Shown here: in pieces, positions 1 to 64,000 of the stretch | Numbering within the stretch: the stretch's first letter is position 1 | Layout: each line of letters opens with the position of its first letter | Source: Catenaria anguillulae PL171 | Lineage: Eukaryota; Blastocladiomycota; Blastocladiomycetes; Blastocladiales; Catenariaceae | Length of the DNA: 64,000 nucleotides | Direction: 5' to 3' | Assembly: GCA_002102555.1 (NCBI GenBank) | Contig: MCFL01000065.1 | Coordinates: 1-64,000 of the forward strand | Translations under genes and position numbers: made by a program | Notes under the pieces: generated by a model | The model's input: the letters and a program-made list of their open reading frames with translations, nothing else | Database searches by the model: none | What the model was told of the DNA's origin: nothing

Positions 1-1080
1 AAGGTGATCATCAGTCAACAAACCTGCGACCAAGGAGTGCTCAAAGGTGAGTACTTGGTAAAAGACGGGACGGGAACAGGCAGAAAGAGCAAAAATGAAG
101 TGGGGGGTCAAACACGATGGTCGCGTGTGCTGACGCCCAGCTCCAACTGCTCGATCGGCGGCCCGTCAACTGACCGTCTCACAATCCGTGGTCCGCCACC
201 ATGCCGACCTTGGACTCGATCGCGCCGCGACCGGGAAAACACCTCAACGTGGCGGCGCTCCGTCACAGTAGCAAGAGCGAACGAAACGCGCTGGAAAAAT
301 GAGAGCTTCGTCAACGATATGCACTTGTGGCTGTACATAGGAGTGAAAAGACTGTTCAGCACACTCACAGTCTAGCACATGCCAACGGTCAAGAGCCATC
401 AGCGAGCGATTGGGGTTGGCCAACTGCGCATTCATGGCTCATTCCGAACGGAAATTGCCGTCTGATAATCGCGGCCCACAATCTAGTTATCTGTATCACA
501 ATGTGAACGACAGCATGGGTCACCCTGCGACGAGATGGGGGCTGGAATGCTGAGCGATATCCTCCCCGACATTGCAGCCAGACGTTTCGTGTTGGCTTTA
601 GAGCGAATGGAGCCGAAACCAAGGGGATGACGTCGCAGCCAAACAAGTTGGCGGCCACGCTGCCGTGACCCAGGACATGCGTGATCGAGCCAGTCAACGT
701 TGGTGAGACAATATCCCAACCGCGCGAATGTATAGAACCTGGCGTACAGCTCCATGACGACCGCGAGCTGGCAGAATTGTACAATCCGTTTCACCTGTCT
801 GAAACGCTGGAAGACTTATCCTTTGGCAGAAAGTACATTAATTTGTGGAAAGACATGACCCACCGTACGGTGGAAATAGCACTGCATGTGCTACCAATGT
901 GGCTCACGCGTCGACTCGGACTCCGGACTGGGCTGGGAATGAAGTCGCCAATCAAAACTGAGCATCAGGGCACCATCATGGAACACCACTTGGAACACGA
1001 CTTAATACAAGGAACATCGCCGTCGTCGACGTACAGCGCCGACTCAGGGCCAAAATGCAGGTACCATGTAATGAAAAATA
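1..1080. other. Leading stretch without a supported gene
   Basis: I see no reading frame with recognisable domains, a convincing start or splice structure on either strand. The longest frames are short, low in family-like features and overlap each other. The final part is presumably the promoter and 5' leader of the kelch-like gene that follows; there is no strong TATA element, only a weak TTAATA about 90 bases before its start codon. Confidence 0.5.
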
Positions 1081-3019
1081 ATGTCCGCAATGAATCCTCT
1101 CGCCGTCATCCTGCTCGCCGCAATCCTGGCCCTGCTCCCGGCCCAAGGGACCAGCGCCCAAACGCTCTACCCACGAGCAGCACGGGTTTACCTCCCACGT
1201 TTGCGTCGCCTCCTATCATTTGGCGGCATCGTAAATCGTCAGCCGCAAGATGTGGTTGTCTCGCTGGATCTATCAAAAGAATGGCCAACGTCCAATCCAT
1301 TGCTGACCCCACTCTCCACCACTTTGGGGATGAGTGCAGCCACCCGCGCCCAGGACATGATTCCTGTGGTGGCCCGCAACGGTGACTCGTACGACATTAT
1401 GCTCTATGGCGGCATGACTTCTGATGCATCGCGCGGGCCCAAGCGTTACATGCTGTCGACGAAGGATGGCGTCACGCTGGAGAATGTGCGGTCGGTGGAT
1501 TTGGGCGCACAAGAGTACACCGCCATGATTCCCACCATGTCGTCGGTCGCGATCGTGTTGGACGAGTACTTCAAGGATCGCGGGGCGGTAGGGAATGCCC
1601 CATCATACATTGTTGGCGGGCGGCCGTTTGGGAACGCTTCGGCCAGGGCAACGGCGACGGTTGCATCTCTCAACTTTGTATGTGGAGTCGCCCCTTCTTT
1701 CCACCTGGCGAATGGGCTGCAGCTGTGTGCGCTGACATGCCTCGTGTTCTCTAGGATAAACCGGCCAATGCGTTCCCGCCAGCGCTTCGGCAAGCGGGAC
1801 CAAACTCAACAGAGTACAGCGGCCTCGTGTACGTGACGCCGAGCCAACTCATGATTGCGGGAGGGTCACAACGGGCATGGACATACGATCTCCTTCGAAT
1901 GGAATGGCGCGATGTATGTCTGTCTTCATCCACGCACATCTTCATTCACTCATTGTTCTATCGTGCACAGTACAAAGGAATGTTTCCCCCGCAGGCCTCG
2001 GCACGCTCCAAGAACCAGCTCGTCACGTATACAGCGCCAACAAGTGGTCGGACCTATGTCATTTCTGTCGGAACGGACTACACTGGCCCGGCAGGACTCT
2101 TCTTTTACACGGACACGTCGACCCAGAGTAACTTTACGGATGCAGGCCCGATTCAAGGGTTTGACGTAGTCATGTTTTTCCATTCCGTTTTCATGGTTGA
2201 CGACCAGCTTGTTGCTGTTGGCGTGACGACGGTGCGGGAACATCCGGCATTCCGATAAATGTCTTCCTTCCCCTCTGACGCTCTGCCGGATTTCCATCCC
2301 TAGGATATTTCAAACGCCGAGCAGTTTGAACCCGTGCTGGTGTTCAAAGTATCAGAATCCTCGCCAGGCACCCTTGCAATCACGAAGTATGTTCGTTACT
2401 CATGTTGTTTCTCGCACTTGAACCCATTGCCTCATTGTATGCTCCGATTCCCGCGACACTATAGAACCGACAAGTTTATTCCTTCTGCCGCCTCGGCAAC
2501 CCAATTGGGCCGCAAGATCCATCAGCTCCATCATCGTCCAACATTGGACTGATTCTCGGGATCTCTGTCCCTGCGCACTTCTTTTGATTTCTGCCGTACG
2601 TGGCCATCTACTCATGCTTACGCCAGGTCATGTGTATTCACTCCTCTTGGCAAAATCAGGTTCTTGTCATGCTTCGCCGTCGGCAACGCGCTCGACAACA
2701 AGGTGAGACAGACCAACCGCCAGCTCTTGCCACACACGATTCCACTCCATACGCGGTTATGAATGGCCAGAATCCACCCATGCCTAGTTTGCCCACGTTC
2801 AAGCAGGACATGAACATGGCTGCCGGCACAGTGCCACCCAAGCACCCAGATCCCTACGGTTTCCAAAAGGAGGTACCAGTTCCCACCACCCCTGCACGCG
2901 ATGACGCTGGAACGCTTGTGTTGGGTGACATGCCCACGGCATGGTCGGCGCAGTCAAGTGGTCCTTCAGACGAGGAGCTGATTTTGGGTGATGTTCCGAT
3001 TGGGCATCAGAGGCGATAA
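1081..3019 (+). CDS. Kelch-like type I surface protein, copy 1 (reading frame broken in exon 5)
   Basis: Likely a plasma-membrane protein with an extracellular kelch-type beta-propeller, one membrane span and a short cytoplasmic tail. An N-terminal signal peptide ends near SAQ. The ectodomain shows kelch-like elements such as YDIMLYGG, YIVGG and AGG followed by WTYDLLRMEW. Exons are about 1081-1677, 1755-1913, 1971-2231, 2304-2386, 2465-2595 and 2660-3019, matching the neighbouring copy junction for junction. In exon 5 the frame is lost twice: at the GGG run near 2507-2509 and at the TTTT run near 2582-2585. One base added at each site would give a membrane segment (NIGLILGISVPA onward) joined to the tail. 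The tail carries LVLGDMP and LILGDVPIGH. The same exon phases and an intact tail argue against a long-dead pseudogene. Ligand and function are unknown. Confidence 0.75.
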
Positions 3020-3382
3020 TTACAGGCGGAAAGCGAAGCTGTCTTTTCCTTCCTTTGTATTCGTAACTTGTTCAGACGAGTTTGTACAAAACAGCATGTT
3101 TCGTGGTCGTCATGATGTCCCTGATAGAGCTTGTTGGCGTTATTCCTACATCATAGGTCGATTTACTGTGCTGTGTCGATGTTCCTGACTGGCCAACAAC
3201 TGAAGTCGTGATCATAACAACTATCGGCCTGGATGGTCACATCGTGCCGGATATCGTCGGCTCGCTCTCACGACTCGCATCTCTATGACAATCTCTACAT
3301 ACACTTATAAAAGCATCCGAGAGGGTGGCAATGGAAAAGAGCAATGAGTCCTCTGACATGATTCCTGGAATAATCAAACAAC
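3020..3382. other. Intergenic spacer between tandem kelch-like genes
   Basis: This spacer holds the 3' end of copy 1 and the promoter of copy 2. The only clear element is the TATA box annotated separately; no small gene is supported. Confidence 0.5.
3306..3313 (+). promoter_or_regulatory. TATA box of kelch-like copy 2
   Basis: TATAAAAG lies about 77 bases before the chosen ATG at 3383. A closely similar CATAAAAG sits about 85 bases before the ATG of the distant third copy, which supports its being functional. Transcription start sites are not visible from sequence. Confidence 0.5.
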
Positions 3383-5395
3383 ATGACCACGATGATCACC
3401 ATCTTTCAACTGCAGCTGCTCGCGATCCTCGTGGCCTTGATGGCAGCGACTTACCATGCATCCGCACAAACGCTCTACCCACGAGCAGCAAGGGTCTACC
3501 TCCCGCGGTTACGCCGCCTGCTCTCCTTTGGTGGCACCGTCAACGGACAGGCTCAGGACGTGATTGTCTCGTTGGACCTGTCAAAAGAATGGCCAACGGA
3601 CAACCCGTTGCTGACCCCGCTCACAACAACCTTGCGCATGGGCGCGCCTGCCACCCGGGCCGAGTTTATGATTCCCGTGGTTGCCCGCAATGGCGACACG
3701 TATGATATCATGCTCTATGGCGGCTCCACGTCGGATGGAACGCGAGGGAAGCGCTACATGCTGTCGACCAAGGATGGCGTCACGCTTGATAACGTGCGGT
3801 CGGTAGCATTGACTTCGCAAGATTACACGGCCTTGATTCCAACCATGTCGTCGGTTGCAATTGTGTTGGACGAGTACTTCAAGGATCGCAGCGGGGCAGT
3901 CGGGAACGCACCGTCGTACTTTGTTGGTGGGTCACGATTCGGCAATGATTCGTGGCTGAGCAACGCGACAGTTGCGGCCCTGCATTTTGTACGGGCAGGC
4001 CACTACCACTCATTCTTTCCATTGTTGCAGAGGCAATTTGTTTCCAACCTTTGGTCTGCCTTGACTTGCAGGATAAACCGGCAAATCCGTTCCCACCGTC
4101 AAGTCGGCAAACCGGACCAGATAGCACGTTTTATTGTGGACTCACGTACGTGACCCCAAACCAGTTTATGATTGCTGGAGGGTCAGAACGGGCATGGACG
4201 TATGATTTGCTTCGAATGGAGTGGCGCGACGTATGTGCTTTCCGCTCAAACTCATCGCGTGTACTGAAGGTGAATAACCATGTGCGCAGTACAGGGGCAT
4301 GTTCCCAGGCTTTCATGGATGGCGCACCAAGAACCAGCTCGTCACGTACACGGCGCCGACAAGTGGCCGAACCTACGTCATATCCGCCGGCACAGATTAC
4401 ACTGGCGATGCGGGACTCTTCCTTTACACGGACACTTCGACCCAGAGCAACTCTACGGATGCGGGCCCGATTCCTGGTTTAAACATAAACATGTATTTCC
4501 ATTCCGTTTTCATGGTTGACGACCAACTTGTTGCTGTTGGCGTGACGACGGTTCGTTCTCCAGTCTGGCCACGCTTGCCGGTTTGTATGCAACGTCGTCG
4601 CTAATCATGTGGTATGTACCGTCAATGTCAGGACCCTTCGGCTGCCTAGCTTTTTGAGCCTGTTTTGATGTTCAAGGTAAAAGAATCATCGCCAGGCACT
4701 CTCGCAATCACCAAGTACTTCCTTTCTTTCTTCATCATTCTTTGGCTTGGACTCAACGGACGTGCTCATTCACAGTCGCTGCTGCCACGAAACGTTTTTC
4801 ATTAGAGCTGATAAGTTTGTCCCCGCTGCCTCATTGACGAGCTCAATTGCCCCAAGACACCCCTCTAGCACTTCATCTGCGACATCCTCCATCGTCGTCG
4901 GGCCACCGCCTCCACCTCCCATCAACATTGGCCTGATTCTCGGAACTTCCATTCCCAGCTTTCTGCTTGTCGTTGCCGCCGTATGTGCATGAATCATTGC
5001 AAACACTCGCCCATAACATGTGCTCACTCCTCCTCCTCCTCCTTGCACAACAGGCGCTCGTGATCCTTCGCGGTCGTCAACGACATGCCCAACAAAAACA
5101 TGACAACAGCACACGGCCAGCCGCTCCAACGCACGATCCCATTCCATACTCGGTCATGCATGACCAAAACCCACCGCTCACCACGTTGCCCACGTTAATG
5201 CCGCAGGGCGAGCTCCCAGACTTGCTCATGGTTGGCGTATTGCCCAAGCAAACAGATGCACGCGGCTTTCCAAACGATGCGCAAGATCTGTCCGGACCAC
5301 TTGTGTTGGGCGATGTGCCCACAGGGCAGGCAAGGGCTGCAAACGAGGAGCTGATTTTGGGCGATGTTCCGATTGGGCATCGGAGGCACAGATAG
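3383..5395 (+). CDS. Kelch-like type I surface protein, copy 2 (intact, six exons)
   Basis: Predicted single-pass membrane protein of about 535 residues. The start gives a clean signal peptide (hydrophobic LLAILVALMAA, cleavage near SAQ). Exons are 3383-3988, 4072-4230, 4290-4550, 4650-4714, 4806-4980 and 5054-5395, all phase-compatible. The exon 4 acceptor must be the TAG at 4647-4649, because the acceptor used in copy 1 would include an in-frame stop here. The ectodomain has kelch-like YDIMLYGG, YFVGG and IAGG...WTYDLLRMEW motifs. A proline run precedes the span (IGLILGTSIPSFLLVVAA), and the tail repeats LVLGDVPTG and LILGDVPIGH. It is a tandem duplicate of the preceding gene. The beta-propeller assignment is from motif pattern only, and the function is unknown. 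Confidence 0.8.
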
Positions 5396-5670
5396 GCAGG
5401 ACGGTTGCGGAGCCGAGCATTTTTGCTCCCCTTATTTGTACATGTACTCGAGCCAAATGCAGTCGTACCTTGCAGTCGTTGATGTTGAAGTTTCGAAATT
5501 GCATGCTTCGCGCTCCATAGAATTGAAGTTGTTCAGTTTCCACGCGTTCGTCATGTGTTCCCATGTCAATAAACTCAAGACAGACGGAGACTGAGTGGAT
5601 GTACTATGTCTATCCAAAGCTCAATAGCCATTTCAATACAACCTCAAGCAATTTTTCAATCACTCGAGCC

Positions 5671-6996
5671 ATGCCCCACTCACGTAACACGAGTGCCGTT
5701 GCCTCGACGGGCGTCCGGCTCAACGCGCTCATCGAGTCTGCCTTGTTGGAAGCGGATCCGGAGCACTATGGTCCATCGACGCCGCCTGCGGCGCCCGCCA
5801 CCCCAAGCGCAAAACGCGCCTCACCCATCGGATCCTCAACGGCCCCACCAGATGTGCTTGTCCGACCAGCAACAGACCCGGTCACGGGCTCAACAAGCAC
5901 CGCGTTGGCAAGTGATGCATTCGACTCCTTGTCGTTGAGCCACGCTAAAGTGTCATTCAACATTCCTGGTGGTGGCGGTGGACCCGCAGTTGTAAGCCCA
6001 TCGCCTGTCAATGCATCTCAAGACTCAATGTCTGGAAGTGTTTCTCCCGTCCGACGCCATCGTGCCAATCCGCTGTCCAAGCTCGCCCATGCGTCCGATT
6101 CAAACCATTCGCTCAACAGCAGCGGTAGCCACGCATCGCTTGACACCATCACGAGCGAGCGTGAAATGACAACGCCCACGCCGCCGCCTCCCCACACGCT
6201 CACTGGTCGATCGCAAGCGGGCGGCGCAGGCACAGGCACAGGCACAGGCGGGGGAACCATCCCCAGCCGGGGCCGAACCGGAGCACGGCTGGCACAACCA
6301 CCAGGAGCAACCGGCCCCGGCACCAGCAAGTACATGCACACGCTCAATCTGGCGCCTCCAATCACCACGGGCATGGGCACGGGCGCCGCGGCAGGTGGTG
6401 TGCCAACCTCGAGCGCACGTACAACCGCCGCATCCACGTTGCTTGCTCGCTCGCGCTCCAACTCGCGCCACAGGCAAGCGTCAACGGAAAGCACGGGCAG
6501 CATGGACCGCGGGCTCGACTCAAACAACCCGCACTCGTCGACCGACGCCATCTCTGCGCCCCCCGGTGTTGGGCCCAACCGTATATCACAACTGGCGCCT
6601 ACACTCGCGGATCGTGCCCGTGTTGCGCGGCTCGAGCTGGCCGAGCTACAATCGGACGCAAGCGCGGCCATGAAGGAGCTGGAGGCCGCAGAGGCCATGC
6701 GCAAGGAGGCTGAGGCGGCCAGGATGCAGAGCGAGCGTGATGTCGAGAGTGTGCAGCGGCGCATTGAGGTGGCGCTCAAGAAGCGGGACGAGTTGGAGGA
6801 GTTGTTGGAGGGGTTGAGGGCAGAGAACGATGAGTTGGAGCAGCAGTTGGCAGTCAGTGGCGGGTTTTTGAATCGGTATGCCGGGTTTGTGGAAGGACGA
6901 CGGTGGGGGCGGCAACAACACCAGACAAGAGCAAGGATGGGGCAAGGAGTCGAACGGCGAGCAGTGGGTGGTGCGGGCCAGGCGGCAGGAGTTTGA
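5671..6996 (+). CDS. Low-complexity protein with C-terminal coiled coil
   Basis: About 441 residues, apparently one exon. The first 300 residues are rich in Ser, Pro, Thr, Gly and Ala, with Ser-Pro sites and short Gly-Thr repeats. Residues about 310-395 form a heptad-rich coiled coil (for example MKELEAAEAMRKEAEAARM and KKRDELEELLEGLRAENDEL). The ATG at 5671 is preferred; an in-frame ATG at 5563 lies in AT-richer sequence without the coding bias seen downstream. The last 40 residues have an odd composition and may be out of frame, since an alternative frame stays open past 7050. I recognise no family. A scaffold or cytoskeletal role is suggested only by the coiled coil. Confidence 0.6.
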   Translation: MPHSRNTSAVASTGVRLNALIESALLEADPEHYGPSTPPAAPATPSAKRASPIGSSTAPPDVLVRPATDPVTGSTSTALASDAFDSLSLSHAKVSFNIPGGGGGPAVVSPSPVNASQDSMSGSVSPVRRHRANPLSKLAHASDSNHSLNSSGSHASLDTITSEREMTTPTPPPPHTLTGRSQAGGAGTGTGTGGGTIPSRGRTGARLAQPPGATGPGTSKYMHTLNLAPPITTGMGTGAAAGGVPTSSARTTAASTLLARSRSNSRHRQASTESTGSMDRGLDSNNPHSSTDAISAPPGVGPNRISQLAPTLADRARVARLELAELQSDASAAMKELEAAEAMRKEAEAARMQSERDVESVQRRIEVALKKRDELEELLEGLRAENDELEQQLAVSGGFLNRYAGFVEGRRWGRQQHQTRARMGQGVERRAVGGAGQAAGV

Positions 6997-7153
6997 CAAT
7001 CGATGGTGGATGTCAGCATGTATTTACGGTCAAGGGAGAGAGCTACAAGAGGTTTGGTAAACTATTGACAAGAGACTGTTGTCCAGGCAGTTGGTCTTGT
7101 CAGTCCGGCTATTACAGATTGGAAAAGTGAAATGAAGATATACGTACCAATGA

Positions 7154-7183
7154 TGAGGCAGAGGCAGAGGCAGAGGCAGAGTC
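7154..7183. repeat. GAGGCA hexanucleotide microsatellite
   Basis: About five tandem GAGGCA units (first and last imperfect) lie in the 3' flank of the bL31m gene. Because of a frame break upstream, the unspliced frame runs into this repeat and would encode an artificial Leu-Cys tract. Confidence 0.75.
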
Positions 7184-7188
7184 GCAAC

Positions 7189-7544
7189 CTACTTCTTTTC
7201 CTTCTTTGGCTTCTTGGCATTGGCACTGGGAATGCCCAGGCCCTCGACCAAGCTGGCGCCGCTGCTGGACCCTCCGGCCAGCGACCCCCAAGCATCATTG
7301 TTGGCCATGTTGAACTTTTCGTTGAACTTTGCGAGGCGGCCAGAGTCGTCGTCGATGGTGTCGAGGCCAGAGGCAGACGTCCACAGGGGTTGTTGTACGA
7401 GTCGCGGGTGAGCTTGAGGTAGGGCCGCGGCGAGATGGTGCGCAGGTGGATCACGGCGCCATTGGTCAGCTCCACCGTCATCTTGTTGAGGGCCGGGATC
7501 ACGGTGCGGGCCACAACGCTCTTTGCCTTGGCGGGTGCGGACAT
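7189..7544 (-). CDS. Mitochondrial ribosomal protein bL31m, frame broken near the middle
   Basis: A protein of the mitochondrial large ribosomal subunit. The N-terminal half reads VELTNGAVIHLRTISPRPYLKLTRDSYNNP in pieces typical of bL31m (a variable start, then a beta strand and the Asn-Pro-Leu-Trp signature). At the run of four G on the plus strand (about 7386-7389) the frame is lost. The next frame immediately gives LWTSASGLDTIDDDSGRLAK and FNEKF, the expected continuation, and stops after a Lys-rich end at 7189. A missing base in the C run of the coding strand is the simplest explanation. Read as given, the protein would be 160 residues with an aberrant tail. It is divergent to the HAL2-type gene, sharing about 230 bases of promoter. 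Confidence 0.75.
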
Positions 7545-7779
7545 GGTAGGGTTGGTGTGTGGCGTTATCCGAGGTTTTTCACTAAGTGATGTGCCAGTCG
7601 TGTAGTGTAGCAGGGATGCATGGATTCATATCAGACGTAAGTACGGCCGGCCGTTGGCTCCTCCAACTCCAACGACCAACCCAACGAGGTTCGTCCTCAC
7701 GTGACCAGCACCCTGCCTGTGTCGATGGTACCGACTTGATCTAACCATAATGCCCTCATGAATGATGAATACACACAAG

Positions 7780-8895
7780 ATGCAAGCCTACGCCTCGGAA
7801 CTCGCAACCGCCCTCGCCGCCGTCCACGCCGCCTCCCTCATCACGGCCCGCGTGCAGGCCGCGCTGGTCCCGACCACCGACGCCATTGCCAAAGTCGACA
7901 AGTCGCCCGTCACCGTCGCCGATTTCGCTGCCCAGGCCGTCGTGTCCTACTATCTCGCCCAGTCGCCCGACACGCGCGCGACCTCATTGTGGGCGAAGAA
8001 GAGTCGTCTGCCCTGCGAACCGACCCGGCCCTGGCCAGCAAGGTTGTGGTGGCCATCCGCGAGGGCATGCTCCATGTGCCTGCGGCTGGGGCGGTGCAAC
8101 CCAACGAGTGGCTCGATCTGATTGATCGTGCGAGCAGCGCACGCAACCCGCCGGCATGTCGGCAAGCGGTACTGGACAGTAGATCCTGTCGATGGCACAA
8201 AGGGGTTTCTCAGGCACCAACAGTTTGCCGTATGCTTGGCGCTGCTTGAGGACAACCAGGTCAAGGTCGGCGTGCTCGGTTGCCCCAACTTGTCTTCCAA
8301 CAATACAGACAAGTCATCGCAGACGGCTGTGGGTACCACGGGGACCATGTTTTGGGCAGTCAAGGGACAGGGAGCGTGGCAAATGGATCTGTCGCATGCA
8401 CCAGACGAGTATCTCCAGCACTCGACACGCATCTCGACAACGTCGCCAACAGGTGTGGCGTCTCCCATCATGCTCGAATCGTACGAATCATCGCACTCGA
8501 ACCACGAGCTCTCGTCCTCGATTGCTGCCCATCTCAACATCACTTCGGCGCCCATGCGCATGGATTCACAATGCAAGTACGCCCAAGTCGCGCGCGGACA
8601 AGGTCACTTGTACTTGCGCATTTTGCGGGATGTCGAGTACAAGGAACGCATCTGGGATCATGCGGCTGGGTCCTTGATTGTGACCGAGGCAGGCGGAAAG
8701 GTGACGGATTTAGTGGGTGAGGAGCTCAAGTTTAAGCCAAGTGGAGCCTTGGATGAGAATGTGGGCATTGTGGCAACGGGTGGAGGCAGCGAATGGCATG
8801 ACAAGGTGCTTGAAGCCGTGCGGTTGGATCAGGGTGTGGCGCCGTATTTGCAAGTGGCCAAGAGGGTGGCGGCGGCGAGGACGAGTAAAATGTGA
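7780..8895 (+). CDS. 3'(2'),5'-bisphosphate nucleotidase (HAL2/MET22 type), two frame changes
   Basis: A lithium- and sodium-sensitive phosphatase of the inositol monophosphatase superfamily, which removes 3'-phosphoadenosine 5'-phosphate made by sulfate assimilation. Visible motifs: the metal-binding GEEES near 7993, WTVDPVDGTKGFL near 8175, GCPNL, and WDHAAGSLIVTEAGG near 8655. The N terminus reads in one frame, the GEEES segment (about 7975-8150) in another, and the rest in the first again. The break near 7970-7980 lies in a GCGCGC run; the second, near 8135-8165, needs either one extra base or two missing ones. Length without the breaks (about 370 residues) fits the family. Start at 7780 (MQAYASELATALAAV) resembles HAL2 N termini; ATGs at 7762 and 7765 are in frame. 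Confidence 0.85.
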
Positions 8896-9263
8896 CGGTG
8901 TAACGTTTGTGATGGGCCGTGAGTCCAGGCAAACTGCAAATTCTCTCTCTCAGTCAACTCTCGCCCATCCATCCAAGCAGAAACAGCCCCAAACTATACA
9001 TACCAAAGTAGGGCATGACTGAGTCACTCGCGTAGGCAAGACAGTGAGTCGATCAAACCAACACCTTGTGCAAGGTTTGCACACTTGATGCACGCTACAC
9101 ACGTGCCACTTCCCAGACAGGCGCTTCCATCAGGCCAAAGGCCAAAGTGACCGCACTTAAGCCAAAGACAACCCCTGCATCCGTCTCGCGGTCCTTCCTT
9201 TCAACTCATGGACACTTGAGATCCACAGCAGCACCTCTGATCATCGTCGATAACCAAGCAACC

Positions 9264-10577
9264 ATGTCTCCTTCACCGCCTCCTGGCGCCACTTCGACGG
9301 CGACGGCGGTGACCCCGGTGCCCATTCCGAAGCTCGACCCGGCAGCCTACACCTCGCGCCTGACGGCGGCCTGCTCGACGTCTGCCGCGGCCCGCGACGC
9401 CCTGCGCGCCGAATACGTGCACGCCGAAAACTATGCGCGCACGCTTTTGCGCAACACCGCCACTCGGCCAAGGAAATCAAGGACCCGCACGTGCTGCTGT
9501 TGCCGCTGCACTCGCTGCCCGACGCGGCTCGCCGTGTGCCCAAACGGTTCCCTGAAGACATTGCGGCGCCCACTGTGTTTGCGACGCCCGCAGATGCCAA
9601 GCCCGCCGAGGGCGCCATTGTGCTTGCGATCGCGCCGAGTTTGCCTTGAACTGGAAACTGTTTACATCGGGCGCGCTCGATTGCCTGAATTGGGACAATG
9701 TGTTTGCTGCCGGGGCAGTGTCCAAGCGTGCTTGACGCATCTGGACCCGAGCACCAGCTATGGCGACCGGAGGGATTACTTTTTGGAAAAGCATGCCGCC
9801 GCAGATATCGACTTGTTCTTGTATGGGCTGGACGAAGAGGCCGCAAAGAAGAAGATGGAGGAGATTTACGACCAAATCACGGACGCAGTGCCCTTTGAGA
9901 TGGTGGCCATTCGGTACGTGATAGAAATCCGTCTTCGCTCTCTGGGAGAAAGTGTCGCGGTCAATCTTTTCACTCACGCAAGCATTGTCCTTTTCTTCTG
10001 CACATGTAGGACGACGCATTCGGTCTCGATCTGCGCCCAGTTTCCGTACCGCCACATTCAAATCATTCTTCGCCTTTATGCCAGTCCCGCAGAGACGCTC
10101 ATGGGCTTTGACGTGGACTCGTGCGCCGTGGCTACAAGGCAGCCAAGTCTTGCTCACGCCACGTGCCCACTTTGCTTCCTCACGCAAACCAACACGGTCG
10201 ACATGACGCGCCGCTCGCCCACATACGAATCGCGCCTGGCCAAGTATGCCAAACGCGGTTTCGAGGTGCGCGTGCCGAGTTTGCGCAGGGACGAGATTGA
10301 CCCGCAGATTTACGAGCGGTCGTTTGACAAGGTCCGTGGATTGGCCAGGCTGCTCTTGTTTGAAGCCTTGGGCGACCAGGAGGTGCGGATCGAGTACAAG
10401 GAGACGCAGAGGCAGCGCAAGGGCAGGCCGCGGCATCCGAACGCTGGCCAGTTCCAGGCCAGGCAGTACCTTCGGTCCAAGGATTTGAAGGCGCAAGAGG
10501 CCATGGAGGCCACGTCGGATTACTCGCACGTGTTTATCCCCTACGGGCCAGAGTACACGGCTGTATGTGTGCTGCCT

Positions 10578-10612
<35 letters not shown>

Positions 10613-13600
10613 CTTTGGCATTATCTGTCCGTATCAGCGCTGACGTTTATTGTGCGACGTGTACATAGTCGAGGATTGTGCGCGTGCTGTTCAAAAAGGA
10701 CAAGAACATCAACAATGAGGTCCGTCTTTTTGGCTTTTGTGAGACCGCGTCCAGCCAACTCGACAATAACACCATGTTGCCGACATACATGTAGTGGTTT
10801 ATGCGCAAACGTGGTGTGCGCGTCCACCAACACCCAGTCTTTATCGGGTCCATGACCGACATTCTCACCGACTGCTGCGGCGCGTGCCCAAAGCCCAAGT
10901 CGGACCAAGACTTTGCCGACCTGGAAAAGTTTGTGCACGGCGACATCAAGTTCATCGAGGACGATCCCGGGCGCCAGTCCATTGGCTCGTTCCATCCGCT
11001 CACGGATGACGACTGGGCGTCAGACGCGTACATTCCAGGCGACCGCGCGCCGCTGTTTGCGGCCGTTTCGCGCGGCAACTTGAGTGCCATCACGACCTAC
11101 TTGGATGCGCATCCCGCGCATGATTTGGAAGCCAGGGATTGGGTTGGACGCACCTTGTTGCACTTGGCCGTGTTGTGTGCACGCACTGACATTGTACGCG
11201 AGCTCGTCCAGCGTGGCGCGAGGGTGTCGGCGCCCATGCCCGACGGCAGGTTGCCGTTGCATTTGGCGGTCGAGTATGGCCTGCAGGACATTGCCGAGAT
11301 TGTGTGGGAAAGGCAGGTCAAGAATGCGGCCGAGGTCGAAAAGATGGAAAAGGAGGGCAAGAAGGATGCAGACGGCGATGTGCAGATGGGCGAAGTAAAA
11401 CCGAATGGCGAAAAGGATGTGACCGCAAACGTGGCAAAGACCAAGCCCACGTCGGCCTTGTACGATGATGCCGAGGCAGAAGAGCTTGAGCCAGACGTGC
11501 ATGAGATTGACCACCGCGGTACGCTCATTTCTCACCCACTTGCGCACTGTTTTCAGCCAACTGACGCGAGGTTCAATATCCAGATTGGGACTACAACATG
11601 TCGCCGCTCAGCTACGCCATCCTGTACGGCCACATTGACCTTGTTCGCTGGCTGCTCGAATGCGGAGCTGCAGCGAAGCAAATCCCCAATTCCGCGTTGC
11701 CTCGCCTGCAGATTGCCAGCACCAAGCCGCTTGCGCTCGCCATGCTTTGCCCCGACATGTCCCGCGGCATGTTGATTGCGGAGATGTTGCTCGAGCGCGG
11801 AGCCAAGGTAGACGTACAAGTGCTCAACATGGCGTTGCAGTTGGACGACAAGAGCAACGACTTCCTGACGGGCAAGTCGGTGGCAAGTTCCGGACGCGGA
11901 TCGGCATTTTCCAATACTTTCTCGAAACCGACCCGTCGATTGCCACACCAAAGTCGCTCGACGAGCTCGTTGTTCTTGCCATTAATGCCAACAACCCAAA
12001 GGCGTTGCGCGACATCTTGGCCATGGGTGGTGCGGCGCAACGGACACCCAAACGGCTCATGCAGACCGAGGGCATTTCCATGGACGATGCTGAAGGCCGC
12101 TTGCGATATGAGACGCAGCCCATATCCGTCGCGATCCCGCAGTATGGCGGGGAAATGAATCCGGAAATCGTCAAGCTGTTGCTCGAACATGGCGCGGATC
12201 CCAAGACCAAGCCAAGCTCGTGGAGCGAGACGGCCTTGATTGACATTGTGGCCGGTGCCATTCAGTCGGACATGAACACGTTTGAGCGCTACTTGCCTGC
12301 GCATGACGACACGACGGCGGCGGCCAATAAGAAGGCTAAGGACAAGGCGCTCGAGCCGTGGAACGGTCCATTGCGCACATGCGACACGTACGACGAATTT
12401 GTGCGCGCCATCAAGGCCGGCCCGTTCATTTCCAAGGATACCGCCAAGACCGACGATGCCGACCTGGTCCCTGACAAGCTGTTCAAGGACCAAATGACGC
12501 GACTTGATCTCGGCAAGGAGACGTGGCAAAAGCTCGCTGCGAAGATGGACATTTACAACATGCTCTACAAGGCCGGTGCACGCCTCATGTCGACGCCTGA
12601 CAAGACCTCGTGGTCACCCAACATGACCGAAATCCGAGTCTACGTGTCCAACGGGTGGGGTCCCGCGCTGCTCACGGCCAAGCGCCCGTCAGTCGTTGCG
12701 CACGAGCGCGCCGAGCGTGCAAACAAGGTGCTGCCGGTGGTTCAAGAAAAAGGACGAAAAGTCAGCCAAGGAGGTGTTTGACGCCTTTTCATACATGACC
12801 ACGGCCAAATCGTGGCGTGCGTCGGCCGCTGTCCAGCCAGACATGCACCAGAGTACCTCGAACTGTTCCGGCTTGTGTGGGCAGGCGACGTGCAGGCCGT
12901 CTTGAATCATGTGCGCTCGTCGCGCGTGCTCGTGACGGTGTTCAATTCGCACCGCATCACGCCCTTGGGGCTGGCCGTTTTGCGCCACAATGCCGATATG
13001 GTGGCGGCGCTGATTCAAATCGCACACGCGCAGTACAAGGAACCCGAAAAGGGCGAGTCGGTCATCAAGGCGGTCAACAACTACGACTTAGTTCGGGATA
13101 TCGGCGTTGGCAGCGACGACGACGACGACGACGACGATGAGCACGACGATGAGCACGACGATGACGACGATTATGATGAGGACGACGATGGGATGGACGA
13201 GGACAACGTGACGACGACGACGGCCATCCGCACGCGTTGGGCACCAGCAAGCAGCCTCCGCCGCCGCCGTCTCACTCGCTCACGCACGTCCGCGACTTCA
13301 TTACGCAAGAGTTCAGCATTCACGCGGGCACCGACCAGTACCCGTCTCCCGACTCTGCGGCGCCCGGGTCGCTGACTGTGGCCCACTATTGCGCGCAGGA
13401 CAACTGGCGCCTGGATTGGAGGCCATCTTTGCCGCTGTGCGTGCCATCCCGCAAGACGAGCTCAAGTACGGTTGGGAAGTCATCAAGAAGGGCGTGGGCA
13501 TCACCTTCATTCACGGCGACTTCATAAACGACCTTGTGGGCGGCCAGCTCGATCTCCATCCAACCGACAACGGCCGACTTGCACTGTCCTTCTCATCGCC

Positions 13601-15136
13601 GTTTGCAGTTGCCCTGCGGTTGGGCCATGTTGACATCATCCAGTTCTTGATGCAAGAGACGCTGGGCGGGTTCCAAATGGCCGTGTTCCATCATCTCGAT
13701 GGACGCCTCGAGGACGAGCAAGCAAAGCAGGACGTGCAGTCTGGGTATGGGGCATGAAGACGGCCGAGCGATACCTACGTGGGCGTGCGTCCAACGGGTT
13801 GCCGCCGAAAAAGAAAAAGAAGGCGGCATTCAACCCTGAGATTGACCTTTGGGGCACGTTGCTGTCGGCTCAAAGTCGACGGCAGCTATCGAGTACCTGG
13901 CGAGCCCAAAGGCCGCGGCCGACGTGGTGGCGTTTGTTGCGGCCAAGCGTGGAGCGGATCCGCGGGCTGACGAGCTTGCCGACGTGGCCGTCCGCAAGCG
14001 GTTCGTGGAAAAGGTCTTGACATTGACTGCCCATTCGCGCGGCACGAGCAAGTTGAATGTGGTGCACTATGCTGTTGGCGCTGCGTCCTCCGTTGCCGCC
14101 GAAGGATACAAAACTTTGTCAAGCACCACCTCGGCATGCTGACCAAGCTGCGCGCACTCATTCCCGCGGCCGAATTCAGCCAGCTGCTCAATGCGAAATC
14201 AGGCGCAGACAAGACCCCGCTGTACCTCGCCTGTCCCAACCAGGCATCTCACGTCGCATCATCACGACCCTTCTCGACTTTGGCGCCGACCCCACCATCC
14301 AGTGCACGTACCGTGGATGGACAGCCCTCACCACCTGTGCGCGCGGTCCACGTCGCCCGCCATGGTCAAGTACGTGCGGTCGTTCCTCGCCACTGTTCCA
14401 CGGCGCACGCGGCGCGCATTCTGTCGTCGCGCTCGACGCGCTTCAAGCACACGCCGCTGGCTGTGGCCACGCTTGCGGGCAACCACGAGGTCGTCAATAC
14501 CTTTGGGGTATCTCGGATCCAACCTGGCCAAGTTGCAGGCCGCGTACCCTGCCGGGTTTACTGGCCCAGACCCGGTTCTTCACCCGGATTTCGTCTACTC
14601 GACGCCCATCCAGCTCGCCGCCAATGCGGCCAATGTCGAGCTGCTGCGTGTGCTCCGGGAGGCACAGCCCCAGGCATCGTGGTGGCACGCGGAAAATGCC
14701 GATGGCGCCACGCTCGCGGGCAGGGCCGTGCAGGCGTTCCGGTACGCCGTGCACACGGGCCAGGGGTTGGTGGGCCAGGTGGTTGTGCCCGATGCCAACG
14801 GGGTGGGTGGCGGCATTATGTGGAAGAGGAGGTGGCAGTCAAGGACTTGGCCGATGTACAAGCTTCGGGTGACGTGACTGACGAGGAGGAGGAGGACCAG
14901 GCACAAGCCGCAATACGGACGACAACAAGGACACCCCGAAAAAGGTCAAGGTGCTCAAGTCGCGTGCCGCGCCCGTGTCGCTGCTCGCCTATGTGCACGA
15001 GCTGGGCTTGTTGGATCGCGAGCACCTGGGCAAGCGCGTGTTGGTGCCTCAAGCTAAAGTGGTAGAGGCCGTCGCGAGCGTGTCAGAGGCGCTCAAGGAG
15101 GAGGGGCCAGTTGGTCTCAAAAGCAAGAGCTCATGA
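9264..15136 (+). CDS. Giant ankyrin-repeat protein with nucleotidyltransferase-like N-terminal domain; many frame breaks
   Basis: One long gene, probably about 1,900 residues. After a Pro-rich start comes a domain with LNWDNVFAAG, a GGSV-like turn near 9710, then DIDLFLYGLDEE near 9805 and MGFDVDSC near 10100. These resemble the G[GS]...DxD and later acidic motifs of pol beta-type nucleotidyltransferases, although that assignment is inference. Next comes a conserved block (TQTNTVDMTRRSPTYE, LAKYAKRGFEVRVP), then ankyrin repeats (for example GRTLLHLAVLCARTDIVREL, PLSYAILYGHIDLVRWLLE, IVKLLLEHGADP, TPLYLACP). An Asp/His-rich acidic tract lies near 13115-13200. Introns I can place: about 9914-10009, 10563-10668, 10715-10788 and 11519-11583. 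At least a dozen frame changes remain, too many for introns; either assembly indels or a decaying gene. Function unknown. Confidence 0.7.
10577..10612 (+). repeat. TTTC tetranucleotide microsatellite in an intron
   Basis: About nine copies of TTCT/TTTC sit inside the second intron of the ankyrin gene, where they may serve as the pyrimidine tract. Such arrays vary in length between strains. Confidence 0.85.
13114..13203 (+). repeat. GAC/GAT triplet repeat coding an acidic tract
   Basis: Imperfect GAC, GAT and CAC triplets within the ankyrin gene encode a run of Asp with interspersed Glu and His. One edge begins with eight near-perfect GAC units, the rest is degenerate. Confidence 0.75.
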
Positions 15137-15340
15137 CGGGCAAGCACGATGCGGGTGACCAACAAGGGGGTGCTTACACGGGGTCGTGCCGTGTGTATTA
15201 TTCGTAGTGGTTGCCAGTACTCAGATCGTCGTAGTTTTTATGTTGAGCGAAGCTTGTTATGCTTTTCACAGCGTTTCTTGAATACAAAAGTGCAGTATGA
15301 AAATACATCTTAGATCTACCTCGAAGAGGACGCATCCAAC

Positions 15341-16368
15341 TCAAAACTTGCCTGTTCGATTTGCCCACCACAAGTAGACTGGCAACCACGCATCCCCTGA
15401 TGGACGGCTCCCTGGAACAAGTCGAAATCGGCCTTTTCCAGCCTCCTCAACCACCTGGACGTTGGCACCACAGGCAACAGCGCCGCCATGGCTGGCCCCT
15501 TGACACTTGTGCCGTCCTTTTCCACATGGGTCCGTGCGGTAATGATATGGTCATTTGCCCTAGTTGCCAGCTCAAACACGGCACTGCTCAGCTCGTCACT
15601 CGGCCCATCGCGAATGACTTTTTCCACCACAACGCCATTGGAGGCACACACATCGGCGGGCAAGTAAAACAAGCGCGAGCGCAGGTGGAAGGGAGTCCCG
15701 CGAAGCAACGTGGCCATGGTTGCGGCCTTGCCCAGATGCGAGGCAATGTGGTCGATTTCGAGCGATTTGACGCCCTGGAGCTCGAGATGCAAGTACATCA
15801 AGGTGGATGCGGTGGATTCCGCATACTCTTCAATGGCATCAATCGACGGGTACTGCCTCGTCAAAAAGTTGTCTTGGCGTCCATTGACCACACGCTTGAG
15901 TCGATGCGCACCCAAGCCAAACTCGTGGACGCCCGCGGCGAGCATCACGGCAACTGGGTGGTTGGGTGTCTGGCCGCGGTGGATCGAGTCAATGGTATCG
16001 CGCCAGAACTGGAACCGCATGCGGCCGAGCGTATCGTCACGGACCGATTCGCGGATGTTGGCCAGCTCAATGTTGAAGGCACGCAGCCCCCACGAGACGG
16101 CGCGCTTGTTGGCAGGCAGGAAGAGAGACGCCAGATAGTGGTCGTGGTCGTGCTTGAAGACGAGGTCGCGGCAGTAGGCGGCGGCAGAGTCGAACGACAG
16201 CCGGTCTGCGGCACCGGCAGCAGCACTCGGGGTTGACGGCGGAGGTGGTGATGTTGACAAGTGAGCAACCTGTGCCGGTGCGTGTGCATGGCAGAGCGGG
16301 GCCCGGTGTGCGGATCGGCAGGCGGCCGTTGTGGCCAAAGCCAGTGTGCGCATGTTGCTGTGCATCAT
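15341..16368 (-). CDS. NDUFAF6-like complex I assembly factor (phytoene/squalene synthase fold)
   Basis: A mitochondrial matrix protein needed to assemble NADH dehydrogenase. Matching segments are YCRDLVFKHDHDHYLASLFL, WGLRAFNIELANIRESV, MRFQFWRDTID, ASHLGKAATMATLLRGTP, FYLPADVCASNGV, and KADFDLFQGAVHQG. The N terminus (ALATTAACRSAHRAPL) looks like a mitochondrial presequence. At the CCCC run 15394-15397 the frame is lost. The following frame reads DAWLPVYLWWANRTGKF and stops at 15341, the expected C terminus of the family, so a missing base is likely; read as given, the protein continues to 15316 with an unrelated tail. About 340 residues, usual for the family. The aspartates of true squalene synthases are not required in this subfamily. 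Confidence 0.85.
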
Positions 16369-16666
16369 GGTACTTATGTAACGGATTGATGGAATTTAAA
16401 TATTTAGTCGAGAACAGAGACAACATTTTGGATCCAAATCTCAATCTCGATCGGCATAATGAACTTCCAGAGCGTCCTTCCAGAACAATGTTCCACTAGT
16501 GACGGTCAGAGAAGAGTCAGATCGGAGGTCCATGTGTCCATGATCAGAGTCACTGACTTTCGTCTTGTCTTGTCTCGTCTCGTCTCACACTTCCTTCAGA
16601 CACTTTGAATGCATGCAGTACCCCGGCAGGACACAGTATACAGTATACAGTAATTTTGAACACACC
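16369..16666. promoter_or_regulatory. Divergent promoter between NDUFAF6-like and dUTPase genes
   Basis: About 300 bases separate the two start codons. It holds an AT-rich TTTAAATATTTAG near 16396, about 30 bases upstream of the NDUFAF6-like ATG, and three tandem ACAGTAT-type units near 16631-16652, just before the dUTPase ATG. No factor site is recognised. Confidence 0.4.
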
Positions 16667-17230
16667 ATGACTGCACCCTCGACCACCACCAACCACTCTG
16701 CCAACCTTGGCCCGCTCCGCATCAAGCGCCTCTCCCCGAACGCCCGCCTCCCGACCCGCGGCTCGCCCGGTGCTGCCGGCTATGACCTGTGCTCCGCGGT
16801 CGACCTCGTCATCAAGGCAAAGGACAAGGCCATGGTCGCGACCGACCTGGCCATTGCCGTTCCCCCCGGCACGTACGGCCGCGTGGCTCCGCGATCGGGC
16901 CTCGCCGTCAAGCACTTTATTGACGTGGGCGCCGGCGTGGTGGACGAGGATTACCGTGGCCATTTGCAGGTCGTGCTCTTCAACTTTTCCGACGTGGACT
17001 TTGTTATCAAGCAGGGTGATCGCATTGCCCAGTTGGTGCTCGAGCGCATTTACACGCCCCAAGTTGTCGAGGTTGAGGTACATGAATGCTTTGCTTTCTC
17101 CAAGATGCTATTCGTTCATTCCACCCTGTATTCTTTTATTCACACTTGTTGAGCACAACAGTCATTGGAAGACACGGCGCGTGGAGCAGGTGGATTCGGA
17201 TCAACGGGCGGGTTCACCTCGTCTGCGTAA
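16667..17230 (+). CDS. dUTP diphosphatase (dUTPase), trimeric type, two exons
   Basis: Hydrolyses dUTP to dUMP and pyrophosphate, keeping uracil out of DNA and supplying dUMP for thymidylate synthesis. All five motifs are present in order: [10 protein letters not shown] (I), PRSGLA (II), [14 protein letters not shown] (III, with the catalytic Asp and Tyr), [12 protein letters not shown] (IV), and [10 protein letters not shown] (V). Motif V lies on a second exon. The intron is 17078-17161 (GTACAT...CAACAG), between Glu and Ser codons, so the 3' exon is only about 70 bases. About 159 residues, normal for a eukaryotic dUTPase. No organelle presequence is obvious. The start at 16667 has a good context (CACACCATG). 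Confidence 0.95.
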
Positions 17231-17311
17231 AAAGAATCAAAAGTCAATTCAAGTCGTATTGTATATGTCTACATTATGTACAAGTGTGCTCATTCATTCT
17301 TTTCCGAAAAT

Positions 17312-17650
17312 TTACTTTGTCTTGTCATGAAACCCAAGATTCTGCATCTCGTCCTTGGCCATCAACCCACGTTGCATCCGGCACTCGAGGTACGCCTTGG
17401 ACAGCTCGCGGCATGACATGTTGCTTGCCTTGGATTCCTTGAGGCATTTCAGGTATTTTTGCACCAGCGCTTTGCATTCGCCGTCATGATCCAAGGGAAA
17501 CGCCCCACGCTCTGGCGGAGAATCGTAACGTTGCTGAGGTCTTTGAATGGACAGAGAAATGTCAGGAGTGTGGACTCGGTTGCGGGCTGAGAATTGAGAG
17601 AAACAAAAGAACGGACTTTGGGGTGCGCCGAAGCTGCTCATGGTGGTCAA
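17312..17650 (-). CDS. COX19: COX19-like CHCH protein, cytochrome c oxidase assembly
   Basis: A small twin-Cx9C protein of the mitochondrial intermembrane space that takes part in copper delivery or redox control for cytochrome c oxidase assembly. The signature is PPERGAFPLDHDGEC, then C-x9-C (CKALVQKYLKC) and a second C-x9-C (CRELSKAYLEC), followed by RMQRGLMAKDEMQNLGF, all as in COX19. The N-terminal extension of about 45 residues before PPERG is longer than usual and Phe/Ser-rich. It contains CTGAC followed by a pyrimidine-rich stretch and AAAG, so part may be an intron. The start may be the ATG at 17650 or the one at 17641 (MSSFGAP). Tail-to-tail with dUTPase and divergent to uS17m. Confidence 0.9.
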   Translation of the reverse strand: MTTMSSFGAPQSPFFCFSQFSARNRVHTPDISLSIQRPQQRYDSPPERGAFPLDHDGECKALVQKYLKCLKESKASNMSCRELSKAYLECRMQRGLMAKDEMQNLGFHDKTK

Positions 17651-18047
17651 GTGTTAGTCGAGGAGGTAGCTGTTTGGTCCATTCCAATATCAAGCATCAA
17701 TGCTTGGTACATAGTTTTGTCTGTCCAGTTGGAAAAACAGAAAGCATGCCGATCGGACAAGGCGGCAGATCGACAGCCCAGCCCATACGCTCAACTCAAG
17801 CTCCCATTTTCCGAACACTCGGTAGAGGGATTACAATTGGCATTGGGACAGCCTTCCTACTCAATGAATACGCTCTAGGCACTCGCCCGACACTCTGTAC
17901 CGCTCATCTGCCCGGCAAGGTTTCCACTGCCCTGCGCCCACCCATCCATCCAGTCCAATCCCGGATCCACGATAACCACACCAGGATCCACCAAGTGAAC
18001 AACCAAACAAGCTCCCATCCATTCCACTCATTCTTCGATACATCACC
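17651..18047. promoter_or_regulatory. Divergent promoter between COX19 and uS17m genes
   Basis: About 400 bases between two start codons of mitochondrial genes pointing apart. Pyrimidine-rich near the uS17m start. No gene or recognised element. Confidence 0.4.
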
Positions 18048-18395
18048 ATGGTCAAGCAAAACTTTGTCGGCACCGTCGTCCGCACCATGGCCAACGAATG
18101 CAAAGTGCGTGTGGAGCGCCACGTCGAGCACCCAAGGGTCCACAAGCTCATTCCCTTCCACAAGTCGTTCATTTGCGCCGATAAGGGTAACAAGGCCCAG
18201 ATCGGCGACGTTGTCCGGATACAGTCTATCAAGCCCATCACGCCCATCAAGTACTTTGAGGTCTCGAGCGTCATCCAGCTCGGCATGCGCATCAACGATC
18301 CGGTCACGGGCGAGGTCCGAGCGTTCTTGCCCGATGGGTTCATCAAGGACTATTCAAAGTTTCCCGAGCAGCGGCCCAAGAAGGGCAGGCGGTAA
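18048..18395 (+). CDS. Mitochondrial small-subunit ribosomal protein uS17m
   Basis: An OB-fold rRNA-binding protein of the mitochondrial small subunit, 115 residues in one exon. Typical segments are FVGTVVRTMANECKVRVERH, HPRVHKLIPFHKSF, KAQIGDVVRIQSIKPI and TPIKYFEVSSVI, followed by a basic C terminus (RPKKGRR). The Val-Gly-Thr-Val-Val opening, Gly-Asp-Val-Val-Arg-Ile loop and basic surface are those of S17. There is no cleaved presequence, as in fungal MRPS17. Start context CATCACCATGG is strong. Confidence 0.9.
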   Translation: MVKQNFVGTVVRTMANECKVRVERHVEHPRVHKLIPFHKSFICADKGNKAQIGDVVRIQSIKPITPIKYFEVSSVIQLGMRINDPVTGEVRAFLPDGFIKDYSKFPEQRPKKGRR

Positions 18396-18822
18396 GTTGG
18401 GCATTAGTGGTGTTGAGGCCTTGTTCTTGGTCTTCTTCTCAGGAGACAAAATGGGTTGTACTGTCGTTTTTCGTTAACATACACTTGTTAGTTCCGCTTC
18501 CCACCCTATCTGACCTCTTGTCTCATGGCATTTCGAGCCAGCGTGTCGGTTCGAGTTGGCAGTGGAGGCAAACTGCAGAGCAAAGGCCTCCTCGAGCAGG
18601 AGCACTTGCTTGGCGCGAGACGACTGCCACTTCAAGTTGGCACCTCTGGCGCGCGCTACAAAGAACGAGCTCCATGATAATCCATGCCATGTACACGGGC
18701 ACTTGAAGCAATACATTCACATCGACCCTAGCATCGACCAACCATCCGCGTCCGCCATCAAGCCTACCCTCTCCCTTGCTCGTATAACGCCACCCCTCGA
18801 ACCTACTACACATATCAGCACG
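18396..18822. other. Intergenic region before Vps68/TMEM50 gene
   Basis: About 430 bases with no supported gene. Short frames on both strands have no coding signature. It presumably holds the uS17m 3' end and the next promoter; the 60 bases before the next ATG are C-rich and purine-poor. Confidence 0.45.
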
Positions 18823-19719
18823 ATGCCTCGTCGACTTCCTGGCTGCTTTTACAAGGACTGCTTCTGCTTCAACACGTCCGACTTTGCGCCCTACTGGGCA
18901 GAGATTATCGGATACTCGTGTGGCGCCGTCGTATGCTCACTCAGTTCTCGTCGGCCTTGCCCTTTTGCCGAGTTCAACCCATGCTAACTGTTGATACACC
19001 GCACGTTGCTCGTGAATCACTCGTGATTTCTGTGTCTAGTTTGCCGTAGGATGGTGGCTGTTCATCGGTTTGTACTGCATTGTCTCTCTGCGTTTATTAC
19101 CCGTCCGGCTCGCTCACTTACCTTGTTTTTTTGCCACTCACACACTCGAAAAAGACGCCATCATGTTTGCCGGCAGCCACGCGCTGCCCGTGTCTGTGGC
19201 ATTTGACGACTGGGTGCCAGGCATCCTCAACACCATGGCGCTCATCATGATCAACTCGGTCGACAAAAACCTGCTCAATGGCGCGGAAAACCTGTTTTAC
19301 GGCGACGGCGGCGTTGCGTGGAAGGCGCGCTTGTTTGCGTTTTTGGGTGTGGCTCTGGGCATTGGGTCGCTTGGCGGATCGATTGTATGTTCATGGCGTG
19401 GGCGACGGGCTTGCAATGGACCAAATGATGCGGGTGTGAGCTGACGAGCGTGGCATGTATGTGTAGACTATCCTGGCACTCAAGTATATCAACCCGGGAT
19501 ATGTCGGCGAGCAAGCCTGGACCGGGTTCGCGATCGTTGCTCAAAACTTTTTGATTTTCGTCAGGTTCGTATGGACTGTATCTGGATGTTCAGTCCGAGC
19601 GTGAGAAACAGTGCTGACATTGCGTTGCATGTACCGCTTGCGTATCGTGTAGTGGCATGTGTCTCTGGCTGTTCAGGTCACTTGAGCGCGGCGAAGAGTA
19701 CAGCATTGCCTTGCCGTAA
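18823..19719 (+). CDS. Vps68/TMEM50 (UPF0220) family membrane protein, five exons
   Basis: A four-span membrane protein of the endosomal/vacuolar pathway; yeast Vps68 acts in vacuolar protein sorting. Exons are 18823-18930, 19040-19067, 19155-19384, 19467-19564 and 19653-19719, with consistent phases. Family segments: FAVGWWLFIDAIMF, the typical second-loop DDWVPGILNTMALIMINSVD, WKARLFAFLGVALGIGSLGG, and the ending GEEYSIALP, which resembles the Vps68 C terminus (SYSLTL). Length is about 176 residues, right for the family. A tiny 28-base second exon makes this gene easy to misannotate. Confidence 0.9.
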
Positions 19720-20168
19720 ACCATCCTTCCGGGCGAGACCCGATAGGTCGAGTCGAGGTGATCGGTATATACTGTACATACATGGATCCCCACTTTTCTG
19801 GTCGTAATGTGACTGTCGGTTTGACAGGTCGCGCAAAGGCGTTGTCACAAGGAGCCCAGCAGGCCGTCAATCGGCCTTCCCAGACTGGAGCTGATTTAAC
19901 ATTGCGTCACGACTGCCCAGAGACAGCCCCACATCTGGACTTCAACAACTCTACATTCCAGACGAACGTGTTTTAAACTGTTGTGGACTTGCTGACGCAA
20001 GCGCGCTACAACATTAATTCGATGGAGCTGAATCAAGTAGACACGAGTGAAGTGTTTACACATGCTCGATCCGCACACGAGGACGAAACGTCTCATTGGA
20101 TTCGCACAGCATTCATTACATTTCGCGAAAAAAACACCACAAACAAGAACCAAGCGAAACAAAGATTC

Positions 20169-20762
20169 TTACTTGAGGGGCACGAAACGCGACGAGTTGG
20201 TGGCACCGATACCGGGACGACCGTGCTTGACGGGCTTGTAGGTGATGGAGAACTCACCAAGGTAGTGGCCAACCATCTCGGGGCGCACTTCGACTTGGTT
20301 GAAGGTCTTGCCGTTGTACACACCAACGATCGAGCCAATCATCTCGGGAACAATAATCATGTTGCGCAAGTGGGTCTTGACAACAGCGGGCTTCTCGTTC
20401 TCGGGGCACTCCTTACGGGCCTTGCGGAGCTTCTTGATCAAGGTCAAGGGCTTGCGCTTGAGACCGCGCTGGAAGCGACGGCGGGCACGGCAGTGAACGA
20501 GCTCGACGAGCTGATGGCAAGTTTAAGGGCGTACGTGTTAGTTGTAACCTGAATCGATTCGACCGGACGGCTATTCGTGCAACGGGGTCACAATTTCCAG
20601 ATGCCCAGGAGACGCAAGTTGCATCCTTCCGTGTAACCCCGCCAAAAACCAAGAGGCAAACGATTAACGAACCTGCTCAGAGGTGAGGTCCATAAGATCC
20701 TCAAGATCGACACCGCGGTAGGTGAACTTGCGGAAAGTGCGCTTCTTGGGAGCGTTGTCGGC
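20169..20762 (-). CDS. 40S ribosomal protein uS19 (RPS15), start exon not found
   Basis: A component of the small ribosomal subunit head near the decoding centre. The last exon (20169-20510) reads [77 protein letters not shown] and SSRFVPLK, close to human RPS15. The middle exon (20673-20762) reads [20 protein letters not shown] and MDLTSEQ. Both junctions have GT-AG. The middle exon begins straight after an acceptor (ATTAG), so the ATG must lie on an upstream exon that may hold little more than the start codon. I could not fix it in the roughly 400 bases upstream. Confidence 0.95.
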
Positions 20763-21822
20763 CTAATGTATGCGAAAGTGCAAATCGTCAGACACACATT
20801 CCTGTGCTAGTGGGTGCGGCGAAGATTTGCGAATGCGCCGCAGAGAACTGCAAAGGACAAGCTGCTGCGCCAACGATAATCAGACGTGACAACCGAGAAC
20901 GGGCGAAATGTTGTTGCACAGGGAATTACAGCTCGATCCAACCTAGTATCTCCCCAAAGCTGCAATCTTGACGAGATCGTCTCGTGATGCGGGTCCGCTC
21001 AACGAAAGGGTCGACATAATCGAGTTGAAATGACCGAGGTCCACTAGCAGATTGATACGGTTCGACAAGACCAAGCTTTGGGTCGACGATATTGATGCAG
21101 GCGCAGGTTCACGAGGCGGTTGGCGCAGCAGCGACGGTCCAATGCAGTTTTGCGCAGGTTCATGGCAGTTTCGATTCATTGAGGGCGGTAGTACGCAACC
21201 ATTTTGAATAATCGTTCGGCTGAAAGAGGGATCTCATACAAGAATGAACAGGCAACCGAGTGGATGCAAGTGGCGCAAGAGGATCGACAAGCGGTCCGTC
21301 GATCACGTCTTGACCAATGAACGTGTCGCGTTGTGTTTCACAAACGAAAACTGACTCCATCATGACTACTCCTGCTCGCAAAACTGTGACCTCCACACGA
21401 CAACGAGAGTTGTCAGTGCTATAGCTGTGCACCGTTTGCTCTCTTTGCTCTTGCCACTTCGCGGCAGATCGAATCAGGTCCACACTTTCCTTTTCCCCAA
21501 GCTAACCCGACGTTCATTCACCGCTCAGTTCATACTTGTTCCTCAACCGGAATCCACGGAGGTATCACCAAATGTGGAACATGACATGGCTCTTGCTGGA
21601 AAACACGCACATAACATCAGATCAGTTCCATGGCCAGCGGGTCCGCATTGCTTTATAGGCTCGACTGGATTGAAACGTCAACGACCACGATTGTTTCGTC
21701 CGTCTTAACGCAAGCATGTATTAATATACAGCCTTCGTCCCAACCGACCCTCGGCAATCACCCCTTCCTTATATCCTACAGCCGTATCGATCTCCCTCGT
21801 CTCCCAACTCTCGCGCCTCGCC
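20763..21822. other. Region upstream of uS19, probably start exon and promoters
   Basis: About 1 kb. The uS19 start exon should lie here on the minus strand, probably within 500 bases of 20762; an ATG-GTT near 21202 on the minus strand is one candidate. The rest gives the promoter of the following oxygenase gene. No other gene is supported. Confidence 0.4.
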
Positions 21823-22599
21823 ATGCCGAAATCTTCAAAGCCCGGCAAGTCAGCACAACAAAATGCAACCAAGCAAGCCAAGACGGGCCAGCTCACTTGT
21901 ACAACACCGGCCGCGGCAGATCCATTCGTATCATTGCCGCCATGGAAGCACCTGCCAAAGGACCCAAAACCGACCCTTACTCCAATTGCTCCCGACCTTC
22001 CTGGTCAACTCTTTGTCATCGAGCACGCCCTGCCCGCCCACGTCTGTACCGCGCTGATTGACGCAGCGGAATCATACGGGTTTGCCCCGGCAGAAAAGAA
22101 CCTTCGGCCGAAAAAGGGGTTTGCCTTTCGCGATAGCGGCCGCATTGCACTTCCTGGCCATCTCGACTTGACCAAGCGCCTCGAATCCATCCTGTTGCCA
22201 GTCATTGAAAAATCCGTGTTGCATCCAGACTCTGGCGCACAGCCAAGCGCCCTGTACAACCTCATTCGCTTGTACAAGTACGAGCGTGGCCAATCGTTTG
22301 GGTGCCATTACGACGATTCTGTGTCTGTTCCGGCGCAAGGTGGTGGGAGGACAGAGTACACGCTGTTGGTGTATCTTTCGGGTGGGCAAGAGGACAAGGC
22401 AAATGCGCTTGCCGGCGGGGAGACTGTCTTTTATCATCCGGATTCGAAGCGCAAGGTGGTGGCAAGCGTTGCGCCGATTCAAGGGCGTGCATTATTGCAC
22501 CGACATGGTCATGCCTGTCTGTTGCACGAGGGGGCTGCGGTGGAGAAGGGAGTCAAGTATGTGCTGAGGTCTGATGTGATTTACCCTGCTTCAAAGTAA
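21823..22599 (+). CDS. 2-oxoglutarate/Fe(II) oxygenase, prolyl 4-hydroxylase-like
   Basis: A single-exon, 258-residue protein with a P4H-type double-stranded beta-helix. The iron ligands fit HxD at His162 and Asp164 (FGCHYDDSV) and the distal His235 in CLLHEGAAVEKG. The Lys of GVKYVLRSDV is the likely 2-oxoglutarate contact. Other family traits are LYKYERGQSFGCH before the metal site, EYTLLVYLSG after it, and AGGETVFY. A Lys/Gln-rich N terminus of about 35 residues lacks a signal peptide, so it probably acts in the cytosol or nucleus. Substrate is unknown; fungal relatives are generally uncharacterised. Confidence 0.85.
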   Translation: MPKSSKPGKSAQQNATKQAKTGQLTCTTPAAADPFVSLPPWKHLPKDPKPTLTPIAPDLPGQLFVIEHALPAHVCTALIDAAESYGFAPAEKNLRPKKGFAFRDSGRIALPGHLDLTKRLESILLPVIEKSVLHPDSGAQPSALYNLIRLYKYERGQSFGCHYDDSVSVPAQGGGRTEYTLLVYLSGGQEDKANALAGGETVFYHPDSKRKVVASVAPIQGRALLHRHGHACLLHEGAAVEKGVKYVLRSDVIYPASK

Positions 22600-23254
22600 A
22601 AGGGCTCTGTAGGCGTCGTAACAGAACGTTTTGGCACATGACGGCTGCTAACGCTCCCGAAGAAGTGAATATGCGAGCAGGAGGGACAGTCGAATGCGTC
22701 GTGAGACATCGTGATCGAGGGCCTCAACACGCGCCGCATCCCAGCCCGCCACCAGCTCTGACAGCCTCTCACTGGGTTCTGCATTCATCTCTGCGCCTCG
22801 CCACTTGCCCGGTACAGTGCTTCAAGTCGCCATTCAATGCTGCAGATGAGGTTCATGCGCTGACAGAGGTTCTTGGAGCGATGTGGTGTCAATGCACATC
22901 ACATCCCAGTCTGAAGTCACTGCTGCCCAAACTTGCAGAGCTCTAGATAGACTCGTGCGAAGAATCAAACCAGCAATTGGTTTCCCACTCTCCCATGCCC
23001 ACATCTACCAATGTACACCATAGATATTTAAATGTCCACGATAGAAGTACCATGTTAGCTTCACCACCACATGTCCGTCTCGTTCCCTCGCGGATCTTGT
23101 CCAGCGCGACTGGCCAGCTGCACTCGCAAGTCAATTCACCTCCGGAGCCTGGCCGCGGGCACTGTGGGAATCGGCCCAGTTGCGCTTGCAAGATGTTCAG
23201 GCTGAGGCTAATCGACGAGGAGAGTGGTTCCAAGCGCGGTCGCTGGCAGGAGCC
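22600..23254. other. Intergenic stretch and possible 5' exon of the next gene
   Basis: No gene is supported in 22600-23040. From about 23040 the frame of the next gene is open without an ATG until 23255 (for example LVQRDWPAALASQF and LWESAQLRLQDVQAEA). Part of this may be coding and joined to an upstream exon with a signal peptide that I could not identify. Confidence 0.4.
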
Positions 23255-25257
23255 ATGGTTCTCGAGCTCGGAACGGATCCCACGCCGCCATCCAGCAATA
23301 ATAATACTCTTCCGATTATTCGTCCACGAGACCCAGCTCCCAATCCTAATGTGCCAGCACCTCGAGTATCAATTCCTCCAACGCCGGTCATCCTGCCTCT
23401 TCCATCTGCAACCTCGGAATCGTTCAACCGTGCTTCGACTACCCTCCCCGCCAGCACAAGTGTCGCCAACAGCAACCAACCCATAATTGTTCGCGCGACA
23501 GTCCCGCCCCGTCAAACATCTTCCGCCGGCCGGTTCAGCCAAGGGTCCGAGCCCACACCAAAGCCACTTGTTCCAAACTCGATTCTCCTCTACTTGTTTT
23601 CAGACTCGAGCACAATTCTCGTATACCCAAGCAACTCGAGTCTCCCGGAAAACCTGCCAGCAAAACTTGTCAAATGCAGCGATGCCAACAGTGATGCAAC
23701 GCGGCCGGAGGTTACGACGCCGCTGCAACGACGCTCGGCGCTTACCCTTGGATGCATTCGGCTGTCGTCGAGTCCAAATCCCGAGTCATGCTTTGTTGCG
23801 ACAGACCTGCGATCATTGGCATGTGGATCCAGCCTGAGCGGAACCAGCTGCCGAGGAAGTCCAGTGTTTCTCGACACGGCTGCGAGCGAGGCGTCAGCGG
23901 CAAATCAACCACCAAAGTGGATTGTTGCGAGCGTCATTGGTGGAGCATTTGTCTTCATTTGCGCAATTGTGCGTTTTGCGATTCCTTGTCCGCTACATAC
24001 ACCAACTGCCAATTATGATACTGACCATTCCCCTACTTGAATTGTATTAAGTTGCTCATCGGTTGGTTCATTGCTCGAGCTCGCCGCCTGCGATCCCCCC
24101 GTCTCACAGACCCCGAGTTTGCTGGGCTGTATGGCGAATCGAGCCTTTCCCAGACACAGCTACCGCCTCGTCGCGACTCGCTACTCGCCCCGACCGCATA
24201 CACGACGCAACGCCATGACCCATATGGACCAGGAGAGGGTCGCCGAAACTCCACTTCATCGGTCCCGCTTCTGCAATCATCGTGCTATCATGACCACCGC
24301 CTCGATACATCGGATCAGCCAATTGTTCCCCGCCAGTACCGACGAGCGTCGGATTCGTTTGCGATAGACGCTCGGTTGGGCGAACAGAGCCCGATCTTGC
24401 AACAGGTACAGGAGCAAATGCTTCGGCAGCAAGTTCAGCAAGCGCAGAGCGAGGATCAGGATGGACCGCAAAGTCCGTCGGCACCGCCGCAGAGGGCGGG
24501 CGACAATCCAGCAGGAGCGCTCTCGCGGCTACGACAACTGCTCTTTGCACCATCGTCCACGCCTCGTCCGCAATCGCTGCCACCGCCCGAATCTCCGCCA
24601 ACATTCGAGCGAACACTTCGCCGGACTAATCGCACACTTCGCGGTGTCATTCCACCTACCCCATCCGGTGGTGGCATGCAATCAGTGTACTTGCTTCCCC
24701 TGACATTTGGCCATCAACCAAGCCCACACATCACACTTCTTCCTGCGCTCCCCAACCTCACGTCCTCGGCTATGCAAGATCTGTTGAACGGCTGGACTCG
24801 CGTCCGATTTCTCGCGCAAGCCGCCGTGCACCACCTACCCATGGAATCGCGGGCCTTGGCCTTGTCGGCCGTGGGTACCGCGCTCATTGACGCGCTGCGC
24901 TTCACGGACCATTTGCGCCTCACGTTTCCGTCTACACCAACCGTGTCTGAACTGCGTGAATCGTCCACATCCACTCAAGGCATGTTGCAATGGTTTCACG
25001 CGGCCGAACAAGCCGTACGCGACGTGGACCCCGCACATGTTCCGCCGTCGCATCCGTTCTTTGCAGCCACGGTTGGCATCGTCACTCAGGCACAGCAGGC
25101 CGCCAATCAGGTGTGGGTGCCATTGGACAAGAGCCAGGTGGTGGATGCGGGAAGAGTGGTACGGGCGGCGCTGATTGCCTTGGTGCGGATCAATGTGTGG
25201 TCCCGTTTGTTGCGGGTATCATGGGGATTCCTGGGCGGCCGATGGATGCACGGGTGA
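23255..25257 (+). CDS. Single-pass membrane protein with Pro/Ser-rich ectodomain
   Basis: An unrecognised protein of about 640 residues. The N-terminal part is Pro, Ser and Thr rich. A single hydrophobic span (KWIVASVIGGAFVFICAI, then LLIGWFI after the intron) is split by an intron (about 23970-24052, GTGCGT...TTAAG). A basic stop-transfer RARRLRSPR follows, then a long cytoplasmic region with a Gln-rich helix (QQVQEQMLRQQVQQAQ) and a folded-looking C-terminal part (MQDLLNGWTRVRFLAQ, LALSAVGTALIDALRF). The layout is like the kelch-like surface proteins but there is no sequence match. The C terminus is uncertain: a third frame stays open to about 25454 with coding-like composition, so a frame break near 25190-25210 is possible. 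Confidence 0.6.
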
Positions 25258-25892
25258 TGACGGCCGACACGAGGGCTGGATCTCCTGCACCCGCGTCCGG
25301 AGAGCGATCGTTGAGCGTGGGAATGCGGACTGGTGGGGCTGGTGGCGCACGTAGCTTGGTGGTGGAGCGGGCCGTGTTCCCAGGGTTGATGGATTTGGCG
25401 ACAGGCAGAGTCTTGTGTCCGTGTGTGTGCACAGTTGAGTCGAGCGTCTCATGACGCGAAAGTTAATACATCCAGTCAATCCACTTTCCAAGCGTGTTTG
25501 TGTTTGTGCCAGTATCTGAGATGTACATCTCCTTCACAAACTTGTGCATGTTTACCTCCAGTTCATAGTTCGACGGATGGATGGATGGATGCGAGGCGGG
25601 CCTCGGGCTTGGATGAGGCGCATCCCGGGCGCATTCGGCACCATTCAGGAGTGACCAAAATTAGATCGTGAGACAGACGCGCCGACGAGTGAGTTGGCAA
25701 TATGGCCTGGCCTTTCCGCAGGCTGACCTCGAGCATGCGCATTGCCAGCAGCGGCAGGCTGGAGCCGAAGCCTCTGTCTCGCTGTCTGGCCTGGCCGTCA
25801 TCCCTCTCACTCACGGTATTGGCTTTCTCTTTCCGCCCCGCCGCTGACCATGATCCATTGATAGAACCATCCAACATCAACTCACTCACGCA
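25258..25892. other. Intergenic region before the antiporter gene
   Basis: About 635 bases. The first 200 may belong to the preceding gene if its frame is broken. The rest has no coding signature; a GATG triplicate (GGATGGATGGATG) occurs near 25576. No gene supported. Confidence 0.4.
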
Positions 25893-28800
25893 ATGTCATC
25901 GGCACACTCGACCAGTGCCCTGTCCTTCAGGACGGCGCCCACCAGTTCGAGGTCCCCTTCTCGGTCACGGTCACGGTCTCGGTCCGGTCGCCATCCCCTC
26001 CGAGCGGCGGCAACAGCGGCAGCGAGTCGCCCGCCCGTCGTAAGCGATCGCCCACCACTTCTTCGGACCGCACGGCCTTCCTTGTGCCGCCCGATGCACC
26101 CGCTCTCCCTCCCTTGGTCGTTCAACAGCAGCCGCTGACGGTTGACACTTCGGTTGCAGCGCACATCCCCGTGCCCGTGCCCGCTCCGGCGGCACCCTGG
26201 CGGCCAGTGCATCCCAACGGTCCCGCTCCTCTCGTTCTGGACGCCAGCAACAACAATTGCCACAAACTTTCATGCTCGACACGGCTTCCGAGACGCCCTG
26301 TCCACTCGACGGGTGACGACGCTGGCGCCGGTCAGCTGACGGCCACTTCCGAGGACGACCCAATGCCCATGCACTCTTCGCAAACCCCGTTTCTGCCGGG
26401 GCGGGCAGTGCTGGCAGCGGCGTGACCAGTCTCGTTTCGCCGTATCAGGATGCCGTCCGCAATCAGCATCATTCGCGCAACAGCTCGCTCGTGTCCTTCA
26501 CGCCATCCCCCTCGTCAACCCCCGAGCATTCGCCACGTTACCCACACCATTCGCGTCGCCGTGGATCTGCTTCCCGCCCGCACCACGGGCCGGTGGTAGT
26601 AACGGCGGTTCTGCAGGCCACCGCCGCTCGCACCACCATCATGCGCATGGCCACGCTGCGCATCACCGCCGCCATCGCACCGTCCGCGGGTCGCCCGGGG
26701 CTCTGGCTCTGACGTTCGTCGCGCGCCTCGCCCTCCTCCCCGCCCACCGCGCAGTATTCGGTCTGCTTCTGCATATGCTTCATCGCACCGCGCCTCATCC
26801 TCTTCGTCATCCGACTCGGAATCGGATTCCGACAACCACATTTCCGACTCGGACATGCACTCGGAAGCTGGCACGGCTCGGACCTTTGAATCCAACTCGT
26901 CGTACGCTGCGGGCGGCGCCCCACGCACCGTCAAGGAACGGCAGGCGGCGATTAACCAGGAGCATCCTTTTGGGTTCCGGTTGTGGAAACCGGCCTTGTA
27001 CAAGAAGAAGCGTGGCATTGATTTGACGGCCGAACAAGAATTGTTTTCGGGCCTGTCGCCGCGCATGACACCCACGGCCGCAGCAGCTGCCGCCCAGGGA
27101 GGAATTCCTGGAAGTCCGACATTCACTTCACTCCGGTCCCGCCGGTCACGCATGACGGCGGCCGCGGCGGCCACGCCCGGCGGATTTGGCGGCGAGGCAA
27201 CCTACATTTCGGGCGACGCTACCATGATTGCCGGGATTCTCCCCTCACGTCGCGCCGCATTTTCCAAGTCGCTGCCATGCTCAATCCGTGGAATCTCGTG
27301 TGGACACTTGCGTGTGGGCTTCCGCTTGCCGTCTCGACCTTGCTCGCCAGTTTGTTGATTCTGATCGTGTCTCTTGGGTTTGCCTATCCGACATCGCTCG
27401 CACTTGCTCGTCTTGCCGGATACTGGGCGTGGCCTTGGGGCCGCGACCTCGTCAAAGTCCACCGGATTCCCGCTTCGGCGCTGTCGCCCACCAAATGGCT
27501 CACGCGCGTCGCATTGCTTGGCCTCGCCGCGCCCGTGTACTTTGTGTGTGCGGCGCGTGCTGGATGGGCGTCGTTTACATTCCCATGGCAAAGGCAACCA
27601 AGCGCGTGTGGGTCGGCATGTGGACCGACCCTTTGGCGCTCGTGGTGGATGGGTTGTGGCCGCTGATGCCAGTGCCCATGTGGCCATGGTCCCTGTGGAC
27701 CGGCTAGCGGATCCGGGTGGCGCAGTGCCGGATTGGGTGCCTGGAAACGATGAGGAAGCAGGCCGGCCCTTGATTGGCGGCTTTTCGTCCGACGAGGACG
27801 AGCAGGGTAACAGCGCGCGTCAGCACCAGCCGGCCATGGTCCGAGGCGAGGTCGTGTTGTGTATCGCCAGAGCCGGTGGATTGAGGTACCTCAAGTACAC
27901 GTGGCATGGGACCAACGTCATGTTTGTCAACCTGATTCCGTTTGTGCTGTGGGTTGTTGCCGAAGGATACGTCCTGTCTGCGGCTACGGGTGGCAGCGGC
28001 GGCGACCACGACGATGCCTCTGGCCAAGCGCTCCGCCTCTTTCCCTGTGCCTGCTCGCCACCATCCCACTCTCGTACTTTATCGGTATGGCCGTGGCCTC
28101 CATTTCTGCCCAGTCGTCGCCTGCGGTCGGCGCGGTGCTCAACGCCACGTTTGGATCCATCATTGAAATCACGCTCTACTCGCTCGCGCTGCACAATGGC
28201 AAGCACGAGCTGGTTGAAGGTGCTGTCACGGGACTTTGCTCGGCGTGCTGCTGTTACTGCCGGGCGTGTCCATGATTGCTGGCGGATTGAGGCACAAGCA
28301 GATGCGATTCAATGCCAAGTCGGCTGGTGTGTCCAATACCATGTTGATTATGACCCTGATTGGCGGGTTTACCCCAACTTGTTCAACCAAATCTTTGGCA
28401 GTGTACGTTTTCATTCAATCCTGTTGCTCGTACCGAGCGCAAGATAAGGCTGACAACCTCGCTGCATTTACGCGAGTGTAGTTTGATATGCGGTGTGCTC
28501 GGTGCACTGAGAGCTCGTGCAGTGACTGTACCAATGTACCTCGCCCGCCCGGTCGGATTACGTTTACTTGAATGCTGTGGTTCCGCTGTCGCGGATTTGT
28601 GCCGTCATTTTGCCTCTGGTACGTTTTTCTTCGCTGCATTTCCCTCGCATTCCTGTAACCGAGCTCACCACGTTCTTTCACCCAGGTCTACGCAATTGGC
28701 CTCATCTTTTCTCTCAAGACCACAAGAAGCACATTTACCATGCCCCGACCCCGGTATCTGCCCCACCAAGCGCGCCAGTGTCTCACTCTGTCCCCACGTC

Positions 28801-29810
28801 CACGGGCACTGTTCACCGGCTCCCTTCGACACCGCCCAACCAGCAGCATCACCATCACCACAACCCTGCTCAACACCACGGCCAAAACCCGCACTCTGTG
28901 CTCATGCCTGCCTCTTTCATGCCGCCAGGATCGTACGCGTCGCTCGCAACCCCCGGGTCGCCCACCATGACGCTGTCGCTGCCCGCCGCGGCCATGTCGC
29001 ACTCGACCAGCACCGCGACCAACTCGCGCTCGCACCCAATGACACCCCGCCGCCCGCGCCCGCGCATGTCACCGATGACGACCACGAGCACGATGGCCAC
29101 GGTGGGGGGGCGGTGGCCACGAAGCCCCGAATGGTCCCGTGGCACATCCATGTTTGTGCTCATTTCGTGCACCATCACGTTTGCGCTGATTGCCGAGCTG
29201 CTCGTCGACACGATCGAGGCCGTGTTGCATTCGGTGCCTTGGATCCCCGAAAAGTTTTTGGGCGTGACGCTGGTTGCCCTTGTTCCGTCGCTCACCGAGT
29301 TTGTCAATGCCGCAGCGTTTGCCCTCCAGGGAAATATTTCCCTGAGTTTGGAGATTGGGTCGGCGTACGCGGTGCAAGTGGCGCTCATTCAAATTCCTGC
29401 CCTGGTCTGGTACAGTGTCATTTCCGAATACTTGGGTATTGTGCCCAAGGGGGGATTAGGCGGCGGGTCTAGGATGCTCGCCTTGATTTTCCCGAGCTGG
29501 GACTTTGTTTGTGTGTTTTTGAGCGTTTTTTTGCTCAGTTATGTGTACATGGAGGGCAACAGCAACTACTTCAAGGTACGCTGGTTCTTCTTGCACGAAA
29601 CAGCGTCGAGTCGGCACTGACAATCATTTTCGTTTTCTTCCTGTTCAGGGTGCGATTTTAACGGCCGCATACACAGTCTTGATCGCCGCATTTTACTTTG
29701 CGTCCATCTTGCCCGTACACGCTCCGCTGTCGCAGTCGTTTGTCAAGTTTTCCGCTTTTTCGCCAGCTTTGTCATCGTCGACCGCATTCCATAGATTGGA
29801 TGAATTGTGA
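25893..29810 (+). CDS. VNX1-like vacuolar cation/proton antiporter (CaCA/CAX superfamily), several frame breaks
   Basis: A membrane exchanger of the fungal VNX1/YNL321W class, expected to move monovalent cations or calcium into the vacuole against protons. The cytosolic N terminus is Ser/Arg and Pro rich. The class signature INQEHPFGFRLWKPALYKKK is near 26950. The CAX half-repeats appear as VGAVLNATFGSIIEITLYSL (about 28125), LLLPGVSMIAGGLRHKQMRF, then LVPSLTEFVNAAAFALQGNI (about 29285). Between the halves is a loop with MRCARCTESSCSDC and a long His/Pro-rich insert. Introns I can place are about 28396-28480, 28619-28684 and 29576-29648. Frame shifts near 27240-27280, 27570, 27690, 28050, 28230, 28550 and 28725 are not introns; two coincide with conserved residues continuing in the next frame (SDYVYLN and KTHKKH). 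Confidence 0.8.
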
Positions 29811-30065
29811 GCGTCGACATTTCCTCTTGTGTTCCCTATGCAGCTGTTTTGTTTACTTTGCGGTTGTCCCTCCTCCTTTTCTGTCCCATTCTCGGTATCC
29901 TTGATCCTTTTTCTCTCTCGCTAGTGTAGTATCGCTCAATACAACCCATTCTCTTGCTCGTCATTGCACTTGACCCCATGGCGTTAAACAAGACTTTTGA
30001 ATTGATTACAATACACACGAAATGATCCACTAACGACAAGTCTTGCGAGTATCATCAACCTCAAG

Positions 30066-32866
30066 CTAGGCTTCCTCTTCCTCAGACGATACTTCTTGGT
30101 CGCTGCTACTGCTCTGCTCAGCCTGGTCCGCATCTCCTTGCTCGTCGTCGTTATCCACAAGCACCATTGGCGTCCGATCGTACTCGTCGTCTCCCTCATC
30201 CGCATATACATCATCGTCCGCACCATCACTCTGGCGCCTGCGAATCCCACCCAGGGACGCAATCAGGTCCAAGGACGATGCATCGGCCATGCCCTCGTTG
30301 TCTTGACCATCGTCCACATCCATTCCATGGTCCTCCTCGTCCGAGTAAAACATGGCATCCTCATGCTCGGCCTCGAGCAACTGCTTTCGCAGCGTTTCCA
30401 AATCCGGCACGTTGGCCCCAGCCCCCGGCGTAGCCATCCCGACTCTGCGGAAGCTTGGCCAAACACCATTTCGTCCACCTCATCCACACCTTCTCCCCCT
30501 TGACCTCGCCTTCAGCGGCGGCCTCTGCCTCTGCCTCTGCATGCACCTCTCCCGGCTTGGCTCCCCATGTCCTCGCTCCAGGCCCATCCTCCAACCCGCT
30601 CTTCCAAACCACCCCAAACTCGAAAAACCGATTGTTGACCATGAACGCAAACACTGCAGCAAATGCGAATGCTCCAAGCGCATCTCCCTTTCGAGCAGCC
30701 GCTCCAGCAACGGCGCGCGCTTTCCACGACCGCATACATGCCCGGGGCATTGTCTGCCTCGAGCTCGCCCGGCGCGAGCGCGTGCCGAAACTTGCAGTTG
30801 GCGCCGTGCGGGCACGTCTGGTTGTTGCGAATGAAGCGGCACAGCGGGGCGGCCAAGGCGGACGAGGTCGAGGCTAGGGGGAGTTCGCCGCGGGCAAGCC
30901 GGGCTTGCTGGTCGGCGGCTTTGGCGGCAATGTTGGCGTCGGTTGGATACCGCTTTTTGCGGTCAGCAATCCATTGTGCGATTTGTTCGGGCGTGTCGAG
31001 CTTGATGTGTGCGGGGAGAAGAATTTCGCCCTGGTCGCCATCCCTGAGTGTGCACTCATGATGTTAGTGATGAGCACTGGGTCAAGACAGTTAGATGGCA
31101 ACATTGCGTACTCTTGATGCATGCCATGCGCCTCCATCTCGTGAAACTTGACTGCGCGCTGGCTCGCCTGGTACGTGCATTGCGGCTGCGAGCAATTGAC
31201 ATGCGTGTCAAGGTGGGAGCGCAGCTGCGAGGCAGACGGGAAGGTCTTGTCGCACGGCTCGCATTGAAAAGTACTATGTCATGGATGTCCAAACGTGTTC
31301 AGTCAATGCCAGTCAGCAGATTTAAAGCAGGTTGGTAACATACGGCTTGGCGCGCCCGCCACCCACGCCCGCGTTCGGGCCGTACAAGTCCTTGTATCCA
31401 CGCACGGCGCGCTGGTCGTCATGCGTCGCCTGGTTCGGGTACGGCGACTGCCCGGTGCCTGCAGGCATGTGGTTGGGCATCGTGCTCGTGCGATTGTCAG
31501 CACCGCCGCCGCCTCCAAACATGGCAAACAAGGCCGACGACGGCTTTTGCGCGGGCTGCTGCTGATGGTGCTGCTGCTGCTGTTGCTGCTTTTGTTGCTG
31601 GTGCCGCTGGCTCGGCGCAGGCGGCAGGCCAAACTTGTTGGTGGCCGGCAGGCTTGCTGCACGGTTGTGGGGCGGCTGGGAAGCGGCCTGGGCAGGCGGA
31701 GCCGGTGGGGCAGAGTTGAATGTCATGAGCGACGCCCAGCCGGATCCGCTCGCGGGTGCACTTGTGTTTGCCGGTGGTGCTTGGCGGACGGGCGACGCCG
31801 CGCGTCCAACGGGCGGTGGCGAAAAGTTGCGTGCGGGCTGCTGATGCTGGTTCTGTTTCCACGGCGCGACGGGCGACGCGGGCTGATGCCTGGCTGCTGC
31901 TCGCCACCACTACGGTTAAACCTGTCCCGATCACGGTTTCCACCCCCACCGCCAGTCTCGTGCTGGTGATGGCGCTGCGGCCCACCACCGTGGCGATACT
32001 CGCGATCCCTCTCTTCTCCTGCGGCCGCAGCACCTGATGACGCCATGCGAAACTGTGCCTCCTGCTGCCTGGCTGCCAGTTCGCGCTTTTGCCGCTGCGA
32101 CAGTGTGTCGCGTGCAGGATATGCCATGGCTCCGTATGCGGGTGCAGCGGCCGTCGACTTGTTCGAAGCGGTCGGGTTCCATGTGGCCGTGTGCGGTTTC
32201 TTTGGCTGTGCGGATGTGGAGGAACCCGAGGAAAGCGCGGAAGGGGCGGGCGGACCAGCGGATGTCCATTGCGCGAGTGCGGCAACTTGCGCGGCGGGTG
32301 AGGTGTTGGATGACGACGAGGAGGCAGGCGGGTATTGCTGTTGCTGCTGCTGCTGCTGCTGATACGATTGAGGTTGCTGTTGCTGCTGTTGCTGAGCGGC
32401 CGCGAGAAGCAAGTTGAGCGCTTGTTGTTGCTGGTTTTGGCCTTGGCCTTGCAGACCTTGGAGCCCTTGTGGCAGTTGAAGACCTTGGCCCGCGGCGAGC
32501 GCCTGGGTGGCCGATTGGATTTGTTGGAAGAGGGCCAATTGCTGTTTCAACAACAGATGGGGATGGAGCTAAGCGATCAATCCACTCCGAATCAACCAAT
32601 GAGAGACACAAACCTGTTGGAGCAAAGCAAGGGCAGCCACGTTGGCGTTGGAATTCGGCTGCTGCTGCTGCTGTTGCTGATACTGTTGTTGCTGAGGCTG
32701 AGATTGAGCTTGCTGCTGTTGCTGTTGCTGCTGCAGAGCAACCCCGCCCAGCTGCTGAGCCAGCGCAGCAAACAGGTTGGCATTTTCGCCACCATGTTGT
32801 TGGCTGCTGCTGCTGCTGCTGCTGGCCTTGGCCCTGCCCCTGGCCACCCAAATAGTTGTTGTACAT
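30066..32866 (-). CDS. NUFIP1-like snoRNP assembly factor with Q-rich N terminus and two zinc fingers
   Basis: Nuclear; NUFIP1/Rsa1 bridges box C/D snoRNP proteins and the R2TP chaperone. Start MYNNYLGGQGQGQ at 32866, then long Gln tracts encoded by CAG/CAA repeats, then Ser/Ala/Pro-rich sequence. A C2H2 finger (FQCEPCDKTFPSASQLRSHL) lies near 31210-31265. The NUFIP1 core follows: IKLDTPEQIAQWIADRKKRY and PTDANI near 30940-31000. Next is a CCCH finger, spacing C-x8-C-x5-C-x3-H (CRFIRNNQTCPHGANCKFRH), near 30790-30850. It ends in a Glu/Asp/Ser acidic tail. Introns occur near 31275-31345, 31055-31115 and 32550-32610. Frame breaks near 32800, 31890, 30730 and 30450 fit missing bases. The three domains together make the assignment firm even though no single frame spans the gene. 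Confidence 0.8.
31561..31612. repeat. CAG/CTG triplet repeat (poly-Gln) 1 in NUFIP1-like gene
   Basis: Imperfect CTG/TTG units on the plus strand encode a Gln/His tract on the minus strand. This is one of four such tracts in the gene. Confidence 0.7.
32334..32400. repeat. CAG/CTG triplet repeat (poly-Gln) 2 in NUFIP1-like gene
   Basis: Mixed CTG and TTG units encode about 19 Gln interrupted by Pro-Gln-Ser-Tyr. Confidence 0.75.
32657..32735. repeat. CAG/CTG triplet repeat (poly-Gln) 3 in NUFIP1-like gene
   Basis: Several CTG/TTG blocks encode Gln tracts interrupted by Tyr, Pro, Ser and Ala residues, upstream of the intron that follows the first exon. Confidence 0.75.
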
Positions 32867-33552
32867 GGCCAAAAATCGCCCAATGCGATATGCGGAGAGA
32901 AGAGAAAAATCGAAAACGACCGACGAAATGAAGATGGATGGACCAAGCGACTCGACCCAAAGCTCAGGAAACGGGCAACAGGACCCCACAGGTTGCCGTA
33001 TCGGTATGAAGACGTCGATTGCTCAAACTGAAAATGAGCAGATGCAGGATTCCGCGATTGTTTGCGCTCGCTTCATTGTTGAAATACACGTTGTCCTTCA
33101 GCGGAGTCAAGCTTGCAAACACGGTGCTGCGCGATCGGCATGGATCGGAGGAGCACGTCTCGCTGCCTCATCCTGTCGTCACAGTTGTCTCGCAGTCAGC
33201 ATCGTCCATGCAGACATGCAGACAGCATATTCTGGCCACCGCTTCTCTGGAAGGCTGGATCAACAGGTCACAAGCCAGAATCTCAGATCCCAACCCTCGA
33301 CTCATCGCACCGGTTTTATAGCGATTCTCGAATATGTACGATCGTCTATGGTAAACTGAAACTGAAAGGACACAAAACACACGGTTGGCTCGATGCAAGT
33401 CATCTAGCTAGTCGCATCAAAGCAATCCTTTTGCCCAACTGGCCAACCCGCCACCTTTCCCAACCAATCGACTTGGCCCACAATCTTGCCATACCCAATC
33501 TTCTTGAGCCCGTCCACATCTGCGCCGACTTGGCCTCCAGCTCCCCTGTCGA
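32867..33552. other. Promoter side of NUFIP1-like gene and 3' flank of F-box-like gene
   Basis: About 690 bases between two minus-strand genes. No frame has a coding signature on either strand. It should contain the NUFIP1-like promoter; no clear TATA. Confidence 0.45.
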
Positions 33553-36051
33553 TCATCCTTCTGTTTCCGCACCACCATCCACCGTAACGCCCAACTTGAC
33601 CTTGACGCCTTCCCAATCAAGCATGACCTTCTTGGCCGCACGCACAATCCACGTGCACTCTTGCTCTTGCGCGTCCGCAGGCACCACGAGCAAAACCGAG
33701 TCGACTTGGCCGCGAATCATGGCATCCAGCGGCTGCGTGGCCAGTTTACGCCACACGTTGGCGTTGCGGCGCCGGTCAAACACGAGCGCCATGTCCTTGC
33801 GCGCACACACGCTCGGGCAGTCTGGATCGTCAATCGTGGAGGACTTGGATGCCTTTGCTCGGACAGCTTCGCGGGTGGTGAAATTGAGTGCAAAGCCGCG
33901 TGCAAAGTCGTGCGCGAGCAGTTGCTCGAGCACCGTCGGGCACCGAATGCTGGCCATGGTGAGCGACGTGAGGCCGGGATGGGCGAGGAAGGAGGGAAGA
34001 CCTTCAAGGTGGTCAATGTCCAACTTGGCCGAGCGCAGGTTGGGCGCAATTTGCGGCAGATGCGTCACATCCACATGGCCAAGGGACGTGAACAGATGGA
34101 TCGACTCGAGGCGCTCGAGGACGGGCGAGTGAGCGGGAAACGCAAACGGGCGGGCTTGTTCGACGGTGAGGGGATGTGGCGCGACCCAAAGTGAACGAGC
34201 TGCGGGCCGAGCGGTGATGAAGCAATTTGCAACCACACATTCGGAGAGAAAACCGGCCTATCCTCGTTCTCGTCTATCATGTAGTCGCCGACGAGCGTGA
34301 GAGACGTGAGGCACGGAAATGATACGTTGGCGAGCAGCGACAGAAACAGTTCAAGGTTGATTTCCAGCGTGGAAAGGTTGGCGCAGGTGACGTGCGGCTC
34401 AAACGAGCCTTTGAAAAAGGGAAGCACGGTGGGCAAGTGCAACGATTCAAGCAGCGGCAAGCTGAGTAAATCAAAGAGGACCTCGGAGCAAATGTTGATC
34501 CAGAGATACTTGTCCGCGTACTTTGGTGCCATGGCGAATCGACGGAGCGTGTGCTTTCCAATGTGCTTGTACGGAAGAGCCGGCACTTGGGCATTGTCGT
34601 CGGGATAGCCCAGATAGCCCTCCTCGCCCGTGTACAGCGTGACAATGGTAAAGTCCTCAAGGGCCTTCAGCATGCCCTCGTTGTCCTCGCCACCGTCATG
34701 GTACTTGTGCGCATTCGAGCTCCCCAATTGAAACATGTCCCGCAACACGGCTTGATTGGTGATCCATGTCTTGAGCCGCGGAGCAGGCCAGGGAATGATA
34801 TCAGAGGAGGACCAGCCCTCAATGAGGAAGTCGGTCACGAGCGTTTCCAAAGATGGATGATTGAACAATCGCGCCCACTCCCATCCGTCCCAAGGATGCT
34901 TGCCATAGACCTCGAGGCGCCGCAAGGGGCAGTAACTGAGCGCTTGCGGCAACTTTCCGTCACGACCGGGTCTGCCCATCTGAAACACGTACGCGTCCTG
35001 GTGTGTTTGGGGAAGTCTGGGTAATCGTACTGGGACTTGTGCGTTGAAAGCAAGTCGAGGTTGGCGTTTGGAAACGCCTCAAACAGCTGATCGCACAGTT
35101 CCTTGAAGGCGTACTTGTCCGTTGATGAGGTAGAGAGCGTGAGCGACCGAAGTTGTTGCGGTGCAATATCGAAAAGGAAGGGCAGCTTGAGTTTCCAGTC
35201 GAAGTATGGGAAGGGACGCCTGGCTGCCTCGTTGCCATTGTTGAGCCACCGTGAGGGGTTGATTGGGCCAGTGCGAATGTAGAGCGAAGAAAGGAGGTGC
35301 ATCGGGTAGGAAACCAAGACAAGGCCATTGACCACCTTGACCTAATCAAGTATTGGAACAGAGATCCGTCAGCGTGAATGTCTCCCGCGGGAAAAAGAGG
35401 GAAATGAATCTGTGTACGTGCTTCCATGGCACCATCATGGGCGCGGCCATCAAGAAGCAAACTGGAGACGGACTGGCCAACAACTGTGGCCAATGCATCC
35501 GCATCCAACTCGTTCGCCTGCTTCTCTTTCGATACAAGTGACGCCAAGTACAGCTTGCCACCAGCACCACAAATGGAAACGCCTCGGGTACCTCGGACAC
35601 TTGGGCAATCCTTGCATCTCGATCCAAGTGTGCTGGGCTGCAGGGGTCGTCGTCGGCGCCAGTTTCGTGCACCACCCTGGGAACACTTGGGCAGCGATGG
35701 CCAGCTGCTCCCGATGGACAACGTACTTGGCATTGATGTCGGCGGCCACTGCAAAATCACCTCCTCTGGCAGCTTGCTAGAGGTTGATTTCCGGGTACAC
35801 GGCAGCACCATGACGGGCGGATTTCGCAGGCCAATCGAAAGTGTGCCGTAAAGATAGGGCCGGGCGGCAGCGTACGTGGCCTTGTTGACGTGAGCGAGAC
35901 TGATGAGAGTATCGCGAGCGTCGAATGTGTCTTGCAGGCAAGCGCGGCGAGCAGCCGCTGGCGAGGAGACAAACTGGGTGAGCGGTGCCGTCACATGTGC
36001 GACGATGGCCGCCCACAGCTCAACGGGTAGCGATGACGTTGACGAAACCAT
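33553..36051 (-). CDS. F-box-like protein with leucine-rich C-terminal part; frame breaks
   Basis: A probable substrate-adaptor protein. The N terminus LPVELWAAIVAHV, followed by LISLAHVNKATYAAARPYLYGTL, has the look of fungal F-box proteins (a hydrophobic Leu-Pro-x-Glu-Leu start, then a helix with Val-Asn/Cys-Lys/Arg). The long remainder contains Leu-rich stretches with loose repeat character (for example LRRLEVYGKHPWDGWEWARL, CANLSTLEINLELFLSLLAN, CLTSLTLVGDYM, APNLRSAKLDIDHLEGLPSF), as in F-box/LRR proteins of fungi. At least four frame changes occur (near 35780, 35560-35350, 34970 and 34210), so the exact protein is uncertain. About 800 residues if joined. Skp1 binding is inference. Confidence 0.6.
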
Positions 36052-36413
36052 GATGAGAGCACGAGACGGAGACGTTAAGACGGTGTGGCCAAGTGCTGAG
36101 AGCGAAGGTCCATGTGCAAGAATTGATCTGCTTTCATATGTGCAATAGCATCGGTTAGGTATAACGTTTTGATGTACGCCCACTGTTTTGAATTCCCAGT
36201 TCCCACGCTTTGCTGGTCAGGCCCGTCGAGGGCGTCGTCCATTCCACATGACCTTGTTACATCCATCGCGGCCTCCCATTGGCTGCGTGCTCCAATCTGA
36301 ACTTGTGTGGGCCGCCGATCCGACGTGATAAGGTAAGCGTGCTTGTGGACTTCGGATTCGCGCCCCAAATTGTGCTGAAGAGGGATATATACCACAATCC
36401 CAGTGATTTCAAC
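36052..36413. other. Intergenic region upstream of F-box-like gene
   Basis: About 360 bases between two minus-strand genes. A GATATATAC near 36384 could be a TATA-like element for the F-box-like gene but is 330 bases from its start. No gene supported. Confidence 0.4.
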
Positions 36414-38036
36414 TTAAAAATCTTCAGGCAACTCTTTACGGTGTGTACAAATGCTCGATTGCGCGGACGGACCACAAACTATGTACAAACGAGACTTGTC
36501 ATTGCTCTGGAACTCGCGGGAAATGCTCGACCCGTTCCCACTGGTCAACTGGGCAGCAATATCACTCCTCCTTGACATGGACCCTCTGCGTCTCGACGCC
36601 AACTTCCACTCCGCCTTTCCCCACGGGCCCGGCGCGTGCACGTCGGCCTGATCCGCCGCCTCAATCGAGCCCAACTGCACCCCACCTCCGCCCGGTGCAC
36701 CCGTCTCACCATGCAGCCCAGACCCCGCACCCACCTTTTGCCCTTCGGCCGTTCCCAACTCGAGTCCGCCGCCCAAGCCTTGCTCTTGCATCTGTGCCCA
36801 ACTCTGGATCTCGTGCTCCGTGTCATACTTTTGGCCTTCGGCCGTGCCCAGTGGGAACGCCTCGTGCATCGACGGGCGGCGCGCGCGAGGCTCGGGCGTG
36901 GACGACGCGGCACCGGCCGCATGCGATTCGCCTGACCCACGGTCACCAGCGACACCCAGCGTCGATTCGGCAGCGACCATGGCTTGTGCGGTGTGCTCGT
37001 GCTGGCCGCCCTTGAACGATTCGGAATACTTTGAGCCGCCGCCGCTGCCGCCACCGCGCGATTTGCGGCGCGGGTTGCGTTTTTGCGCACCTGTTTGTTG
37101 ACCAGTCGTTTGGGCGGGCGGCGACTCCGGCGACGAAGGAGTAGTGGACTCGTCTTGCGCCTTTTTGGTGGAGCCAGCGCCATGGGCTTGTTGCGGTTGA
37201 TCTTGCTGTTGCTGAGCTTGCGCCTGTGACTTGCCGGCAGGAGTACTTTGCTGTGCTGCTTCTTGTGCGTGACTGGATGGGGATGTTCCGACGGCTGAGT
37301 CTGAGTGGGAGTCTGCGCCTGCTCGTGCTTCATCTCGGCCTCACGCTTTTCGTGCACGTCGTGGTGCTGCTGTGCCGTGGCACGCTTTCCCTTGCTGCCG
37401 GTCTTGGCACCGCGCTGCCCACCACCATTGGTCTTACCCGCGTCGCAGGTGCGGACGCGGACAAAGTGGCCGTCGACTCGGTCGCGTGTTGCTGCTTTTC
37501 ACCCGCGTGCTTTGCGGCCTCCTTGGACAGTAGCGAGTGCACCACCACCTCGACCTGCGCGGCCGACTGGGAACACGCTTGGCAGTGCGAGCAGTCAATG
37601 TGTGCCGAACAAACGGTGCGTGCGCGCTTGGCCGTTTCTTGGACGAGCGAGAGTAGCGGGGCAAGGTCGAGCGACTTGATCATGGTGTCTGCGCGAATGT
37701 GGAACGGCCGGTCTTGATCCTCTTGGGCCGTACTGTCGACGAAGAGGGTTCGTACGTCGCGGGCGGGGCCGCCGTGGAGGTCGCGGGCCAGTGCGACTTG
37801 GTGTGCAGCGACTGTGTGCCGATGGTGATGAGGAGGGTGGAGGCGAGCTGCGCCACGTCGGCATGGGTGCGGCAGATCTTGTAGCAGTCGATGCCAGCGT
37901 GCTCGGAGCGGTCGGCGCAGTGGCGCGAGAGCAGGGCGGATTGCGACAGGATCGAGGCGGCGTCAAAGTCGGCGTCCAAGATCTTGGACTGGGGCTGCGA
38001 CTGCGGCTCCTGAGCCGTGTTGGCCGTGGACATCAT
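36414..38036 (-). CDS. Unrecognised Ala/Gln-rich protein with short internal repeat; frame breaks
   Basis: Starts MMSTANTAQEPQSQPQSK. The N-terminal part looks folded and Cys/His-containing (SALLSRHCADRSEHAGIDCY, DVAQLASTLLITIG). A second segment, HIDCSHCQACSQSAAQVEVV, also has clustered Cys and His. A charged, Gln/Thr-rich middle has MKHEQAQTPTQTQPSEH. The C-terminal third is Gly-rich and repeats LGTAEGQK twice, about 30 residues apart. Frame changes are needed near 37680 and 37300-37100. The end at 36414 is the end of the last open frame, and an earlier end near 36545 is possible in another frame. I know no family with this layout. The Cys/His clusters might bind metal, but the spacing fits no finger I recognise. 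Confidence 0.5.
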
Positions 38037-38398
38037 TGTGTTGTGTGCTGTGGTGAATGGTTGCGTGTAATCGTGAGGGTGGGCGGGAGGGAATCAAGCA
38101 AATGAATCAGTGCCGACGACTGTGGCAAGACCCGAAGATCCCGAGGTCAAGGGAGGCACGGCGACTTAAGTATTCTCTCATTACCTATTGATATCAGTCT
38201 CAGACTGAGACTTGGACATGCGCCAAACCAAACGCGAAAAAGACAAGACCAAGACGAAAAAGTGAGACACTTGACGGTTGGTTGGTCCATCGTCGGTCGT
38301 CGCAAGGTATGAAATCTACATCTGCCGTATCTGACAATCCTGTCTGTCACGGCGAGTTCACTCCAGCGTATCCCGTATCGTCGTCATCATCAGTCACC
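38037..38398. promoter_or_regulatory. Divergent promoter region
   Basis: About 360 bases between the start codons of the unrecognised minus-strand gene and the PP2C-like gene. Contains TTGATATCAG near 38188 but no recognised element. Confidence 0.35.
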
Positions 38399-40501
38399 AT
38401 GCCGCCAAATAAACCTCAGGCTGCCGCCCATTCCAAGGCATCGACCCGCGGCCGCCAGACTCAGGCTCGCGCTCAAGCGCAGCCAAGCAAGGACCATCCG
38501 CCGCCACAGCAGCACGCCGATGGCACGGCAAGTCACTCACGCAGGCGCAGCCTCCTGATGGACCCGTCCCACCCCGCTCACGGTCGCGCTCGTGTCCATG
38601 TCTCCGCCCTCGGCACGCACTGGCTCGTCCCGCTCGCGCTCGCGATCCGGCTCGCGTGCCGACATCGTGAAAAGGTCGGCCATTTCCGGCGCCCGTGTCG
38701 GCCCTCTGCATCCCGGCGCGGGCCATGTTACGGATGCCTACTCTGCTGAAGCCGCTGAGCGTGCCCACCGCCGCGTCCTCGCAAGTCACTTGGCGTTCAC
38801 GCAAATCCAGCTGCCGCACAACTTGCCGGCACCCGACGGTATCACCAAGTTGACCTCGACAGTCGAGCCCCTTGCCTTCTCTGACTTGAACTCGCCCCTC
38901 TTGGGTGCCTACTCGACCTTTGGAGACCGTCACGGATCCGCCGACCGGTGCGAAGACGCGCTCGTTGCCCTTGACTTGCATTTTGACCCAACCCGCATTC
39001 CCAACACGCCTGCCGGTTCCAACTCATTGCCAACTTTGACCAATCTTCCCACAAGCAAGACTCGCTTCCGGATCGCTGCCCTGCTCGATGGCCACGGCGC
39101 CAATGTTCCGACCACACAACGCCGCCACGGCACGGATCCGCTCCCGCCGCACCAGGCGCACTGCTGGTCGCCCTGGTTGTCGACTTGCTACCCGAGTTCG
39201 TGGACCGACTCATTCACTTGGACCAAGACCTGCTCCAAAACACGTGCATTTATTCGACTCCAGTGGGCGAAGCGCAATCGCAGCAAGCATCATTCGAATC
39301 CGACTACCTTACCACGCTGCATCACTCGCTCTGCCACCTGCGCGACCTCCTCAACGCCTACCTTGTCGCACGCCGCCCCGCATCCATCCCAGCAACCGTC
39401 CTCGACGAAGCCGGATGCACCTTGTGTCTCACTCTACATTTTACCCTCAACGGCACCCCAATCGTGTTTGCACTCAACATTGGTGACTCGTCCATGCTGC
39501 TGCTCGACCCAACCGTGGGTCCCTCGGGTACACTGCTACCCGCCTGGTCAACGGACGCCATTGCCCGCCCACTGTGCCCGCTGCAAGTGTCTGCTCGCGA
39601 CCGTTTTACCGACCCAGCACACCCGACCCCTCCAGCCATGTGCTTGACTGCCGCGTACGAAGACTCGGTGTCAGCCTACCCGCACGGCGTCGAAGGCCAA
39701 CACCCCGTGCTTCTCGCACAAGACATGGCCATGATGCACCCGGACGTGCTGACCAAGCGCCGCACAAAGGGATACCCGGATCGCGTGCTTGCTGCGCCAG
39801 GCGCACAGCACAGGTTGCGTATGGCGAATGCGGTGGGCAACCTCGAGCATCATGCGACGGGCGCATTTGTACCTAGGACAAGCGTGTATCGACTCGACGC
39901 GCATGTCACGCGCGAGTGTGTGGTGATGCTCCTGTCGGATGGCGTCAGGGACGTGGTCAAAGACTCGGGCACATTTGTGGCAGTTGCGAGGGCCATCAAT
40001 AGTGGCGTGGAGGAATGCGCGCGGTTGGTGGATGGGTGGGCCGCGGTGATGAATCGGCATTTGGCAAAGACTGGGTCGCGGACGAGGATTGCGACCGGAG
40101 GAGGCGGCGGAGGCGGATCCAGGGAACCTCGCAAGTCGAACATGGTCAAACAGCTCACCCAGATTGCACACGTGTTTTCACCAACGCGACATGCGGCGTC
40201 GGCAAGGGCAGTCGCGGCGGCGCATCGGTTGGCGGACATGTTGAGTGTGGAGGGAGAGTTGAACGAGGACAAGTATTTGCACAAGGTGGCAGAGTGCATT
40301 GTGCAGCTGGCCGTGATGCGCGGTACAACGGATGACGCGACTTGTTTGTTGTGGCGGGTTGGGAGGGAGCAGCAGGCCATGACAACGAGTCGAGGTCAGG
40401 GCGAGGCCGAGGAGGGAGAGAAGAGCTGGTGGGCCGTGTCGGCCTCTGCATTCAATGTGATGCGGACCGAGAGTAGTACATGTGCTCTGTATCGTGCATA
40501 A
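38399..40501 (+). CDS. PP2C-like (PPM) protein phosphatase, two frame breaks
   Basis: A probable metal-dependent Ser/Thr phosphatase. After a Gln/Arg/Ser-rich N terminus come the PPM landmarks in order: STFGDRHGSADRCEDALV (the early Arg/Glu-Asp motif), IAALLDGHG (DGHG), CLTLHFTLNGTPIVFALNIG followed by DSSMLLL (usual GDSR), CVVMLLSDGVRDVV (SDGxxD), and GTTDDATCLLWRV near the end (usual DN). The metal-binding Asp residues are therefore present, although DSR is DSS. A Gly-rich insert (about 40095-40120) and a long C-terminal extension are unusual. Frame changes occur near 38560 and 39115-39190. About 690 residues. Most like large fungal PP2C proteins; substrate unknown. Confidence 0.75.
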
Positions 40502-40937
40502 TGATTGGAAATCATTTGAATTTCGTTTTGTTTACTCATGGATCAGGAGGTAAACGTTTCGAACCGAACTGTGTTGATTCGACGTGAACCCCCGCAATTC
40601 TAGAAGCTCTCACAAGTATCGGCGGACAGAAACCATGCAGAGAAAGCCTCTTTCGAGAAGGTGCGCAACAACCAAATGCAAGCAGCTCCAAAAGGGCGAC
40701 GCGTCAAAGACCGCGAACAACCCTGGTGCTATTACATAGATTATGACACAAGAATCGGGCGACAGAAGCAATACATGCAACCGCTTCAGTTCTTTCTTTG
40801 CTGGAGAAGGTAAAAAATATTGAAATACAAGACCGTTCCCGCTTGATTCTGCAGCAGCAATATGTCGCCACCCTAATGCGTGAGTGTATGTGTACAATCA
40901 AACACCTTGACCCAATTACGCGATACCGAGCGGCAGC
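40502..40937. other. Intergenic region
   Basis: About 435 bases. No reading frame with a coding signature; it separates the phosphatase from the secreted basic protein. Confidence 0.45.
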
Positions 40938-41580
40938 ATGATTCTGCGGCAGCGCATGACCGTCAAGGCCGCTCTGCTGGCAGTGACTACGGTCGCCTTG
41001 ACCGCGCAGCCAGCCAACGCAATCTTTCCCCTGTTTGCAATCGCCGCCAAGTTTGCGATCAAAGCGGGCGCAAAGGCGGCCATCAAGGCAGGAGCCAAGG
41101 CGGCCGCGAAAAAAGGCGGAAAGGTACAGAGAACAACTGAACGCAAGATTAACTGCATTGTATGCGATGTACCCAATCACCGTATGCTCACACACGATGT
41201 CATCCAGGCGCTTGCGAAAAGGGCGGGCAAACATTTAGCAAAGCGGGCGGGTCGCAAGATCGCCCAGAAGGCTGGTCGCAGATTGGCACAAAAAGCCGGA
41301 CGCCAAAGTCGCTCCAAAAGGCTGGTCGAAAGGTCGCCCAGAAAGCCGGCCGCAAGGTGGCACAAAGGCAGCGAAAAGGCGTCAGGGCAAGCCAAGAAAA
41401 AGGGACAAACAAGTCAAGCAGCAAGCGAAACGACAGATCAAGCAAAAGGCGTCGAAAAAAGCCAAAAAGTCGTCGAAATCCAAAAAGAGCAAACCCAAGA
41501 AAAAAGCAAGAAGAAGAAGACGAAAAAGCAGAACAATAGAAGGAGGAGGAGGAACGCGAGCGGCCGCAGCAAGAGCGTGA
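40938..41580 (+). CDS. Secreted Lys/Arg-rich repeat protein (Ala-Lys-Ala-Gly repeats)
   Basis: A signal peptide (MTVKAALLAVTTVALTAQPANA, cleavage near ANA) leads into IFPLFAIAAKFAIKAGAKAA and further KAGAKAA units. After an intron (41124-41207) the repeats become arginine-containing: AKRAGKHLAKRAGRKIAQKA, RRLAQKAGR, then KAGRKVAQKAGRKVAQ in the next frame. The end is histone H1-like (KQKASKKAKKSSKSKKSKPK, then Arg-rich, stop at 41580). Two frame shifts (near 41305 and 41368) are needed to keep the repeat and basic tail; both lie in A or G runs. If the frame is not restored, a shorter or longer Lys-rich tail results. I recognise no family. A polycation with a signal peptide could bind nucleic acid, cell-wall polymers or microbes; this is speculation. 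Confidence 0.55.
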
Positions 41581-41639
41581 GCAAGTGCAGGAAAGTCATT
41601 AACTGGTTAACGATCAAATCAGGCAAATTCGAGCCAACC

Positions 41640-42001
41640 TACCGTGAGCCTCCAGCAATCCACTCCAGCATCAATTCCGACTCGGCCGATTCCACAACCC
41701 CACGGAGTAGTCTCGTCCAACGGCCCATTCGCAGGACACCACTCTCATCCGATGGGGGTCCCTGCAGCGAGCGGATACATTGCCCCCGGCGCTTTTCCCT
41801 CCACTCACATGTTCTGGACCAACTTCCAGACCCCCCTTGTTGCCCCCATGGGGGCAGAGAGCCAATGCTTCTGCCCTTGCGCATCGCTCACTTCGAGTCG
41901 CCACTGGCAGCCGTCGCCGCCCACCAACGCCGCCACAAGCCTGCCCCGAGGTTGAGCAGATCCGCCGCCGACCTCGACCGGCAGTCCGGTGGATTGATTT
42001 A
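41640..42001 (+). other. Open stretch after the basic repeat protein, possible extra exon
   Basis: Two frames stay open here. One reads SLQQSTPASIPTRPIPQPHG and MGVPAASGYIAPGAFPSTHM, which looks like a natural Pro/Ser-rich segment. It could be joined to the preceding gene by an intron at about 41576-41621 (GTGAGC...AATCAG), in which case the protein would not end at 41580. Evidence is only composition and splice-like sites. Confidence 0.3.
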
Positions 42002-42059
42002 GGGGACATTTCGGTCCACGCATTCGAAGCCCCAGGTTTGCGCTTTGCCGAGTATCAAT

Positions 42060-42605
42060 GAGCCCAGCTTGTATAACGAACGTGCAGACTGAAGTTGATG
42101 TTCTTACATTTCTTTTCGAAGATCGATTTCTTCTCCGTATATTTATCTTTATTGGATGGAATACATACTCGTTTTTTGCCTGTAAACGTGCCACATGTCT
42201 CTCTCACATCTCTCACTGACTTGAGCCCCAGAGAAGAAGGGTCTCGCCAAGTTGGCCTTACGACCACAGCTAGACATATGTATACTTCGGTTTGCTTCCA
42301 ACTCAGCCGGTGCATTTTTCAACCACGCACACCCGACAATCCGCTTCTTGTGCTTGGCTCAGGGCTTAACCTTCCGATACCCTGAATGTAAGATTTAAGC
42401 TCAGAGTGTGGCGAGCGTTGCTAAATCTTGACCAGTAGTGGCAAACGCGCTTCGTTTCCCACGGCTGGGATGTGGGCTTGTGAAAGCTTGACCAGTTCAA
42501 GGGGAGCGATCCATCGCATGCATAAAAGCTTGAGGGAACCACCCACTTGGAGCCCGATCTCGCTGGATGTCTCCAAAATTTTTATGCACACATAGAAAAG
42601 CAACC
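42060..42605. other. Intergenic region and promoter of kelch-like copy 3
   Basis: About 545 bases, AT-richer than its surroundings. The final 90 bases contain the CATAAAAG element annotated separately. No gene supported. Confidence 0.45.
42521..42528 (+). promoter_or_regulatory. TATA-like element of kelch-like copy 3
   Basis: CATAAAAG lies about 85 bases before the ATG at 42606, nearly the same position as TATAAAAG in copy 2. The shared placement is the main support. Confidence 0.4.
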
Positions 42606-44694
42606 ATGCCATGTACCATCAGTTCCCTTTTGCCCATCGTTCTCGCGGCGGTCCTCGCATCGCAGACCGTTTGTCAATCCATCAACCCGGCTGGTGCCCA
42701 CATCTACCTTCCGCGCCTCCGTCGCATCATGTCCCTCGGCGGCGTTCACAACAACGCAGCAACAAGTGTCATTTCATCTCTGGATCTTTCCGTTGAATGG
42801 TCCACCTCGAGCCCAGCAGTCACCGAGCTTCCGACCAAGCTAACCCAGCCGGTCCACGATGCGATCCCGGTCGTGACACGACGAGGAAGTGCCACGTACG
42901 ATATCATGCTATACGGCGGGTCACTTCAGTCACGCGAGCCGCTCAAGCGACACATGATGTCGACGTCGGATGGAACCAGTTTGGACGGGTTCCGGGCGTT
43001 ACCGCTGCTACCCGAAGAGTACTTTAGCGTAAACAGCACGTATTCAACGGCAGCCACGGTGTGGGACGAGCACGTTCTCCCACGAAAGGAGGGGGCGGTG
43101 GTCGACAGGATCAGTGGGCGGGCGTATTTTGTTGGCGGGGTTGCCCTGGGTGTTGCTGCGAATGGCGGAAGGCCCTCGCCATCCAATGCTACAGCATTCA
43201 TTTCATTTGTACGTCTTCGTTCTCAACATTCATTGTGTTGCACATAATCGCCAAAACTCAATTAACCTTTTGTACGTTGCAGGACAAGGCCGCAGAGACT
43301 CTTGCATTGGCTGAGCTCCGCTCGTCTGGCCCTGGACCCAGAGTTTCCGTTGGCGGTGGGTTGACACCCATTTCATCAACGGAATTCCTGGTTGCTGGCG
43401 GAACGGGCAAGTCTGCAGCCAACGAAGATGTGCCCTGGATCTATGACCTGGAGAACGACTATTGGTCTCGTGTACGTTGCAACCAATTCGTTGTATGCCA
43501 CTTAATGCACTGTGCATGAATTGACTCTCATGGCGCATTGCATCAGTATCAAGGCAAGCTTCCGTCGCCGCGCTCTGGTAACCAGCTGACAACATACAAA
43601 GCGCCGAGCGGGCGCATGTACATCATTTCGGTTGGCGGTGACAAGGAGCTGCCAGACAGTGTCGTTTGTTACTCTGACGCTTCGACGCAATCCAACTTCA
43701 CGGGTGCCGGGCCTTTCGATGGGCTCAAGTCACGGTTCATTGGGAATCACTCGGTGCTTGCGGTTGGCAACCAGCTAATGGTGTTGGGTGGGGAATACGT
43801 ACGCCGACTCTTTCTGTCGTCCACCTTGGTGACGCATTTTATTTTCAGACTGACATCGAGTGTTTCTTAGAATCCGGGCACATCAAAAGCCGAGTCATTC
43901 CAAGTTGTCCTGTTCAAGATCCAAGAGCCAGCTCCAGGCAGGCTCGCCTTTTCACTGTGCGTCCTGTTTCTAAACCAACGACGGTTCATTGCGCCGTGGT
44001 TCATTCGCGATTGCTGACACTTATTCGATGCATCCCAGATCTGACAAGTTCCTGCCGCTACCACCACCGGCTCCAACCACATCCAAGCCCGGTTCCAGCC
44101 CATCAGCGGGTGCACGAAAGTCGGATGAAAACGGCAATGGATTGTTTGAAGAGTCGACCTGGCTTATTGTTGGATCGGCGATTGGAGTATTTGCGTTGAC
44201 GCTGCTGGTACGAATTTCGGGTCACTTCATTCCTGTAACCGCAGGGGTATATGTACTCATCATGATGTTGGTCTCACTTCATACTGTAGCTGGCCATGCT
44301 CGTGTTCCGTTGTTGTGGGTGCCGCAAGCACAATCAAGCAACTCGGGGGCTCCCAATCGATGCCAAGGACTCGCTCGGGAACAGCCCAAGTGGCATCCGA
44401 GACGCCAAACCATCCTCCTCGCCCGACGCACTTGCCGCACACCACCTGCACGGCCATGACTTTTTCGCGCTGGCGCTTCCGTCGCCCATGGTCCTGGAAA
44501 CACCGTGTACGCCCGTCCAGTTTGAGCATCAACTGTCTTCTTCGAGGCGGCGGTCTGTGCGATCGGATGGGACCATTGAGCGGCGCCCCGTGTCTCTGAT
44601 GGAGGAAATTGCGAGTGCGCGGCCAGATTTAAGACTGGAAGAGGCAGACCTGCGGTCAGAGATGTCCTGGGGAAACAGTAGTTTGAGGCGGTAG
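42606..44694 (+). CDS. Kelch-like type I surface protein, copy 3 (intact, six exons)
   Basis: A diverged paralogue of the tandem pair at the window start, about 567 residues. Exons are 42606-43208, 43283-43471, 43547-43798, 43871-43956, 44039-44207 and 44290-44694, with the same junction phases as the others. The signal peptide is SSLLPIVLAAVLASQ. Shared landmarks: IYLPRLRRIMSLGG, YDIMLYGG, YFVGG, VAGG...WIYDLENDYWSR, DASTQSNF and LSDKF before the Pro-rich stalk. The span is WLIVGSAIGVFALTLLLAML (split by an intron), followed by CCGC and a longer, different cytoplasmic tail that lacks the LGDVP motifs. So the ectodomain is kept while the tail has diverged. The start at 42606 is preferred over the in-frame ATG at 42567 because it yields a standard signal peptide. 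Confidence 0.8.
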
Positions 44695-45483
44695 CGGAGA
44701 TGGAGTGATTTTTGTAAGCCACTGGTTAGTTGTGCGATAGTTTCTAGGTAGAGATTTTGATACACCATATGGTACATGTTGTATTCTTGACTCAACAGCA
44801 CCAAATCACCAATGTCTCACCAGGTTGCAATCGGCGGGCCGTGCATGGAGGCGATCGGGTCGACACGACAGAGACGACGTAACACTGACACTCATGCAAA
44901 ACAATCAATTGCAATAAACCGCTCCGATCAATAATGATCGTTTCCCTCATCCAATCATCCCGCAAGCCTGTGCACTGTGCCCGACAGCGCCAGTACTCCC
45001 GCCCCTGTTGACTCCTGAGGGCAGCCCACGCGTGTCCCGTTTCAAGTCTGTCTCTCACCGCCCTCGCTCGTCCTCACTCCTCCCAGCACTTCACCCAGCA
45101 GGCAGCAGGGAGACGACTCGGCGAGGCGACATGGTCATGGTGACATCCCGTCGACTTGTCTTCACTCAATCATCTCCTCGTCTTCTATAACCCTCGTCCC
45201 CTCCGCCCGTCCCCACCCATCGGTTCAACCTGCACCGAGATATCGATTCCTGGTCCGTCACCATGTTCCCATCCATCCCCGCTGCCTCCCCCTCAGCCTC
45301 AGCGCGGCTGTGTGCATGTATGCCGAGGAATAACGTAACGGTTCATCGTCATCCTCATCCAGAACTCAATCATGTCAGACACTCGCCGCCGGCACTTGCC
45401 CGGTCTGCACCAATCTCCCGCAACGTCGCCCACCTCGTCGTCGTTTCCCCCAATCTCAATCTTGGCGGCAGCCTCTGAACCCA
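44695..45483. other. Intergenic region and 5' region of CSL gene
   Basis: About 790 bases. The last 230 are rich in Pro/Ser-coding-like C runs, and an ATG at 45263 opens a 71-codon frame; a 5' exon of the CSL gene here is possible but not shown. No other gene seen. Confidence 0.4.
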
Positions 45484-48400
45484 ATGCCCGTTCCAGCAAA
45501 TGACTATCACCCGCATGCACTGCCGCCAACCCGCCCTTTGGACCCTGCCGCTGCCGCCGCGGCTGCTGCGGCCGTTGCTGCTGCGGCTGCCGCCAATCAA
45601 GCCGCTGCCTCCTCCCACGCCCGCCGCACGGGCTCGGACCTGATTCCCGCTTCCGTTCGCCTCGACTTGGAGCCCTACGGTTTGGCTTGGTTGCCGCCTG
45701 CATCGGCTAGTACACCTGTCACTGCGCCATTGCTACTGTCGGACGACAGCATTCACATGGATGCAACATCAGCCCTCGCGTGTCCGTTTCCGCCGCTGGC
45801 GGTCCTGTTGATTCAGACGCTATGGACACACGATCTGGGCATGGCGCCAACATGGACATGCTCGACGAGGGACATGTCCGTGAGTATGACGAGCTCATGG
45901 GAATCGACTGCGACGGATTGCCCCTGCCCCTGCCGTTACCGCCAACGTCCTTCTCCATTTGCTCTTTGTCGGCCGCAGCCATCAAGTCAGAAAAGGTGCT
46001 CAATCATCTCGCGTCGCTCCGAATTGAAGCATCCGCAGATACGGCGCTCGGGCCTGTTGCTCCAGAATCCACCAACATGCAACCGCCTCTCGCCTACTCC
46101 CATACTTGCCACCACCTGTCCAACTCGCCGCCCTGCCCCCATGTTCCTCACCCCTTGTCGACCCACTGGCTGACCCTGTCTGGTCTGGCCGCTGGGCAAC
46201 CGCACACGTCTCGATCATGGTCCCCGCCGTGGCACAGAAATCGTATGGATCTGAAAAGCGGTACATTAGCCCGCCGCCGCAGATTGAGTTGGTTGGATGC
46301 CCCTGGTTCCCGACAGCGCATGCCAGCATGCCGGGACATGTGTGACCGAGTGGCCCTTGCCTGCGATCGAGCCGGGCGATTTGCCGCAGGTGCAGTTGCG
46401 ACTTGTTGAAGATGAAACGGCAGGTGCGCCATCGGCGGTAACGCCGGTCCCACAAGACACGGCATCATCGTCCACAAGCGCAACGCCAGGGGTCGTTCTT
46501 GTTGATGGAATTGTCACAGATCATGCAAGCACTGGACCCGTGGACGAGGCACCCAGGGGTGAAGTCGTTCATGCCGCACACGCTGCGTGGATGACCCCAC
46601 GTCCTCCGGATCTGGAAGCATCTGCGGCGGCAGCATCCTCACATACATCATCGTTCGATTCCAGCTCGGCCACCAACCGTCGCGGCCGTCGAAGCGCACC
46701 CAAGCCCGATCCAACCGATGAAGACTCTGCTCCTCCACCAGCAAAGCAACGTCGCACGTCAGCCGCCTCGTCCATTGCCTCGTCCTCGACCCGCGTCTCT
46801 AATGCCTCCACCACTCCCCACGGAATCCAGCTGTCGACGTCGCCCAATCAACAGTTTGACACGTACCGCGTGGAATCCCTCGTGCCCTCAACCCCGTTTT
46901 GCCCCACGCTCCCACACGCCCTCTACACGTCACGCAACGTGCACGTTGCCGACTCGGAAAAGAAATCGAGCTTCTCTGTCGCCTTTCGCATCCATCCCCC
47001 TGCACCGTTGCTCCCGCAAGGCGCGCATCGCACTACGCCCCCGACATGGGCCGCCCTCACTTCGCCCGTTGTGCGCGTGATTGCCAAACCAAACAAGCGC
47101 AAGCCGAGTCTGGCCGGAGCACCCCCTGGGTTTCCAAGCTTGTACGCCATCATGGGCGGATCCACTGTGTCGCTGTTTATGCGCATTCGCGCACAAAGCG
47201 TGGCCACGCGCTACTTGTGCGTTGGCGCCAGCCCACGTGTGCCTGCGGGCGACGTGGCCAGGGTGCAGCAGATGATTACGGAAACAACGGGCGGTGCGCC
47301 GGTTGCGGTGGCAAGAATGGAAGATGCAGCGCGTCATGTGGTTGCGATGGCCGAGGCGCCCAGGGTACCGGACGGGTGGGGCGGGATGGGCGCAGCGGCC
47401 AATGGCGGCGAAAACAGGTTTGTGATGGATGCGAGCAAAGTGGCTGCGAATCACGAGGCGGTCAAGTACCTGTTTCCGCAGGCGACGCAGCCGCAGCACG
47501 TCGAGTTTTTGGCCAGCCACACGGCTTGGAGCAGTATTCGCATGGACATTGTGGACGAGTACGAGCGAGGAACCGGTGTGCTGCACACGTCGGCAAGTGA
47601 CACATGCAAGTGCGACGTGCGGCCGCACGTGCCGTTGAACTACGGCATGACGGTCGTGCTCGTGTGCCCGGTGACGGGGCTCCGGTCGAGGGAGCTACTT
47701 GTGCGGCGCGTGGATCGGGGCTCGTTGGCGGTCTTGGCCGAGGGCATGTTGATGCCCGAGTCACTCGAGGGCGAGGAGGAGGACGTCAAGGCAGTGTACG
47801 AAGAAGCCGTCAAGTGTGTGCCGCCGCCGCCCGTCCCGGCATCAACCAGGAGGAGGCAGCAGCAGCAGCAGCAGCAGCAGCAGGCGTCGGCAGCCGCGGG
47901 CAGCAACACGTCCACTTCTTCGGTTGGGTCCCATAACTCGGCCTCTTCGGCAGCGTCAAGCAATTCGGCAACGAGCGAGCCGACTGCAAAGACCAAGAAA
48001 CCCAGGGCCAATCTGGATTCCGTTTCGGTCATGTTCGGGACTAGGGTCAAGTCTGCAAAATTGCACGCCCTGGCCAACAACCCATACGAAGTGCACATTG
48101 CGCAAGCACACACGACCACGCCGACATCGTCACGCGACCCGCTGTTGCCCAAATCCGACCATGTATCGCAGCTGCACAAGATTGCACTGCAAGTCAAGAC
48201 CCAGCCCGGCGACGAGCGTGAGGGCACGTTGGGAGGTTATCCAGGCGCATTCCTTGCACTGGTTGACTCGAGCATTGGGCTGTATTACCCAAAGCCCGCC
48301 AACGTGTCGTTTACTCCGTTTGACTTGTCTGGCGACGCAATGTACACGCGCGGCGATCTCAAGGCTATGCTTGCGCTTGCCGTCGACAATCCGCTCGTGT

Positions 48401-50301
48401 TTGAGCGCAAGCGGAATAGCCGCGGTGGTAATCGCGCCTCAAGGGAGGGGCACACGCATCATGCTCTTGCATACGGCGGATCGAGCCGGTCATCTGGCTC
48501 TGCATCTGGCACGAGCACGGGCACCGATAGTGGAACAGGTACCGACGCCGCGGCAGCAGCACCCTCGTTGCCAAGTTTTGTGATTCCATCTTTGGGCGGA
48601 CAAGCATATGCACATCCAGTCGGGTCCATGCAGGTGGAGGTGACGGATTTCTGCGTTTGGACCATTGTCACGACAACTCGCGCAAACCTCTCGATTTCCG
48701 TGCCGCCGCCGTCGACCAATTTCCAAGTGTGGACGTCGACCGATCTCACGCTTGCGCCAGCAAGCAGCAAGCGCGGCACGCCGTCACTTGCGGCCGAGCT
48801 CGCATTGCCCGACATTGCACCGCTCATGCACATGCACTACCGCCAAGACTCGCTCAATTTGGCTGGTCTCCCGAGTAGCCGGCAGCGCAGGCACTCAATA
48901 TCGGAACCCGAGTTGGTTGCATGGGCACTCGAGCCGGCGCCCGCACGTGGGATCGAGCCCATTGACCCGGACCTCTATGTGCCGCGCACCATGCGCCTGC
49001 TGCCTGCCCCACCCATTGTCGTGCCGCCAATGCCGCAACTCGTGGCGCTACCGGTGATCGAAGCCGCGTGGATCCATGCTCAACATGCTCGCGAAGACCG
49101 ACCAAGACGTATTGTTTTGCTGGGCAAAAACTTTGGGACTGCGTGCAAGATGTACATGGCCGATGTACCCGTGGCCATTCGCATTCTGAACGACACCAGG
49201 GCCATTGTCACGATTCCACCCAGGCAAGAGATACTGGCCAAAGTGGTCATGGCAGACGACGGCGCCGTGGTGGATCGGTATGTGCAGTTCATGATGCTGG
49301 CCGAGTCGCTCAAGCACGAAGTCGAGGTGGAACGCGCCGAGTTTTTGGGGATTCCTGCGGCCCAGGTGGCGGCACCCAGCTCAATTTACGAAGACTTGGA
49401 AGCGCCGTTTGCGAGCGAGGTCTTTTTGGGCGTGGCCATCACCGCGCCGCCGTCGTCCTCGCCCCCAGCAAGCGCAGGGTCGGCGGCGTCGTCCACTTTG
49501 CCGCCGAGATCGAGGCTCACACAGCGGCCGTCGCCGGCAGTGTCGCTTGCGTCATCTGCCTCATCAGCATCACCCGGGGCGAGCTCGTCGTCGCCCATGT
49601 CCACTGCCTCATCACGATTCCCGGCCTCGTCTCCCCTTGCATCGTTACCGTCATCGAGCCCGCCATTCAACAACAACAATAGCACTGCCCGCAATACCAA
49701 CCCTCCCGGCGGTGGTCCCAGCTCCGGTAATACTTCCGGCAGTGCCCAACAGCGCCGCGGACCCGAATCGCAGCTCTCGCCACACATGTTCCCTTTTGGG
49801 TTACCCTCGAGTCCCCTCTCCCGCCCATTCCCTCAATACCCGAATGCACCCGCCCCATTTGGCATGCAGTTACCTCCTATGACCCTTCCCCCACCATCCA
49901 ATTCGTCACCAACGGCACTCGCCGCCGCGGCCGCGGCCGCTGCAGCAGCCGCAGTTGCATCCATGGCCAATACGCAGCGTACTTCTTCACCTCAGCACCA
50001 ACAACGCAATCCGCTCACAACGCCAACACCTCCGGCAACCCAACAGCCCCCACAATTGCCGCACTTTGAATCGCCCATGCCCATTCAACCCACCGATCCG
50101 TCGCGCGCAATTCCCGGCAAGCTCATTTCCGTTCAATCGCTCAAGGGCCCCGTGTTTGTGTTTCCACTGATCTGGGCGCGAGTCGACGGGACGCTGATTG
50201 AAGCCGGGCAAAAGGTGGTGTATTCCATGGGCAATGCAGGGGAAGTGGTTGTTGCGCCGAGCGAGATGGTGAGCATGTACCCAGAAGACCAAGTGGCATG
50301 A
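45484..50301 (+). CDS. CSL (CBF1/Su(H)/LAG-1) family transcription factor
   Basis: A sequence-specific DNA-binding protein of the CSL class, nuclear. After an Ala-rich start and an acidic segment, the Rel-homology N domain begins with VSIMVPAVAQKSYGSEKRYI near 46207, matching the DNA-contact loop (KVAQKSYGNEKRF) of metazoan CSL. It continues with LPHALYTSRNVHVADSEKKS and VVRVIAKPNKRKPSLAG. The beta-trefoil entry is STVSLFMRIRAQSVATRYLC near 47160. After long inserts, including a Gln run near 47858, come FCVWTIVTTTR and an IPT/TIG-like domain, RIVLLGKNFGTACKMYMADV near 49110. Ser/Pro- and Ala-rich tracts precede a short conserved-looking C terminus. Frame changes near 45775, 46095 and 46300 break the N-terminal part; from 46297 one frame is open for 1,334 codons. 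About 1,600 residues, long for the family. Confidence 0.85.
47855..47884 (+). repeat. CAG triplet repeat (poly-Gln) in CSL gene
   Basis: About ten perfect CAG units encode Gln inside an insertion of the beta-trefoil region. Confidence 0.85.
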
Positions 50302-51380
50302 GATGGTTGGTTGAGCGAAGGCCAGAGTTGAGGATTGCCTTAGAGTTTTATCGGTTCTTGTTCGAGTGTTTGCGCCGCCAGCTCATGTCTTGTTCGCATT
50401 CCAGCTTGGTTTTTGTCTTGGTTCATGTGTTGTTGGCTGCATGTCTGTTTGTCGTATTTATTGCCCACTTTCCTGTTTGCCGCTCTGGTCGACTGTTTTG
50501 AAATCGTTAATGCATTTTGCGCTCTGACTGAACTCGAACGAAATGTTGGTCCATCGCTGCTTCGGTCAGAAAGCTGCTCCTGCGACAATCAAGGATGAGT
50601 CCAGGCTGAGCGCAGCCCAAATGAAGATTCATAGTTGAATGGAAAACGCACGAGCAACGAGCTGCACAGGCAAACAGGTCATTCTCGTGCTTCTTTATTC
50701 GTTTGGTAAGCACGGGGTGGTTTGGTCATGGACTGAGCTCGCCACAAGTCTGCAACCAATGACACCTATGTTGTCTCGCGATCGCCTTTCGGCATGACAT
50801 GTATGGCTGCTCAAGAATGTGCAAGCTTGAGCAACTCATGTGTGAACCGCCACCAAGTCCCCCGTTAGCATTTGGGCCGTTTGCACAGCCGCAAATGGCC
50901 GCTTCAAACATGGGATTTCTTTGCGAATTTCCGTTGCAAGTCGGCGCCAAGTGCTTGGTTCAGCTTGGCCAGACGTTCTAGGCACACCGCCGCACACCCA
51001 AGATGCTTAATGCATGGCATGAAAGGGCTAGGGATGGCCCATGTGAAGCGGGAAAGAGGAAGACCGGCTCCTTTGGCAATTGCACGCAAGCCCGGCACGC
51101 TGAACGAAAGCCTTGCCGACGCGAAATTCCCTCATGATGTTCACGCCAAGGGCAACTACTGCGGACAACTGAACGAGAGATAGGTTGTGTATGTACACCA
51201 AGTGAGGCGCCATCGCTGGGATCATTAGCTATGAGTAAGCTGACAACTTCACTCGAGCCATTCAAGTACAGTCGACTCCCATCCTCTCCTCTCACCTCAA
51301 TCCCTGCCATCCATAACCCGACCACAGGCTGGACCTTTGCGAAAACATCTCCTGATTCCATCGCTCAAAAACACATTGTC
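50302..51380. other. Long intergenic region
   Basis: About 1.1 kb without a recognisable gene. Frames are short and lack codon bias on both strands. It contains the CSL 3' flank and the promoter of the secreted LPMO-like gene; an in-frame ATG at 51231 upstream of that gene would give no signal peptide. Confidence 0.45.
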
Positions 51381-52168
51381 ATGTCATCTCTCCGTACTGA
51401 TACACTGATTGCGCTGTGCGCCCTCGCCTCTCTCGCCAACGCCCACGCCATCCTCACATCGCCCGCCGCGCGTGCTGGATCCAACGGCGCCGACAATCTG
51501 GGCATCAAGATCCCGAGCCCGCAAGACGCACAATTCTTCAACACGTGCGGCAACGCCGCCACACGCCCAGGCCCGCCATCCGCCACGCTCACACAGGGCC
51601 GCCCGTTTAATGTCGCCTGGGACATTACCATCGATCACGTGTCGGATCCGGGCGTGTCGGTTGCCTTCCGGTGCGGCGGCCAGGGCGGATTCACGCCGCT
51701 GGTGAGCGGAGTCACGGCTCAGGACAGGCAGGTGGATGTGACCATGCCGCGGGCGGCAAGTGGTGCGTGTGAATTGCAATGGATTTGGACGTCTTTGGAG
51801 GATGGTGGAAGTTATATTGCGTACGCTGTGACTATCACACTTGCGAACCGAAGATCTTGGAGCTGACCGAGTCTGTGAATGGATCCCAACCAAACAGATG
51901 CGCCGACGTGCAAGTCGTTGCGTCGGGTGGCGCCGCGGATGCGGGACAAGGCCAAGGGCCGCCACCTCCGCCGCCTCCGCCGCCCAATGCTGGCGCTGGT
52001 GGAAACAATGGCCAAGTTGGCGGCGGCGGCAATCAACAAGCGCCAGCCCAGGGCGGTTTTTTGGGTGGCGGGTTCTTTTCCAACATCAACCTCGCTGCCG
52101 CTGACGGATCGGAAGCGAACAATGATGTTGTTGAAGAGGAGCAGGAGGTGGAGGAGGGCGAAGAATGA
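51381..52168 (+). CDS. Secreted LPMO-like copper-histidine protein with acidic tail
   Basis: Signal peptide MSSLRTDTLIALCALASLANA is followed directly by HAILTSPAARAG. A mature N-terminal His with this context is the hallmark of copper lytic polysaccharide monooxygenases and related X325/BIM1-like proteins, where the His brace binds copper. Downstream are FNTCGNA, GRPFNVAWDITIDHVSDPG (a candidate second His), VAFRCGG, CELQWIWTSLEDGGSYI and CADVQVV, consistent with a beta-sandwich with disulfides. An intron (51821-51897) falls between Ile-Ala and CADV. After about 155 residues comes a Gln/Gly/Pro linker with nine consecutive Pro, and a Glu-rich end. The tail has no GPI signal. Substrate (chitin, cellulose) or a copper-uptake role cannot be told from sequence. 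About 236 residues. Confidence 0.65.
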
Positions 52169-52273
52169 TTGACGCGGATTTGATGAAAACACTCGCAGTG
52201 GCAAGTGTCATGTAAATAAATCTTTACCTACGGAAATGAAGCACCGATCTATTGATGCGACAAGCCTACACAA

Positions 52274-53627
52274 TCACGACACACTCTTGCTGACCTTCTC
52301 ATACGTCTTGAGCAAATTTTCGGGCACGGGCATATTGAACTTTGCTGCCACCTGCTGCGCCTGCGCCATGTACTTGTCCACGTCCTGCTTGGACCGAGCC
52401 TTTGCCAAATCGCGCTCAATGGTAAACAACTTGAACTCGCCCGCGTGCTCCAACTGACACATGGTCCTGCCCTCGGTCGAGTGCTTGCTGACGTTTGGAT
52501 CCTGCACAGCACACAAGTCTGTCACGGGTACCATTTCGAATGCGCGATCAAAGATTTGCACGCCTGCATACTTTTGCAGCGTGTCCTTTGGCACTTGGAA
52601 GGCCTTGAGCGGGACGTGATCCGGAATGTGCGTGTTGGGCACGATGAAGGACGAGTAAAAGAGTGCGGGCGGTTTGCCAGGACCTTGGGATTTTTCGGCC
52701 AGCACCGCCTTGTACAAGTGAGTGGGCACGGCAACCTGGGTGTCGCCAATGGTCTTGTAGGCGACATAATTGAAGGGCTTACCCGGGATCATGGACGAGG
52801 TGGGTTCCGATGGATTGGGGCCGGGCGGGTGGAAGATGTCGGAGGGTGGGGAGGCGAGAATGGCCGTGGAATTGTTGGATGTGGCAGAGGTGGCAGGGAC
52901 AAGGCCAGGTTGGTCATCACGATGCCCTCGTCTGCTGCGGGTGCGGGCCGAGTGGAACGAGCAGCGCCAACAGGCGTGGCCGGCGGCAGAAGAGCGGCCC
53001 GGAAATGACGCGCACGGAATCGAATCCCTTCTTGGTGGCCAAGTCCTTGACCCACCGCTCCATGCGGTTCCAGTAAAACATGTTGTTGTCCAGGTCCTGC
53101 GGCACAATGTTGGACGTCAACAAGAACGACTCCTTCATGGCCTCTGGCGTGTTCTTGTTGTTGCTTGCGGGCGACATGTGCCCGCGAGAATAGCCCGACT
53201 TGAGGTAGTCGTCATTGGACTGGCGGAACAGTTTGGGGACATCCTGATCCTGGGTGAAGCCGACATTGGCGCGGTCGGCTTGGCCCTTGAGGGAGTCCCT
53301 TGTCAGGTGTTCGAGCACCCACACGGGCTCACGCAGGCGGTAGTCGATGAGCGAGACGAAGTTGGACTTGAGCTGCAGCTGCGTCGACTGGGGCATGCCG
53401 TACTTGAGCATGTCTGCGTGGCGCGGGGACAGGACGAGCGATCCAGCGGGCGTCTGAAGCGTGTGTGGCAAGGGCACGGTGGAAGTGCCTGGGGGCAGGG
53501 GCCGGGAGGGGACAGAGACGGCTGTAGGTCCTGGTTGCGACCGCTTGAGGTAGGCGTAGGCAGCGCCGCCGCCGACGAGGGCACCGGCGCCGAGGAGTGC
53601 GATCCGCTGGATGAGTTCGGGATTCAT
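52274..53627 (-). CDS. EXOG-like mitochondrial DNA/RNA non-specific endonuclease
   Basis: A beta-beta-alpha-metal nuclease of the EndoG/EXOG family. The N terminus MNPELIQRIALLGAGALVGG has one membrane span, as in inner-membrane EXOG. The active site is YSRGHMSPASNNK, with Ser in place of the Asp of the usual DRGH, as in animal EXOG; the His is present. Then come SNIVPQDLDNN and YWNRMERWV, the metal-Asn region, and VISGPLF. After an extra Pro/Ala/Thr-rich segment, the family motifs YKTIGDTQVAVPTHLYKAVL, SFIVPN and FTIERDLAKARS follow, and the protein ends at Val-Ser. Frame changes near 52990 and 52895, both next to repeated C or G, bracket the inserted segment. About 450 residues when joined. 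Divergent to the NDR kinase gene. Confidence 0.85.
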
Positions 53628-55843
<2,216 letters not shown>

Positions 55844-56324
55844 GTGGGAGGACATTGGGACAAGGCCAAGGCGTCCGTTTTTTTTTTTTCCTCCGCCCCA
55901 TGCAAAGTGTGCCCTTCTCGTCGACTGTTTGCCTGCGCTTCAATTTTCATTTCCTCCCTGTACTCGGATGTACTTGTTGCGCTTGAGTTGGCACACCGCT
56001 GTTGTTGACTTCATCTCGTCCATCTCTTTCTCTTGGAAATAGACTTGAGCGCCGTATTTGACACACTTCATTGCTTTTGTACGGCTAGCGCACGCAGGAC
56101 ACGTTGATATGCCATGTTGATGGGTGAGCCAATGTACGCGTCGACAAGGTTCTTGGCCCTTGCCGTGCGCGGCCGACGCCGACGGCCTCACACATTGTTG
56201 TTAATAAGTATACCAGAGAAACACTGTGACTGAACCATTCCAAGGCCAACGTCACGCAAATCGTCTCAGCGACCCCTCACCCCACCAAAGCACCGTTTCT
56301 GGACAGCCAGCACAGCAACTCAAG
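55844..56324. other. Intergenic region
   Basis: About 480 bases with a T12 run near 55879-55890. No gene supported; the frame of the next gene is open upstream of its ATG but the first ATG in frame is 56325. Confidence 0.5.
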
Positions 56325-58709
56325 ATGCGCGTCAACTCGGACGGCGAACTCGACACTTCCGCGCCCGATGAGGCAAACCTGTACGATGTGCTCATTGTAG
56401 GCGGCGGGCCGACCGGCCTGTACCTCGGCAACCAGCTGCACCACTACCTTTCGGGTGTCCTGGGCCAATGCTCACCCGACGCCAAGATCAAGATTCTCAT
56501 TGTCGAAAAGTCGGCCTCGCTCTCGGTCCTGTCCAAGGCGCTGGCCATTCACTCGCGGTCGCTCGAGACGCTGGCCAACCTCGGGCCCGACGCCAACGTG
56601 CCACACGCCTTGCTGTCGGATCCGCTGTCCCGCCCGCACTCTGCATCCGCCGCCGAGGCTGCCGCGGCCAACCGCACCCAGGCACACGGTCCGTCCACGG
56701 GCGTGATTGTCCAAGCCGCACACATTCGCGACAAGACGAGTGTGCTTGCGGAATTCCACCCGCCCAGCCCCGCAGAAATCCAGTCGCCCTATCCGGCCAT
56801 GCTGCTGCGCCCGCAGTTTGATACCGAACACTTGCTTGCGCGCGAACTGTTGCGGCGCGCCAACCTCGCATCGCCTGCCGTTGATCTCCAGCTGCAGTGC
56901 TCGACCCAAGTCGTTGCCATTGACACAAACGACGCATACCTTCGGTGCCCGGCGTATCCCGTGGCCATTGATCTCGTCCACAGCACGCCTGCCGAGCAAA
57001 CGTCCACGCCCGACAATGGCCATCCGTCGCCCGACATGATCACCAAAACCAGAACCATTCACGCGCGCTATGTGATTGGATGCGACGGCGGCCGGTCGCC
57101 CGTGCGCCACATGTGCCACATTGACTTTCCGGGCACGACACGCCTCGAGGTCATGTGGATGTGCGATGTGCGCATTGTCACGAGCGACGGCCGCCCAGTC
57201 AGCTTTACCCCCTTGGGTGGGCCAGGTGCCATTTCGGTCATGATTGGGTCAAACCACGGGCTCATGGTTGTGTTTACGATGGAGCAGCACAAGGCGGACT
57301 CCACTGCCGCGCCCATGCATCGGATCGGTTTTCTTGGTGCCGACGACCAAGTGGCCAGCATGTTTGGGTCCGTGGACGCGGCCATGGAAGCCGGGGTGGC
57401 AGATGCAGGTACAGGGTACATTGACAAGATCACTGGCGGATCGGGCGCAGCCTCTGCCCCGACGCAAACCCCCAAACTCGACGTGCTCGAGGCGCTCTTC
57501 AATGCGCGGTTCAAGTCGCCCTGGGCCGACGTGCTTGCCGACCCAGCAACGGTGCGCGATGGCGACGACACCCGCACGGGATTCAAGTTTGTGGACCCTG
57601 CGTGGCGCACGCGATTCAAGCTCAATGAGCGGGTCGCGGCCGCGTACGTTGCGCACGATCGCGACGGGCATCCACGCATCATGCTTGCGGGCGATGCCGC
57701 ACATGTGCACACGCCCATTGGCGGGCATGGCATGAACCTCGGGCTGCAGGATGCGGGCAATTTAGCGTTCAAGTTGGCGGCCGTGCTTTCTGGGCGCGCA
57801 AAGTCGGCAAAGCGCGCGATCGATTCGTATGTGGAGGAACGCAAGCCCATTGCTGAGCAGGTTGTGCAAATGACATCGGCCAACGCAAGCTTTGCCACTT
57901 CCCATCTGGCGCTCATGCGTGTGGGCGTTGGATGGGTGCTGCCACTGGTGAGCGCCGTCGTACCCAGTCTCTTGGCGAATCCGCTGGGGACCACGGGCAA
58001 CTTTGGGCTCGAATGGTTGTATCGTGCCAATGACGATGTGGGCAAGGCGCCCACTTGGATCGACGCCAAGGCAAGTGAACGCATGGTCAAGGCCACCGGC
58101 GGGATCAGGCTGCAATACCCTGCGGGCCACCGGGCACCCATGCGTGCGGCGCTCGTGCCGCACCCACTGCGCGAAATTGCCATTCAGGTCACGCCGCTCG
58201 ACTTGTACGTGGATGCCGGAAACTCGCTCAGTTGGACCGTGCTGGTGCTTGCCCCCATTCACTCGCTCGCAACCGTCGTGTTTGCCCTGCCCGCCGAATG
58301 GACGCATGACGATGAGCCTGCTCGCCGATCATGGGCCGTTGTGCACCGGATTGCACTGAGAGCAAGTCCGCCCGAGCAGCCGCATCCACTGGATGCGCCG
58401 CAGGTGCTTGTTGTGCCTGGTGTGCAGCGCAAGGTGACGAATACCGGCGCAGTCAATGGGTGGCCGCGGTACGAGGAGCAGGTTGTGGAGCAACGCGCCG
58501 TGCCCGACAAGTGTCGGCAGTGGATGGATTCCGACGGGTCGGTCGCAAGGTTTTTGTTTGGGGCGACGCATCATGCGGATTTCGGGTGCAAGAAGGAGGG
58601 AGAAGCGTGGATTGTGGTGGTCAGGCCCGATGGGTATATGGGCATGTGTGGATTCGGGGTCACGGGCGAGCAGGTGGGCGAGTACCTGAGCATGTGCCGT
58701 GGCGAGTGA
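56325..58709 (+). CDS. FAD-dependent aromatic monooxygenase (phenol 2-monooxygenase type)
   Basis: A flavoprotein of the PHBH/phenol hydroxylase family which hydroxylates aromatic substrates with NADPH and oxygen. It is one unbroken exon of 794 residues. The N-terminal Rossmann motif is LIVGGGPTGLYLG (GxGxxG); the DG motif is VIGCDGGRSPVRH near 57085; the second FAD-binding GD motif is LAGDAAHVHTPIGGHGMNLG followed by LQDAGNLAFKL near 57690. The C-terminal thioredoxin-like domain ends IVVVRPDGYMGM, as in phenol hydroxylases. An in-frame open stretch precedes the ATG, but MRVNSDGELDTSAPDE is a plausible start. The substrate is unknown: phenol, resorcinol or polyketide aromatics are all served by this fold. 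Confidence 0.9.
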   Translation: MRVNSDGELDTSAPDEANLYDVLIVGGGPTGLYLGNQLHHYLSGVLGQCSPDAKIKILIVEKSASLSVLSKALAIHSRSLETLANLGPDANVPHALLSDPLSRPHSASAAEAAAANRTQAHGPSTGVIVQAAHIRDKTSVLAEFHPPSPAEIQSPYPAMLLRPQFDTEHLLARELLRRANLASPAVDLQLQCSTQVVAIDTNDAYLRCPAYPVAIDLVHSTPAEQTSTPDNGHPSPDMITKTRTIHARYVIGCDGGRSPVRHMCHIDFPGTTRLEVMWMCDVRIVTSDGRPVSFTPLGGPGAISVMIGSNHGLMVVFTMEQHKADSTAAPMHRIGFLGADDQVASMFGSVDAAMEAGVADAGTGYIDKITGGSGAASAPTQTPKLDVLEALFNARFKSPWADVLADPATVRDGDDTRTGFKFVDPAWRTRFKLNERVAAAYVAHDRDGHPRIMLAGDAAHVHTPIGGHGMNLGLQDAGNLAFKLAAVLSGRAKSAKRAIDSYVEERKPIAEQVVQMTSANASFATSHLALMRVGVGWVLPLVSAVVPSLLANPLGTTGNFGLEWLYRANDDVGKAPTWIDAKASERMVKATGGIRLQYPAGHRAPMRAALVPHPLREIAIQVTPLDLYVDAGNSLSWTVLVLAPIHSLATVVFALPAEWTHDDEPARRSWAVVHRIALRASPPEQPHPLDAPQVLVVPGVQRKVTNTGAVNGWPRYEEQVVEQRAVPDKCRQWMDSDGSVARFLFGATHHADFGCKKEGEAWIVVVRPDGYMGMCGFGVTGEQVGEYLSMCRGE

Positions 58710-59810
58710 ATGTGTCAAGTTGAGTTGATTTCCTCCGTAGTCCTCAGCCCTGATTACTCGGAGAAAATGAAACGCATGTCTTGCTATCAGTTAAGTGTTC
58801 GTTTCGGTCGTCCGGTCGGTAATTAACAAGTACCTGCTCAACATTCAGGTGAGAATGTCTGCGACAACATTGAGACACGCATCTCACTTCTATGCTACGT
58901 AATGTGCAAACAACGAGCGTGAGGATTGATTGATCCTCCGTTAGCGAATAGATTTGTAGAATAGAACCTCATGAAACTTATTGCACTCTGAATTTCGACT
59001 GTCTTCCGTTATTCAGCATTGCATAGCGACTCCGCTCCCAGACAAAACCCATCACAGTGATCCGCGACAATTACGATCATGAAACAGTACGTATGTCTGT
59101 GCACCTGGTCAGAGAATGGCCTGAATGCTAACACGATGACATGGACAACCCACGCTTTACAGCAGTGATAACACTTCTTCCGATACTGCATCGACCCGCT
59201 TGGCGGTGGTCTCCAAATACAAACGCAAAGCCCATGTCGTGGAAACTATCGCAAGTCAAGGTACGAACATGCCTGAAACATTGAAGCATGACTAGCACAA
59301 AAGCCCGAGGGCCAAAATGCTGATGCATTGCTTCACTCGTGAGAAACTGTCACAGACTCAACTTCACCACCACGACCAATTCCACGTCACCATCGGTTCC
59401 TCATGCGCCGACTGGCGCCAATGCGGTTGCGCCTTCATCCTCGCATCACGTTTTGTACGCGTCACCTGCCAGGCCATCGACATCGACGCCGGATATAGTA
59501 GCGTGAGACTGTACCTGGCAACGGGACGGTCAGAGTGGTTGAATTAGGGATGCCACAGCAACCACGCGCTCGTACAGTGCTCGGCCCTCCCACCTGCCCT
59601 CCTCATCGCGAGTGAACAATGAGATAGGTCGCCGATTCGATTCCACCACTGATCCGCTGGCTGGGTCGGGTCGGATATTACGGCGCTATTGCCAGCCGCT
59701 CGGTTGCACTCCACAGCTGTCTACCCTATGCACTTTCATCCGACTATACATAATCGTCCGTTCCTCGCCCTTTCAGCTCTTCCTCTCGCACATCCGCACA
59801 CCGTTCCACA
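58710..59810. other. Long intergenic region
   Basis: About 1.1 kb. It is AT-richer than coding sequence, with scattered stops in all frames. A CCGGTCGG/CGGTCGTCCGG sequence occurs near 58806-58820. I checked for tRNA-like loops and found none I could fold. No gene supported. Confidence 0.45.
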
Positions 59811-61258
59811 ATGTTTGTTCGAAAAAGGTTCGGAAAACACCCCAGGCTGGCCGCCGGTGCAGACTTTACATTTGCCACGCCCACTGTATTGCCGGGGGGC
59901 ACTTTTCTCAGTGCGGCCGCTCATACCCCGACGGATTCTCCTCCAACGCACAACTTTGACACCCAGTACGACACATTGAACGACAACGACGACGAGCAAC
60001 GCGAAACCATTCGTGAACCGACAACTGATCCAATTCGTGACCGCTATTTGAACTATGGCCTATTCGGTTTGTCATTTCAATGTGATTCGGGCAGCCATAC
60101 CAATCTTGGCCCTTTCTTTTTCACTCATTCACAGGCTGCCTGGGCTTGTGCTCGATCAAGGGATTGGTGCACTCATTCCGCTTTCCCCCGAAATCGAAAT
60201 CAGCAACGCTTTGCAAGTCTTCCTCGTGGCTGATATCCCACGAGCGGCACTTGATTCGTCTCAAGTCCGAACGCCCGATAGCGACTATTGCTGTTGGGCC
60301 GTTGTTATCACTTTCTCGTCGATTTCGACAAAGCGGCCCATTTCGTCTCGTCCTGCTCTCTTTGTGAACCGTCGAAGGACTTCCACCAATGGTAAGGCCA
60401 GGCGTCAACCAGGCCACTCCCAACTGGAAAGTGCCTCTCCGGGCTCGTCCTGCCTTGCCGTCATTCTCGCCTCGCAATTGACCATATCGTCGGCTCGCAT
60501 CATCACGCCGCTCGTTCGAGTCATGCCAAGCCCTCGACACGTTCCTGCAATCCAAGTGCACTGTCTCGTCTGCTTCCAAGCTGCCGTTTCCATATGTGGC
60601 GCGCATTTCGAACCCGACAAACAACAATACCAATCCTGGTCTTGTCCTCGGCGTGTACGCGACGTCCACCGGCATTACTTGCGTTTGTGCCCGACGACGA
60701 GCGCACGTGTTGTGCCAGTGCCGCAGCTGGTTCGCCACGCGCGTATCCTGTCGCCATTTCCGCAATGTGGACCCCGACGACGTATCCACGCTGCCGACGC
60801 TTGACACGAGCGATGGCGATTCCGAGAATATTGATAGCGGCGCATCTGGCTCGCAAAAGCGGACGCCGCCAAAGATACATTCCAAGACCATTTTCCTTGT
60901 ACGTTCAACACATTCAACATTACCGGACGCTCACTCGCGCACTGACGACAGCATATCGGCGTGTCATTGCCAACCAGTCAATGTCAGCCAGGACTCGCAT
61001 TTATCGTCCGTCATTCGCAGTCGCAGCCACAACTTGTACGGATTCCTCCGAGCACCCGAAGGCGTCATTTACCCCGACCTATGCCCAACATTTGCATTTG
61101 ATGCTTGCACTGTCTCGTTCACGAATGCCACCCTGTTTGCGCATACCTTCGTCACCGACATCAAGATTGTGACCGTCACTTGCCGGCAGTATGGACTGCT
61201 CAACTACAACAACCTGTACTTGTTTGCTGTCGAGTTCCTACAAGACTTCTTGTTCTAG
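59811..61258 (+). CDS. Unrecognised protein with SWIM-like Cys/His motif; frame breaks
   Basis: Start MFVRKRFGKHPRLAAGADFT. The N terminus is Thr/Asp-rich. After a likely intron (60067-60134) a hydrophobic-rich stretch follows (LVLDQGIGALIPLSPEIEIS, ALQVFLVADIPRAAL). A segment near 60695-60765 has CQCRSWFATRVSCRH, fitting the CxC...CxH pattern of SWIM zinc fingers. An acidic stretch (TSDGDSENIDSG) precedes an intron beginning near 60899 (GTACGT). The last part, FAFDACTVSFTNATLFAHTF and YGLLNYNNLYLFAVEFLQ, ends at 61258. A further open stretch continues to 61552 (MAGQVVYVIVKYIELTEISY) and may be the true C terminus if the frame is broken near 61250. SWIM domains occur in some transposases, but no catalytic domain is visible. 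Confidence 0.45.
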
Positions 61259-61562
61259 TCCTCCCGAGGTGGTGATGCCGTGAATGCGTGGTGGAAGGGC
61301 AAGATTGACACCCAGCGTGCAGTGCTACATCTCAGCCCATGCTTCGTCGCCCAACTGTGTCATTCATGGGCAAATATGGCTGGCCAGGTCGTGTACGTCA
61401 TCGTCAAGTATATTGAACTCACTGAGATCTCGTATCCGCTGTTCAAGGGCTGCGAGCCGCCGCAAGCGGTCGCTGTTGACGGTATTTGTGGTTCCTGGTA
61501 CACCTCACGCAACCGTGGATTTGGTCATCTGACGTTGACCGGGTGGCACTAGGCGTGCAACA

Positions 61563-62852
61563 ATGCCGAAAGATCGTACGTTGCATGCGTCTGTTGAGGA
61601 AAAGTCGTTGGACCGTGGTTTACTGAGTGGAAACGCCTCGGGCGACTCGGTGCGTGACGTAATGCTGGATGAGTCCAAGAAGTGCAACGCCGGTTCCAAG
61701 TTGGTCTTTGAATTGTCGCTTGCCGCCAGTGCCGCCGACCCGGTTCACTCGCCAAAAGAAATTACCGACTTTGCACAGAGTCTCGTCAAGTCCATTTCGC
61801 CCGTCACCCAACTCCTTCCCGCTGTGCTTTGGCCAATTGTCGAGCGTGTGTTTACTCGTGACAGGACCAATTACGTCGACGACACTGTTTTTACGGCCTT
61901 TTCCAAGCACTCGCCCATGTTGCTCAATGTGTGCGTCGCCGTTGGAGACATTGTCGGGTCCGACGCTCAGGCTGCGTGTCGCCGAGCATCGCATAACCTG
62001 ATGTGGCAGCTCAAGGACATGGGCGAGCAGGTTTTTAGCAAGTTTGAAAAGGACAAGCGGTTTTCCGATCCACCGGCTTCGTGCAGCTGCTCATTCCCTG
62101 GTTGTCGCAGCCGTTTGCACTCAGTTTGCTGCCACCGTGTTTACATGCGTCTTTCTTGCCGCCTGTTGACGAGCTCCTCAAGACTGGCATGTTTGCCCCG
62201 CACCATCCAGTTTGTCAGTCAATCATCGAAATCAACATGACGAACAAGAAGACGACAATCCGTGCGCCAAGTATGCGCCAGACAGCACCCATCTCGGTCC
62301 CGGCGTGGTGCTCTTTTGGAAGATGTTGCTACCTTGGTCAGCAACACGCTTATTCAAGCTTTGTCCAGCCTGCTCACCACACCGGGCTTCAACCAACGGC
62401 TCACTCGCCTGCACGTACGGGTTCTACGCCTCTGTGCCGTTGGCGCCCTTGCGAGCTCGGCAGGCAAACAAAACCAGTGGCTCGCTGTGGCCCTCTTTGC
62501 GGGTCATGCCCACCTTGGCGTGGGAAACAATCAAGTTCTCGCTTGCGTCGCCGCCCTTCAGCACATTGCTTTCCGAATGGTCATGGCCAAGGCGGTTCGC
62601 TCACGCTCCAAGGAGCTTGCGCCTGTTCCAGTCGACCTCATGCCCAGCTCGTCCAGCACGCTGACCATGCCGAAGCCTCGGCTCGCGCTTTACGAAGCAG
62701 TCCTCCACAAGATGATGCAGACTGCCAAAGGCGAGCGCCCCAACAACGATCCTTCCATCAATAAGCCGTTTGCGGTGTCGTCAATCGCCTTCAAGCTCAC
62801 GTCGATGCAAACGAGGAAGGCAAAGGATTCGGACAAGCTCAATGTCGAGTAA
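61563..62852 (+). CDS. Unrecognised helical protein; frame breaks
   Basis: Start MPKDRTLHASVEEKSLDRGL. The N-terminal 160 residues read cleanly and look mostly helical: KLVFELSLAASAADP, PKEITDFAQSLVKSISPVT, DDTVFTAFSKHSPMLLNVCV, HNLMWQLKDMGEQVFSKFEK. Further on, frames alternate (near 62070, 62235, 62300, 62430 and 62620). The C-terminal piece, MPKPRLALYEAVLHKMMQTA, then KPFAVSSIAFKLTSMQTRKA, ends at 62852. I recognise no domain. Same strand as and 10 bases downstream of the alternative end of the preceding gene, so they may even be one transcription unit. Confidence 0.4.
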
Positions 62853-63328
62853 GCACTTCACACCAAGGCCGAGAAGTCCCGTTACCAAGGCCCAAAGACT
62901 GCATTCTTCTGACCTGATTGTTGATACCACTGTTTTGCCGCTGGAGTACTTGGCACGATTTGCTGGCTTTGAGTTCTGTTTCTTTTCAATATTCCTTTAC
63001 ACTGGCGCATTTTCAACCCCCTCGATGGATACACTGCATGGGCGGTCATCATATATAGGTATATATGTAGGTCAAACACGTCCTCAACTTGAGTGGCGTG
63101 GCAGCCAGCCGCGACACTGAGGCATAATGGAAACTCTTCCAACGATTCCTGAGAGAAATTCACGAAGGCATTACTCAGTACATCTCTCGTTGATCACCAA
63201 CGAGAATGACGGCGAGTGACGAATCTGTGACGAATCCTATCATGCGCCAACTGTCGAGTGCTTGAATCGAACGCGACAAATCGATCGAACACACCACTGC
63301 TCTCATCATTAATTATCGCTGTACATAG
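62853..63328. other. Intergenic region or missing 5' exon of the Myb/SANT-like gene
   Basis: About 475 bases. No clear frame. The 5' part of the last gene's Myb/SANT-like domain should lie here but I could not define it. GTATATATAGG near 63049 on either strand is TATA-like. Confidence 0.35.
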
Positions 63329-64000
63329 GTGAAGTCCCGCCACTCGTTGATCCGCACCGCCCTGAAAGGCAACAGCGGTTGGTTCTTAGACCCGGACACC
63401 AATTGTTTGACGACGTCGGAAACCAACTGGGCGGAGGCCATCGCGGTACAGCACAATCTCACTGTGGCGAGCCATCCTCGGATTGACATTCGTTCTCATT
63501 GATCATGCTCCGGATTTTTAGTAGGCCAACCCCAAGTACAATGCCCTCCGCAACCCCTTTCCCTTCTACGACAAGTGCGAATTGTTGTGGGGCAACACTA
63601 CGGCGTCGGGCGACGACGTTGAGCATCCAGCCAACGAGGAGGAGGATAATGCCGACGAGGACGAGGACGACAAGGACGCCACCGAAAACGATGGCGGCGG
63701 CCAAGCATCGCAAGCGGATTCAGACTCGGACGAGAGCGACGATTCTGGTACCGATTCTGAAGGAAGCGACTCGGACAGTAGCTCGGACGAGAACGACCTG
63801 GCCCCAAGGAAGGGCAAGTCCAAGAAGCCCTCACTTCGCAAAACGGCCAAGACCAAAGCCGCCCCTGCATCCAAGACTCCGCCCATGCCCAAGATGTCGC
63901 GCCAAGATATTGATTCGTTAGCCATTGTGGCGCTCATGAAGGCAATCGCTCCCGACACCCCCTCGCCGTCCCTGCACAAGGATCCCGCGGCCAATGCCGT
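63329..64000 (+). CDS. Myb/SANT-like domain protein with acidic tail, cut by window end
   Basis: Partial. The first visible exon reads VKSRHSLIRTALKGNSGWFL and DPDTNCLTTSETNWAEAIA. After an intron (63446-63524, GTACAG...GTAG) it continues ANPKYNALRNPFPFYDKCEL and LWGNTTASGD. This is the layout of the Myb/SANT-like DNA-binding domain of fungi and plants: basic helix, Ser-Gly-Phe/Trp, Asp, a Trp in the second helix, then Pro-x-x-x-x-hydrophobic-Arg-x-x-Phe-Pro-Phe/Tyr-Tyr-Asp. A strongly acidic region with many Asp/Ser/Glu follows, then Lys-rich segments, still open at the window edge. Such proteins are often derived from transposable elements, but no transposase is visible here. The 5' end is not resolved. 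Confidence 0.6.

Follow-up and report, generated by a model that had tools for sequence, protein, structure and literature searches.

A probable nucleotidyltransferase domain joined to ankyrin repeats in Catenaria anguillulae and its eukaryotic and phage relatives

The head domain of class II CCA-adding enzymes and bacterial poly(A) polymerases (PF01743) carries a GG turn and a DxD pair, in the same order as in the protein described here. The nucleotidyltransferase superfamily also has catalytically inactive members, NF45 and NF90. The evolution of the fold has reportedly been treated in a published study. In animals, cGAS-like receptors exist in which a nucleotidyltransferase is likewise joined to ankyrin repeats, which amounts to an independent example of the layout (PMC9980059). 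Jumbo phages are reported to use nucleotidyltransferases to restore RNA ends, in a text that does not name the present family (PMC7824862).

The gene under study lies in a window of 64,000 nucleotides, the whole stretch of DNA analysed, between a bisphosphate-nucleotidase-like gene and a gene of the squalene/phytoene-synthase family. It encodes the deposited 850-residue protein P0001 of C. anguillulae PL171. Its features are the following.

9264..15136, + strand: whole gene, comprising nucleotidyltransferase domain, linker region and ankyrin array; the reading includes introns and short frame changes
9264..10259, + strand: N-terminal region with the nucleotidyltransferase-like domain; placed by homologue alignment and the fold of relatives
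9714..9722, + strand: GSV of the GG[SA]V turn; from frame reading and column counts in homologues
9804..9812, + strand: DID, the DxD pair, at the start of DIDLFLYGLDEE; same frame as GSV, with column counts in homologues
9914..10009, + strand: intron 1, 96 bp, GT...AG ends; junction matches P0001
10110..10118, + strand: DVD of GFDVDSC (FDxD), after the intron; GFDVDSC at about 10104-10124
10209..10259, + strand: RRSPTYESRLAKYAKRG block (TNTVDMTRRSPTYE...KYAKRG, ending at 10259); its RxxKxxxRG is common to the phage proteins
10563..10668, + strand: intron 2, 106 bp, GT...AG ends
10720..10794, + strand: intron 3, 75 bp, GT...AG ends
10795..11518, + strand: conserved HxHP...DCCG...DPGRQ-IGSF linker region, then the first ankyrin repeats
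11519..11583, + strand: intron 4, 65 bp, GT...AG ends
11584..14823, + strand: rest of the ankyrin array; first part clear by Pfam, remainder by collinearity with relatives
about 13115..13207, + strand: acidic insert; from frame reading

A search with the N-terminal region returned 419 proteins at E<=1e-3, many more than chance would give, and nearly all of the 120 listed homologues carry ankyrin domains. When eight trimmed domains served as queries, 520 proteins were returned; many of the 120 listed have no listed ankyrin domain, part of these being partial or metagenomic models. Among the matches listed in the first search are chytrids, Syncephalis, Glomeromycotina, ascomycetes and basidiomycetes, together with the non-fungal Planoprotostelium (Amoebozoa), Blastocystis, Anaeramoeba and the green alga Bryopsis. 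Judged by these sequence matches, the Catenaria protein belongs to a large, widespread eukaryotic family in which a nucleotidyltransferase domain is mostly combined with ankyrins. This probable enzyme family is frequent among fungi and extends to several further eukaryotic lineages, yet the listed records mostly name its members 'ankyrin repeat protein', 'ankyrin' or 'hypothetical protein'. The precomputed label PF26128 is found on P0001 and, by eye, on the listed relatives; a paper search for this number found nothing. The original prediction knew of no characterised protein with this layout. No characterised member was found in the literature searched, which was mostly open-access, but the layout itself is known, from the large family, from PF26128 and from the animal cGAS-like fusions.

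The family also shows other domain combinations. BRCT domains occur in 4 of the 120 listed homologues (P0026, P0036, P0038 and P0108; C-terminal in P0026), which might point to a role in DNA damage or in the nucleus. The mushroom protein P0023 has WD40 repeats and two copies of the domain in place of ankyrins. Three proteins of Gymnopilus dilepis (P0023, P0205 and P0220) contain the domain with no listed ankyrins.

The motifs on which the prediction was based, namely GSV, DIDLFLYGLDEE, GFDVDSC and a second conserved block, were all found in the expected places and order. In the GG turn, the second G can be read only across a frame change. Conservation was counted over 240 listed proteins with 246 domain copies, and only copies with a letter in the column were counted; these proteins are the best-scoring matches, a choice that favours conservation. 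Identity to the query went down to 36% within the first list of homologues. The first G of the turn is kept in 220 of 221 copies. The Asp residues, whose free variation would have spoken against the prediction, are nearly invariant: 228/231 and 230/230 copies keep the first and second D of DxD, and 241/241 and 240/241 those of FDxD. Four rows of the set depart at an Asp (P0146, P0148, P0233 and P0240). The Gln after the strands and both Arg residues of RRS are present in 241 of 241 copies, and in the RxxKxxxRG block the R, K and R are kept in 241/241, 241/242 and 242/242. MGFDVDSC had been proposed to supply the third acidic residue. The FDxD in it is indeed near-invariant; the better candidate is its first D, because the phage relatives described below keep that D. 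Since DxD, FDxD and RxxKxxxRG are nearly invariant across the 240 listed homologues, the domain bearing them is probably active.

The fold was predicted for the domain of the standalone relative P0123, and the model of this relative's domain has a pLDDT of 87. The fold check suggested with the prediction was thus run on P0123, and the best 50 PDB matches listed for each of two comparisons were nucleotidyltransferases only, with modest scores. Some of these entries have unspecific titles and are presumably nucleotidyltransferases. CCA-adding enzymes and poly(A) polymerases came first, followed by FAM46/TENT5 (rmsd about 5.5); CD-NTases and NF45/NF90 are also present among the matches listed. 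On this model the domain almost certainly has the pol-beta-superfamily nucleotidyltransferase fold, and the original prediction is supported as to fold and probable activity. The class II CCA and poly(A) polymerase head is the best fold match among those listed, whereas a Pfam scan up to E 1 found neither PF01743 nor FAM46/TENT5 in the eight domains. A profile search of the PDB with the domain gave one row, which was taken as chance.

Several weaker matches were discarded. A fold search with a fused model listed ankyrin-bearing chains, with RNase L at the top, taken as generic ankyrin similarity. DUF7421 on the DIDLF piece (E 0.021, under its own cut-off), the weak Pfam matches Nas2_N and MC7, the NCBIfam TrbF (one of eight domains, E 0.0041) and four further PHROGs (one or two of eight domains) were dropped. 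Reading FDxD as the RRD motif of class II enzymes is plausible by eye; it found no support in profile comparison and was not counted as evidence.

Relatives of the domain also occur in phages. Of the 14 loci found by scanning with DNA patterns, one, L024, a protein on a phage-like contig, was taken as a true relative by its motif order. Another, L017, had a profile score above that of L024, yet is a repetitive DLFI protein, a 1,399-residue frame on a viral contig with many repeated 'DLFI-G' units. The other 12 loci were taken as chance. The database record of L024, P0241, carries PF26128 in common with P0001, a membership read from precomputed columns, and the L024 frame matched no protein record but its own. 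L024 led to Sulfitobacter phage NYA-2014a, whose protein falls in phrog_4400 (E 6.7e-80). Relatives of this protein were found in 67 phage records; in 26 of these, the matching place spans at least 80% of its length.

Profile comparison by hhalign of the eight eukaryotic domains with 11 phage or phage-like proteins gave a probability of 96.7% and E 3.4e-10 over 195 columns. The phrog_4400 profile itself gave weak matches in 8/8 eukaryotic domains, with a best E of 0.019. The joint alignment shares GG, Q, P, E, the first D of FDxD, R, K, R, G and one later G (at least 7/8 eukaryotic and at least 9/11 phage sequences), and the first D of FDxD is present in 11/11 phage proteins. The order of GG, Q, PxE, FD and RxxKxxxRG in phrog_4400 is that of the eukaryotic domain. 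A phage D-x-D after GG was seen by eye and is not aligned with the eukaryotic DxD in the joint alignment. The phage proteins differ in being mostly about 300-370 residues long and free of ankyrins, with low identity and long insertions. PHROGs gives phrog_4400 as 'unknown function', and some depositors named its proteins tRNA nucleotidyltransferase or poly(A) polymerase I. Among 12 phage loci fetched, two have tRNA genes near the relative (L024, 1-3605; L038, 1-411), the other flanks being short.

Predicted viral structures gave 86 fold matches at E<=0.001. The best is Fadolivirus A0A7D3QUG1 (E 1.3e-39, 29% identity, TM 0.79 by query), followed by proteins of Bodo saltans virus and Pithovirus. 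The giant-virus proteins, of Fadolivirus (A0A7D3QUG1), Pithovirus LCPAC102 and Megavirus baoshan, are named ankyrin proteins, and their likeness is one of predicted fold.

Other routes to viral and prokaryotic relatives gave little. Back-translated patterns run over viral contigs yielded no relative that could be confirmed, and a scan of bacterial and archaeal genomes with two patterns found none, which is weak evidence of absence. Nor did P0123 match any phage record in a tblastn search, although the phage family exists. The phrog_4400 profile had no match in the Catenaria genome; the controls were equally without a match, so this result is uninformative. Five phage genomes were picked because they might carry phrog_1614; they yielded five partial places, and the three that were translated look CCA-like. 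Profile comparison of the domain with three CCA-like phage proteins gave no match.

The ankyrin array named in the prediction is well supported at its start. Pfam Ank on 10795-11517 scored E 3.1e-11 and 43.3 bits against the curated cut-off of 21.1, and Ank_3 on 11595-11870 gave E 3.8e-8; later pieces have weak scores or none. The acidic insert was likewise located, at about 13115-13207, and acidic stretches are present in the relatives P0003 and P0004 too. Directly before the ankyrins, a HxHP...DCCGxCP stretch (window 10795-10990) is conserved in the relatives and is a possible metal-binding Cys/His cluster. The HxHP...DCC block is less complete among the homologues, many copies of which stop short of it.

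Building on the homology, the fold class of the relatives, the residue conservation and the architecture, we infer that the protein may be a template-independent RNA 3'-end nucleotidyltransferase recruited by its ankyrin array (probability about 0.5). The N-terminal domain would be a catalytically competent member of the pol-beta superfamily, with class II CCA-adding enzymes, poly(A) polymerases and FAM46/TENT5 as its closest fold relatives among the matches listed. Two metal ions would be coordinated by DxD together with the first D of FDxD, the triphosphate would sit at the GG turn, and RxxKxxxRG may lie near the nucleotide or the acceptor. By binding a partner, the ankyrin array would bring the enzyme to its target, where nucleotides would be added to an RNA 3' end without a template. 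The nearest folds, the names given to phage proteins and the tRNA genes near two of the 12 phage loci offer a slender lead that makes RNA 3' ends the leading guess; should the domain be active, the balance tips slightly towards this substrate. If it does act on RNA ends, the family would be a new branch of eukaryotic terminal nucleotidyltransferases. The domain spans about 340-500 residues, and with its conserved active-site-type residues and its link to phages and giant viruses its activity is directly testable.

Because Catenaria has a separate canonical CCA-type gene, the ankyrin-fused enzyme is unlikely to serve in routine CCA addition. This canonical CCA/poly(A)-polymerase head (PF01743) is found at two places with equal scores, L040 (C214) and L041 (C429), which are perhaps two haplotypes or a recent copy.

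Alternatively, the enzyme might transfer AMP, UMP or another nucleotide onto proteins held by the ankyrins. These protein-binding repeats are joined to the domain in most listed homologues, and a few homologues also bear BRCT (4/120) or WD40 (P0023); however, the closest solved folds among the matches listed work on RNA, and many short proteins have no listed ankyrins, a portion of these being incomplete models. We regard modification of proteins as possible but unlikely. A broader scheme to which we also give little credence is that of an ancient family of phages, giant viruses and eukaryotes, fused to ankyrins early in eukaryotes and serving as a sensor-effector of RNA ends or infection. The array would sense a partner, and the enzyme would tag RNA or make a nucleotide signal. 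If so, a widespread eukaryotic system would have gone unstudied because it is annotated just as 'ankyrin repeat protein'.

The enzyme might instead produce a nucleotide second messenger, its ankyrin array serving for sensing or docking. Such a sensor finds a precedent in the ankyrin-fused animal cGAS-like receptors (PMC9980059), and CD-NTases are among the fold matches listed; we consider it quite unlikely. A catalytically dead scaffold of the same fold is improbable: NF45/NF90, named above as inactive, are among the fold matches, and the four departing rows show that a single D can be absent, but the retention of DxD and FDxD in nearly all copies would be unexpected without catalysis.

The 'indels' noted in the original prediction are in part the four GT...AG introns, whose junctions are consistent with P0001; short frame changes do exist besides. 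Intron 2 contains a TTTC-type short repeat at 10574-10612. The remaining frame changes are too short for introns, and six fall inside 9264-10559. The Allomyces protein P0003 (residues 2 to 1727 of 1860) and the Blastocladiella protein P0004 (residues 13 to 1698 of 1850) are collinear with the gene in pieces that change frame, and the relatives, about 1,850 residues long, hold intact copies. None of the 1,788 codons in the read-through segments is a stop, but the segments were selected as open, which makes this a weak test. Because the relatives align along the whole gene, the segments lack stops and the neighbouring nucleotidase gene is similarly broken, the frame changes are most likely assembly errors. 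P0001 thus reads as a shortened and partly out-of-frame model, and the full protein would have roughly 1,800 residues. A decaying pseudogene, whatever the relatives do, is very doubtful: the six frame changes contrast with long open frames elsewhere in the window, but similarity persists along the gene, the adjacent gene appears broken too, and the domain copy is the single one found in the 41 Mb and 457 contigs searched.

Both ends of that adjacent bisphosphate-nucleotidase gene (window 7758-8895) match HAL2/SAL1 in one frame, while the middle piece, read in another frame, has no match, which suggests short frame changes there too. Other genes of the window have long open frames of 350, 827 and 1,334 residues with Pfam domains. 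The 1,334-residue frame at 46297-50301 has a beta-trefoil DNA-binding domain above the cut-off and weak LAG1-DNAbind and TIG_SUH matches, and is probably a CSL-type transcription factor of this blastocladiomycete.
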